44,950 bases of DNA, from assembly GCF_000327285.1 (NCBI RefSeq), contig NZ_HE998570.1, positions 39,041 through 83,990 of the forward strand, in the 5' to 3' direction. The notes below the pieces were generated by a model. The model had not been told where the DNA came from and made no database searches. It was given only the letters and a program-made list of their open reading frames with translations. The stretch is from Holdemania massiliensis AP2. Its GTDB lineage: Bacteria; Bacillota_I; Bacilli_A; Erysipelotrichales; Erysipelotrichaceae. Below are positions 1 through 44,950 of the stretch, piece after piece. A program made the position numbers and the translations under genes. Within the stretch, counting starts at the first letter, position 1; every line of letters starts with the position of its first letter.

Positions 1-111
1 TCACTTTCTTGATGAAATCAGTGTTTTAACTCTTTAAACTCGATTCTGAATCGACATCTTTGAAACGGATGAACACCGCTTTATTCCAAGACGAAGACTG
101 CATAAATCTGA

Positions 112-117
112 TATAAT
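112..117 (+). promoter_or_regulatory. extended -10 promoter of fic
   Basis: TATAAT preceded by TG one base upstream (TGATATAAT) forms an extended -10 element about 30 bases before the fic start. No convincing -35 is seen at the usual distance. Confidence 0.5.
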
Positions 118-145
118 AGTGTAAACTGGGCAAGGAGATGAGAAC

Positions 146-964
146 ATGAACGATGGCTATCAGGTCGTAAATGGAGAATATGTGGATTTAAAGAATGCAA
201 AGAGCTATTGGGATACAGCCATAGGACTGCAGCAGGTTGATAATCTTTTTCCAAGCCCTAAACTTTACGAATTAGTTGAAGATCATCTGATGGGAAAAAA
301 GAATTATGCTCAGGTGGAAGAGAGCCTGCATGAATACTATGCAGCTGCTTCGGAGAAGCCGAATTACAGAACTCGTGAGGCGGATCTTGTTTCCGTACGG
401 ATTGCGCAGCTTCTTAACGATACGAATTTCAGACTCACGAAAAGAGAATTACTGCGGATTCATCAATTTCTGTTCAAAGATATTTTTCCCCAGGGTCTTG
501 AAAAATATGTCGGCCGTTTTCGCGATGTAAATATTCGAAAAGAAGAGGAAATTCTAGGCGGACTTTCAGTTCGTTATTCTGATTATCGTCAGATTGAGGA
601 AAATTTGGATTATGATATTCATCGTGAGAATTTAAGAACAATTCATGAACAGGTAGATCATATTCCTGCTTTATCCAGGTTTGTGTCTAACATATGGAAT
701 ACACACCCCTTTCGGGAAGGGAATACCCGAGCCACGGCCGTGTATATTCTGAAATATCTCAGGCAAAATCGCTTCCGTGTGGATAATACTTTATTTAAGA
801 ACAATTCTAAATATTTCAGAGATGCTTTAGTTTTGGCAAGTGACAACGAGAAAGAATGGAATGATTATCGTTACTTGGAATCCTTCTTTCAAAAACTATT
901 AGTCGATTCCGATTTAGAACTTCCTGCTTTTTGCCTTGCGAATAATGATGCAGAGGATCAATAA
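146..964 (+). CDS. Fic/DOC family protein
   Basis: 272 aa protein with the Fic signature HPFREGNTRA near residues 187-196, matching HPFx(D/E)GNxR. The His is the catalytic base and the Asn/Arg pair positions ATP. Family members transfer AMP or another nucleotide moiety to a Ser, Thr or Tyr of a target protein, and many act as toxins or housekeeping regulators. The start has a GGAG-type ribosome binding site and a TATAAT promoter just upstream. I see no clear [S/T]xxxE[G/N] inhibitory helix, so how it is restrained is unknown. A 46-aa ORF overlaps its 3' end by 17 bases and could be a partner. Target and host role cannot be told from the sequence. The Fic fold call is secure. Confidence 0.93.
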   Translation: MNDGYQVVNGEYVDLKNAKSYWDTAIGLQQVDNLFPSPKLYELVEDHLMGKKNYAQVEESLHEYYAAASEKPNYRTREADLVSVRIAQLLNDTNFRLTKRELLRIHQFLFKDIFPQGLEKYVGRFRDVNIRKEEEILGGLSVRYSDYRQIEENLDYDIHRENLRTIHEQVDHIPALSRFVSNIWNTHPFREGNTRATAVYILKYLRQNRFRVDNTLFKNNSKYFRDALVLASDNEKEWNDYRYLESFFQKLLVDSDLELPAFCLANNDAEDQ

Positions 965-1088
965 GAAAAGGAGTTTAGCTGAAGTTGAATATAAGGAAAT
1001 AGTAGAACAGAGCTGGTATCAGCCTGTTTTAACTCTTTATAAACGGAATTTGGATATGGATAGATTAGTGAATCACAAAAGCACCTAA
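948..1088 (+). CDS. small ORF overlapping the fic 3' end, possible Fic partner
   Basis: 46 codons starting at an ATG inside the last codons of fic in another frame, and ending just before the fic terminator. The predicted peptide is charged (MQRINKKRSLAEVEYKEIVE at the start) and ends NHKST. No separate ribosome binding site is obvious, so expression would depend on translational coupling to fic. Overlapping small partners are common for Fic toxins, but this one does not match the VbhA or YhfG sequences I know. It is listed because it fills exactly the space between fic and its terminator. It may be a chance frame. Confidence 0.4.
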   Translation: MQRINKKRSLAEVEYKEIVEQSWYQPVLTLYKRNLDMDRLVNHKST

Positions 1089-1105
1089 ATGGGTGCCTTT
1101 ATTTT
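1078..1105 (+). terminator. intrinsic terminator after fic
   Basis: GCACC / GGTGC stem with a short A/T loop followed by CTTTATTTT. It lies directly at the end of the small ORF that follows fic. Confidence 0.7.
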
Positions 1106-1136
1106 CTATAGATATTTACAGCTGCTTTTCTGGAGT

Positions 1137-1204
1137 AAAGTAAAACCTTTCCTGTTTTTCAGTGTCAGATCCTACAAGAAAAGAGTCAGGAAACAGCGTT
1201 CAAT
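1137..1204 (+). repeat. 68-bp intergenic repeat, copy 1
   Basis: Matches 3455-3522 at 63 of 68 positions in the same orientation. It contains an imperfect inverted repeat, TTTCCTG ... CAGGAAA, with inner TTTTTC / GAAAA complementarity, so it can fold as a hairpin. It lies between the fic terminator and the LysR gene. Confidence 0.85.
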
Positions 1205-1332
1205 GAACTCATGATTATTTGCATATTTCAATGACTTTCAAGGAATGAGATCTTTATTTAAAGAATGATTATCTGAATTCTGTTAAAATAATTTGTTGGC
1301 GGAATAAATTCATCGAAGAAGAAAGACTCAGC

Positions 1333-2217
1333 TTAAAATTGAATTGTTTTCATTTTTGTTTGACATAGCTGAATGAAAGCTTTGCCTACTTCATTTAATT
1401 CCCCTTTTCGCCAAGCTAAAACCAAGGTGATTTTTCGTTTGCGATTAAATGGGATAAACAATACGTCATTCTTTTCACCGGGAATGGTCTTATACGGGAA
1501 AATAGAAACTCCAGCATTAGCCTTGACAAAGCCAATCGCGAAGTTGCAGTATTCAATTTCTAAATAATTGACATTTTCTGTGCATTGATCAATTTCCTGA
1601 ACGATATCCCGTATCCATTGATCATTATGTGTAGTAATAATAATCGTTTTTCCAGAGAGATCTTGGGGTTCAATTTCTGACTTAACCGCAAGTGGATCTT
1701 CATGATTGACGACACAGTAAAATTGGGATTGTTTCAGTGAAATAAACTCATAATCAGGATTATTTTTGACCCAGCAGTCATAGGTAAACATCATATCTAC
1801 GGTTTTAAAACGCAATGGATCGCAGCCGCTGCTGATGTTGACGGGAACGGAATCCAAGTGTATCTGCGGGCAGCATTTTTGAAAATTCAGAAGCAAGGCA
1901 GGATAACAGTTTAATATCACTTCGGGTGTAAAGCCGACAGTCAATGTCTGGCTTTCACGATAAATTTGAGCTGCCCGCTCAATGGCGTCCTGGTGCATAT
2001 CATAGATTTTTCGCAGTTCTTCAGCATAGGCCGCACCGGCAGGCGTCAGCGTAACGGAATGTTGATCCCGAAAGAATAAGGGAAAGCCTAATTCTTCTTC
2101 AAAATGCCGAAGCTGATAAGAAACAGTGGAAATTGAAAGAAACATTTTTTCAGCGACAGCCGAAAAACTTTTTGTTTCTGATAATTGTAAAAAGCATAGA
2201 ATTTGTCGTGTGTTCAT
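1333..2217 (-). CDS. LysR family transcriptional regulator
   Basis: 294 aa from the ATG at 2217, which has an AAGGAGAG ribosome binding site 7 bases upstream. The longer open frame to 2292 has no such signal. The N-terminal winged helix-turn-helix (about residues 1-60, MNTRQILCFLQLSETKSFSA then STVSYQLRHFEEELG) is typical LysR, and the rest is a LysR substrate-binding domain. It is divergent from the Tat-exported nitroreductase-like gene at 2394, with about 175 bp between the starts, which is the classic LysR arrangement. It therefore probably controls that gene in response to an unknown small ligand. A palindrome at 2321-2339 is a candidate operator. Family confidence is high; the ligand is unknown. 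Confidence 0.93.
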   Translation of the reverse strand: MNTRQILCFLQLSETKSFSAVAEKMFLSISTVSYQLRHFEEELGFPLFFRDQHSVTLTPAGAAYAEELRKIYDMHQDAIERAAQIYRESQTLTVGFTPEVILNCYPALLLNFQKCCPQIHLDSVPVNISSGCDPLRFKTVDMMFTYDCWVKNNPDYEFISLKQSQFYCVVNHEDPLAVKSEIEPQDLSGKTIIITTHNDQWIRDIVQEIDQCTENVNYLEIEYCNFAIGFVKANAGVSIFPYKTIPGEKNDVLFIPFNRKRKITLVLAWRKGELNEVGKAFIQLCQTKMKTIQF

Positions 2218-2320
2218 AAGACTCTCCTTTCTGATAAGAAGTGGAAGAAGAACGTTAATTTCCATCTTATCAGTAAAATCACAAACAAGCAATAAGACTA
2301 GATGTGAATATTTAAAAGTT

Positions 2321-2339
2321 TGTTTTAATTTTTAAAACA
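2321..2339. promoter_or_regulatory. palindromic candidate operator between LysR and its divergent target
   Basis: TGTTTTAATTTTTAAAACA is a perfect 8-bp inverted repeat around three T bases in the LysR/target intergenic space. It has T/A ends at LysR-like spacing. A role as the LysR site is inferred from position and symmetry only. Confidence 0.45.
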
Positions 2340-2393
2340 CAAAGGAATCAAGGGTTGTGTATGATTAAAACAACAGATAGAGGAGGAAACAAA

Positions 2394-3344
2394 ATGAATC
2401 AGATTTCACGCAGACAATTTTTAAAAGCAGGATCAGCTGCCGCTTTTTCCACTGCCATCCTTGGAATGCTCAGCGGATGCAGTTCTGATCCTCAGCCTAA
2501 AACCACCACGGAACAAGCCTATGATCCGAAAGGTTTGATCCAGTATATGAAAGACAATCCGACAAGCTGGATGTCGGTAGATAACGGATATTGGTCAGAG
2601 AAACCGGAAGATAAACCCACAACAGAGGAATTGACAACGATGTGCGACGTCGCAATGATGGCACAGCTTGCGGTTCAATTCAGTGAGGTTTTCTGTGTCG
2701 TTCTGCAGGATGTTCAGGATCAGTTTGATGTAATCGGGGATTATTGGGATCAGCTATTTAACGCAAAAGGAAGAAGTGTTACGGAGGGAACGGCAACAAT
2801 TCTGTTCTATGCGGATAAGATTCTGCCTCAGGAAGAACATGCGACGCCTTACGGCAGTTACGTTGACAGTACCACCGGACTTGAAAGCGAAGTCGGTAAT
2901 TTCTACAGTCAAAGTGTTACTAACGCCTATTTGGACACAGGGATTGCGATGGGATGGCTGCAATTTGCCGCTCATGCATTAGGCTATAATACCCATATTT
3001 TCGGCGGTCTATATGGAGAAGCTGCGAAAACGGATCCAACGCGGTATATCGATGGCAAAGGTTTAAAACGAGGTTGGGGATTTGTCCACAGCTATGGGGA
3101 AGATATTAAAGATATTCCGGTAGATGGCAATATGAAACTGGTTGCGGCTGTCGTCATCGGAAAAGTTGCGGAAGGTGAAGATGCAATGACAGCGGCTTCC
3201 AAACATATGCGGCCAACCAATTATTCTTTTTATGACGGTCATCCTGGAGAGAAAGCAGTCATTTCACCGACTGCGGATTCAACGACCGGCGCAACTTCGC
3301 CGGATGCTACAAGCGCACCGACAGTCACGGCAGAAACCGAGTAA
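2394..3344 (+). CDS. Tat-exported nitroreductase-like lipoprotein
   Basis: 316 aa from the ATG at 2394, preceded by AGGAGG; an in-frame ATG at 2355 lacks a ribosome binding site. Residues 1-30 hold a twin-arginine motif (SRRQFLK), a hydrophobic stretch and a lipobox-like LSGC. The mature protein should be exported folded, probably with a cofactor, and anchored as a lipoprotein. The body resembles the nitroreductase fold: KPTTEELTTMCDVAMMAQ near residue 70, a YLDTGIAMGWLQFAAHALGY helix near 180, and a closing strand MKLVAAVVIGK. The C terminus is a low-complexity Thr/Ser/Ala/Pro tail. Substrate unknown; an FMN-dependent extracellular reductase is the likeliest reading. Transcribed away from a LysR regulator. 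Confidence 0.75.
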   Translation: MNQISRRQFLKAGSAAAFSTAILGMLSGCSSDPQPKTTTEQAYDPKGLIQYMKDNPTSWMSVDNGYWSEKPEDKPTTEELTTMCDVAMMAQLAVQFSEVFCVVLQDVQDQFDVIGDYWDQLFNAKGRSVTEGTATILFYADKILPQEEHATPYGSYVDSTTGLESEVGNFYSQSVTNAYLDTGIAMGWLQFAAHALGYNTHIFGGLYGEAAKTDPTRYIDGKGLKRGWGFVHSYGEDIKDIPVDGNMKLVAAVVIGKVAEGEDAMTAASKHMRPTNYSFYDGHPGEKAVISPTADSTTGATSPDATSAPTVTAETE

Positions 3345-3395
3345 CAAGCTTGCAAAAGGAATGCAGGGAAAAGCGGAAAAACTAAAAAAGAAGTT

Positions 3396-3429
3396 AGTCA
3401 TCTCGTCTAAGGACAGAGGTGACTTTTTT
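3396..3429 (+). terminator. intrinsic terminator after the Tat lipoprotein gene
   Basis: AGTCATCTC / GAGGTGACT stem (one G-T pair) with an 11-base loop, followed by six T. Confidence 0.8.
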
Positions 3430-3454
3430 GGCTGTGCTTGAAAAGGCAGCGTTA

Positions 3455-3522
3455 AAAGTAAAACCTTTCCTGTTTTTCAGTGTCAGATCCTTCAAGAAAA
3501 AAATCCGGAAACAGCGTACAAT
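3455..3522 (+). repeat. 68-bp intergenic repeat, copy 2
   Basis: Direct copy of 1137-1204 with five substitutions. It sits immediately upstream of the AraC gene. Together the two copies bracket the LysR/Tat-lipoprotein pair. Confidence 0.85.
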
Positions 3523-3551
3523 AGATTTAAATGAAAAAAGGGGGGAAGGGA

Positions 3552-4406
3552 ATGCCATCAACACAGGAACAGCGGCATGTTTATTATGACCGCGATTTGG
3601 AAATTGAAGCGTACAATCTGGGCGGGATTGTTCAGAAGTTTCCCAATCATTTTCATGAATTTTATGTCCTGGGTTTTATCGAAGGCGGAAAACGGCATCT
3701 GTGGTGCCGGGGAAAGGAATACGACGTAGCGGCAGGGGATCTGATTCTGTTCAATCCGCGGGATAATCATTACTGCGCGCCGATTAACGGTGAGATTCTG
3801 GATTATCGGGCAGTGAATATCAATCCGGATATTATGCGGAAAGCCGTTAAAGAAATAACCGGCCGCGATTCGCTGCCAAGGTTTACGCAGAATGTAGTGC
3901 CGCAAAGTGAAATTGCCGTGCTGATCGGGGATGTCTATGACGCGATTCTAAGCGGAGCACCCAAGCTGAAAAAGGCCGAGGCATTTTATTTTTTGATCGA
4001 ACAGGTGCTTCAGGATTATGCCGTAGACGTGGATCAAAGTCCAGTGCCGCAGCCCAATCCGCAGATTCAGTCGCTGTGTGAATATATTGAAGTTCACTGC
4101 GAAGAAAATATCACGCTGGAAAATTTAGCGGCAATGGCCGGTTTTGGTCAGTCCTATTTGCTGCGTTGTTTTACTCAGCAGGTCGGCGTATCGCCGTACC
4201 GCTACCTGCAGACGATTCGAATTGATCGGGCTAAAAAGCTGCTGGAACAGGGAGTTCCGCCGATGGAAGCGGCGGCGATGACCGGTTTTGCGGATCAAAG
4301 TCATTTCACCAATTATTTTAAGGAATTTATCGGACTGACGCCGAAGCAGTATCAGCGGATCTTTACCCAAACAGCTAAAAAAGCGGAGACCGAAGATGCG
4401 CAGTAA
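3552..4406 (+). CDS. AraC family transcriptional regulator
   Basis: 284 aa from the ATG at 3552, directly behind a GGGGGGAAGGG ribosome binding site; the frame also opens at 3531, upstream of that site. The N-terminal half is a cupin-type sensing domain (FPNHFHEFYVLGFIEGGKRH, then GDLILFNPRDNHYC). The last 100 residues carry two AraC helix-turn-helix motifs (ITLENLAAMAGFGQSYLLRC and AAAMTGFADQSHFTNYFKEF). Its stop overlaps the start of the EamA transporter by 11 bases, so the two are translated together. It probably controls this export operon. The effector is unknown. Confidence 0.93.
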   Translation: MPSTQEQRHVYYDRDLEIEAYNLGGIVQKFPNHFHEFYVLGFIEGGKRHLWCRGKEYDVAAGDLILFNPRDNHYCAPINGEILDYRAVNINPDIMRKAVKEITGRDSLPRFTQNVVPQSEIAVLIGDVYDAILSGAPKLKKAEAFYFLIEQVLQDYAVDVDQSPVPQPNPQIQSLCEYIEVHCEENITLENLAAMAGFGQSYLLRCFTQQVGVSPYRYLQTIRIDRAKKLLEQGVPPMEAAAMTGFADQSHFTNYFKEFIGLTPKQYQRIFTQTAKKAETEDAQ

Positions 4407-5307
4407 GCTTCGGTTAGGTCAGGCTTCCGCCTTGATTACGATTCTGATCTGGGGGACGACCTTTATCTCAACTAAGGTATTGTTGACAGCGCTCTCGCCA
4501 ATTGAGATTTTGTTTCTGCGTTTTGTGATCGGTTATCTGGCCTTGTGGCTGGCTGCGCCGCGGCGGTTGGTTCTGACGGATCATAAGCAGGAAGGCTGGT
4601 TTGCGGCGGCTGGACTGTGCGGCGTGGCTTTGTATTATGGATTTGAGAATCTGGCGTTAAGCATGACGCAAGCGTCCAATGTCGGTGTGATCATTTCCAT
4701 AGCTCCGTTCTTTACAGTTTTGTTCAGTGCGGTTTTCCTGAAACAAAAACGTCCGGGACTGCGATTTTTTCTCGGCTTTTTGATGGCGATGGCGGGCATT
4801 ATGCTGATCAGTTTTAACCAACAGGCTGTTGAAATTCATCCGCTGGGTGATGGCTTGGCAGTGATTGCCGCGATGATCTGGGCAATATATTGTCTGATAA
4901 GCAGAAAGATTTCTGAGCTGGGCTACAATGTTCTTTTAACGACGCGGAGAACTTTTTTCTACGGCCTGCTGCTGATGCTGCCGCTGGTTATGACGCAGTT
5001 TTCCGCAGATTTTCAGATCCTGTCTGAACCCTCCGTTCTGCTGAATTTGGTGTTTTTGGGGTTAGGCGCATCGGCGCTGTGCTTTGTGACCTGGAATTAT
5101 GCAGTTGGAATTTTAGGCTCGGTGAAAACGAGCGTGACCATTTATATCGTACCGGTGATTACCGCAGTGGCTTCAGCCTGGGTTCTGCATGAACCGCTGA
5201 CACCGCGGGTGATTTTGGGATTGGGCTTAACCCTGGGCGGCTTGCTGCTGTCCCAGAAAATAAATCAGGAAAAGGAGCAGAAAGAACAAAATGGAATACT
5301 TGAATGA
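4396..5307 (+). CDS. EamA (DMT superfamily) permease
   Basis: 303 aa, about ten hydrophobic segments in two EamA repeats (WGTTFISTKVL near residue 20; AVIAAMIWAIYCLISRK near 160). The drug/metabolite transporter superfamily exports amino acids, purines or other metabolites across the inner membrane. Its start lies inside the 3' end of the AraC gene and its end overlaps the DUF2000 gene by 17 bases, so the three genes are one transcript. Substrate cannot be predicted. Confidence 0.92.
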   Translation: MRSKLRLGQASALITILIWGTTFISTKVLLTALSPIEILFLRFVIGYLALWLAAPRRLVLTDHKQEGWFAAAGLCGVALYYGFENLALSMTQASNVGVIISIAPFFTVLFSAVFLKQKRPGLRFFLGFLMAMAGIMLISFNQQAVEIHPLGDGLAVIAAMIWAIYCLISRKISELGYNVLLTTRRTFFYGLLLMLPLVMTQFSADFQILSEPSVLLNLVFLGLGASALCFVTWNYAVGILGSVKTSVTIYIVPVITAVASAWVLHEPLTPRVILGLGLTLGGLLLSQKINQEKEQKEQNGILE

Positions 5308-5713
5308 AAAATGTGTCATGGTGATCAATTCAGAATTGCCGCTGGGACTGATCGCCAACACGGCCGGAATCTTAGGTATAACTCTAGGTAAGCTTGCACC
5401 GCAGATCGTCGGTGAGGACGTGGTTGATCAAAGTGGAAATACCCATTTAGGTGTCGTTGCCATTCCCGTGCCGATCTTGAGCGTATCTACAGAAAAGCTG
5501 AAAAAGATTCGCGAACAGCTGTATCAGCCGGAGTTTTCCGATCTGATTGTCGTTGATTTCTCGGATATTGCCCAGAGCTGCAAGAACTATCCGGAATATA
5601 TTGAGAAGGCAGCTCAGGCATCAGAAGCACAGATTACATACTTTGGGATCGGGTTATACGGTCCGAAGAAACGGGTAAATAAGCTGACTGGCGATCTGCC
5701 GCTGCTGCGCTGA
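5291..5713 (+). CDS. DUF2000 family protein
   Basis: 140 aa matching the DUF2000 pattern: opening KCVMVINSELPLGLIANTAG, then LGITLGKLAP and a late FGIGLYGPKK. The family is small, cytosolic, related to a peptidyl-tRNA hydrolase 2-like fold, and has no assigned function. It commonly lies beside AraC regulators and EamA transporters, as here. The start overlaps the permease by 17 bases. Confidence 0.85.
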   Translation: MEYLNEKCVMVINSELPLGLIANTAGILGITLGKLAPQIVGEDVVDQSGNTHLGVVAIPVPILSVSTEKLKKIREQLYQPEFSDLIVVDFSDIAQSCKNYPEYIEKAAQASEAQITYFGIGLYGPKKRVNKLTGDLPLLR

Positions 5714-5726
5714 ATCTTCAATCTTG

Positions 5727-5757
5727 AGGGACAGAGATTTGATCTGCCCTTTTTTTC
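5727..5757 (+). terminator. intrinsic terminator of the AraC-EamA-DUF2000 operon
   Basis: AGGG(A)CAGA / TCTGCCCT stem with one bulged A, followed by seven T. Confidence 0.75.
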
Positions 5758-5978
5758 TGTTTCGTGCAGAAACGGTTTAAACGAAATGATTAAAGAATTA
5801 CCATAAAAAGCAAGGTGGAAAACAATGAAACAGACGGAAAAAAGAAAGGAAGAGAAACCAACGGAGAAAGGTGTGAAACAGACTCGAATGTCTTTTCATA
5901 TCCTGAGGCTCACCTGAAACCTGTGAAATAATCCAGAAAATCACAAGACATTTTAATGCTTTTGCGGCCGCTTCGTGG

Positions 5979-5984
5979 TATATT
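5979..5984 (+). promoter_or_regulatory. extended -10 upstream of gpmI
   Basis: TGGTATATT, an extended -10 element, lies 27 bases before the gpmI start. No good -35 is visible. Confidence 0.4.
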
Positions 5985-6011
5985 ATTGGTGTGAAAACAG
6001 GAGGATAACAC

Positions 6012-7586
6012 ATGAATAAAAAACCTTTAGTTCTTGTTGTCATGGATGGCGTCGGATTAACCGAGAAGGATAACGGCAATGCGGTCAAGCATGCCTACAC
6101 TCCGAATCTGGACGCGCTGATGGCAACCTGCCCGAATACAAAAATCAAAGCCCACGGTACCGCGGTGGGTTTGCCGAGTGATGCCGATATGGGAAATTCC
6201 GAGGTCGGCCATAATGCGTTAGGCTGCGGTCAGATTTACAGCCAGGGTGCAAAGCTGGTCAACGAATCCATTGAAACCGGTGCGATTTATACATCGGATA
6301 CCTGGAAAGAACTGATTGCGAATGCGAAAGGTCATACGCTGCACTTTTTAGGTCTGTTGTCAGACGGCAACGTCCATTCGCATATTCATCATCTGGAAGC
6401 CATGATTCGCGAAGCAAAGAAGGAAGGCGTTGAACGTGTACGTCTGCACGTTCTGCTGGATGGCCGCGATGTTCCGGAAACCTCAGCGCTGATCTATGTC
6501 GAAGAAATTGAAAACCTGATGACTGAGCTGAACGACAGCACCTTTGATGCGAAGATTGCCAGCGGCGGCGGACGGATGGTCATCACGATGGATCGTTACG
6601 AAGCGAACTGGAATATGGTTGAAAAGGGCTGGCACATTCATGTTTTAGGCGAAGGCCGTCAGTTTGCTTCAGCCAAAGAAGCAGTGGAAACGTACCGCGA
6701 GGAGCTGCATTGCTCAGATCAGGATCTGCCGGGCTTTGTCATTGCGGAAAACAGCCAGCCGGTCGGAACGATTGAAGATGGCGACAGCGTTATTCTGTTC
6801 AACTTCCGCGGCGACCGCGCCATCGAAATTTCCAAAGCCTTTGAAATGGCGAACTTTGATGCTTTTGACCGCGTGCGGTTCCCGAAGGTCATCTATGCGG
6901 GCATGCTGCAGTATGACGGCGATCTGCACATTCCGGAAAAATTCTTAGTCACGCCGCCGCACATCACCAACACGATGTCGGAATACTTGGTGAAAAAAGG
7001 CATTCGTTCCTATGCAATTTCGGAAACGCAGAAATTCGGTCATGTTACTTACTTCTGGAACGGCAACCGTTCAGAAAAGTTTGATGAAAAGCTGGAAACC
7101 TGGGTTGAGATTCCATCCGATATCGTTCCATTTGAACAGCGGCCTTGGATGAAAGGCGCGGAGATCAGTGACGAACTGATTAAGGCAATTGAATCCGGTG
7201 ATTACGATTTCTATCGTGTTAACTATCCAAACGGCGATATGGTCGGTCATACCGGCAACTATGAGGCGACGATCATCGGCATGGAAACTGTGGATCTGTG
7301 CTTGAAGCGGTTAATGGATGCCTGTGACAAAGCCGGTGCGATCATGATTGTGACTGCCGACCACGGCAATGCCGATGAAATGGAAGAAAAGAAAAAGAAT
7401 CCGGAAGACAAGGCGAAACCGAAAACTTCCCATACGCTTAATCCGGTACCGTTCATCATTCGCGGCGCGGATGTAGAATTAAAGGACGGCGATTTCGGTT
7501 TAAGCAATGTGGCAGCTACGGCTGTTGAACTGATGGGGCTGGAAGTTCCGGAAGGCTGGAACGAAAGCATGCTGGCCAAGAAATAA
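6012..7586 (+). CDS. gpmI: 2,3-bisphosphoglycerate-independent phosphoglycerate mutase
   Basis: 524 aa, close to the usual 510-515 aa. It interconverts 3- and 2-phosphoglycerate in glycolysis through a phosphoserine intermediate and needs Mn2+. The alkaline-phosphatase-superfamily metal motifs are visible: VVMDGVG near residue 10, the nucleophile Ser in DADMGNSEVGHNALG near 62, DGRDVPE, and VTADHGNADEM near 450. It has a perfect AGGAGG-type ribosome binding site and is monocistronic with its own terminator, apart from the other glycolytic genes with which it is often grouped. A charged insert (EEKKKNPEDKAKPK) sits just after the last metal motif. Confidence 0.98.
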   Translation: MNKKPLVLVVMDGVGLTEKDNGNAVKHAYTPNLDALMATCPNTKIKAHGTAVGLPSDADMGNSEVGHNALGCGQIYSQGAKLVNESIETGAIYTSDTWKELIANAKGHTLHFLGLLSDGNVHSHIHHLEAMIREAKKEGVERVRLHVLLDGRDVPETSALIYVEEIENLMTELNDSTFDAKIASGGGRMVITMDRYEANWNMVEKGWHIHVLGEGRQFASAKEAVETYREELHCSDQDLPGFVIAENSQPVGTIEDGDSVILFNFRGDRAIEISKAFEMANFDAFDRVRFPKVIYAGMLQYDGDLHIPEKFLVTPPHITNTMSEYLVKKGIRSYAISETQKFGHVTYFWNGNRSEKFDEKLETWVEIPSDIVPFEQRPWMKGAEISDELIKAIESGDYDFYRVNYPNGDMVGHTGNYEATIIGMETVDLCLKRLMDACDKAGAIMIVTADHGNADEMEEKKKNPEDKAKPKTSHTLNPVPFIIRGADVELKDGDFGLSNVAATAVELMGLEVPEGWNESMLAKK

Positions 7587-7610
7587 AAGTTCAGACAAAA
7601 ACAAATATTG

Positions 7611-7650
7611 CCTCTGAGTTGTGGTATCATAAGCTCAGAGGTTTTCTTTT
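7611..7650 (+). terminator. intrinsic terminator of gpmI
   Basis: Perfect 8-bp stem CCTCTGAG / CTCAGAGG with a 15-base loop, followed by TTTTCTTTTC. Confidence 0.88.
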
Positions 7651-7712
7651 CAATTCATAAAAAGAAATCGAGTTCCCATTTCCTGCAACATTGATCTTAA
7701 AGGAGGAGAATT

Positions 7713-9665
7713 ATGCGAAAAGGACTTTTAACCATCTTGGCTTTTGGCCTGCTGCTCAGCGCTGGCTGTTCGTCAGCAAATGAAAAACGGACCTTCACGG
7801 AGGAAGGAAAAACGGAAGTCACAGTCCAGGAAACTTTGTTGGAAACCCAGAATCGTCAGACTGCGGAGATCACAGCTCAGCTGCAGGGCGGAACGCTGGA
7901 TAACCCGATTGTACTGGTCAATCCGTATGGGCTCAGCCCGCTCAGCGCCCTGATTGCACTGGACATGGAAACGGAAGAAGCGCTGACCGTTACGGTAAAG
8001 GGCCGAAAGGCGCAGGCTGATCTAAGCTGGACTTATGCTCCGGCAACAGAGCATCGGGTGCCGATCATCGGCTTGTATCCTGAGGAAGACACAACGGTGC
8101 AGCTGATTGTCGGTGATATCGTCAAAGAACTCAAGATTCAGGGACAACCGTTACCGGAAGGGGCATTCACTGCGGAAGTAACGACAGCTTATCAAAATCC
8201 GGAGCCTAATCAGCTGATTTTCACGACACCTTCCAGTACAGGCTATGCGACAGGTTATGACTGCGAAGGCGATATCCGCTGGATATTGAACGTCATGATG
8301 TTATGGGATTTGAATTTGCTGGACAATGGACGGGTCACGCTGAGTACCAATCGGCTGCTGGACAGTCCGTATTACACCACCGGTTTTTTAACGATGGATC
8401 TGCTGGGGCATATTGACACGGAATACAGTGTGCCGGGAGGTTATCATCATGATCTGGATCAGCTGCCTAATGGAAATTATTTAATCGCTTCGGATGACTT
8501 CAGCAGCGGTACAGTAGAAGATGTGATTGTAGAAGTCGATCGGGAAACCGGAGCGATTGTCAAATCATTTGATCTAAAAAAGACCTTGCCGCAGGATGAG
8601 GGCAAGAGTCTAAACTGGACGGCCAAAGACTGGTTTCATAACAACAGCGTTGATTACAATCCGATCCAGAACACGCTGACTGTTTCGGGAAGGCATCAGG
8701 ATGCCGTCGCGGTGATTGATTATGATACACAGGAACTGATCGCGATTATCGGTTCTCCAGAAGGTTGGTCTGAATCAATGCAGTCTTATTTCCTGACGCC
8801 GCAGGGGGATGACTTTGAATGGCAGTGGGCGCAGCATGCGGCAACCTGGCTGGATGATAAACACCTGATGTTATTTGATAACGGAATGTATCGTTCAAAA
8901 ACAGAAGACAAGGCGGTTGCGGCAGAAGATAATTATTCGCGGCTGGTGGTTTATGAAGTGGATCTGGAAAACAAAACGATCAGGCAGGTCAAGGAATATG
9001 GCAAAGAACGGGGCTATGCTTATTATTCACCGTATATCAGCGATGTTGATTTCCTGGGAAATGATCAGTGGCTGATCACATCCGGCGGTATTTCCTGGCT
9101 TGACGGCAAGATTAACAACATGCCGGGTTCCCTGACCACCTATGATAAGATGGAAGCCTATGTGACGCTGATCGAGGGGGATCAGGAAATATTTGAGTTG
9201 AAGATTCCAGCGAATATTTATCGGGCAGAAATGATTGATGTTTCAAAGACGACGATGACACCATTAACGTCCGGCAGCTTGTTGGGAACGTTGGGCATGA
9301 CGACATTTAAAACGGAAGCGGATTTATCATCGAAATTGAAGTTCAGTGAGGCTCAGACAATCGGTGAGGAGCTGGCGCAGAAACTGATCTTAACTCAGGA
9401 ACAAGATCGGCTAATGGTTACGGCAACCTTAAACAAGCATGATAATCTCGATCTTATTCTGGTCAATGAAGAAGAACTGCGGATTTATCCAGTCCAGACG
9501 GATACCCAGCCGGGAATGTGTGTTGCGGTCTTCAATCAGCCGAAGTCACCGGATGTTTCCACGCTGATTCAGACAATCAGTGCTGAGGGGTTGGAAGGAA
9601 CATGGCATATTTACTATTTGTTTAATCAACAGCTCTATGATGCAAAACAGGTTTATAAGAACTAA
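7713..9665 (+). CDS. arylsulfate sulfotransferase-like lipoprotein
   Basis: 650 aa behind a strong AAGGAGGAG site. Residues 1-22 form a lipoprotein signal with lipobox LLSAGC. The N-terminal region (to about 160) looks like the beta-sandwich that precedes the beta-propeller of arylsulfate sulfotransferases. The propeller follows, with the family's His-bearing motifs: GGYHHDLDQLPNGN near 250, DWFHNNSVDYNP near 310, SGRHQDAVAVID near 330 and QHAATWLDDKHLMLFDNG near 375. Characterised AssT enzymes move sulfate from one phenolic ester to another phenol through a histidine intermediate. The enzyme would act outside the membrane. Monocistronic. Acceptor unknown. Confidence 0.85.
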   Translation: MRKGLLTILAFGLLLSAGCSSANEKRTFTEEGKTEVTVQETLLETQNRQTAEITAQLQGGTLDNPIVLVNPYGLSPLSALIALDMETEEALTVTVKGRKAQADLSWTYAPATEHRVPIIGLYPEEDTTVQLIVGDIVKELKIQGQPLPEGAFTAEVTTAYQNPEPNQLIFTTPSSTGYATGYDCEGDIRWILNVMMLWDLNLLDNGRVTLSTNRLLDSPYYTTGFLTMDLLGHIDTEYSVPGGYHHDLDQLPNGNYLIASDDFSSGTVEDVIVEVDRETGAIVKSFDLKKTLPQDEGKSLNWTAKDWFHNNSVDYNPIQNTLTVSGRHQDAVAVIDYDTQELIAIIGSPEGWSESMQSYFLTPQGDDFEWQWAQHAATWLDDKHLMLFDNGMYRSKTEDKAVAAEDNYSRLVVYEVDLENKTIRQVKEYGKERGYAYYSPYISDVDFLGNDQWLITSGGISWLDGKINNMPGSLTTYDKMEAYVTLIEGDQEIFELKIPANIYRAEMIDVSKTTMTPLTSGSLLGTLGMTTFKTEADLSSKLKFSEAQTIGEELAQKLILTQEQDRLMVTATLNKHDNLDLILVNEEELRIYPVQTDTQPGMCVAVFNQPKSPDVSTLIQTISAEGLEGTWHIYYLFNQQLYDAKQVYKN

Positions 9666-9906
9666 TGGGGACGAAAGAAAAAAGAAGGCAGAAGCCTGGG
9701 CGCAGTTAAAAGTCGATTCGGGTTCAATGAAAAAGCAATTCAAAGGACAAAACAGCCGGACATAACGCCAAAACGCCTGATCAAAAAATTTCCGAGCTGG
9801 AGAAAATGTGAAAATTTCCTGTAAAAGAATAGATTCTTTCTCTTTGCTTTGAGAAATTTGGCGGAGATGATAAGGATACGTTTTATTTGTGAAAGGATAA
9901 AATAAG
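9666..9906. other. non-coding gap after the sulfotransferase gene
   Basis: No convincing gene, promoter or terminator is seen here. Open frames in this stretch are short and lack ribosome binding sites. Confidence 0.4.
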
Positions 9907-9934
9907 AATCGGAATTGCCTCCGATTTTTATTTT
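9907..9934. terminator. bidirectional intrinsic terminator
   Basis: Perfect 7-bp stem AATCGGA / TCCGATT, with T-rich tracts on both strands. It lies just after the stop of the reverse-strand GntR relic, so it probably once served that gene. Confidence 0.65.
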
Positions 9935-9948
9935 CACTGTCGGTAACA

Positions 9949-10191
9949 TTAATAACGGAAGGAATACTGATCTGCATGGTAATACGTTTCGGTATATTCA
10001 AACGGTGTGTTGTCCGTAAGATAAGAAATATGCGTACTCAGAACAACGTCGCGTTTTTCGCTCATTTCCAGATGCTTCTGAATTTCCTTGTTTGGCATAA
10101 CCACGCTATTGTAAGCCAGCTGCAGATTTAATTTTTTTAATAAGTATATAAAAAACAGGGTTCCCCAATCCAGGCTCAGAATTGGAGTGTT
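9949..10191 (-). pseudogene. C-terminal relic of a GntR/UTRA regulator
   Basis: An 80-codon open frame on the reverse strand with no start or ribosome binding site, bounded upstream by a stop. Its translation reads like the end of a UTRA effector domain: KEIQKHLEMSEKRDVVLSTH followed by ISYLTDNTPFEYTETYYHAD and QYSFRY. It resembles the closing residues of the two intact GntR proteins at 19391 and 20105. No DNA-binding domain remains upstream in any frame. I read it as a 5'-deleted regulator that has kept its terminator. Confidence 0.65.
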
Positions 10192-10346
10192 TCAGGGAAT
10201 GAGGAACATCCATTGAAAGCTGAACTTAACGGCGGCCAACAAAAACAAGAGTTTGGTTTTGTCATAGAAAGTTTAATAAGATTTAAGAGTTGAACGAGTT
10301 CTTTCATGATATACTCCTATCATAAACCTGGGAAAGAAGGGGTATT

Positions 10347-11291
10347 ATGTTTAAAAATAAAAATGGAGAACTCCGGGCTGGCTGGAAAATTGCAGGGATG
10401 CTGGGAGCGGTTTTCGGCAGCTTGTTTCTTTTGATTTTTGCGATACAATTTGGTTTTTCTTTTATTATGATTGCGACGGGGAATCTGAATGCATCAACCG
10501 GGATCGGAACGCCGTTGGCGTATCAGATTGCCGCAGTCATCAACACATCCATGATGTTTATCCAAACTCTGGTGATGATTGGAATTCCCATCCTGCTCTG
10601 GCGGAAGGGACTGAAAAAAGATCTGCGTTCATTGGGACTGCCGGCTTTGACAAAGCACTGGCGTTCCATGGGGCTGGGATTGGCGATCGGCGCCGGTTCC
10701 ATGACGTTGGTTTTCCTGCTGCTTTTGTTTACGGACAGCGCGCAGGTTTTAACTTGGACGCCGCAGTGGAACTTTTCGTTTTTGGTGATGCTGGCGATGT
10801 ATATTCTTGTGGGATATTCTGAAGAAATCGTCTGCCGCGGCTATATTCAGGGCGTCATGAAGCAAACTCACAATCCGATCCTGATCGTTTTGGTTCCATC
10901 CATCCTGTTCTCGCTGATGCACTCAGCCAATTCCGGGATGGGGCTGATTCCGTATCTGAATCTGTTTTTGATCGGTCTGTATCTCTCCCTGATCACGCTG
11001 AGCAGCGGTTCACTGTATCCGGCAATTGGCTATCACATCTTCTGGAATTTCTTTCAGGGGCCGGTCTATGGCTTCTCGGTCAGCGGCGGGATGGAAAGCG
11101 GCCTGCTGAGCACGTATATGAAAGGCAATTCCCTGCTCAACGGCGGAGCTTTTGGCCCGGAGGGCGGATTGATTGTTACAGCGGTCATTCTGTTGATGCT
11201 AGGAGTTTGGTACTGGAAGAACCAAGCTCAGCTTCCAGTTTTATGGAAACAGCTGAAATCTGAAAATGTTGAAACAGCTTCAGAAGAATGA
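10347..11291 (+). CDS. CPBP family intramembrane metalloprotease
   Basis: 314 aa, about eight membrane segments. The CPBP (Abi/CAAX protease) motifs are present: EEIVCRGY near residue 172 (EExxxR), SLMHSAN near 205 supplying a metal-binding His, and HIFWNFFQGP near 245. Bacterial members are proposed to cleave prenylated or membrane peptides, and some give bacteriocin self-immunity. No bacteriocin gene is nearby. Monocistronic. Confidence 0.88.
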   Translation: MFKNKNGELRAGWKIAGMLGAVFGSLFLLIFAIQFGFSFIMIATGNLNASTGIGTPLAYQIAAVINTSMMFIQTLVMIGIPILLWRKGLKKDLRSLGLPALTKHWRSMGLGLAIGAGSMTLVFLLLLFTDSAQVLTWTPQWNFSFLVMLAMYILVGYSEEIVCRGYIQGVMKQTHNPILIVLVPSILFSLMHSANSGMGLIPYLNLFLIGLYLSLITLSSGSLYPAIGYHIFWNFFQGPVYGFSVSGGMESGLLSTYMKGNSLLNGGAFGPEGGLIVTAVILLMLGVWYWKNQAQLPVLWKQLKSENVETASEE

Positions 11292-11338
11292 AAGACGATT
11301 TCCCCTCGAAGCTTGAGTGAAGCTGGAAGATCTATATA

Positions 11339-11391
11339 AAAAACGCGTTGACTTCTCAAGTTAGATCAGAGAAGAGCCAGCGCGTTTTTCA
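11339..11391 (+). terminator. intrinsic terminator of the CPBP gene
   Basis: AAACGCG / CGCGTTT outer stem and CTTCTC / GAGAAG inner stem, followed by a T tract. It also lies at the 3' end of the convergent gene at 11409. Confidence 0.7.
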
Positions 11392-11408
11392 TTTATTTTC
11401 CTGAAGAA

Positions 11409-12014
11409 TTAAGCGGCGTTTTCTGCAAGCAGCCGGATTTCGCTTCGGTATAAGAACAGGATAAAGACGGCAGTGATCACTAGGTTAAGCACGCTGCTGA
11501 TCATAGAGAACACATTGACCATGTTGGACAGGGAAAGCACTAAAAATGAGAATAAGATGTTCACGCCATAGCTGAGAATCATCAATTTCCAGGTTAAATC
11601 TCCATGCTTGATCAAGGCCGTTTCCTGCAGATCCGTTAATAGGTTGGTCGTTCCCTTGATAATGAAGAAGTTCTGGAGGAAACCGAAAACGGAGGCAGTC
11701 GTGGACAGTGCTAACGCAACGATCATAAAGATATTTGCGGCATTCGCGTCGCCCGCCGCATACTGATTGGCGAAATAAACCGAAGCCATGGACAAAATCA
11801 AGCTGCAGCCCAGACTGCAGAGGACCATGATGAAGGCTCGGTTATACAAAACGTCAGCTTTCCGGGCTTTAACGATGCCAACTAGAATGGTGATGCCAGC
11901 AACCATACTGATCAGATTGCCGAGATTCGGAATGGAAACAAACAGGGCGATGACCTGACCGAAGAAGATGAGTTTCAGCGCTTTGCCAGCTGTAAAATAG
12001 CGATTTTCTAACAT
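11409..12014 (-). CDS. hypothetical integral membrane protein
   Basis: 201 aa with about five hydrophobic segments (near residues 12-30, 34-50, 60-80, 95-115 and 145-195) and short charged loops. I do not recognise a family. It begins MLENRYFTAGKALKLIFFGQ. There is no clear Shine-Dalgarno sequence before the ATG at 12014; instead a near-perfect hairpin (12025-12059) sits 10 bases upstream. It is convergent with the CPBP gene. Confidence 0.8.
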   Translation of the reverse strand: MLENRYFTAGKALKLIFFGQVIALFVSIPNLGNLISMVAGITILVGIVKARKADVLYNRAFIMVLCSLGCSLILSMASVYFANQYAAGDANAANIFMIVALALSTTASVFGFLQNFFIIKGTTNLLTDLQETALIKHGDLTWKLMILSYGVNILFSFLVLSLSNMVNVFSMISSVLNLVITAVFILFLYRSEIRLLAENAA

Positions 12015-12024
12015 GATGAAGACT

Positions 12025-12059
12025 GATAACTGCTGCTTTTGATTATGTCAGCCGTTATC
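12025..12059 (-). promoter_or_regulatory. leader hairpin just upstream of the 12014 start
   Basis: GATAAC-GCTG pairs with CAGC-GTTATC across a 13-base loop with one mismatch, ending 10 bases before the ATG. It occupies the place where a Shine-Dalgarno sequence would be expected. It could gate translation or be a processing site; this is inferred from position. Confidence 0.4.
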
Positions 12060-12224
12060 TTTTCCTTTCTTTTCTGCCAGCTTTGTATGCAGGACAGAGG
12101 TTCATCGGGAATTTTATCACAGAAAATGAATTCGGACAAGGCGTGTGGACCCACAAGGCGCCGCAGTCTGCCGGATAAGCGGTAATTTAAGCGGGTAAGC
12201 TAGCAGGGAAGGGAGGCGTGAGAG

Positions 12225-12437
12225 ATGTATTTTAACTATCATGCCAAAGCGAGGCGGCTGATCCGCGAAGGTCACTGCACGCATTTTGAACTCGTTGAGC
12301 GGTGGAACCAGATTGCTCCGGCACTGGTTCTGTATTTTGACAACGAGCCGCCGATGCCGATTCGCCAGGAACGCTGGGCTGATTATTTTGAATTGATCGA
12401 TGAAATTCATAACAAGTCTGCCGATGAGGGGGAATAA
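12225..12437 (+). CDS. small conserved-looking protein of unknown function
   Basis: 70 aa, with a GGGAGGCG ribosome binding site. It begins MYFNYHAKARRLIREGHCTH and carries ALVLYFDNEPPMPIRQERW near residues 34-52. Similar short Firmicute proteins exist, and some carry an old 'thermostable hemolysin' label that the sequence here does not support. It is rich in aromatic and charged residues, with no signal peptide or membrane segment. It lies 56 bp before the HAD gene in the same direction, so it may be cotranscribed with it. Confidence 0.75.
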   Translation: MYFNYHAKARRLIREGHCTHFELVERWNQIAPALVLYFDNEPPMPIRQERWADYFELIDEIHNKSADEGE

Positions 12438-12493
12438 GGCTTTACTACCGCCGCGAAATCCGCTAAACTAGAAGCGATTGAGAGGGTGATGAT

Positions 12494-13153
12494 GTGACGC
12501 AGATACAGGCTGTGGTGTTTGATATGGATGGGGTTCTGATTGATTCAGAACAGTATTATCAGGATATGTTAATGAAATACTTCAGAGCGATGAAGGTGGA
12601 TCTTCCGCCTCAGCGATTGAATTTATTAGTCGGAGCCAATGGGAAGATGAATTTGTGGCCTAAGATTCTGGAAGGAATTGAGCTGCCGCAGCCGTATGAT
12701 GAATTCATGATCGGTCTGCGGGAATATCGTCATGCCCAAGGCATTGCGGATTATCGGCCCTTGTTGTTTCCCGGCGTGGAAGATACGCTGAAAACGCTCA
12801 AAGCCAGCGGTAAAAAGCTGGCACTGGCTTCCTCCAGTTCGTTTGCCTCGATTGAAAAAATGTTGTCAGATACCGGGCTTTATACCTATTTTGAATTGGT
12901 GACTTCCGGCGGCATGTTCAAGGAATCCAAGCCGAATCCGGAAATTTATTTGTTTACTGCCGAGAAGCTGAAGCTGGACCCGCATCAATGCGTGGTTGTG
13001 GAGGACTCCCCGTATGGAATTCAGGCTGGTGTTTCGGCAGGCATGACCGTGATTGCCCGACAGGATGAACGATTTCCGATGGATCAGTCCCGCGCCCATT
13101 ATTTTGTAAAACAATTAACGGAAGTTCCGGCCATAGTAGCACAGCTGGCATAA
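12494..13153 (+). CDS. HAD family phosphatase, beta-phosphoglucomutase-like
   Basis: 219 aa from a GTG start with GAGAGGGTG upstream. The four HAD motifs are visible: FDMDGVLIDSE near residue 9 (nucleophile and acid Asp), SSSS near 115, the Lys in KESKPNPEIY near 145, and VVEDSPYGIQAG near 170. An alpha-helical cap between motifs I and II makes it subfamily I, like beta-phosphoglucomutase and sugar-phosphate phosphatases. It is a paralog of the HAD protein at 24638. Substrate not predictable. Confidence 0.9.
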   Translation: MTQIQAVVFDMDGVLIDSEQYYQDMLMKYFRAMKVDLPPQRLNLLVGANGKMNLWPKILEGIELPQPYDEFMIGLREYRHAQGIADYRPLLFPGVEDTLKTLKASGKKLALASSSSFASIEKMLSDTGLYTYFELVTSGGMFKESKPNPEIYLFTAEKLKLDPHQCVVVEDSPYGIQAGVSAGMTVIARQDERFPMDQSRAHYFVKQLTEVPAIVAQLA

Positions 13154-13233
13154 GTGAATGATGCTGGATTTCTGTAAAGATCGCAATGAAGGAAGAATTC
13201 ATTCGTAAAATGAAATCCAAAACAGAAGAAAGG

Positions 13234-13273
13234 ATCTGTTCTGATAAGCGGAAGCGGAACAGATTTTTATTTT
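13234..13273 (+). terminator. intrinsic terminator after the HAD gene
   Basis: Perfect 8-bp stem ATCTGTTC / GAACAGAT with a 15-base loop, followed by TTTTATTTTG. Confidence 0.85.
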
Positions 13274-13287
13274 GTGAAGAAATATTT

Positions 13288-13302
13288 TTGAAAGCGCTTC
13301 AA
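13288..13302. promoter_or_regulatory. cre-like imperfect palindrome
   Basis: TTGAAAGCGCTTCAA sits 8 bases before the -35 of the serine-hydrolase promoter. It resembles a CcpA cre box (TGWAANCGNTNWCA) but lacks a base in the right arm. A related palindrome, TGAAGCGCTTCA, lies past the gene at 15409-15420. Confidence 0.4.
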
Positions 13303-13310
13303 TTTTCTTC

Positions 13311-13340
13311 TTGACTGGTCAGACCAGATTTTGTTATGAT
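13311..13340 (+). promoter_or_regulatory. sigma-A promoter with a palindromic operator in its spacer
   Basis: -35 TTGACT (13311-13316) and -10 TATGAT (13335-13340), spacing 18. The perfect palindrome CTGGTC-A-GACCAG (13315-13327) starts inside the -35 and fills the first part of the spacer. A protein bound there would block RNA polymerase. The half-site TGGTC/GACCA is typical of GntR-superfamily operators (FadR-type spacing). Confidence 0.65.
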
Positions 13341-13396
13341 GGTGAAGTCGAAAGGAAGACAATGGAAAAAGAGTTCGACGAAGGAGAGGAAAAAGG

Positions 13397-15349
13397 ATGA
13401 AAAAACTGATTTTGTTAGCCTTGGCCGCGGTGTTAGCCACCACTGCGGCAGGCTGCAGCGCAAACAATCCGCAGACTGCCGACCAGCCATCGGCGCCGAC
13501 AACGGATTCGCGCAGCGTGACACTGAGCGAGGGTGTTAGTGTTAAGGGAGTTCAGGCAGATGTTACCTATCCGCTGGAAGGTTTGGATGACACCCTAGCG
13601 ATGAACAACCTGACAACCGTAAAAACCTATGCGGGACAGGGAAAGGTTTCCGTTACGCCGGAAGGTGCGGAGAGCTTCGACCTGTTTATCAATGGGACGG
13701 CCATAGATCACAGTGAATTTGCCGGGAAGGCCTTCACAGTCGATTTTGCCGCATTGGCAAGCAATGAAATCAACACGATTCAGGTCACCAACATTCTGCC
13801 GGAAACGGCCAGCGTGAATATCAAGGTTGACTATCCGACCGTGCTGGAAGGAACGCCGGAAGAAGTCGGTTTCAGCAGTGAAAAATTGGGCTTTATCGAT
13901 GATCTGTTAAACAAAGAAGTCGAATATGGGTTCCCCGGCGGCCAGTTGGTCATCATCAAAGACGGGAAAATGATTAAGAATACAGCGTATGGCTTTGCCA
14001 ATTCCTACAATCAGGATGGAACGCGGATGGATAATCCGGTGCCGTCGACAACAGAAACGCTGTATGACTTAGCTTCCAATACGAAGATGTATGCCACCAA
14101 TTATGCGCTGCAGATGTTGGTCAGTGATGGCAAAGTCAATATCACCGATACGATCCAGAGCTATTTCCCAGAATTCAAAGATCAGCCAGGGGCAGCGATT
14201 CAGGGAAAAAATACGATGACGATTCAGAATATTTTGGAACATCAGGCCGGTTTCCCTGCCGATCCGCAGTATCACAATGATACTTATGATAAAGATGACG
14301 GGATTGAAAATAGTGTCAATGATCTGTATTCGGTAGAAAAACAGACGACCCAAGACATGATTCTGAAAACACCGCTGCAGTATGAGCCAGGAAGCAAAAC
14401 GGTGTATTCCGATGTCGACTACATGCTTTTGGGACTGATTGTCGAGCAAGTCAGCGGAATGGATCTTGACGTCTATGTTGAGGAAAATATCTACAAACCA
14501 CTGGGTCTTGATCACATTGTCTTCAATCCGCTGCAGAAGGGTTTTGACAAAGACCAATGTGCTGCGACCGAGCTGAACGGCAATTCCCGTGATGGTGCGA
14601 TTACCTTCACGGTGAATCGGACCGAAACCATTCAGGGTGAAGTTCACGATGAAAAGGCATTTTATTCCATGAACGGCGTATCCGGTCATGCCGGATTGTT
14701 TGCGGATGCCCAGGATCTGGCCCGGCTGGCTCAGGTGATGCTGAACCAGGGCGGATATGGCGATGTCAAGCTGTTCTCGAAGCAGACGATTGATCAGTTC
14801 ACGAAACCGAAGTTCACAAGCCAGACATATGGCTTAGGCTGGCGGCGCATGGGCGATCATGGTTACAGCTGGTACTTTGGTCCGCAGGCCGGAGCTTCAA
14901 CCTATGGTCATACCGGATGGACGGGAACGCTGAGCTTGATCGACCCGGAAAATGATCTGATCGTGATCTGGTTGTCGAATAAAATTAACAGTCCGGTTGT
15001 TGATCCAGAAGTCAATCCGAATTATTTCTATGGCAACCACTTTATCGGCGGTACTTTAGGCGGTGTGGCAACTTTAGCCTACGATGCGCTGAATGCGACA
15101 TCCATGGAGAGTACAGATTCTCTGTTGGCTCAGATGGTTGCGAACAAGCTGACGCTGATGGAAACGGATGAAGGCTATCAGAACGCAGCGGATGAACAAT
15201 CGCTGCAGGCCTTGATGGATCTGTTAGTCAGCCGCGCGGAAAAGACCGGTTCGGCTGCGGTGAAGAGCCAGGCTGAACGGTTAGTTGAAAAGCTGACGGA
15301 TGAAGCTGCGAAAACCGCGCTGAATGAACGGCTGGCTGCGGTAAAATAA
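13397..15349 (+). CDS. beta-lactamase-family serine hydrolase lipoprotein
   Basis: 650 aa. Residues 1-20 are a lipoprotein signal with lipobox TTAAGC. A beta-rich N-terminal segment (about 45-150) is followed by a class C beta-lactamase/PBP-like domain: Ser227-x-x-Lys230 in ASNTKM, Tyr in VYSDVDYMLLG near 340 and an HTGWTGT triad near 515. The final 100 residues are helical and outside the catalytic domain. Such proteins are D-alanyl-D-amino acid peptidases or esterases facing the wall. Strong AAAGGAGAGG-type site. Monocistronic, with a well-formed promoter/operator upstream. Exact reaction unknown. Confidence 0.88.
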   Translation: MKKLILLALAAVLATTAAGCSANNPQTADQPSAPTTDSRSVTLSEGVSVKGVQADVTYPLEGLDDTLAMNNLTTVKTYAGQGKVSVTPEGAESFDLFINGTAIDHSEFAGKAFTVDFAALASNEINTIQVTNILPETASVNIKVDYPTVLEGTPEEVGFSSEKLGFIDDLLNKEVEYGFPGGQLVIIKDGKMIKNTAYGFANSYNQDGTRMDNPVPSTTETLYDLASNTKMYATNYALQMLVSDGKVNITDTIQSYFPEFKDQPGAAIQGKNTMTIQNILEHQAGFPADPQYHNDTYDKDDGIENSVNDLYSVEKQTTQDMILKTPLQYEPGSKTVYSDVDYMLLGLIVEQVSGMDLDVYVEENIYKPLGLDHIVFNPLQKGFDKDQCAATELNGNSRDGAITFTVNRTETIQGEVHDEKAFYSMNGVSGHAGLFADAQDLARLAQVMLNQGGYGDVKLFSKQTIDQFTKPKFTSQTYGLGWRRMGDHGYSWYFGPQAGASTYGHTGWTGTLSLIDPENDLIVIWLSNKINSPVVDPEVNPNYFYGNHFIGGTLGGVATLAYDALNATSMESTDSLLAQMVANKLTLMETDEGYQNAADEQSLQALMDLLVSRAEKTGSAAVKSQAERLVEKLTDEAAKTALNERLAAVK

Positions 15350-15450
15350 GCTTTATCTTCCTAGGCTCTGCGCATTAGAAGGCAGTGTCCGCAAAGATTC
15401 TGCTTTCGTGAAGCGCTTCAAACAGAGAAGACAAAATAAGAAAACACAAG

Positions 15451-15487
15451 AAGGAGCGGACAGAATTCGCTCCTTTCGTTATTTTTA
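15451..15487 (+). terminator. intrinsic terminator downstream of the serine hydrolase
   Basis: Perfect 8-bp stem AAGGAGCG / CGCTCCTT followed by TCGTTATTTTT, about 100 bases past the stop codon. Confidence 0.65.
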
Positions 15488-15522
15488 TCCAAAGAAGGGT
15501 CAGTTTACCCTTAATGGTTACA

Positions 15523-15556
15523 AAAAGAAAACTCCCCAAGGTGAGGAGCTTTTCGT
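15523..15556 (-). terminator. intrinsic terminator of the LtaS-like gene
   Basis: On the reverse strand, AAAGCTCC / GGGAGTTTT pairs around an 8-base loop and is followed by CTTTTTG. It begins 9 bases past the stop at 15565. Confidence 0.7.
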
Positions 15557-15564
15557 AGTTAGGA

Positions 15565-17403
15565 TTAAGGCTGAGCTGCTGCTTCCGGATCCGTTTCGGC
15601 TTGATCGTTAAAATAGGTGCCGAACAAACGCTCATACTGCAGTGTCTGATAATCCTGAATCATAGCGGTAAAATCCGTCGATTCCCAATGGCTGTACGCC
15701 TTTCCCAACGTGTCCATATATCCCGCAAAGGTCAGGACTGGAAGGTCCTGCTGCAAAGATTGCAGATATTGGCCATATGAATCCGCTGGCAGACCGGCAC
15801 AATTGAGCAGCAGTTGGGACAGGAAATTCAAGCTGGTTTCCGTTTTATCTAATTCCGGGAGCGGATAATTGGCCCAGAGGACAAACGGAACGCGATATTT
15901 ATTCATATACTCTTCCATGCTCATAGTCTCGGTTCCAACGCCATAGGCTTTCTCCAGAAACTCCGGCTCCACTGATGGCTGATGATCGCCGAACATCAGG
16001 ATCAGGACAGGTTCTTCTTGTTGGCTGAAGTAATCGGTCAGCCGCAGAAATTGTTCTTCTGTTTTGTTGATCAACGTCAGATATTGCTGCGCCATCGGGT
16101 ATTTTTCCGGTTCGTCCAGCAGATCGACCGCTGCCGGATAGTCCTTCACCGTATAAGCGCCGTGATTCTGTATCGTGACATTAAACAAAAACAACGGTTT
16201 CTCCGGATCGCGATGCTCATATTCCCAGATAATCTGATCAAAATCGGTTTCATCGCTGATATAGCCATGTTCCATCATAATCGGAACATCCAGTTCCTCC
16301 GCACTTTTGAAGGTATCAAAGCCTAACCGCGGATAAGCCTGATCCCGCTGCCAGGAGCTTCGCTCACCTGGGTGAAACGCGGCTGTCTGATAGCCGAGCT
16401 GTTTGAGATGGGCTGCCAAGGAAAACGAATCTTTCAGAATGTATTGTTGATAAGGGATGCTGCCGGAAGGAAGAAACGCCATCGAATTGCCGGTTAAGAA
16501 TTCAAACTCACTGGCACTGGTTCCGGCACCGAAAACCGAGGCGTAGGCATGGGAGAATAGAGCGTTGTCGAGGTCGGAAAAACGGCTGATGACGCTTTGC
16601 GTAAGCTCCAGATTGCCGAATTCTTCAAAGTCAGCCCACGACTCGTTCATAATTGCGATGACATGGGGATTTTGCGGCAGCGATAGGACGGGTGTTTCAA
16701 CCGTGACTTCGCTCAGGATCTGATCAAGCTTTTCCACAGAAGTATCGGCAGGGACATCAACGTTCATAAATTCAGTATTTCTTAAAAAGGTTGCGAGAAT
16801 CCCACTTTTCTGGTAAGCACCGCGCTGATCCCAAACATCAGCGCGGACGTTGAAGCGGGACAGATTGCGCGGTGAGGTCAGTCCGGCGCAAAACAAAGCC
16901 AGAGCCAGGCAGGCAAGCCGGACAGGCAGCTGAAACCGCGGCGTGACCGCAAATGGCAGCGTATCGCGGCGGCGACCGAAAATGACGGCGATCAGCATCC
17001 CCGCCAGCAGCAGGACAGCTAGGAACATGGGCAAAGTCGGCGTAAAATCATAGGTAGAAGAAACTGCCAGCGCCGTATTCAGGGCGGTCAGATCCCACGG
17101 CAAAACAGGCGTGCCACGAAATACGGACACAAAATAATTAAGCGCCCCGAAAAGTGCGCAGCAAGTATGAACAATCAGACTGCAGGCCGCTGGTTTGCGG
17201 ATCAGCGCGCAAAGCAGATAATAGACCGCCCCTACACAGAGGGCATTAGCGATAAAAGCCGAACCGGAAATCAGCCAGGGATCGCCGCAGTATACATACT
17301 GCATCAGAAAAACAGCTGAAAATGGCGAAGCCACCATCAAGAACAGCCGCAGGATCAGAGCCCTATGCTTTTTTATAAAATCCAAGGATTGTTTCAAGGT
17401 CAT
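15565..17403 (-). CDS. LTA synthase family sulfatase
   Basis: 612 aa from the ATG at 17403, behind AGGAAGGGG. Five hydrophobic segments occupy about residues 15-175, followed by an extracellular sulfatase-fold domain. Catalytic features: Glu254 in MNESWADF, the nucleophile Thr295 in GAGTSASEF, and the metal-binding FGDHQP near 475. The family transfers glycerol-phosphate (LtaS) or related phospho-alcohols to surface polymers from lipid donors. Monocistronic, so which polymer is modified is not shown. It differs from canonical LtaS enough that a phosphoglycerol transferase acting on a glycan is equally possible. Confidence 0.88.
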   Translation of the reverse strand: MTLKQSLDFIKKHRALILRLFLMVASPFSAVFLMQYVYCGDPWLISGSAFIANALCVGAVYYLLCALIRKPAACSLIVHTCCALFGALNYFVSVFRGTPVLPWDLTALNTALAVSSTYDFTPTLPMFLAVLLLAGMLIAVIFGRRRDTLPFAVTPRFQLPVRLACLALALFCAGLTSPRNLSRFNVRADVWDQRGAYQKSGILATFLRNTEFMNVDVPADTSVEKLDQILSEVTVETPVLSLPQNPHVIAIMNESWADFEEFGNLELTQSVISRFSDLDNALFSHAYASVFGAGTSASEFEFLTGNSMAFLPSGSIPYQQYILKDSFSLAAHLKQLGYQTAAFHPGERSSWQRDQAYPRLGFDTFKSAEELDVPIMMEHGYISDETDFDQIIWEYEHRDPEKPLFLFNVTIQNHGAYTVKDYPAAVDLLDEPEKYPMAQQYLTLINKTEEQFLRLTDYFSQQEEPVLILMFGDHQPSVEPEFLEKAYGVGTETMSMEEYMNKYRVPFVLWANYPLPELDKTETSLNFLSQLLLNCAGLPADSYGQYLQSLQQDLPVLTFAGYMDTLGKAYSHWESTDFTAMIQDYQTLQYERLFGTYFNDQAETDPEAAAQP

Positions 17404-17896
17404 CAACCCCTTCCTTATGTATTTTCACAATTTGAACATATTGGCTTATTTTAAACGAGTTAAAGCAAAAGATCAAGAATACAGGACTATTTCACTAAAA
17501 ATTCCCACATTTTAAGATCCGTTGCAGCATCCCTCCTGCTCAGAAAAGGGGGAACTTGAGCCTGCTTTTTCAAAATTGATCCTAATATTTGGAGTTTTCG
17601 GATCAGCCTGAAAAAGCGAGTCCGAAAGTTGTGTTTATTTTATATTTTCGAAAATTTTAACATGAGTTGATTTGTGAAAAATACGGATTGAAATTCAGAA
17701 ATTTTATTGCGGAAATGAACGGGGCAGTGCGTAGGCCGTCTTTCAAGACTGAAGGGACATAAGCGGATAGTGCATCAGGATTATCGCATCCAATTTCATT
17801 TTATCGAACCATTGGACATGAACCGGCAGCTTGCATTCGCCGCCGTTTCGCCTTACAATAACTCTCATAACCAGCTTGGATAAGGGGGAATTCAGG
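17404..17896. other. AT-rich divergent intergenic region with a long hairpin
   Basis: About 490 bp between the divergent LtaS-like and MATE genes. No credible coding frame is seen. Its main feature is the inverted repeat at 17564-17617. Confidence 0.5.
17564..17617. repeat. 54-bp two-step inverted repeat
   Basis: GCTTTTTCA pairs with TGAAAAAGC (9 bp). After an internal loop of 4 and 3 bases, TGATCC pairs with GGATCA (6 bp) around a 17-base loop. It lies 160 bp and 280 bp from the two flanking starts, so it is not a 3' terminator of either gene. Confidence 0.7.
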
Positions 17897-19255
17897 ATGA
17901 AACGGGAAAACTGGACGTTTTTAAAACGGGTAATTTTGCTTTCGCTGCCAGTGATGATCCAGCAGCTGCTGACCAATATGCTGAACCTGTGCGATACGAT
18001 GATGATCGGCGGGATCGGGGAAAATGCAATCAGTGCGGTCGCCATCGTTAACAAGGTCTTTTTTGTTTATCAGCTGATTTTGTTTGGTTTAAGCAATGGA
18101 ATCGGGATCTTTATTTCTCAATACATGGGAGCAAGGCAGGAGGATCAGATCACAGACTTGTATAATTTTGGCTTGATCCTGTGCTGTCTGATGGGAATTC
18201 TTGTCACGGTCATCCTTGTTGTTTTCCCGCAGCCGATCCTCGGCTTGTTCGTTCAAAATCCGGTTGTACTGGCGGATGCGGAGGCTTATCTGGGGGTATT
18301 GCTTTGGACGTTGCTGCCTTTTGCCTGCACCTCGATGATCAGTGTTGCCTGCCGGGTAATGGGAAGGCCGGCGATCCCGATGGTGTCCGGTGTGATTTCC
18401 TGCTGTGTCAATATCGTGCTGAATGCCGTCCTGATCTACGGCCTGTTCGGATTTCCGAAATGGGGAGTGATCGGCGCGGCCGTGGCAACGATGATCGCCC
18501 GGCTTCTGGAAGCCGCTTATCTGTTTTATGCTTCCCGCCGTTACCTGCCGGCGTTAAAGCTCAGACTGAAAAATAAACTGAGCGGTTCGATGCGCTGGAC
18601 AGTCATCCGCAAGGCGCTGCCGTTAATGGGCAACGAACTGATCTGGTCGCTGGGATTGAATATGATCTTTATCAATTACAGCTTTATTGCCGAACAATAC
18701 ATCCCGGCGATCACCGTTGTCGATAATATCAGCAATCTTGTTTATGTTGCCTTCAGCGGCTGTTCGGTCGCAGTCGGCGTGATTATCGGTCAGGCGCTGG
18801 GATCCGGAAAGCTGGAACAGGCGAAGCAGGACGCAAAAAAAATGATCGGTTTTGCGCTGACGGTGTATCTGGCCGGCGGTGTGATTCTGGTAGCGATTCA
18901 TCGCTGGGCGCCGGTCTGGTTCTCATTAAGTCCGGCGAATGTTTCGATGGCGGCGGCGCTGATTCTGGCAAAAGCCTTTCTGGCCTGGACGCAGGGATAT
19001 GCCAATACGGTGTATTATATTCTGCGGGCGGGAGGCGATACCAAGTCCGTTTTGATTATCGACGGCCTATTTACCTGGTTTGGCCCGGTGCTGCTGAGCT
19101 TTTTGGTAGCGCGGGTGTTCAGGGTTTCCTTATTCCCCGCGTATTGTCTGGTCGAAGGCGCGGGTCTGATCAAGGTCTGTCTGGCTACCTGGTTTTTAAG
19201 AAAAGGAAACTGGCTGAAAAACCTGACAGAAGGCAAAGCAGAAGCCGTACAATAG
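17897..19255 (+). CDS. MATE family efflux transporter
   Basis: 452 aa from the ATG at 17897, behind AAGGGGG; the upstream open frame has no ribosome binding site. Twelve membrane segments in two MatE halves begin VILLSLPVMIQQLLTNMLNL and, in the second half, ALPLMGNELIWSLGLNMIF. MATE carriers export cationic drugs or metabolites using Na+ or H+. Monocistronic between the hairpin region and the GntR pair. Substrate unknown. Confidence 0.92.
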   Translation: MKRENWTFLKRVILLSLPVMIQQLLTNMLNLCDTMMIGGIGENAISAVAIVNKVFFVYQLILFGLSNGIGIFISQYMGARQEDQITDLYNFGLILCCLMGILVTVILVVFPQPILGLFVQNPVVLADAEAYLGVLLWTLLPFACTSMISVACRVMGRPAIPMVSGVISCCVNIVLNAVLIYGLFGFPKWGVIGAAVATMIARLLEAAYLFYASRRYLPALKLRLKNKLSGSMRWTVIRKALPLMGNELIWSLGLNMIFINYSFIAEQYIPAITVVDNISNLVYVAFSGCSVAVGVIIGQALGSGKLEQAKQDAKKMIGFALTVYLAGGVILVAIHRWAPVWFSLSPANVSMAAALILAKAFLAWTQGYANTVYYILRAGGDTKSVLIIDGLFTWFGPVLLSFLVARVFRVSLFPAYCLVEGAGLIKVCLATWFLRKGNWLKNLTEGKAEAVQ

Positions 19256-19339
19256 AAAGAAACGAGAGGCAGAAGATCGGCAAAGCAGGAATATTTTTGG
19301 GACTGATCATGCATTTGTAGAAATTTGATCAAAATCTGG

Positions 19340-19345
19340 TATAAT
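19340..19345 (+). promoter_or_regulatory. extended -10 of the GntR pair
   Basis: TGGTATAAT about 45 bases before the first GntR start. The 12-mer TGGTATAATAAA is identical to the one at the PTS operon promoter (20971-20982). Confidence 0.6.
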
Positions 19346-19390
19346 AAACTTAAAAAATGGTAGTGAGTATTGAAAGCGAGGGTGAAGTGT

Positions 19391-20092
19391 ATGAAAGGCA
19401 TAACCTTGGATGTTTTGATTGCGGACGAGATCCGATCCCAGATTGAAAACGGACAATATCCGGAAGACAGCCGGCTCCCCTCGGAAAGAGAACTTTGTGA
19501 CGAATTTTCAGTCCAGCGGTTGACGGTACGTTCCAGTCTGCAGATTTTAAAATATGAAGGGTATATTTATTCTAAAAACCGCAGCGGTTATTATGTGGCC
19601 AAACGGCGGATTACTAAAAATCTCAAGGAATTCCGTTCGACAACGCATATTTTGGAACTGATGGGCAAGCCTTCCAGCATCACGCTGCTGCAGTTCGATA
19701 AGATTGAGGCGGATAAGAAATTGGCGGCGCGGCTGGATATTCCAATTGCCACTCCGTTGTATAAGCTGAGCCGGCTGCGCAAATTGGAAGAAGAACCGAT
19801 ATCAATCGAAATCAGCTATACCTTTGCCGAATATGTTCCGGGATTGGAAAAATTCGATTTCACTTCCCGTTCGCTGTATGCCATTTTGGAGAAAGAGTAT
19901 CACATTGTCATGGATCGGGCTGAACAGGAAATCAGCGTTATTCATGCGAACGAAATGGAAAGCGAGCTGCTGAAGGTTGATCTGGGAGCTTCCTTGATCA
20001 AAGAGCATGGAATCGTTTATGATACGCAGAATCGCAAACTGGAATACAGCGAGAATATGATGCTGATGAATCGCTTTGTTTTCATTAAGTAG
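19391..20092 (+). CDS. GntR family regulator with UTRA domain (first of tandem pair)
   Basis: 233 aa from the ATG at 19391, behind AGGGTGA. The GntR winged helix covers residues 1-70 (IADEIRSQIENGQYPEDSRL, SERELCDEFSVQRLTVRSSL), and the UTRA ligand domain follows (RSTTHILELMG; IEISYTFAEYVPG). UTRA regulators usually bind phosphorylated sugars or amino sugars. Twelve bases separate it from a second GntR gene, and both precede the PTS operon, so this pair probably controls it. The ligand may be the phosphorylated PTS substrate. Confidence 0.93.
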   Translation: MKGITLDVLIADEIRSQIENGQYPEDSRLPSERELCDEFSVQRLTVRSSLQILKYEGYIYSKNRSGYYVAKRRITKNLKEFRSTTHILELMGKPSSITLLQFDKIEADKKLAARLDIPIATPLYKLSRLRKLEEEPISIEISYTFAEYVPGLEKFDFTSRSLYAILEKEYHIVMDRAEQEISVIHANEMESELLKVDLGASLIKEHGIVYDTQNRKLEYSENMMLMNRFVFIK

Positions 20093-20104
20093 GGGGGAAG
20101 GACG

Positions 20105-20839
20105 ATGAATTACAGACCGCCGATCTACATGCAGCTGCGCGACAGCATTATTAAAAAAATTGAAGACGGTGAATATCTGCCGAATGAAATGATTCCTTCT
20201 GAGCGGGAAATGGCCCAGCTGTACGACATCAATCGAATGACGGTGAAAAATGCCATTGAGGTGCTGGTCAGAGACGGCTATCTTTATCGCATCCAGGGCA
20301 AAGGGACGTTCGTCCGCGGCGAGAAGAATAAACTGTTGTTAGGAACCGCCGGCAGTGAAGCGAATTACGGGATCAGCGCCCGTGCAAAAAAAGTCGGAAT
20401 GAAGGCTTCCAGCAAAGTTATTTTTCATGGCTTCGTCCAGGGCTATCCCACGATGAGTCAGCGTCTGCGGCTGGATGTTGCCGATCAGATCTTTGCCCTG
20501 CACCGCGTGCGGTATGGGGATGAGCAGCCGTTGGCTATTGAATATACCTATATTCCGGGAGCACTCTTTGAGGATGCTGATCTCAATGATTATGCGCAGG
20601 TTTCGCTGTATGACTACATGAACAATAAAAACCATTTGCCGGTCGAATTCGGTCAGAAACTGATGGTGGTGGGGTGTCCGCAGCGGGAGGCAGGACAGCT
20701 GGAAATTGACCCAGGAACGGCTGTTTTCTGTTTTGAATACACCGGCCGTGACCGCAGCGGAAGGATCGTTGAATTTACCAGAACCTATATCCGAACGGAT
20801 AAGACCAACTTCCGATTTAGTTCGTATCGTTCAGAATAA
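20105..20839 (+). CDS. GntR family regulator with UTRA domain (second of tandem pair)
   Basis: 244 aa behind AGGGGGGAAGG. The winged helix covers residues 1-70 (YMQLRDSIIKKIEDGEYLPN, SEREMAQLYDINRMTVKNAI, IQGKGTFV) and the rest is UTRA (ALHRVRYGDEQPLAIEYTYI). It is diverged from its neighbour, so the pair is probably not a recent duplication and may read different ligands or form mixed complexes. It ends at a strong terminator, separating it from the PTS transcript. Confidence 0.94.
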   Translation: MNYRPPIYMQLRDSIIKKIEDGEYLPNEMIPSEREMAQLYDINRMTVKNAIEVLVRDGYLYRIQGKGTFVRGEKNKLLLGTAGSEANYGISARAKKVGMKASSKVIFHGFVQGYPTMSQRLRLDVADQIFALHRVRYGDEQPLAIEYTYIPGALFEDADLNDYAQVSLYDYMNNKNHLPVEFGQKLMVVGCPQREAGQLEIDPGTAVFCFEYTGRDRSGRIVEFTRTYIRTDKTNFRFSSYRSE

Positions 20840-20866
20840 ACAAGTTTATTGAATCGTGAAATATTC

Positions 20867-20897
20867 AAAAACCGCTTTATAGAAGGCGGTTTTTTTG
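20867..20897 (+). terminator. intrinsic terminator after the GntR pair
   Basis: AAAACCGC / GCGGTTTT stem with a 10-base loop and a seven-T tail. Confidence 0.88.
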
Positions 20898-20941
20898 TCG
20901 TGTAAAAACAACCAAGAAACAGATCACATAAAAAATACTAA

Positions 20942-20956
20942 AGAAAACGCTTGCAA
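20942..20956 (+). promoter_or_regulatory. cre box overlapping the PTS operon promoter
   Basis: AAGAAAACGCTTGCA fits the CcpA consensus WTGNAANCGNWNNCW with one mismatch and overlaps the -35 element. This position predicts carbon catabolite repression. Confidence 0.7.
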
Positions 20957-20979
20957 AGAAAATTCTAATTGGTATAATA
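20952..20979 (+). promoter_or_regulatory. promoter of the PTS/SIS operon
   Basis: -35 TTGCAA and -10 TATAAT, spacing 16, with an extended TG. Just downstream, AAGTGG (20989-20994) and CCACTT (21007-21012) form an inverted repeat around 12 bases, a candidate GntR operator or leader hairpin. Confidence 0.75.
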
Positions 20980-21048
20980 AATTCATAAAGTGGATTATAA
21001 AAAGAACCACTTAAACGCGCGGATGAAATCAAAAAAAGGAGGGTGATT

Positions 21049-21468
21049 GTGAGACAGATTTTATTAGCTTCTCATGCCGAACTGGCAAAGGGGATACTGA
21101 GTGCGGTCGAGCTGATCGCAGGAACTCAGCAGAACCTCAAAGTGTACAGCGCTTATACTGAGGCTGTGGATGTTCATTTTAAAGATCAGATGCTGCAGGA
21201 CTTAAACAAGATGGACCCGGAGGATGAGGTCATTCTTGTAACGGATTTGTTTGGCGGAAGCGTAAACAATGAATTGCTGGAACTGACGAAACGGCCGCGT
21301 ACTTATCTAGTGACCGGCATGAATTTACTCTTGGCACTCAGTCTGATTTTGGGCCCAGCCGGAGAATCGACAGAAGATTTGATTCGTCGGTGCGTTGAGG
21401 AAGCCCGTCAGGGAATTCTTTACTGCAACGATCCATTACCCGAAGCTCAGGATACCGATGAATTTTAA
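21049..21468 (+). CDS. PTS mannose/fructose/sorbose family EIIA
   Basis: 139 aa from the GTG at 21049, which has AGGAGG six bases upstream; the GTG at 21043 abuts the site. The phosphorylated His is in LLASHAELAKGIL near residue 9, and VTDLFGGSVNNE near 66 is the family's conserved loop. IIA receives phosphate from HPr and passes it to IIB in the cytosol. First gene of the operon. Confidence 0.93.
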   Translation: MRQILLASHAELAKGILSAVELIAGTQQNLKVYSAYTEAVDVHFKDQMLQDLNKMDPEDEVILVTDLFGGSVNNELLELTKRPRTYLVTGMNLLLALSLILGPAGESTEDLIRRCVEEARQGILYCNDPLPEAQDTDEF

Positions 21469-21483
21469 GAAGGAGAGGATGAA

Positions 21484-21951
21484 ATGATCAAGTTACTGCG
21501 TGTTGATCACCGTTTGCTTCATGGTCAGGTTGCGTTTTCCTGGACGTCGCATTTGTCCGCGGACTGTATTTTATTAGCCAGCGATTCCTTACTCCAGGAT
21601 GAACTGCGACTGACTTCGGTCAAAATAGCCCGTCCACCGGGAGTCAAGCTGGTGGTGAAGAATATCGTTGATTCCATTCAGGCAATCCAATCCGGGGTGA
21701 CAGACAAATATAAACTGTTCATCGTCACGGATACGATTGCGGACGCGGTTAAAATTGCGGAAGCTGCGGATCTTAAGCTGATCAATCTGGGCGGAACGAA
21801 ATCAGCGCCGGAGAAGAAAAAACTATCAAAAGCAATTTATGTCACAGAACAGGAAGAAGCGCTGCTGCGCCAGTGTCTTCAGAAAAATATTGAACTGCGG
21901 ATTCAGATGATTCCATCTGAAAAGAAAATAAACGCACAGACCATTCTGTAA
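21484..21951 (+). CDS. PTS mannose/fructose/sorbose family EIIB
   Basis: 155 aa, with the hallmark RVDHRLLHGQV whose second His (about residue 13) carries the phosphate donated to the sugar. AAGGAGAGG site, 15 bases after IIA. The NLGGTKSAPEKKKLS region near 100 is typical of the IIB fold. It delivers phosphate to the substrate bound by IIC/IID. Confidence 0.95.
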   Translation: MIKLLRVDHRLLHGQVAFSWTSHLSADCILLASDSLLQDELRLTSVKIARPPGVKLVVKNIVDSIQAIQSGVTDKYKLFIVTDTIADAVKIAEAADLKLINLGGTKSAPEKKKLSKAIYVTEQEEALLRQCLQKNIELRIQMIPSEKKINAQTIL

Positions 21952-21964
21952 GAAGGGAGAATGT

Positions 21965-22735
21965 ATGCTGATAACACAGACTTTACTGATCACACTGATC
22001 ACTCTGCTGGCCCGCTGCCACACTATGTTTGGCACCAGCCTGATCAACCGTCCGATTGTCTTGGGAATGCTGACAGGCTGGATCATGGGCGATCTGACAC
22101 AAGGAATCATCATCGGCGGCGCTTTGGAACTAGCGTTCGTCGGTGCAGTTTCCATCGGCGCGTATATTCCGCCGGATATGATTTCCGGAACAATTTTGGG
22201 AACCGCCTTTGCGATTAAAGCCGGGGCTGGCGCTGAAACCGCTTTGGCCTTAGGTTATCCGATAGCGACGCTGATGCTGGCCATCAATTCATTGGGAACG
22301 CCAATCGGCCTGTATCTGATGCATAAATGTGATAAATATGCAGAGAAAGGCGATTCCAAGAAGTTTGAAAGAATGTATTGGATTACCGGTTTTGCATCAA
22401 AGATTTTATTCCTTCCCATTGTACCGCTGGCCTTCTACTTCGGCTCCGATGCCGTAACCGCGGCGCTCAATCACATTCCGGAATTTGTTCAGACCGGTAT
22501 CAATATTTCCGGCGGCCTGATTCCAGCGTTAGGCTTTGCGATGCTGGCTCAGATGATTATGAATCAGCGCGTTGCCGTCTTCTTCTTCATGGGATTCTTC
22601 GTTGTCCAGTATTTTGGAATTTCAACGACAGGCTGTGCAATCTTCGCCGTGATCTTAGCAATCGTTCTTGTTCAAATTGAAGCGAAAACTGAAAAAAAAC
22701 AGGTTCAGCAGGAGGTGGAACTCGATGACTTCTAA
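21965..22735 (+). CDS. PTS mannose/fructose/sorbose family EIIC
   Basis: 256 aa, about seven membrane segments. It contains the family patterns GWIMGDLTQGIIIGGALELA near residue 38 and GAYIPPDMISGTILGTAFAI. It forms the sugar-conducting membrane unit together with IID, whose start it overlaps by 11 bases. Confidence 0.94.
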   Translation: MLITQTLLITLITLLARCHTMFGTSLINRPIVLGMLTGWIMGDLTQGIIIGGALELAFVGAVSIGAYIPPDMISGTILGTAFAIKAGAGAETALALGYPIATLMLAINSLGTPIGLYLMHKCDKYAEKGDSKKFERMYWITGFASKILFLPIVPLAFYFGSDAVTAALNHIPEFVQTGINISGGLIPALGFAMLAQMIMNQRVAVFFFMGFFVVQYFGISTTGCAIFAVILAIVLVQIEAKTEKKQVQQEVELDDF

Positions 22736-23555
22736 ACCGTTGGTAACTCAGGAAACCAAAATAACGAAGAAAGACTTGATGAAGGTCTTCTGGCGTTCAA
22801 TTCCGATGGAATTCACCTGGAACTATGAACGTCAGATGCATTTAGGCTACTGTTATGCCCTGCTTCCGGTATTGAAAAAATTATACAAAGAAGAAGACCT
22901 GTCCGACGCCATGGTTCGGCACATGGAATTCTACAATACAACGCCGTTCATCATCACGCTTCCGTTAGGGATCAGCGCGGCGATGGAAGAACTGAACGCA
23001 AAGAATCCGGAAACGTTCGACAAAACTTCGGTTTCTACCGTGAAGACCGCATTAATGGGACCGCTGGCTGGAATCGGCGACAGCTTCTTCTGGGGAACGC
23101 TGCGGATTCTGGCAACCGGCGTGGGAACTTCACTTGCTTTGCAGGGGAATATTCTCGGTCCGATCCTGTATTTACTGATCTTCAATGTTCCGCACTTTGT
23201 TCTGCGTTATCTCTGCACGTTCTGGGGTTATAACCTGGGAACTGATTTCCTGCAGAAAGTAGAAAAATCCGGAGCGATGCAGCTTCTGACTTACGGAGCT
23301 TCAATTGTCGGTTTGATCGTTGCCGGAGCCATGACGGCAGAAATGGTGTATGTAACCCTGAACATCACAGTCGGCGTGGGGGAAACCGCAACCGCATTGC
23401 AGGGTATCTTAGACGGAATCGTACCGGGCTTAGTGCCGATGTGCTTGTTTGGCATCGTTTACTGGCTGCTGAAAAAAGGCGTGAAGCCGCTGCCGATGAC
23501 GTTCCTCTTAATGGGTGTAGGAATTGTTGGTGCATTCTTCGGCTTCTTGGCTTAA
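22725..23555 (+). CDS. PTS mannose/fructose/sorbose family EIID
   Basis: 276 aa from the ATG at 22725, behind AGGAGGTGG inside the IIC 3' end. Conserved features are MEFTWNYERQMHLGYCYALL near residue 28, EFYNTTPFI, and MGPLAGIGDSFFWGTLR near 120. It is a membrane partner of IIC. The longer frame to 22668 is not used. Confidence 0.94.
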   Translation: MTSKPLVTQETKITKKDLMKVFWRSIPMEFTWNYERQMHLGYCYALLPVLKKLYKEEDLSDAMVRHMEFYNTTPFIITLPLGISAAMEELNAKNPETFDKTSVSTVKTALMGPLAGIGDSFFWGTLRILATGVGTSLALQGNILGPILYLLIFNVPHFVLRYLCTFWGYNLGTDFLQKVEKSGAMQLLTYGASIVGLIVAGAMTAEMVYVTLNITVGVGETATALQGILDGIVPGLVPMCLFGIVYWLLKKGVKPLPMTFLLMGVGIVGAFFGFLA

Positions 23556-23628
23556 CAAAAAAAGGGATGACTCAAAGCGTAACGTCATCTTTAAGGAAAA
23601 AATAACTATGGGAAGGAGACTGATTAAT

Positions 23629-24633
23629 ATGATTAAATTTGAAAAAGACGAATACCTCAAGATGGGTGCGATGGTCGTTTCCAAACGGCCGGAACTGGAA
23701 GCTATCGCCGAAAAGCTGCATCAGCGCGGCTACAGCAATCTGTTTTTGACAGGGGTTGGCGGAACGACCGCAGAATTCACATCAATGAAGAAGGTCGTTG
23801 AAAACCATTCCTCGATTCCAGTGTACTGCGTTAACGCGGCGGAGCTGATGCTGGAAGGGCATAAGCAGCTAATCCGCAATTCGATTGTGATTACCGGCAG
23901 CAAGTCTGGCGATACCAAGGAAACGGTCGCGGTGGTCAAATGGTGCAAGGAGCGCGGGATTGAGACGGTCGCGATTACCAAGGCCGAAACACCGCTGGCA
24001 GAAATTGCAGATCATGTCTGCCTGATCGATTCCAGCGGGGTTGAAAATACCTATCTGAGCTTCTATTACATTCTGTTGAAGCTGGCCGAGCTGCGCGGGG
24101 AATTCCCGGATTATGCCCAATTTGCCTCAGAAATGGAACATGTCCATGAAGGATTAGTTCAGGTTAAAGAAAAATTTGAGCCTGTCGCCGCGAAGATCGC
24201 GAAGCAGTATCATAAGGAAGAGTATCAGATGTGGGTTGGTTCTGGGACCGTCTGGGGTGACGTTTACATGTTTACGATGTGCATTCTGGAAGAAATGCAG
24301 TGGAAGCGCACGAAGGCGGTTTCCTCGCCGGAATTCTTCCATGGTTCGCTGGAGTTGGTCGATGAAGACACGCTGGTTATCTTAGTCAAAGGTGTCGACG
24401 CTTGCCGTCCGCTGGATGAGCGGGTAGAGAAGTTCTTGAATCAGTACGCCGAAAAGAAGGTCATCATCGATCTGTCCGACTATCTGATTCCGGGCGTGGA
24501 CGCGAAGTTCGCGGATATCTGCAGCCCAATGGTCTTTGAAACGATTACTACCGGACGCTTGGCGGCGCATTGGGAGCATCATACCGGACATTCGTTGGCC
24601 TTCCGCCGCTACTACCGGCAGTTTGATTATTAA
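23629..24633 (+). CDS. SIS domain sugar-phosphate protein, FrlB-like fructosamine deglycase
   Basis: 334 aa from the ATG at 23629 (AAGGAG ten bases upstream). Two SIS domains: the first has LTGVGGTTAEFTS near 45 and ITGSKSGDTKETV near 92; the second has VGSGTVWGDVY near 205 and SSPEFFHGSLELV near 240, where the Glu and His match the E-x-x-HG loop of GlmS and FrlB. The C terminus RRYYRQFDY resembles the RRYY tail of E. coli FrlB. FrlB-type enzymes split 6-phosphofructoselysine into lysine and glucose-6-phosphate. With a Man-type PTS upstream, the layout recalls the Salmonella gfr system. The exact amine is not known. Confidence 0.82.
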   Translation: MIKFEKDEYLKMGAMVVSKRPELEAIAEKLHQRGYSNLFLTGVGGTTAEFTSMKKVVENHSSIPVYCVNAAELMLEGHKQLIRNSIVITGSKSGDTKETVAVVKWCKERGIETVAITKAETPLAEIADHVCLIDSSGVENTYLSFYYILLKLAELRGEFPDYAQFASEMEHVHEGLVQVKEKFEPVAAKIAKQYHKEEYQMWVGSGTVWGDVYMFTMCILEEMQWKRTKAVSSPEFFHGSLELVDEDTLVILVKGVDACRPLDERVEKFLNQYAEKKVIIDLSDYLIPGVDAKFADICSPMVFETITTGRLAAHWEHHTGHSLAFRRYYRQFDY

Positions 24634-24637
24634 GCTG

Positions 24638-25273
24638 ATGCAGGCGGTCATCTTTGATATGGACGGAGTGCTGGTAGACAGCGAACCCGTCTATATGAAC
24701 CGTTTCCTGCATTTTATGCAGAAGCATCAGATTCCGATCGACGAACAAGCGTATCGTCAAACGGTTGGCTGGACATCGAAGCGAACTTGGGAATGGGCGT
24801 TGTCCTACTGGCCGAAGACGATGACATTGAAAGAATTGCAGACCCGCTACCGCGCGTATTGGAAAGACAAGCCGGTACGTTATGATGAAGTGCTGGATCA
24901 GGATGTCCTCCCTGTCCTGAACCAGCTCCACGCTAAGGGAATCAAGACGGCGGTGGCTTCTTCCTCTCCCCGCGCGGCAATCGATCAAATGGTAGAGCAA
25001 TGCGGCTTAACCTCCTGCTTTGATACGATAGTATCAGGTGAGCAGTTTGTGAAAAGCAAGCCGGATCCAGAAATTTACTGGTTCACGGCTCAGCAGCTGG
25101 ACTGCCGCTGCACAGATTGCGTCGCCGTAGAAGATTCGACGGTGGGGATTGCCGCGGCGTATGCCGCTGGAATGACAGTGTGTGCCAAGCAGGACTTCCG
25201 GTTTGGCTTTGACCAGAGTCGGGCGCATCGTTCAATCCATTCTCTGACGGAAATCCTGGACTGGATAGAATAA
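24638..25273 (+). CDS. HAD family phosphatase, beta-phosphoglucomutase-like
   Basis: 211 aa from the ATG four bases after the SIS stop; translation is probably coupled because no good ribosome binding site precedes it. HAD motifs: IFDMDGVLVDSE at residue 4, ASSSPRAAID near 110, KSKPDPEIYW near 140, and AVEDSTVGIAAAYAAG near 163. It is homologous to the HAD protein at 12494. Inside this operon it could remove phosphate from a stalled or excess sugar phosphate, but its substrate is unknown. Confidence 0.92.
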   Translation: MQAVIFDMDGVLVDSEPVYMNRFLHFMQKHQIPIDEQAYRQTVGWTSKRTWEWALSYWPKTMTLKELQTRYRAYWKDKPVRYDEVLDQDVLPVLNQLHAKGIKTAVASSSPRAAIDQMVEQCGLTSCFDTIVSGEQFVKSKPDPEIYWFTAQQLDCRCTDCVAVEDSTVGIAAAYAAGMTVCAKQDFRFGFDQSRAHRSIHSLTEILDWIE

Positions 25274-25325
25274 AAGCGAAAGCGAAGGAAAGTTGTTGAC
25301 GGCTGCCTTCGCTGTTTCGCTTTCC
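25273..25325 (+). other. intercistronic hairpin in the PTS operon
   Basis: AAAGCGAAA / TTTCGCTTT and GCGAAGG / CCTTCGC stack into a 16-bp stem with a 2-base bulge and a 14-base loop. There is no T tract after it, so a stabiliser or RNA-processing site is more likely than a terminator. Confidence 0.65.
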
Positions 25326-25371
25326 TTGCCATGATAAAAACATACATATGAAATAAGGAAAGGAAAAATAA

Positions 25372-26493
25372 ATGAAACCTACAATGCAGACCTATATTCA
25401 CAACAGTACTGACGTCCTGCGAGCCAATTTGAGCCGCGGCGTCGAATTAACGAAAGCGTTTGTCGAGGCTTACCGCCAGGCGCCCGAGGGGGAGATCTTG
25501 TTGATCGCCTCTGGTTCCTCATATAACAGCTGCGTCTGTGCCCGCCGCTGGATGGAAAAGGTACTCCAGCAGAGAGTACGAGTTGTCACACCGTTTACGT
25601 TCGTCCATTACGAGTCGTCACTTGCAGGCGTTGGTTTGTGCGCAGTTGTCTCTCAAAGCGGATGCAGCACCAACGCGATAGAAGCGCTGCGCTTGATTCG
25701 CTCGTTGGGACGCCCCGCGATTGGCATCACCGGCAATCCGCACAGTGATTTTGAAACAGAAGCGGATCAGATCATCGACTGGGGTGTCGGTGAGGAAAAG
25801 GTCGGTTATGTCACGCAGGGCGTTGTCAGTCTGATTTTGTACCTGTGGATGGCAGCGCTGCAGACCGCAAAGGAAAATGGGCGGTTATCTGAGGAACAGG
25901 CGGAGGCGTATGCGAGTGAGCTTCAATCTGCGGTTGAAATTCATGGTGAGGCGGTTATCCACAGTGAAGCCTGGGTGGAAAACAATTACGCGTTAGTTAC
26001 GTCGATGCACCAGGCTTATGTGATCGGCGCGGGCGCGAGCTATGGCACGGCATTGGAAGGCGCACTGAAAATCGGCGAAACGATTGGCATTCCTACTTCT
26101 GCTTATGAGAGCGAGGAATATCTGCATGGACCGAATTTACAGTTAGCTCCTGATTATACCGTGTTCATCATCGATCCCAAGGATGAAACCTCACCGCGGA
26201 TGGAGACGATTGCCGAGGCAACCCGGCAGGTCACGAAAAGGGTCGTTCTATTGAGTCTGGATTGCGACGATCCTGATCCAACGACATTTTCACTCGGTCG
26301 GCAGCTCGATGAAGCGTTGACCCCGTTCGTTTTTTTGCCTTTGTTTCAGCTGATCGCCTGGCGCGGGGCTGAAGATCTGCATCGATGGAACAAGCATCCC
26401 TTGTTTGCGAAGTTTAAAGAAAAGATTGCGTATAAGACCGAAAGCTATTATCAGCATTCACAGCAAGAATCAAAGGCTGACGCAGAAATTTAA
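25372..26493 (+). CDS. SIS domain protein (GlmS-isomerase-like / sugar-amine deglycase)
   Basis: 373 aa with an AAGGAAA site. Like the isomerase half of GlmS it has two SIS domains and no glutaminase domain: IASGSSYNSCVCARRWME near residue 45, VSQSGCSTNAIEALR near 97, IGAGASYGTALEGALKIGET near 222, and ESEEYLHGPNLQL near 250. It differs from the SIS protein three genes earlier and may act on another step or another sugar of the same family, as GfrE and GfrF do. A fructosamine/glucosamine-type deglycase is the best guess. Same strand and probably the same transcript as the PTS. Confidence 0.8.
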   Translation: MKPTMQTYIHNSTDVLRANLSRGVELTKAFVEAYRQAPEGEILLIASGSSYNSCVCARRWMEKVLQQRVRVVTPFTFVHYESSLAGVGLCAVVSQSGCSTNAIEALRLIRSLGRPAIGITGNPHSDFETEADQIIDWGVGEEKVGYVTQGVVSLILYLWMAALQTAKENGRLSEEQAEAYASELQSAVEIHGEAVIHSEAWVENNYALVTSMHQAYVIGAGASYGTALEGALKIGETIGIPTSAYESEEYLHGPNLQLAPDYTVFIIDPKDETSPRMETIAEATRQVTKRVVLLSLDCDDPDPTTFSLGRQLDEALTPFVFLPLFQLIAWRGAEDLHRWNKHPLFAKFKEKIAYKTESYYQHSQQESKADAEI

Positions 26494-26549
26494 ATTGTTT
26501 TGCAAGATGATCTTTAATAGATTTAGGCATTCTGAGAGTTAAAGGTTTA

Positions 26550-27266
26550 TTAGAGCAAAGGCGTCAGCAGGATTGCAATCAGCAAAGCCGGAAGCAGATT
26601 AGCGACTCTGATTTTAGTGTTGAACATCAGATTGATACCGACGCAAAAGATCAGCATCGAGCCGATCATGGACAGATTGTCAAGCATCTGTGTCGTTAAC
26701 AAGGGAGCGATGAACTGCGCCAGAATCGTGATTGATCCTTGAAAGAAAACAAGCGGAATCACTGAAAAGACAGCGCCTTTGCCAAAGGCAGAAGTAAAGA
26801 TCATGATGATCAGGCAGTCCAATACGGCTTTAGTGATTAGCAAGGAAGGATCGGCCGACAAGCCGTCCTGCAAAGCGCCGACAATCGCCATCGCACCGAT
26901 ACAGATTGTCAGCGAAGCGGTAAGGAAGCCTTGCATAAACCGGGAGTCTTTTTCGCTTCCGGTTTTCTTCTTGAGCCATAAGCCCAGCTGTTCAAAACGA
27001 CGCTCTAAATTAATCCACTCACCCAGCAGTGCCCCTGCGGCTAGGCTGAGCACCGCGAGCAATGTGCCCTGAACGCAGACAAATCCGTTTTGAATTTGCA
27101 GCATTTTCTCCAGCGATCCGGATATTCCAATAAAAATTGATGATAATCCTAACGCCTGCATCAACGTATTCTGAAACCGCTGCGGAAGTCCCCTGCGGAA
27201 AACTAAACCGAGCAATCCGCCGGCGACGACCGCCAATCCGTTAATCAGTGTCCCTAAACCTGGCAT
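26550..27266 (-). CDS. DUF554 family membrane protein
   Basis: 238 aa, about seven membrane segments. The opening GLGTLINGLAVVAGGLLGLV and later MIFCVGINLMFNTKIRVANL are typical DUF554 (YdfK/YqgA-like). Function unknown; suggested to be a transporter. It begins 32 bases after the LCP gene on the same strand, and an AAGGGAC site precedes it. Confidence 0.88.
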   Translation of the reverse strand: MPGLGTLINGLAVVAGGLLGLVFRRGLPQRFQNTLMQALGLSSIFIGISGSLEKMLQIQNGFVCVQGTLLAVLSLAAGALLGEWINLERRFEQLGLWLKKKTGSEKDSRFMQGFLTASLTICIGAMAIVGALQDGLSADPSLLITKAVLDCLIIMIFTSAFGKGAVFSVIPLVFFQGSITILAQFIAPLLTTQMLDNLSMIGSMLIFCVGINLMFNTKIRVANLLPALLIAILLTPLL

Positions 27267-27298
27267 GCGTGTCCCTTCTCTCTTTACTGCAATTTCAT

Positions 27299-28318
27299 TT
27301 ATTTCTTGAATTCCCCGTAGGTCTTGTAGGTTTTCTTTTCGTTATCCAGTACAGTTTGACTTGGTTTATATTCATCATCGCCGTAAATGTTGGCGTGCAG
27401 ATGCCGCACCATACCGCTGTAGCTGCGGACAAGATAGCCGCCTAAGCCTGGACCGCGCATAATATCGTCATATTCTCCGCTTGGCTCTTTATAGGTTTCA
27501 ATATTTGTCAAGTCAAAGCTTAATAACGAGATCAAATAATCTTTAATCTCGGAATTGGTCAGGTTCGTTGTGATATAAGGAAGCATATCATTCACAATAT
27601 CCATCAGTTCCAGAATGTTTTTGTGCTTCAGCTTTGCAATGATCGCGCTGATGACATTATTCTGCCGGTCCATCCGGACAAAGTCGCTGTCAATGTAGCG
27701 CTGCCGGCAATACATCATGGCGTCATAGCCATTTAACGTGTTCTTGCCTGTCCGGACGCTGTTCTGCGTCTGACCTCGCAAAGCGCCAACTTCTTTTGCG
27801 GTTAACTCAATTTCGACCCCGCCGATCAAATCAACGAGCTTTTCCACTGCGTTAAAACTAAATGTAACATACTGCGTAATATCCAGATCCAGATTATAAT
27901 TCAATGTCTGGACCGCAAGCGTCGCCCCGCCGAACCAATAAGCCCAGTTAAAATGACCATATTTTTGATGATCACCCGGAATCCAGACGACGACATCCCG
28001 CTCAACGGAAGTAATTTTAAGTTTCTTGTTGTCAAAGTCCAGCGATACAATCTTCATAGCATCACTGCGGTCTTCATCGGTTCCCGTCGGCCCCTGGCTG
28101 TTGTCCGCACCAAACAAAGCGATGTTGACAACTTTTCTTTCTTTCACCGCTTCGCTGACTTCCGGAGCAATCTGGGCATTTTCATTTTCGATGACTTCGC
28201 CATGTTCCATTTTATTCAGCATGGAATCCATTGCCCAGTTGGCCGCGCCATAAGTACAGCCGGCAATGATCAGTATGACTGTAAGGATGATGATGCCGAT
28301 CTTTACCGCTTTTTTCAC
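27299..28318 (-). CDS. LytR-CpsA-Psr (LCP) family protein
   Basis: 339 aa from a GTG start with AGGTG nine bases upstream. There is one N-terminal membrane anchor (residues 5-30) and an extracellular LCP domain: NIALFGADNSQG near 65, DRSDAMKIVSLD near 85, SVERDVVVWIPG near 105 and MYCRQRYIDSDFVRMDRQNN near 205. The Arg/Asp residues bind the pyrophosphate of the lipid-linked substrate. LCP enzymes transfer teichoic acids or other glycans to peptidoglycan. An extended -10 (TGTTATAAT) lies about 50 bases upstream. DUF554 follows on the same strand. Confidence 0.93.
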   Translation of the reverse strand: MKKAVKIGIIILTVILIIAGCTYGAANWAMDSMLNKMEHGEVIENENAQIAPEVSEAVKERKVVNIALFGADNSQGPTGTDEDRSDAMKIVSLDFDNKKLKITSVERDVVVWIPGDHQKYGHFNWAYWFGGATLAVQTLNYNLDLDITQYVTFSFNAVEKLVDLIGGVEIELTAKEVGALRGQTQNSVRTGKNTLNGYDAMMYCRQRYIDSDFVRMDRQNNVISAIIAKLKHKNILELMDIVNDMLPYITTNLTNSEIKDYLISLLSFDLTNIETYKEPSGEYDDIMRGPGLGGYLVRSYSGMVRHLHANIYGDDEYKPSQTVLDNEKKTYKTYGEFKK

Positions 28319-28510
28319 GTTTTTTCACCTCATTGAATTGTAAGTCCATGATTTTTACCTTTTTCATTATAACAGGTTGAAACGAAAGCGAAATGCAAAA
28401 AGAAAAAAACTCCGCAGAGGCAGAGAAATCCGCAAATTTTAAAAGGAAAATCCAGAAGCCGGGATGAGGTTAGGTTCAGGACTTCTAGGCTGTGATCCGT
28501 GAGAAAGATA

Positions 28511-28545
28511 AAAGGAGCCGCGTAAAAGTGAAAGAACTTGCGGCG
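28511..28545 (-). terminator. probable terminator after the 28594 permease gene
   Basis: On the reverse strand, GCCGC and GCGGC pair around an 18-base loop containing an inner AGT/ACT, followed by TCCTTTTATC. Confidence 0.45.
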
Positions 28546-28593
28546 GGTTTCATTTTGACGAACCGATTCGCTGGGTTTGATGAATAAGGCGAA

Positions 28594-29481
28594 TCACTGG
28601 ATTTTATCTTGGGATTTGTTTTTTCGTCCAGCCATAATCAACAAAACGACCGCCAAAATGATAATCAGACAGCCTAAAATTTTCGAGATGGTTAATTCTT
28701 CGTGCAGAAACAGAGCGCCGCAGATCACACTGCCGATCGGCTCAAATAAACAGAAGATTGAAGCGGTGGACGAACCCAGGGCTTCGATCCCTTTCTGGAG
28801 CAGGACAACCGCCAGAAAGGAGGTCATCATAGCGATGATGATCATCGTCAGATAGGAAACTGCCGGCTGCTGGAAGCACAGAGAACCTGTAAAGGAACCC
28901 ACGACAAAGAGATCGGCTGCCGCAAATAACGCCAGCCAAAACGAGCATAGAAAGGGATTCAGCCGGGACAGTCCCTGCTTTTCCAACAAGACCATATAAA
29001 AGGCGTAAGTCATCCCAGAAGTTAGCGCCATCGCCACGCCGGCCAGATTGGTCAGATTACTGAAGTCCATGAAGAACAAGGTGCCGGTCAAGGCTAAAAT
29101 AAGCGCTCTGATTTTAGCTTTGCCCAGTGTTTCATGATAGAAAAAACGGCAGAATAAAGCGACAAAAATCGGATAGAAAAAATGCAGCGTGGTGCCCGCG
29201 CCGACGCCGATGTAGGAATAACTGCTGTAAAGAAGCAAGGGGGTCAGACAGGAACCCATTGCCGCGATAAACAACAGCTGAAAAAACTGTTCGCGCGGCA
29301 GCCTGATTGCGGTATGATCCTTTTTCATCAGAATCAACAACACCGGCAGCACAAACAGATTGCGGAACATAACCATTGTCAGCGGATTGTTGCCCCAGCC
29401 GTAAGTCCAGCTAACTAAGACGGGCGAGATGGCAAACAACAGCGCTGAGAGAATCGTTAAAAGAATTCCGGGAATATTCAT
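28594..29481 (-). CDS. EamA (DMT superfamily) permease
   Basis: 295 aa with AAGGAGC upstream. Ten membrane segments in two EamA repeats (LLTILSALLFAISPVLVSWT; VAMALTSGMTYAFYMVLLEK); LFEPIGSVICGALFLHEELT near 255 is a typical end-of-repeat motif. It is only distantly similar to the permease at 4396. Monocistronic; substrate unknown. Confidence 0.92.
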   Translation of the reverse strand: MNIPGILLTILSALLFAISPVLVSWTYGWGNNPLTMVMFRNLFVLPVLLILMKKDHTAIRLPREQFFQLLFIAAMGSCLTPLLLYSSYSYIGVGAGTTLHFFYPIFVALFCRFFYHETLGKAKIRALILALTGTLFFMDFSNLTNLAGVAMALTSGMTYAFYMVLLEKQGLSRLNPFLCSFWLALFAAADLFVVGSFTGSLCFQQPAVSYLTMIIIAMMTSFLAVVLLQKGIEALGSSTASIFCLFEPIGSVICGALFLHEELTISKILGCLIIILAVVLLIMAGRKNKSQDKIQ

Positions 29482-29553
29482 GTGCGCTCCTTCTTCCTAC
29501 TCTGCTTCTATTATAATCGTTTCCCTGAGGTTGAGAAGCGTTTCAGTTTCACT

Positions 29554-29590
29554 AAGTTGAAGGAAGCGCATTTTCAACTTGCTTTTTCTC
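29554..29590 (+). promoter_or_regulatory. terminator-like hairpin upstream of the Nudix operon
   Basis: AAGTTGAA / TTCAACTT perfect 8-bp stem followed by GCTTTTTCTC, about 100 bases before the Nudix start. No forward gene ends here, so it may be an attenuator in the leader. Confidence 0.4.
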
Positions 29591-29684
29591 AAAAATCTCT
29601 CTATAACTAAATCAGAGTTGAACGTGAAATCCCTGACTCCCACGAGGACATCCGGGAAATGAACAGAAAATGAGGGGGGAAAAT

Positions 29685-30227
29685 ATGGAACTCACTGAGA
29701 AAACAAGATCGCAAAAACGCGTGTTCACCGGCCGTTTGATTCATGTGCGGCACGATGAAGTCATACTGCCTGACGGTACGGAAACGATCCGCGAGGTAGT
29801 CGAACATCCCGGGGGTGTTGCGATCGCGGCATTAACAGATCAGAACGAACTGCTTCTCGTCGATCAATTCCGCTACGCGCAACAGCGGATTATGCGCGAA
29901 GTCCCAGCCGGTAAACGAGAACGGGGCGAGGATCCGCTTGTGACCGCGAAGCGTGAACTGCAGGAAGAAACCGGCTATCAGGCTGAGGAATTCGTGTTTC
30001 TGGGCGAAATGGTGCCGACCGGCGCTTATCTGGAAGAAACCATTCAGATGTATTGGGCGAAGGGGCTGACCTTTGTCGGCGTCCATCTGGATGAAGATGA
30101 ATTCCTGAACTGTGTGAAAGTACCTTTGAAGGAAGTCGTCGATCAGGTGATGCGCGGAGAGATCATCGATGGAAAAACAATCGCGATGACACTGAAATTA
30201 CAAGTCATGTTGGAGGAAGAACAATGA
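29685..30227 (+). CDS. Nudix hydrolase, ADP-ribose pyrophosphatase type
   Basis: 180 aa from the ATG at 29685, behind AGGGGGG. The Nudix box lies near residues 80-102: G-KRERG-E-DPLVTAK-RELQEETGY, matching GX5EX7REUXEEXGU. VVEHPGGVAIAAL and the downstream tyrosine region resemble NudF/ADP-ribose pyrophosphatase. It hydrolyses nucleoside diphosphate-X compounds. Its stop overlaps the gamma-glutamyltransferase start (ATGA). Confidence 0.92.
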   Translation: MELTEKTRSQKRVFTGRLIHVRHDEVILPDGTETIREVVEHPGGVAIAALTDQNELLLVDQFRYAQQRIMREVPAGKRERGEDPLVTAKRELQEETGYQAEEFVFLGEMVPTGAYLEETIQMYWAKGLTFVGVHLDEDEFLNCVKVPLKEVVDQVMRGEIIDGKTIAMTLKLQVMLEEEQ

Positions 30228-31837
30228 TGAATTTTGACTGTTTTGATCAACTCTATCCATCCAGCCGGTTTCCGGTGATGGCCCGCAGAGGCATGGTCTG
30301 CACCGGATCTGCTCTGGCCTCGGCCGCGGGTCTGGAAATACTGCGTCAGGGCGGCAATGCGATGGATGCGGCGATTGCCACGGCCGCGGCGCTGACCGTG
30401 GTGGAACCGGCAGCCAATGGTTTAGGCAGCGATGCGTTTGCGATCGTCTGGCATAAAAATGAACTGTTCGGTTTGAATTCTTCAGGGTTTGCGCCGGAAG
30501 CGATCTCAGCCGATTCCATTAAAGCTCAGGGACAGACGTCAATGCCCACCTTTGGCTGGACGCCGGTGACCGTTCCGGGCGCTGTGAAAGCCTGGAAAAG
30601 TCTGAATGAACGTTTTGGAAAGCTGACGCTGGCGCAATGCCTGGTTCCGGCAATTCGTTATGCCGAGGAAGGTTATCCCTGCCCGCCGGTTTTAGCGCAT
30701 TACTGGCGTGTTGCTTATGATCAGTACAGAAAGGAATTTGCCGGAAAGCCGGAGTTTGACGAATGGTTTAAGACCTTCGCTCCTGAGGGCCGCGCTCCTC
30801 AGCCGGGTGACGTCATCACTTTGAAAAATCATGCAAAGACACTGAGAGAAATTGGAGAAACGCAAACAGAAAGTTTTTACCATGGCAAGCTCGCCGATCA
30901 GATCGACGCCTGCAGCTGCAAATATGGCGGATACTTGCGAAAAGCCGATTTGGAAGACTTTGAAAATGAATGGGTCACGCCGATCCGCATGAATTACCGG
31001 GGGTATGAAATCTGCGAGCTTCCGCCCAATGGCCAGGGGATCATTGCTTTGATGGCACTGAATATCCTTAAGGAGTTCCAGTTTACAGAGAAGCTGCATG
31101 TTGAAACGGTGCATCGTCAGTTGGAAGCGATGAAGATGGCGTTTAAGGATGGTCTGTTCTATATCACGGATCCCAAAGCCATGAAGGTCAAAACCGAACA
31201 GCTGCTGGATCCGAAGCTCGGCCCTGACCGCGCCGCGCAGATTACGGATTGGGCACAGGACCCGCAGGTCAGCAAGCTGCCGCAAAGCGGAACGGTTTAT
31301 TTATGCACAGCGGATGAAGAAGGCAATATGGTTTCCTATATCCAAAGCAATTATATGGGCTTCGGCAGCGGAATTGTGGTCGACGGTACCGGGATTGCGC
31401 TGCAGAATCGGGGGCGCGGCTTTTCGCTGGATGAAAAGCATGCCAATTATTTAGAGCCGCGCAAGCGTACCTATCATACGATCATTCCCGGCTTTATGAT
31501 GAAAGACGGCAAAGCGGTCGGACCATTCGGCGTTATGGGAGGGCATATGCAGCCGCAGGGACATGTGCAGGTTGCGATGAACCTGATCGATTTCCATTTC
31601 AATCCGCAGATGGCGCTGGATGCGCCGCGCTGGCTGTGGAAACAGGACAACCGCATCTTGGTTGAACCCCATTTCCCAGCCGCATTAGCCAAGGCGCTGC
31701 AAAGAAGAGGCCATCGAATTGAAGTCTGCTTGGATCCCGGTGTTTTCGGCCGCGGACAAATGATTCTCAGAATGGAGAACGGCACGTTGATTGGCGGAAC
31801 GGAATCCCGAACCGACAGCAACATCGCCTGTTATTAA
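30224..31837 (+). CDS. gamma-glutamyltransferase family protein
   Basis: 537 aa with a GGAGGAAG site. The large-subunit motif GGNAMDAAIATAAALTVVEP is near residue 43. The predicted processing and nucleophile residue is Thr357 in QSGTVYL, followed by EEGNMVSYIQSNYMGFGSGI. There is no signal peptide, unlike periplasmic GGT, so it is likely a cytosolic YwrD-like member. It would cleave the gamma-glutamyl bond of glutathione or other gamma-glutamyl compounds. Translationally coupled to Nudix upstream and to the TfoX-like gene downstream. Confidence 0.9.
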   Translation: MMNFDCFDQLYPSSRFPVMARRGMVCTGSALASAAGLEILRQGGNAMDAAIATAAALTVVEPAANGLGSDAFAIVWHKNELFGLNSSGFAPEAISADSIKAQGQTSMPTFGWTPVTVPGAVKAWKSLNERFGKLTLAQCLVPAIRYAEEGYPCPPVLAHYWRVAYDQYRKEFAGKPEFDEWFKTFAPEGRAPQPGDVITLKNHAKTLREIGETQTESFYHGKLADQIDACSCKYGGYLRKADLEDFENEWVTPIRMNYRGYEICELPPNGQGIIALMALNILKEFQFTEKLHVETVHRQLEAMKMAFKDGLFYITDPKAMKVKTEQLLDPKLGPDRAAQITDWAQDPQVSKLPQSGTVYLCTADEEGNMVSYIQSNYMGFGSGIVVDGTGIALQNRGRGFSLDEKHANYLEPRKRTYHTIIPGFMMKDGKAVGPFGVMGGHMQPQGHVQVAMNLIDFHFNPQMALDAPRWLWKQDNRILVEPHFPAALAKALQRRGHRIEVCLDPGVFGRGQMILRMENGTLIGGTESRTDSNIACY

Positions 31838-32169
31838 TGATGGCCTCAACACTGGAATTTGTCACGTATGTGGCGGATCAGCTGGCTTTAGCCGGCACCA
31901 TCACGTGGAAACGCATGTTCGGAGAATATGGTCTGTATTGCGATCAGGTGTTCTTCGGTGTGATCTGTGATGATCAGCTGTTTATCAAAATCACACCGCC
32001 TGTCGCAGAAAGCATGCCGGATTGTCCGAAAGCACCGCCCTATGCGGGAGCGAAGGAAAGCTTTTTAATCGAAGATCTGGATGATCGGGAGAAGCTGGGA
32101 CAGATCGTAAGGATGACTTGCGAGCATCTGCCAAAACCAAAGCCGAGAAAACCAAAAAAAGAAAATTAA
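31837..32169 (+). CDS. TfoX N-terminal domain protein
   Basis: 110 aa; the start overlaps the GGT stop (TAATG). It matches the TfoX N-terminal domain: KRMFGEYGLYCDQVFFGVIC and DQLFIKITPPVA, ending in a Lys/Pro-rich tail. Such stand-alone domains are common in Firmicutes, and no competence role should be assumed. Confidence 0.87.
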   Translation: MMASTLEFVTYVADQLALAGTITWKRMFGEYGLYCDQVFFGVICDDQLFIKITPPVAESMPDCPKAPPYAGAKESFLIEDLDDREKLGQIVRMTCEHLPKPKPRKPKKEN

Positions 32170-32182
32170 GTGTTTGCCATTG

Positions 32183-32215
32183 GAAAAAGCAGGTGAGATA
32201 ACCTGCTTTTTCTAT
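32183..32215 (+). terminator. intrinsic terminator of the Nudix-GGT-TfoX operon
   Basis: Perfect 12-bp stem GAAAAAGCAGGT / ACCTGCTTTTTC with a 6-base loop. The T tract lies inside the stem, so it can work in both directions. Confidence 0.9.
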
Positions 32216-32381
32216 CTGTTAGGAAATTGCATATCCAGCGCTGATGAATTCAAGTAGCCAAACCATTCTGAAGAAATTACTTTCAGAACTGGCGATGAGA
32301 AGAAAGCTTCTTGCGAATCCAAGCACGAGGGTTTTTGATCATTTTGCGGATGAGAGAACAGAGCTTTTTCTTTCGGGAAGT
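32216..32381. other. non-coding gap
   Basis: No supported gene or signal is seen between the terminator and the decayed gene that follows. Confidence 0.4.
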
Positions 32382-32658
32382 CTAAGCTCCTAGGTAACGA
32401 ACCATTTTGAAAGGGTCATCCAGAATAGAAATAATCAGCTTTTTCATAAACTCCAACGAGGAATCAAAAATCAATCCGTTCATTGGTTTGATGATCAATA
32501 GAGTGCCGTCAGACAAAATCCACATCTGTATCGTAGTCTTCAATCCGACTCTGAGAGGCCAATAAGCATAGAAGGCTCATCGGGCAGTCTTTGTAACTTT
32601 GACTTTTCCCTTTTTTTAATTCCGCAGGATCTAATTTAGCAGCCATCCGATCCAGCAA
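32382..32658 (-). pseudogene. frameshifted gene remnant of unknown family
   Basis: On the reverse strand two open pieces join end to end with one frame change near 32560. The first reads LLDRMAAKLDPAELKKGKSQ and on to about the CPM codons. The second reads AFYAYWPLRVGLKTTIQMWI, then SDGTLLIIKPMNGLIFDSSL, and ends at the stop at 32382. Both have coherent protein-like composition, so this looks like a decayed gene of about 90 codons and not random DNA. There is no start or ribosome binding site. I do not recognise the family. It lies directly downstream of the Rpn-type gene. Confidence 0.45.
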
Positions 32659-32669
32659 TTATTTTACTA

Positions 32670-33551
32670 TTAAAATATCATGGAATTCAGTTCTAATTTT
32701 AACTTAGCTAATTGTTCCGTGGTTACTTTTGTGCATTCGATAATCAAATCATCGTTCAGGTGCTTGCGAAGCAGTGAGCGGGCTACATTCAGGCGTTCTT
32801 CTTCTCTTCCTTCATATTTGATTTGGGCTCGATCTCTCAGTTCTTTATCGCGTGCAAAGGCTGCGTCACGGATGGCTGGATCATTGCTGATGGCATTCAT
32901 AATTTCACTCGCCTCCTTAAATATGTCTTGCCGTCGAACTAACTCTGCGACGATTGGATCACTAAGTTCATCATCGTAGTATTTGATAAACCAGAGCCAT
33001 TGTTCAATTTCATTGAGTTCATCATAACTATGCTTCACTTGAATTATCTTTGCTATCTCAATGATATAAATTGTCATCAAATTTGTCAAGCAGTCATGAT
33101 CATCAATTTCCTGAAACTGATAAGCATGGATCGCTTTGTCGGAAAAATGTTCTTTTGGGGGAAAAAGATAATCCAGAAAGAAGACCTGAATCACAGGCAT
33201 TAGATCAGAGTAATGAAGCCCTTTGTTTTCCTGTTGGGTTAACAACATCGAGGCGTAATAGACCGCTCGGTTTTCGATCTGCATTTTTGATGTCTGCATC
33301 TCCAAATTAAGATAGGCACGAGGAATGAACTGAGCGCTGACATCAAGGCGGATATCTTTCCCTTGATCGTTGGGAGCGTAGAGTTCCGTGGCGCTGCGTT
33401 TTTCGACTTTCACCCGGGAGCGAATTAATTTTGTGGTTAAGTCTTCAAGCATGCGTCCGTCTTTGTCGGAGTCATAGGTGAAGAAGGCTTTAAAAACGAA
33501 ATCATTGGTTAAGTGAAGGCTGGGCCGTTTTTGCGTTTGATCTTTATCCAT
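32670..33551 (-). CDS. Rpn family PD-(D/E)XK nuclease (putative transposase family)
   Basis: 293 aa from the ATG at 33551, with GGAGG nine bases upstream; the TTG at 33557 is too close to it. LTNDFVFKAFF near residue 15 and the nuclease core KDIRLDVSAQF ... YLNLEMQTSK near 68-90 (Asp and Glu-x-Gln) match Rpn/PDDEXK transposase-family proteins. These are recombination-promoting nucleases spread by transfer. The C-terminal part is helical and charged, with an EGREEERLNVARSLL segment typical of the family. No terminal inverted repeats or target duplication were seen. Confidence 0.85.
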   Translation of the reverse strand: MDKDQTQKRPSLHLTNDFVFKAFFTYDSDKDGRMLEDLTTKLIRSRVKVEKRSATELYAPNDQGKDIRLDVSAQFIPRAYLNLEMQTSKMQIENRAVYYASMLLTQQENKGLHYSDLMPVIQVFFLDYLFPPKEHFSDKAIHAYQFQEIDDHDCLTNLMTIYIIEIAKIIQVKHSYDELNEIEQWLWFIKYYDDELSDPIVAELVRRQDIFKEASEIMNAISNDPAIRDAAFARDKELRDRAQIKYEGREEERLNVARSLLRKHLNDDLIIECTKVTTEQLAKLKLELNSMIF

Positions 33552-33659
33552 AGGCAATGACCTCCACCTTCGATATTGCGGAAAAGGACAAAAAGCCCCG
33601 CAAAAAGAGGAAAAAACTTCAAGTTTTATCAGACCGTCACAAACCAGAACTATTTCTTA

Positions 33660-33692
33660 AAAAAACCACAAGACAGATTCTATCCTGTGGTC
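33660..33692 (-). terminator. terminator of the MoxR-DUF58-DUF4129 operon
   Basis: On the reverse strand, ACCACA...TGTGGT with an inner GA/TC pairing, followed by seven T. Confidence 0.7.
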
Positions 33693-33716
33693 TTTGTTCG
33701 TGAATGTGTGTATAGA

Positions 33717-34895
33717 TTAAGGCCGGTAGCGTTCTTCATTATAAGCCTGCGTCAGCTTTTCAAACTGATCATCGGCCTCATCCGCTTGAACTTCTGACCA
33801 GTATTCCCAAGGCGTCGTATGCGGCGCGTAAGGATGACCTTTTTCAATCCGTTCATCAACCGCTTCCTTGTATTGCTTCCGAATGGGAGAGAGAACTTCA
33901 GGATGCAGCCAAGCCTGCAGGCGCTGGCGCAAATTCGGCCGGACAGGGATTTCAGAGCTGTTGATTTCTTCGCTCGCAAATCCGCCTTCCAAGGAAACCG
34001 GGCGGGATTTGCGGATCAGCCGAATCAGCCAGCGAATCAGAGAAACAAGCAGAAACACCGCGGCGATCAGCAGAATGAACGCCAGAATCCCATTGAAAAG
34101 AGAGGAGGTAGCCGCTGATGATTCAGGACTGGGCGTCATCGCAGCGTCCGGCTGCGGTGTAAGCGCCGGGGCCGATTCAGTCCCTTTCTGCTGAGAAAGA
34201 ATCCAGCGGATCAAGCTTTGCAGCGACAGAATGATCGCCGAGAAGACAAAGGCAAACGCTTCGATTAAAAAGCTTAAAATCCATGTCAGTCCCTGGCTGA
34301 GCAGCTGCGCCAGAAAGAGAATCATCGAGCTTATCGGGCTGATGAGCAACGTAACGAACAACTGCATTCCCGCCAATTTTAATAACAGTTTTTCCTGATC
34401 CTGATCTAAATTCATCAAGGAAGCCGGATGAGCTGGGTTGACAAATTGCGACTGAACCCGCAGGCATAATGCGGCTAAGACTAACAGCAGCGAATAGCGG
34501 ATCAAGGCCGGGGAAGGACTCACCAGATTTAAAAGAACCAGAGTCAGGCCGCCGATGCCCAACCGGCCCCACGAACAGTCGCGCAGCTCTTTCAATGAAA
34601 AAATCAACCCGGTTTCCAACATTAAGCCGACGGCGGTCAGTCCTATCGTCAGAACATCCCGATGCGTAGGAATCAGCACAGCAAAGAGGAGAATGCAGAG
34701 GAAGAACAGTCCGGTTCGCAGCGCCGGCTTTTTCTCACAGGATAAATGCGACAGCCCCCACTGAACAAAGAAAAACAGTCCGCATCCAAGCAGCGAAAGG
34801 GTTTGCGAAAGAAAGGTCTGGACGAGAACGAACATGATCCATAAACCGCAAAGACATTGCTGCAGGGAAATTAAATAAGGAAAGAAACGTTTCAT
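33717..34895 (-). CDS. DUF4129 domain membrane protein
   Basis: 392 aa, with several membrane segments in residues 1-175, another pair near 180-235 and one near 265-290. The C-terminal cytosolic tail resembles DUF4129, with PWEYWSEVQADEADDQFEKL and YNEERYR. A transglutaminase domain, often found in this position, is missing. Third gene after MoxR and DUF58; the start overlaps the DUF58 stop by 4 bases. Probably part of a membrane complex of unknown role. Confidence 0.7.
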   Translation of the reverse strand: MKRFFPYLISLQQCLCGLWIMFVLVQTFLSQTLSLLGCGLFFFVQWGLSHLSCEKKPALRTGLFFLCILLFAVLIPTHRDVLTIGLTAVGLMLETGLIFSLKELRDCSWGRLGIGGLTLVLLNLVSPSPALIRYSLLLVLAALCLRVQSQFVNPAHPASLMNLDQDQEKLLLKLAGMQLFVTLLISPISSMILFLAQLLSQGLTWILSFLIEAFAFVFSAIILSLQSLIRWILSQQKGTESAPALTPQPDAAMTPSPESSAATSSLFNGILAFILLIAAVFLLVSLIRWLIRLIRKSRPVSLEGGFASEEINSSEIPVRPNLRQRLQAWLHPEVLSPIRKQYKEAVDERIEKGHPYAPHTTPWEYWSEVQADEADDQFEKLTQAYNEERYRP

Positions 34896-36013
34896 TCCCT
34901 TTCCTCCTTCCTTAAAGACAGAACATCGCAGTTCTCCGGCAAGCCCTTAAGATCCGGCAGCGTCCAGCATACCAGGGTGACCGCTGTACCTTGGGCGCAA
35001 ATCTTCATCACCCATTCCTGTAAAGGCTCAGTCAAAGTATTCAGAATCAACAGGCAATGATGCGCGGCGTCCAGCAGCTGCGGATAACGCTGAAATAACC
35101 GTGTCGGCTCACTCAGCGGATAGGGTGCGGCGCAGGCTAACAGATCCAGACAGCTGACTGTATGGTTCAAACTGTGATCACAGACTGAGGTGTCCGCAAC
35201 GGTAAACCGCACGACCGCATTGGTTACCAACGCCGTTGGCAGCTGCTGGCGCTGGCTTTGATCCAGCATGGCGGCGGCGAACTGCACGGCCCTTTCCATA
35301 AATTCCGCATCATCCGCAAACAAATTTTGAATCGACTGCAAAATTAAGAAAATTGAAAACGCCGGATCTGAGGTGTGATCGTATTCTTTTACGTATAATG
35401 ACTGGTACCGTGCCGTTGCCCGCCAGTCGATATCGCGGAAGCTGTCCTGCGGCTGATATGGACGGACGCCCGTATAAAAAATCGGATCGGGATAAAGCCA
35501 GCGCCGAACTGAGCGCTGACCCTGCAGCCCGCAGGGATGAGCGGCAAGGGATGAAGGAAACTGCCGCAGCGGATGAACGATACACAATCGCGGCTGCGCC
35601 TGCGGTCCATCCAGCTGAGTCAGGCTTAAATAATCAGAAAGGGAAGTGGTCACCCGGAACTCCCCGGCCCCCCGCTGCCGGGCGATGAACTTCAGCGTCC
35701 GGGTTTTTTTCTGCCTTCCGGCCAGCGTCGTATGCAGGACAAGCGCTGAAGCCGTGCTTTCATCGTTCAAAATGAGATCCGGTTCCAGACATTCCAGGAT
35801 GGCGGGAAACAGAATCCGTGCGGAAACATGCGGAACACTCATGCGTTTCTTATTTTCTAAAATCACCGTCAACGTCAGGGTCTGTCCCGGCTCCAGCCGG
35901 CTGACATCACTGAGCAGCGTGATGCTCAGCTCGCGCGCTCCCTGCCGTTCAAAGTAAAGACGGCCCAGCTGGACAAGCGTCAGACCGAGAATAAAGATTA
36001 ACAACAGCGTCAT
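34892..36013 (-). CDS. DUF58 domain-containing protein
   Basis: 373 aa with an N-terminal membrane anchor (residues 1-18). The DUF58 core is clear: YTGVRPYQPQDSFRDIDWRA near 180-200, then TARYQSLYVKEYD. The family has a vWA-like fold and works with MoxR ATPases, as here, six bases downstream of one. The domain before the core resembles a beta-sandwich. Possibly used for assembly of a membrane complex. Confidence 0.88.
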   Translation of the reverse strand: MTLLLIFILGLTLVQLGRLYFERQGARELSITLLSDVSRLEPGQTLTLTVILENKKRMSVPHVSARILFPAILECLEPDLILNDESTASALVLHTTLAGRQKKTRTLKFIARQRGAGEFRVTTSLSDYLSLTQLDGPQAQPRLCIVHPLRQFPSSLAAHPCGLQGQRSVRRWLYPDPIFYTGVRPYQPQDSFRDIDWRATARYQSLYVKEYDHTSDPAFSIFLILQSIQNLFADDAEFMERAVQFAAAMLDQSQRQQLPTALVTNAVVRFTVADTSVCDHSLNHTVSCLDLLACAAPYPLSEPTRLFQRYPQLLDAAHHCLLILNTLTEPLQEWVMKICAQGTAVTLVCWTLPDLKGLPENCDVLSLRKEERE

Positions 36014-36019
36014 AGGGAA

Positions 36020-36967
36020 TCAACCCTGAAACTTTTCAACCGGCACTGGAATTTCTTCAAGAATCTGGGCTAAGACGGCTTCCGCTTGCCGATCTGATCC
36101 CAGGCTCAATCCTCCCAGAATCAAACGGTGAGTCAGTACCGGCTGGGCACAGGCTTTTAAATCATCCGGCAGCACATAATCCCGTCCCTCCATGGCCGCT
36201 TTTGCCTTGGCGCAGCGGATCCAGGCTAAAGCGCCGCGGGGACTGACGCCCAGCTGAATTCGCTCATGGGCTCGTGTCTTACTGATAACTTGTAAAGCAT
36301 AGTTTAATAAGACATCATGGATGCGGACGGCATCGACTTCTCTGCGCATCGCTAATAACTGCGCTCCATCCAGAACCGCGTCCAATTTTGGCATTGAGGC
36401 CTGCGCACTAAGGTTCTTCAGCATCCGCACTTCTTCCTGCGGCGAAGGATAACCCGGATGAATGCGAACCATGAAACGGTCAATCTGCGCTTCCGGAAGC
36501 GGGAAGGTTCCTTGATTTTCGATCGGATTCTGCGTCGCGATGACGAAAAACGGCTCCGGCAGCGGGTAGGTTGTTCCTTCCACGCTGATCTGATGTTCTT
36601 CCATGGCTTCCAGTAAACTGGATTGAGTCCGCGGGGCAGCCCGGTTGATCTCATCCGCCAGCACCAGCTGCGTGAATAAAGGGCCGGGGCGGAACTCAAA
36701 TTCACCTTTGGCCTGATTGTAAAACTGAATGCCGATCAGATCCGACGGCATCAGATCCGGCGTGAACTGAACCCGTTTAAACGAGAGGTTCAGCGATTGC
36801 GCGACAGCCTTGGCCAAGGTTGTTTTGCCTGTGCCTGGAACATCTTCCAACAGAATGTGGCCCCCTGCTAACAAGCTCATCATCATCAAATCGCAGCTCT
36901 GTTCACTGCCGACCAGAATCTGTTGAATATTTTTCTTTAATAAAACGGCGGCTTCCTGACATTTCAT
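36020..36967 (-). CDS. MoxR family AAA+ ATPase
   Basis: 315 aa from the ATG at 36967, behind AGGAGGG; the ATG at 36973 sits directly on the ribosome binding site. Walker A is in LEDVPGTGKTTLAKAVAQ near residue 40, Walker B in LVLADEINRAAPRTQSSLLE near 105, and sensor 1 in FFVIATQNPIENQGTFPLPE near 140. MoxR ATPases act as chaperones, often activating a metal-binding vWA protein. First gene of this three-gene operon, with TATAAT about 45 bases upstream. Confidence 0.93.
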   Translation of the reverse strand: MKCQEAAVLLKKNIQQILVGSEQSCDLMMMSLLAGGHILLEDVPGTGKTTLAKAVAQSLNLSFKRVQFTPDLMPSDLIGIQFYNQAKGEFEFRPGPLFTQLVLADEINRAAPRTQSSLLEAMEEHQISVEGTTYPLPEPFFVIATQNPIENQGTFPLPEAQIDRFMVRIHPGYPSPQEEVRMLKNLSAQASMPKLDAVLDGAQLLAMRREVDAVRIHDVLLNYALQVISKTRAHERIQLGVSPRGALAWIRCAKAKAAMEGRDYVLPDDLKACAQPVLTHRLILGGLSLGSDRQAEAVLAQILEEIPVPVEKFQG

Positions 36968-37317
36968 GGTCATCCCTCCTGAGGTTTTTCTTATTTTACC
37001 ATGAAAAAGCATCAGATTATAAAAGAGAATGAATTGAATGCGCATAAAAATTTATTTTAAAAGCGCGCTTTTCTGTTTAAAGACTTAGTTTAGAAGACGG
37101 GAATGACTGCGCTTTCCTGAAAAACCAAGATATTATTTTGTTGGGAACGTCTTGCTTTTTTGAAGCAAGACGGGCCGCCGGTACAGGCTTATTTAATGCT
37201 TATCTGTTCAAATTGGACGGAAATTCATAAAAAGATAAAAGTCATAAATGAAATCAAGGAAATGAAGTCCTGCGTTACGGATTATCTTATACCTCAATGA
37301 TGAACCAGGGGGAAGAA
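36968..37317. other. intergenic region with a strong hairpin
   Basis: About 350 bp with no supported gene. CGTCTTGCTT / AAGCAAGACG (37148-37172) is a perfect 10-bp hairpin with a 5-base loop, not tied to either neighbour's 3' end. Confidence 0.5.
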
Positions 37318-37455
37318 ATGAAAAAATATATAGCCTTTATAGCGGCAAAAACATCTTATATCATAAGGTCAGGAACAGAACCGATCATAGACAGGGATCA
37401 TTTTGATCATCGGATGGATTCTGCGCTAAAAGCTTCAGATCAAAAACCGTTCTGA
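37318..37455 (+). CDS. small ORF, hypothetical
   Basis: 45 codons with a good AGGGGGAAG ribosome binding site. The N terminus MKKYIAFIAAKTSYIIRSGT is mildly hydrophobic; the rest is polar. No homolog recognised. The ribosome binding site is the main reason to list it; it may be a chance frame. Confidence 0.35.
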   Translation: MKKYIAFIAAKTSYIIRSGTEPIIDRDHFDHRMDSALKASDQKPF

Positions 37456-37670
37456 CTGCATGACTTGGAAAGGAATTTTCTGAATTTAGACAAAAAGTCC
37501 CAAACTGTTCACATCTGTTTCATTGAATCTGCAGCCATTCAATGAGATAATAAAGCCAATCGGAAATTGACGTTTCCTGTCTAAACGTAAAAAGACCGTG
37601 ATTTCTGATCCCATAAATACTCTGATGCGGCTGAAAAGCATTTTATATCGTTAATGGAAAGGAGCCGACA

Positions 37671-38495
37671 ATGCGAAAAGGAAATCGTTTATTATTGATC
37701 ATGACAGGCTTGCTGGGGCTTTGCGCCGCGGTGCTGCTGCTTTTAGTCAGCGTATTCCGGGTTGAAAGCCTGACCCTGATTGAACAGAACACAGAATTGA
37801 TCTATCAAAGCCGTTCCTCGGAAATGATGGGTTTTGAATTCAGTTATCTAAGCGCTCAGGATGAACCTAAAACCGTGGATTCCATGCGTTTTGTCGCCAA
37901 GGATTTTCCTGTGTATGTGATCGGCCGGACAACGCAGAGCTTCGGTCCGTTTGAAGTGACGACCGTGCAGGCTGTCATTGCCCCGATGGAAACCGAATGG
38001 CCGGAGAGCGGCGGGCTGGATTTGTCCGATGCGATATTAACGTTTACTGACGGCAGTGAAGAACAGATTCGTTTGGGAAAGCTGAAGCTGGTGCCGAAAG
38101 AGAAGAACGAGGGTCCGTTTGAAATTACTGAAATGACATCCAAGGATGACGGCAGCTTTACGATTCGCTTAAACGCGACAAAGATGCTGCACTTTGCCAG
38201 TATTTCCAGCACTACGGCAGAAAATGTATTGGACGTGCTGGAGCTGATTATCAACGATAAGCCGGTGGAGGAATGGAAGGGCTTGTTGGTGCCGCAGGGT
38301 GAAATTGTCATTCAGGGCAGCTTTAAGGAAAAAACGGTCGATCCGCTGCAGTCGATGCGGCTGAGTCCGACGATGACGTTGGAGGATGAAAAAGGCAATC
38401 CTTTTGATCTGCAGTTCTCCACGCAGCGCAAACGGCAGGAAGGCTTTAATGTTTTTAATCTGTTGTCAACCACACGAAAGGGGGACAGCGAATGA
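37671..38495 (+). CDS. hypothetical membrane-anchored protein
   Basis: 274 aa with an AAAGGAG site. There is one N-terminal membrane segment (residues 7-27) and a beta-rich extracytoplasmic domain of about 240 residues with no Cys near the anchor. It contains no motif I recognise. Overlaps the next gene by four bases (ATGA), so the two form a unit. Function unknown. Confidence 0.8.
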   Translation: MRKGNRLLLIMTGLLGLCAAVLLLLVSVFRVESLTLIEQNTELIYQSRSSEMMGFEFSYLSAQDEPKTVDSMRFVAKDFPVYVIGRTTQSFGPFEVTTVQAVIAPMETEWPESGGLDLSDAILTFTDGSEEQIRLGKLKLVPKEKNEGPFEITEMTSKDDGSFTIRLNATKMLHFASISSTTAENVLDVLELIINDKPVEEWKGLLVPQGEIVIQGSFKEKTVDPLQSMRLSPTMTLEDEKGNPFDLQFSTQRKRQEGFNVFNLLSTTRKGDSE

Positions 38496-39040
38496 AAAAA
38501 GGAATGCTTTTGATTTTCTGGGGTTTGATGTTTCTGACCCTGACGATTGTGAAACTGCCTTGGGAGGGTCTGGTCTGGGTTTTCAATATGATCGGCTACG
38601 GCTTATGTGCCATCGGCATGATGATGAACTTTCGCAGCAGTGAGATCCGGGCTTTTCTGATTTCCGGCCTCGGCTTGCTGGGCGCGATGATCTGCTGCCT
38701 GCTTTCTCTGGCTGCCAGTTTGCCGTTACGATACAGCGGAATTCTGATGCTGGTCTGCCGGATCTTTGAGCTGTTCGGCTTCGCTAAGATGTTTGAAGGC
38801 TGCTGGCGGCAATTCCGTCGCCGCCGGCTGCGGGAAAAGGCTAAGGAAACTGATCTTCGCATGAAAATCTACATGCTTGCGTTTACTTGCTGCGCGATCG
38901 CTGAAGCGGCCTGCTGGTTTATCGGCGCAGCCTGGGCGTCCCAGATTGTTCAGCTGATTATCCGTTTTGTCTACGGCATGTTAATGGCCTGTGTCATGCT
39001 GTACTCGGAAAGTGATTCGCTGCTTCCGATAGAAGAATAA
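38492..39040 (+). CDS. hypothetical integral membrane protein
   Basis: 182 aa, about six hydrophobic segments. A basic loop RQFRRRRLREKAKE near 108-121 suggests the cytoplasmic side. Translationally coupled to the preceding gene, so probably its partner. No family recognised. Confidence 0.8.
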   Translation: MKKGMLLIFWGLMFLTLTIVKLPWEGLVWVFNMIGYGLCAIGMMMNFRSSEIRAFLISGLGLLGAMICCLLSLAASLPLRYSGILMLVCRIFELFGFAKMFEGCWRQFRRRRLREKAKETDLRMKIYMLAFTCCAIAEAACWFIGAAWASQIVQLIIRFVYGMLMACVMLYSESDSLLPIEE

Positions 39041-39052
39041 AAGGTCAGATTA

Positions 39053-39169
39053 ATGACAAAAGAAAATCTGCAATTAGACAATGACTCTAAGCGCACTGTT
39101 TATGAATTAAGCGGAAAAGAGCAGCAAAGCGGTGCTTTAGTTAAAATTATTCTTAAGGATGTGAATTAA
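39053..39169 (+). CDS. small ORF, hypothetical
   Basis: 38 codons, 12 bases after the membrane protein gene, with AAGG eight bases upstream. It reads MTKENLQLDNDSKRTVYELS then GKEQQSGALVKIILKDVN, a soluble-looking composition. A hairpin (39164-39198; TTAATT...CCTGCGG / CTGCGGG...AATTAA) starts at its stop. Low confidence. Confidence 0.35.
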   Translation: MTKENLQLDNDSKRTVYELSGKEQQSGALVKIILKDVN

Positions 39170-39262
39170 TTCCTGCGGATAAACCTGCGGGATAATTAAG
39201 ATTATGTTTTGAAGGTTTTTAAGAATTTTAAGGAAGCACTGAAAACGGTTATCCTTGTTAGG

Positions 39263-39268
39263 TATAAT
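39263..39268 (+). promoter_or_regulatory. -10 element of the structured RNA
   Basis: TATAAT in GTTAGGTATAATTC, seven bases before the inferred 5' end near 39275. The -35 is weak. Confidence 0.5.
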
Positions 39269-39274
39269 TCTTTA

Positions 39275-39515
39275 AATATGGCTATTCAACGAAATAAGCG
39301 AGGATTCCCCCCACCTCTGCAGGGGGAGAGAAATTATCAAAAACAGGCTTAACGCAGAGGTGGGCATCGATCCCCCACGGACATGAAGTTAAGCCAATCT
39401 GGAAACGAGATAAAGGCAGCAACGCTGCCGTGTCATGTTGAGCGATATAGGACTCATCATCGGGATTGGAATAAAATAAGTTTGAGAAAAATCCAGGAAG
39501 TCCCTGGATTTTTTG
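39275..39515 (+). ncRNA. putative structured RNA of about 240 nt, class unassigned
   Basis: A forward transcript bounded by a TATAAT and a strong terminator, with no good forward coding frame. Stem 1 pairs 39310-39320 (CCCACCTCTGC) with 39354-39364, 11 bp. Stem 2 pairs 39346-39353 (GGCTTAAC) with 39388-39395, 8 bp. The strand order is 1-2-1'-2', and 2 abuts 1' with no gap, which is an H-type pseudoknot. GGGGGA at 39322-39327 can also pair with TCCCCC at 39371-39376. A hairpin GGCAGC-AAC-GCTGCC follows at 39415-39429. It matches neither 6S, SRP, RNase P nor tmRNA features I know; a raiA-type RNA has not been excluded. The 5' end is approximate. Confidence 0.6.
39487..39515. terminator. terminator shared by the structured RNA and the deoR-like gene
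   Basis: Perfect 11-bp AAAAATCCAGG / CCTGGATTTTT with a 5-base loop and T tracts on both strands. It ends 30 bases from the reverse-strand stop at 39545. Confidence 0.88.
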
Positions 39516-39544
39516 CTTTCTTAAGCACAGAATTGATTTTCCTG

Positions 39545-40323
39545 TTAAGCCTGAACGATTCGGAAACCGGCCTGCGTTAACATACTGATTTGTTCTGCTG
39601 ATGCTTGATAATCCGTGATGACCTGATCCACGCTGTCGGCGTAGCAGATCACTCTGAGTTCCGTATTGCATAGTTTGGTATGATCTGCCAGAACGACCGT
39701 TTTATCCGCCTGTCTGATCATCAGCTGCTTGATCGAATTTTCCGGTATGCTGGAACTGGTGACTGTGCCGTTCTGATCCAAGCCATTAGGCGTTATGAAG
39801 CATAGGTTGCTTCGGTAGGCTTTAACAATCAGCTCAGAAACATCATCATGAAATGATTCGTGCTGAACATCTAAGAATCCCCCAGCTAAGTACAGCTGGA
39901 TGTGCGGAGATTTTGAGATAATCGTTGCTGCGGAAAAAGAATTGGTCACAATCGTGCACGGAATTTTGGCGTCGACTATTTTTTTGGCGAGCATCATATT
40001 CGTCGTGCCGGAATCCAATGTCAAAATCATATTCGGCTGAATCAGATTCTTGACAACATAATCTGCTATTTGTTTTTTTCTTCCACTTCCCGGTTCATGC
40101 GCTTGGAAATGACGGAGTTCCGGCCGGTGCTTTCATTGGCCACCGCACCGCCGAAGACGCGCTGCAGCACACCTTCCTTTTCCAGTTTGCTCAAATCATT
40201 GCGAATCGTCGCTTCGCTGCAATTTAAAAGGACAACCAGCTCCTGCAATGTCAAGGTTCCCTTTGAGCACAATAAATCGCGGATGCGCGACTGGCGCTCC
40301 ATGGCTTTTTGTGATGTTTGCAT
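39545..40323 (-). pseudogene. DeoR family regulator interrupted by a -1 frame change
   Basis: Two frames together give a full-length DeoR/GlpR regulator of about 259 residues. The first (40323 to 40066, 85 codons) has the helix-turn-helix LTLQELVVLLNCSEATIRND. The second carries the sugar-phosphate-binding domain (LTLDSGTTNMMLA; FITPNGLDQNGTV; VVLADHTK). The first frame stops at TAG six bases past the heptamer A AAA AAC (40078-40072), read in the X XXY YYZ register. A -1 slip restores the frame as CAA ATA GCA. Either an indel in the seven-A run or programmed frameshifting would explain it. Divergent from nagA; if functional it probably controls that operon. Confidence 0.85.
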
Positions 40324-40347
40324 AAAAACCTCCGTCTGATACCTATT

Positions 40348-40375
40348 ATTTTATCAAAATTATTGGTTCAAGCAA
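40348..40375 (-). promoter_or_regulatory. promoter of the deoR-like gene
   Basis: On the reverse strand, TTGCTT (-35) and TAAAAT (-10) with spacing 16, about 25 bases before the start at 40323. Confidence 0.55.
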
Positions 40376-40425
40376 TCCTGTTTCCCAATCTTATTGAAAT
40401 CGAAAGGAGGATTACCCTAATTTTA

Positions 40426-40454
40426 TTGATATGAACAAAAATAAGTGATAATAT
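40426..40454 (+). promoter_or_regulatory. promoter upstream of the nagA operon
   Basis: TTGATA and TAATAT with spacing 17, the best promoter in the deoR-nagA gap. It lies about 380 bases before nagA, so either the leader is long or it also serves the small ORF at 40503. Confidence 0.55.
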
Positions 40455-40502
40455 TATTGTATCCGATAGAAATGAGATGTAAAATTATGGAGGCCACGAA
40501 TA

Positions 40503-40655
40503 TTGAATGGCGTCGAATTGACGATTGATGAATGTATGATCGCCGATGGGATGACAGAGATATCCTTTGTTCCTGATCAGAGAGGTAATTTTGCTTTTGA
40601 TAGAAGCGATATCTATCCATTCGCAATATGTTGTTTACTGAAGAAAGTTCTGTGA
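40503..40655 (+). CDS. small ORF upstream of nagA, hypothetical or relic
   Basis: 50 codons from a TTG start with GGAGG nine bases upstream. It reads MNGVELTIDECMIADGMTEI then SFVPDQRGNFAFDRSDIYPF, ending AICCLLKKVL. The composition is protein-like, but I know no family. It could be a leader peptide, a small gene, or the end of a degraded one. A perfect 8-bp hairpin (40674-40694, GCAAAACG / CGTTTTGC) follows 18 bases later. Confidence 0.35.
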   Translation: MNGVELTIDECMIADGMTEISFVPDQRGNFAFDRSDIYPFAICCLLKKVL

Positions 40656-40835
40656 GCAAATGAGCAACGTGAGGCAAAACGGTATTCGTTTTGCGCAGCC
40701 GTCATTTATTCATTGGGCAAGAAACTGCAAAGCATTCAGAGTGTTTGGATTCAAAAATAAAAATCGTTGGCCTTCCTGAAGCGGATCAATTAAATCTCAT
40801 GGCATAGGAGCTTGAAGAAAGAGGAGGAATATTTC
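40656..40835. other. leader between the small ORF and nagA
   Basis: 180 bases with the GCAAAACG/CGTTTTGC hairpin at 40674-40694 and no T tract behind it. No operator-like repeat was found for the DeoR protein. Confidence 0.4.
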
Positions 40836-41954
40836 ATGATCATTCAAAGTACACAGGTTTGGATCAACGACGCGTTTCAGCCAGGTCAGCTGGAAATTGC
40901 CGGCGGCCGCATTGAGGCGGTTTTGCCTTATGGTGAAAAGCCGGTTGACCAGGACTATCAGGATCAGTGGATTTTGCCGGGTTTTATCGACATCCATACG
41001 CACGGCTGGAATCGCTGCGATGCCGGCAAGCCCACAGTGGAAGCGATGCTTCGCTGGCAGAAGCATATGCCGAAGGAAGGCGTGACGTCTTTTTTAGCGA
41101 CAACCGCAACCCAGAGCGCGGCGGCCAACGAAGCCGCGCTGCCGATTCTGAAGGAAGCGATCGAAGCTCAGGCTGCCGGTGCGGAAATTCTCGGCATCAA
41201 CATGGAAGGAAATTTCATCTCCCATCAGTTTCACGGGGCGCAGGATCTATACACAATTGTCAAACCGGATTCGCAGCAGCTGCTGCACTATCAGAATTTA
41301 GCGGGAGGTCATATTCTGACCGTCACATGCGCGGTTGAATTTGATGAGGATTACGCGTTTGTCAAAACCGCGGTCGCGCACGGCATCCGGGTTTCCTGCG
41401 GACACAGCGGCGCCAGCTTTGATCAGGTCAGGGAGGCGGCGCGCTGCGGTGCGACCGGCATCACTCACTGCGGCAACGGCATGCGTCCATTCCATCACCG
41501 AAATCCCGGCATTTTCGGCGCGGTGTTGAATCTGGAGGAACTGTATGCTGAAGTGATCGGAGATGGGGTCCATGTCCATTTTGAAACAGTGCATCTGATC
41601 GGTACGATGAAGGGCGCCGAGAAGCTGATATTAGTGACCGATTCCGCTGACTGCAAAGATGATCCGGACTATGCGCAGTTTGCGCACGAAGGTGCGTTCC
41701 GCTTGCCTGATGGCACGCTGTTCGGCTCGGCTCTGTATGTCAATCAGGGAATCGATCACCTTCATCGTCAGGCTCGTCTGCCGCTGGTCACGGCGATCCG
41801 TGCGGCGACGATCAATCCAGCGCTTTATTTAGGCTTGGATGGACGCAAAGGAACGTTAGAGGCGGGCAAGGACGCGGATATTGTCGTCTGTGACGAACAC
41901 ATTGCTCTGCAGGCCGTTTATTGCCGGGGCCAGCTGCAGTCCATCTCGGAGTAA
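40836..41954 (+). CDS. nagA: N-acetylglucosamine-6-phosphate deacetylase
   Basis: 372 aa from the ATG at 40836, behind AGGAGG; the 40812 start lacks a site. It removes acetate from GlcNAc-6-P to give GlcN-6-P. Amidohydrolase features: GFIDIHTHGW near residue 48, the metal-ligand Glu in NMEGNFIS near 125 (usually LEGPF), CGHSGAS near 188, THCGNGMRPFHHRNPG near 208 and the catalytic Asp in VTDSA near 266. First gene of nagA-nagB-hxlA-hxlB. Confidence 0.95.
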   Translation: MIIQSTQVWINDAFQPGQLEIAGGRIEAVLPYGEKPVDQDYQDQWILPGFIDIHTHGWNRCDAGKPTVEAMLRWQKHMPKEGVTSFLATTATQSAAANEAALPILKEAIEAQAAGAEILGINMEGNFISHQFHGAQDLYTIVKPDSQQLLHYQNLAGGHILTVTCAVEFDEDYAFVKTAVAHGIRVSCGHSGASFDQVREAARCGATGITHCGNGMRPFHHRNPGIFGAVLNLEELYAEVIGDGVHVHFETVHLIGTMKGAEKLILVTDSADCKDDPDYAQFAHEGAFRLPDGTLFGSALYVNQGIDHLHRQARLPLVTAIRAATINPALYLGLDGRKGTLEAGKDADIVVCDEHIALQAVYCRGQLQSISE

Positions 41955-42048
41955 GAGCTGACTGGCCGTATGCTGGCCGCAGGCTTGCGTTATCCTTCTT
42001 CGGTATTGTGTAGAAGGCGCAAATATAGAAATCAGGAGGAATGAAAAA

Positions 42049-42807
42049 ATGAAGATTGTTGTATGCAAAGATTATGAGGAAGTCAGCCGCGTCATGGCGG
42101 AAAAAGTAGTTCGCTTGATTCAGGAAAAACCGAACCTTGTCTTCTGCCTGCCGGCAGGGAATTCGCCCATTGGCATGTATCGGTATTTAGTCAAGATGTA
42201 TGAGGAAGGAAAAGTGGATTTTTCCCAGATCAGAACGTTTGATATGGATGAATATGCTGGATTGGCACCGGATGACCCACATAGCTTTATTTATTTCATG
42301 CATAAGCATTTTATGGATCATGTCAACATCAATATGGAAAACGTCGATTATCCCAAAGCCGACGCTTTGGATTTAGATGCGGAATGCCGGCGCTATGCTC
42401 AGGCAATTCTCGATGCCGGAGGCTTGGATATCGCGATCACAAGTATCGGTGATGACGGTCATATTGCATTTAACGAACCCGATGATTTCCTTCTTCCGCG
42501 TACGCACGTTGTAAAAATGGATGAGGCGACGCGCAAACAAAACGCAAAAGTGTTTGCGGATTGTCCAAAAGGGATGCCGACCCACGCGATTACGACCGGG
42601 ATGGAGGAACATATGAAGACGAAGCATTATTATGTCGTCTGTTCAGGCTCGCATAAGGCAGCGCTGCTGAAAAAACTCTTTGAAACCGAAAAACTGGATC
42701 CGCATTTCCCTGTTTCCTGGCTGAGAATGCATCCCAATGTTGAATTGATCATCGATGAAGAAGCGGCTGCCGGCATTCCCCAGGAAGTTTTGGATGAGTG
42801 CCGATAG
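42049..42807 (+). CDS. nagB: glucosamine-6-phosphate deaminase
   Basis: 252 aa with AGGAGGAA upstream. It converts GlcN-6-P to fructose-6-P and ammonia. LPAGNSPIGMYRYL near residue 34 binds the phosphate; Asp67-Glu-Tyr (FDMDEYAGL) provides the proton-transfer base; SIGDDGHIAFNEPDD near 135 matches GxGxDGHIAFNEP. The SIGDDGH variant and a short C terminus without the allosteric tail place it with the non-allosteric Firmicute type. Follows nagA by 94 bases. Confidence 0.93.
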   Translation: MKIVVCKDYEEVSRVMAEKVVRLIQEKPNLVFCLPAGNSPIGMYRYLVKMYEEGKVDFSQIRTFDMDEYAGLAPDDPHSFIYFMHKHFMDHVNINMENVDYPKADALDLDAECRRYAQAILDAGGLDIAITSIGDDGHIAFNEPDDFLLPRTHVVKMDEATRKQNAKVFADCPKGMPTHAITTGMEEHMKTKHYYVVCSGSHKAALLKKLFETEKLDPHFPVSWLRMHPNVELIIDEEAAAGIPQEVLDECR

Positions 42808-42849
42808 AAGCGCAAGAAGCGTTTATTCGGTCTAAGGAAGGAAGCAACT

Positions 42850-43479
42850 ATGAAATTACAAATCGCAATCGATCTGACCGAAATGGGCAAGGCACTCTGC
42901 CTTGCTGAAAAGGTTAAGGATATTGTGGATATCGTCGAAATCGGAACCCCGCTGATCATAAAAGAAGGAATGCACCCCGTCCGCGCTTTAAAGAGCAAAT
43001 TTCCTGGGCTGTGTGTGCTGGCCGATACGAAAATCATGGATGGAGGAGCGATCGAATGTCATGACGCCTGCGAGGCCGGCGCGGATATCGTCACGGTCTT
43101 AGCCCTTGCCGACCAAGCCACAATCACAGAGGTGGTCAAGACCGCGCACGCGGTGGGAAAGCAGGTGCTTGCGGATTTGATCGGCGTTGACGATCTCGCC
43201 GCCAAGGCACAGCTGTGTTTGACCCTGGGCGTCGATCTGATCGGCGTGCATACCGGCGTGGATCGGCAGAAGCAAGGCGGAACGCCGTTGAAAGATTTAA
43301 CGCTGCTGGCGGAAAAGATTGATCCTTCAAAAATTGCCGTTGCTGGGGGTGTGAGTTTACAAACAATCGATGACTATGTCCGGTTGAAACCGGGGATCAT
43401 CATTGCCGGCAGTGCCTTATATAACGCTGCGGATATTAAGCAGGCAGCTCTTGCCATGAAAGGACGTCTGAGGAAATGA
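42850..43479 (+). CDS. hxlA: 3-hexulose-6-phosphate synthase
   Basis: 209 aa (family about 210) with AAGGAAG upstream. OMP decarboxylase-superfamily barrel with the signature Asp59-x-Lys61-x-x-Asp64 in LADTKIMDGG. VEIGTPLIIKEG near 29 and VAGGVSLQTIDDY near 165 bind substrate. In the RuMP pathway it joins formaldehyde to ribulose-5-P, and it is reversible. A keto-gulonate-6-P decarboxylase (UlaD) is a close relative, but the isomerase directly after it argues for HxlA. Confidence 0.88.
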   Translation: MKLQIAIDLTEMGKALCLAEKVKDIVDIVEIGTPLIIKEGMHPVRALKSKFPGLCVLADTKIMDGGAIECHDACEAGADIVTVLALADQATITEVVKTAHAVGKQVLADLIGVDDLAAKAQLCLTLGVDLIGVHTGVDRQKQGGTPLKDLTLLAEKIDPSKIAVAGGVSLQTIDDYVRLKPGIIIAGSALYNAADIKQAALAMKGRLRK

Positions 43480-44039
43480 AAACAACGGATATCCTGACAA
43501 TGATTCTCAATGAATTATACGAAACGCGGACACGCTTGAAACAAGCGGAGCTGACTGTACTGGAAGATCAGATTCGCAAAGCAAACCGGATTTTCGTCGC
43601 GGGTGCGGGCAGATCGCTGCTGATGATCCGCGGGTTTGCGATGCGGCTGATGCATGCCGGTTTTACGGTTTATGTCGTTGGGGATACGATCACCCCTGCG
43701 ATTGAAACCGGGGATTTGCTGCTGATCGCTTCAGGCTCCGGGGAAACAGGCACATTGAAATCGATAGCGATGAAATGTAAGAAAATCGGCGCGGATTTGG
43801 GATTGATCACAACGAATCCGGGCTCAACCCTTGCCCAGTTGGCTGATTTTATTGTCGAGGTCGCGGCTGGGACGACAAAACGGCAGGACAATCAGGCCGC
43901 GTCAGTTCAGCCGGGCGCCAATACCTTTGAACAATGCGTTCTGTTGATTGGCGACGCGCTGGTTATCCGTTTGATGTCAGCGCAATCGCTGGATAAAAAT
44001 AATGCCGAACTGATGAAACGTCATGCCAATTTGGAATGA
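43476..44039 (+). CDS. hxlB: 6-phospho-3-hexuloisomerase
   Basis: 187 aa; the start overlaps hxlA by four bases (ATGA). Single SIS domain: FVAGAGRSLLMIRGFAMRLM near 38, IASGSGETGTLKSIAMKCKK near 87 and QPGANTFEQCVLLIGDAL near 145. It interconverts 3-hexulose-6-P and fructose-6-P. With NagB making fructose-6-P, the pair could run backwards to ribulose-5-P and formaldehyde. Confidence 0.92.
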   Translation: MKTTDILTMILNELYETRTRLKQAELTVLEDQIRKANRIFVAGAGRSLLMIRGFAMRLMHAGFTVYVVGDTITPAIETGDLLLIASGSGETGTLKSIAMKCKKIGADLGLITTNPGSTLAQLADFIVEVAAGTTKRQDNQAASVQPGANTFEQCVLLIGDALVIRLMSAQSLDKNNAELMKRHANLE

Positions 44040-44059
44040 TGGAAGCAAACACATAAGAT

Positions 44060-44108
44060 AAGAAGAAATGCTGCACTAACGTCGTTGTTAATGCAGCCTT
44101 TCTTCTTT
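44060..44108 (+). terminator. intrinsic terminator of the nagA-nagB-hxlA-hxlB operon
   Basis: Very long hairpin: AAGAAGAAA / TTTCTTCTT outer stem and GCTGCA-TAAC / GTTA-TGCAGC inner stem around a 6-base loop. Confidence 0.85.
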
Positions 44109-44265
44109 GTGCAGCGATAGTAGAAATAAGTTTTAGGAATGTAAACGGAGGTTGCTGAGGCTGCTTATTTAAAACCGTCTGGCTCTTCCTATTGTTTGGA
44201 ATGACACGGGGCCGGCTGTTGGATGTGCTGATGTGATTCTGCCTCTTTATTAATTGCCGAATTCT

Positions 44266-44273
44266 GATATAAT
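44266..44273 (+). promoter_or_regulatory. extended -10 of the queT transcript
   Basis: GATATAAT within CTGATATAAT (TGnTATAAT), 24 bases before the riboswitch hairpin. The -35 is weak. Confidence 0.6.
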
Positions 44274-44296
44274 GATATACGTTTTGAGAGAAGAAA

Positions 44297-44338
44297 TGTC
44301 AGTCGCAATCCCCTGACAATAAACAAAACACGAAAGGA
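44297..44338 (+). promoter_or_regulatory. preQ1-I riboswitch upstream of queT
   Basis: A 6-bp stem (TGTCAG / CTGACA) has the loop TCGCAATCCC and an A-rich tail AATAAACAAAACA leading into AAAGGA. The Thermoanaerobacter preQ1-I aptamer, as I recall it, has the same TCGCA at the loop start and the same AACAAAACA in the tail. Loop TCC (44309-44311) can pair with GGA (44336-44338) of the Shine-Dalgarno, giving the pseudoknot that hides the ribosome site when preQ1 is bound. The downstream gene is a queuosine-precursor transporter. Translational OFF switch predicted. Confidence 0.85.
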
Positions 44339-44349
44339 ATTAATTGATA

Positions 44350-44877
44350 ATGAAAAATAAGACTTTAGTCCGTTTCTGCATCAGCGCGGTGATTGCGGCG
44401 CTGTATGCCGCTGTTTCCCTGGCATTGGCGCCGCTCTCTTTCGGTCCGATTCAAATTCGGATTGCGGAAGCGATGACGCTGCTGCCGATTTTGTTTCCGG
44501 AGGCGATTGCCGGCGTAACGCTGGGCTGCTTTCTGACGAATCTGATCGGTGCGATCCTGGGCGTGAATTTACTCGGTTTTTTTGATGTGTTTGCGGGCAC
44601 GCTGGCTACCTTTTTGGCGGCGATGCTGACATGGCGGTGCCGTAAGCTCTGCGTGAAAGGCGTGCCGCTGGTATCGGCGCTGATGCCGGTGCTGTTTAAT
44701 GCTGTGATTATCGGCGCGGAACTGGCTTATGTGCTCTATCCGACTGCGCTGCTCACCGGATTTGTGATCAATGCGCTGGAAGTCGGCTTCGGCGAACTTG
44801 TCGCCTGTTTCATTTTGGGACTGCCGCTGGTAAAGGCTCTGGATAAAGCGCAGCTGGCCAAACGATTCGGCTTATAA
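44350..44877 (+). CDS. queT: QueT family queuosine-precursor transporter
   Basis: 175 aa, five to six membrane segments. QueT features: IRIAEAMTLLPILFPEAIAG near residue 36, LGCFLTNLIGAILG and FFDVFAGTLATFLAAMLTWR. It imports preQ1 or a related deazapurine for queuosine tRNA modification. The TTG at 44344 is nearer the AAAGGA site (5 bases) and could be the true start; I kept the ATG. It lies under a preQ1-I riboswitch, which supports both calls. Confidence 0.92.
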   Translation: MKNKTLVRFCISAVIAALYAAVSLALAPLSFGPIQIRIAEAMTLLPILFPEAIAGVTLGCFLTNLIGAILGVNLLGFFDVFAGTLATFLAAMLTWRCRKLCVKGVPLVSALMPVLFNAVIIGAELAYVLYPTALLTGFVINALEVGFGELVACFILGLPLVKALDKAQLAKRFGL

Positions 44878-44925
44878 TCGCTTAAACAAAATATTCCTCT
44901 CAGAACAGAACATAAAGGGATTTCG

Positions 44926-44949
44926 GACGCTTTCGGGCGTCTTTTTTTA
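44926..44949 (+). terminator. intrinsic terminator of queT
   Basis: GACGC / GCGTC stem with a 6-base loop followed by seven T, at the window edge. Confidence 0.8.
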
Positions 44950-44950
44950 T

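Follow-up and report, generated by a model that had tools for sequence, protein, structure and literature searches.

One copy of a small interspersed, probably mobile repeat family of Holdemania could form a perfect pseudoknot

The sequence described here probably belongs to a family of mobile repeats that are small, interspersed, structured and non-autonomous. An earlier note, made from the letters of a single stretch of Holdemania massiliensis AP2 DNA, had read it as a stand-alone RNA; we find instead that it is one of about ten dispersed copies of a hairpin-rich repeat, inserted mostly at the 3′ ends of genes. On our best reading the family is new, while its kind, the ERIC/BOX-like small mobile repeats, is known from other bacteria. 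The window is the whole stretch analysed, positions 39,041 to 83,990 of NZ_HE998570.1 (GCF_000327285.1; 44,950 nucleotides), and coordinates are those of the window unless another locus is named. G000 denotes the window's own genome and G001, G002 and G003 other Holdemania genomes; L-numbers are loci and C-numbers contigs. Table 1 lists the features of the window copy.

Table 1. Features of the repeat copy in the window and of its immediate surroundings.
Feature	Position	Strand	Description
Dispersed repeat, long form	39285..39474	+	ends TTCAACGAAATAAGCGAGGAT ... ATTGGAATAA; about ten genomic copies with the same ends; orthologous sites empty
Stem 1 of the earlier note	39310-39320 (CCCACCTCTGC) with 39354-39364 (GCAGAGGTGGG)	+	11 bp; complete in the window copy only
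Stem 2 of the earlier note	39346-39353 (GGCTTAAC) with 39388-39395 (GTTAAGCC)	+	8 bp
Third pairing of the earlier note	39322-39327 (GGGGGA) with 39371-39376 (TCCCCC)	+	6 bp; complete in the window copy only
Hairpin H1	39396..39411	+	consensus GATCT-GGAAACG-AGATC; decayed in the window copy
Hairpin H2	39415..39429	+	GGCAGCAACGCTGCC, GGCAGC-AAC-GCTGCC; compensatory changes in congener copies
Hairpin H3	39434..39461	+	CATGTTGAG / CTCATCATC; close to the repeat's right end; congeners have one pair changed on both sides
TATAAT box	39263..39268	+	upstream of the repeat and outside it; not a common feature of the copies
Intrinsic terminator	39486..39514	+	3′ of the repeat and outside it, between convergent genes

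Searched at the nucleotide level, the genome from which the window comes (3.81 Mb in 17 contigs) contains about ten places with 78-89% identity, on contigs C1-C4 and on both strands, and a covariance model returned the same ten copies. The copies have their ends in common (left, TTCAACGAAATAAGCGAGGAT; right, GGACTCATCATGGGGATTGAAATAA), and their flanks are unrelated. Sizes span 125-190 bp: the long form measures about 190 bp and the shorter forms are internally deleted. L008 and L010 lack the segment where the pseudoknot would form, and in L007 and L009 this segment is partly missing; the left part of L006 and the right part of L010 are diverged. An origin of the long form by duplication of an arm is only suggestive. 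Several similar copies of less than 200 bp dispersed in one genome, absent from the orthologous sites of relatives and predicted to give a highly base-paired transcript, are what defines small interspersed (MITE-like) repeats, and all three features are seen here. The terminal inverted repeats and target duplication of classical MITEs (DDE transposase type) were not found: the only inverted sequence at the ends is TTCAA/TTGAA, and no target site duplication is visible at the repeat sites. These two absences, of target duplication and of long terminal inverted repeats, count against the mobile-repeat reading, as does the lack of an autonomous partner with the same ends.

By sequence comparison with relatives, the repeat is shown to insert. 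The upstream genes of eight copies could be located in G002 and/or G003, and the repeat follows none of them; it is absent between fmt and lepA in the congeners, and nine loci are empty in total. L008 and L007 give the cleanest empty-site comparisons; most other intergenic regions have diverged so far that the empty site cannot be placed to the base, and parts of G002 consist of N. The converse is seen in G002 and G003, where a diverged copy lies between a TATAAT and the leader of a CorC/HlyC-type gene (corC); this leader is empty in G000 and G001. It is the empty orthologous sites, together with this converse case, that argue for insertion. Three empty sites, those of L007 and L008 (both in G002) and of corC (in G000), already have TTCA or TCAA on their left side. 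TTCA(A) may be the insertion target, which three sites can only suggest, and the first five bases of the window copy, TTCAA, may have been at the target before insertion and not belong to the element.

The CorC-type gene is also preceded by a short uORF that starts MD(D/E)(S/L)PxP and has its own ribosome-binding site. It is conserved in four Holdemania genomes and one other genome of the family, with starts near 1339, 1342, 1267, 1330 and 1358 in the oriented loci L054 (the window's genome), L053, L055, L056 and L058, respectively. Its acidic, proline-containing start resembles that of the MgtL leader peptide, and by this analogy the uORF may sense magnesium.

In all ten copies the repeat is sense to the gene that precedes it, which free orientation would give with a two-sided probability of 0.002. 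Nine copies lie 3′ of that gene's stop codon, several just before a terminator; the L006 copy sits in a 5′ leader. Three proteins terminate at a stop codon that the repeat supplies: those of fmt (L002), of a comFC-like gene at L008 and of a GGDEF gene at L010. Most copies other than the window's directly follow a stop codon, and inspection by eye showed no promoter-like box there. The repeat is probably co-transcribed as an mRNA tail. Most copies would then be read through within the 3′ tail of the upstream gene, ahead of its terminator, where their hairpins may affect how the mRNA decays; elsewhere, insertions would mostly be lost by selection. Mobilisation would occur in trans, by a transposase.

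At L010 a group II intron RNA fragment (RF02001, 58.5 bits) was detected at 1075-1265 on the minus strand (G000:C2, about 663711-663901). We discarded a link to the repeat, as the fragment directly follows a separate intrinsic terminator, 3′ of the repeat copy, and not the repeat.

A narrower form of the mobile-repeat explanation, which we hold to be possible though unlikely, is that the repeat derives from an IS200/IS605-type element (Y1 transposase) and moves as single-stranded DNA beside the short TTCA(A) target. The missing target duplication, the hairpin close to the right end and the TTCA or TCAA that pre-exists at the left of the empty sites are in line with such a derivation, although the target evidence comes from three sites only. 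The genome also holds two Y1 transposase genes (C6:139552 and C1:24619) as well as TnpB. However, the covariance model gave no convincing match at the TnpA and TnpB loci, some of the C1 flank being masked, and within the unmasked part of the flank the ends around the Y1/TnpB genes look unrelated to those of the repeat. Searches with the end patterns, allowing 3 mismatches, recovered repeat copies only; an autonomous element sharing these ends was not among the matches. The orientation of the repeat also coincides with the local leading strand, as judged by GC skew, in nine of the ten copies (nine loci were measured, L010 lying 2.4 kb from L006), which again would fit movement as single-stranded DNA. 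The discordant copy is L005, whose orientation follows its gene; as the cause of orientation, transcription thus fits slightly better than the replication strand, although these data do not tell the two apart. In G002 (L081, G002:C24), at about 40-860 and close to a Y1 transposase gene, we observed short matches at an even spacing of about 67 nt, ending in GGGATTGAAA, which look like a CRISPR array.

The pairings proposed in the earlier note are all present in the window copy: stems 1 and 2 interlock in the order 1-2-1′-2′ with zero bases between 2 and 1′, and the third 6-bp pairing and the 6-bp hairpin, our H2, were located as well. The 246-nt stretch of the window folds better than its shuffles (z = -3.15), the sense-strand fold has z < -1.9 in most repeat copies, and none of 300 dinucleotide shuffles matches the interlocked 11-bp and 8-bp pair of the window copy. 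The pseudoknot therefore stands above chance in this copy, but it is not confirmed as a property of the element, since sister copies break it. Across the six long copies 84% of cells pair in the two stems, and shuffles are not lower; 0 of 19 pairs changed on both sides. Stem 2 carries an A-C mismatch in all five other long copies, and stem 1 is in competition with local hairpins, of which TTCCC..GGGAG and GYGGG..CCCRC occur in most copies. The G002 copy offers TTCCAT/ATGGAA and CAGGCT/AGCCTG in the 1-2-1′-2′ order, scored equally high by 6 of 300 shuffles, and the G003 copy offers TTGCCAT/ATGGCAG with an imperfect second stem. While it is possible that the pseudoknot is ancestral, a similar arrangement is found in G002 only, and it seems most likely that the perfect pseudoknot of the window is a peculiarity of one copy.

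Covariation, which the earlier note had proposed as the check on its stems, is instead found downstream, between Holdemania species. When the two congener copies are included, 7 pairs of H1, H2, H3 and the closing stem have changed on both sides, whereas shuffles give 2.5 and reach 7 once in 500, in an alignment that was fitted to the model and so leans towards structure. Among the nine copies of the window's genome alone, no downstream pair has changed on both sides, which is what drift following insertion would lead one to expect. The covariation of the hairpins between species, together with the retention of the G002 and G003 copies at one orthologous site, could point to a function beyond mobility.

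Those same observations are what speaks for another explanation, in which a conserved cis-regulatory leader RNA, that of corC in G002 and G003, was copied elsewhere in the window's genome and is regulatory there: two species hold a single orthologous copy whose hairpins covary, and the L006 copy likewise lies within a 5′ leader. Yet G000 and G001 have the same leader without the repeat, so the repeat is dispensable there, and the upstream genes of the nine G000 copies that lie 3′ of genes have unrelated functions. We consider this explanation improbable.

A reading in line with the earlier note makes the sequence a regulatory RNA gene that stands alone, contains a pseudoknot and has a promoter and a terminator of its own, with the other copies as paralogous RNA genes; it fares no better and is in our judgement very improbable. 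A TATAAT does lie 16 bases 5′ of the window repeat and a terminator behind it, as had been noted, and the pseudoknot between them beats shuffles; the L006, G002 and G003 copies are also closely preceded by a TATAAT. But both signals of the window copy are outside the repeat and common to no sister copy, the sister copies preceding different terminators or none. A promoter scan returned 6 sites in 1.7 kb against a chance expectation of 2.1, so that a -10 box alone is weak evidence for a transcript start. Further, most other copies abut a stop codon without such a box, sister copies disrupt the pseudoknot without compensating changes, and the orthologous site of the congeners is empty. To a spread of the repeat via RNA, in the manner of a bacterial SINE that enters transcribed untranslated regions in sense only by reverse transcription or reverse splicing, we give the least credence; the sense orientation of all ten copies and of the congener copy, and the absence of target duplication, are its basis.

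Two observations concern the coding context. The DeoR-type regulator adjoining the window repeat (39545-40323, minus) appears as two separate ORFs, at 40066-40323 and at 39545-40030, of which the second matches DeoRC, and is possibly frameshifted or broken. In addition, the reverse strand is open across three copies (window 39282-39671 minus, L005 1453-1731 minus, L004 1449-1712 plus); these ORFs of 87-129 aa share related peptide segments (..AQHDTAALLPL..), and a Pfam search with them returned no match.

The mobile-repeat family appears to be confined to Holdemania. Searches of Rfam with the window repeat and nine other loci, at gathering and relaxed thresholds, gave only chance matches on the repeat, and neither for the window copy nor for the repeat at the nine other loci did anything exceed the gathering cut-off of a covariance model, raiA, 6S, OLE and HEARO included. 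Rfam has no matching family, and on this point the earlier note, which left the RNA unassigned, was right. A model that included the congener copies, run over 273 genomes of the family, found convincing matches in three Holdemania genomes only; weak hits in G032, G004, G280, G204 and G265 look like terminators or coding sequence. Phage and plasmid collections did not contain the repeat, a pattern search of viral and GTDB contigs, from which the nearest records may be missing, returned solely the congener copy of Holdemania sp. Marseille-P2844, and none of these searches found a convincing relative outside Holdemania. A literature search yielded no description of the repeat in Holdemania. Recognising the family keeps a multi-copy repeat out of the catalogues as a new RNA class, and it illustrates that a perfect pseudoknot in a single sequence can be the peculiarity of one repeat copy.

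Several known systems resemble the Holdemania repeat in part. ERIC is a 127-bp element with TA ends and target duplication (PMC2229807). The ERIC/IRU elements of enterobacteria are similar in size class (127 bp compared to 125-190 bp), in their folded transcript and short inverted ends, and in their intergenic, co-transcribed positions, co-transcription being inferred for the Holdemania repeat (PMC2229807). Unlike ERIC, the Holdemania repeat has neither TA ends nor target duplication and has far fewer copies. We know of no sequence relation between the two. BOX, RUP and SPRITE of Streptococcus pneumoniae are enriched 3′ of genes, can be co-transcribed and extend operon tails (PMC3049150). They, too, are small interspersed repeats of a Firmicute with extensive predicted RNA structure and a location 3′ of genes (PMC3049150), and the variable internal segment is BOX-like. 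However, they number on the order of a hundred copies compared to about ten, and the Holdemania repeat is strictly sense; neither matching terminal inverted repeats nor an IS partner could be found for it. With the IS200/IS605-derived PATEs and with REP/REPIN it shares the absence of target duplication, a hairpin near the end and possibly a fixed left-site sequence, although no same-ended IS200/IS605 element was found in the Holdemania genome. HEARO and the TnpB guide RNAs are likewise multi-copy structured RNAs spread by transposons, some of them pseudoknotted, whereas the Holdemania repeat has no Rfam match and no association with the TnpB locus. What is unusual for the kind is that the orientation is strictly sense and that no partner transposon was found. 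With strictly sense copies at the 3′ ends of genes, some of which take their stop codon from the repeat, this family is a testable case of small repeats reshaping mRNA tails in a gut Firmicute.
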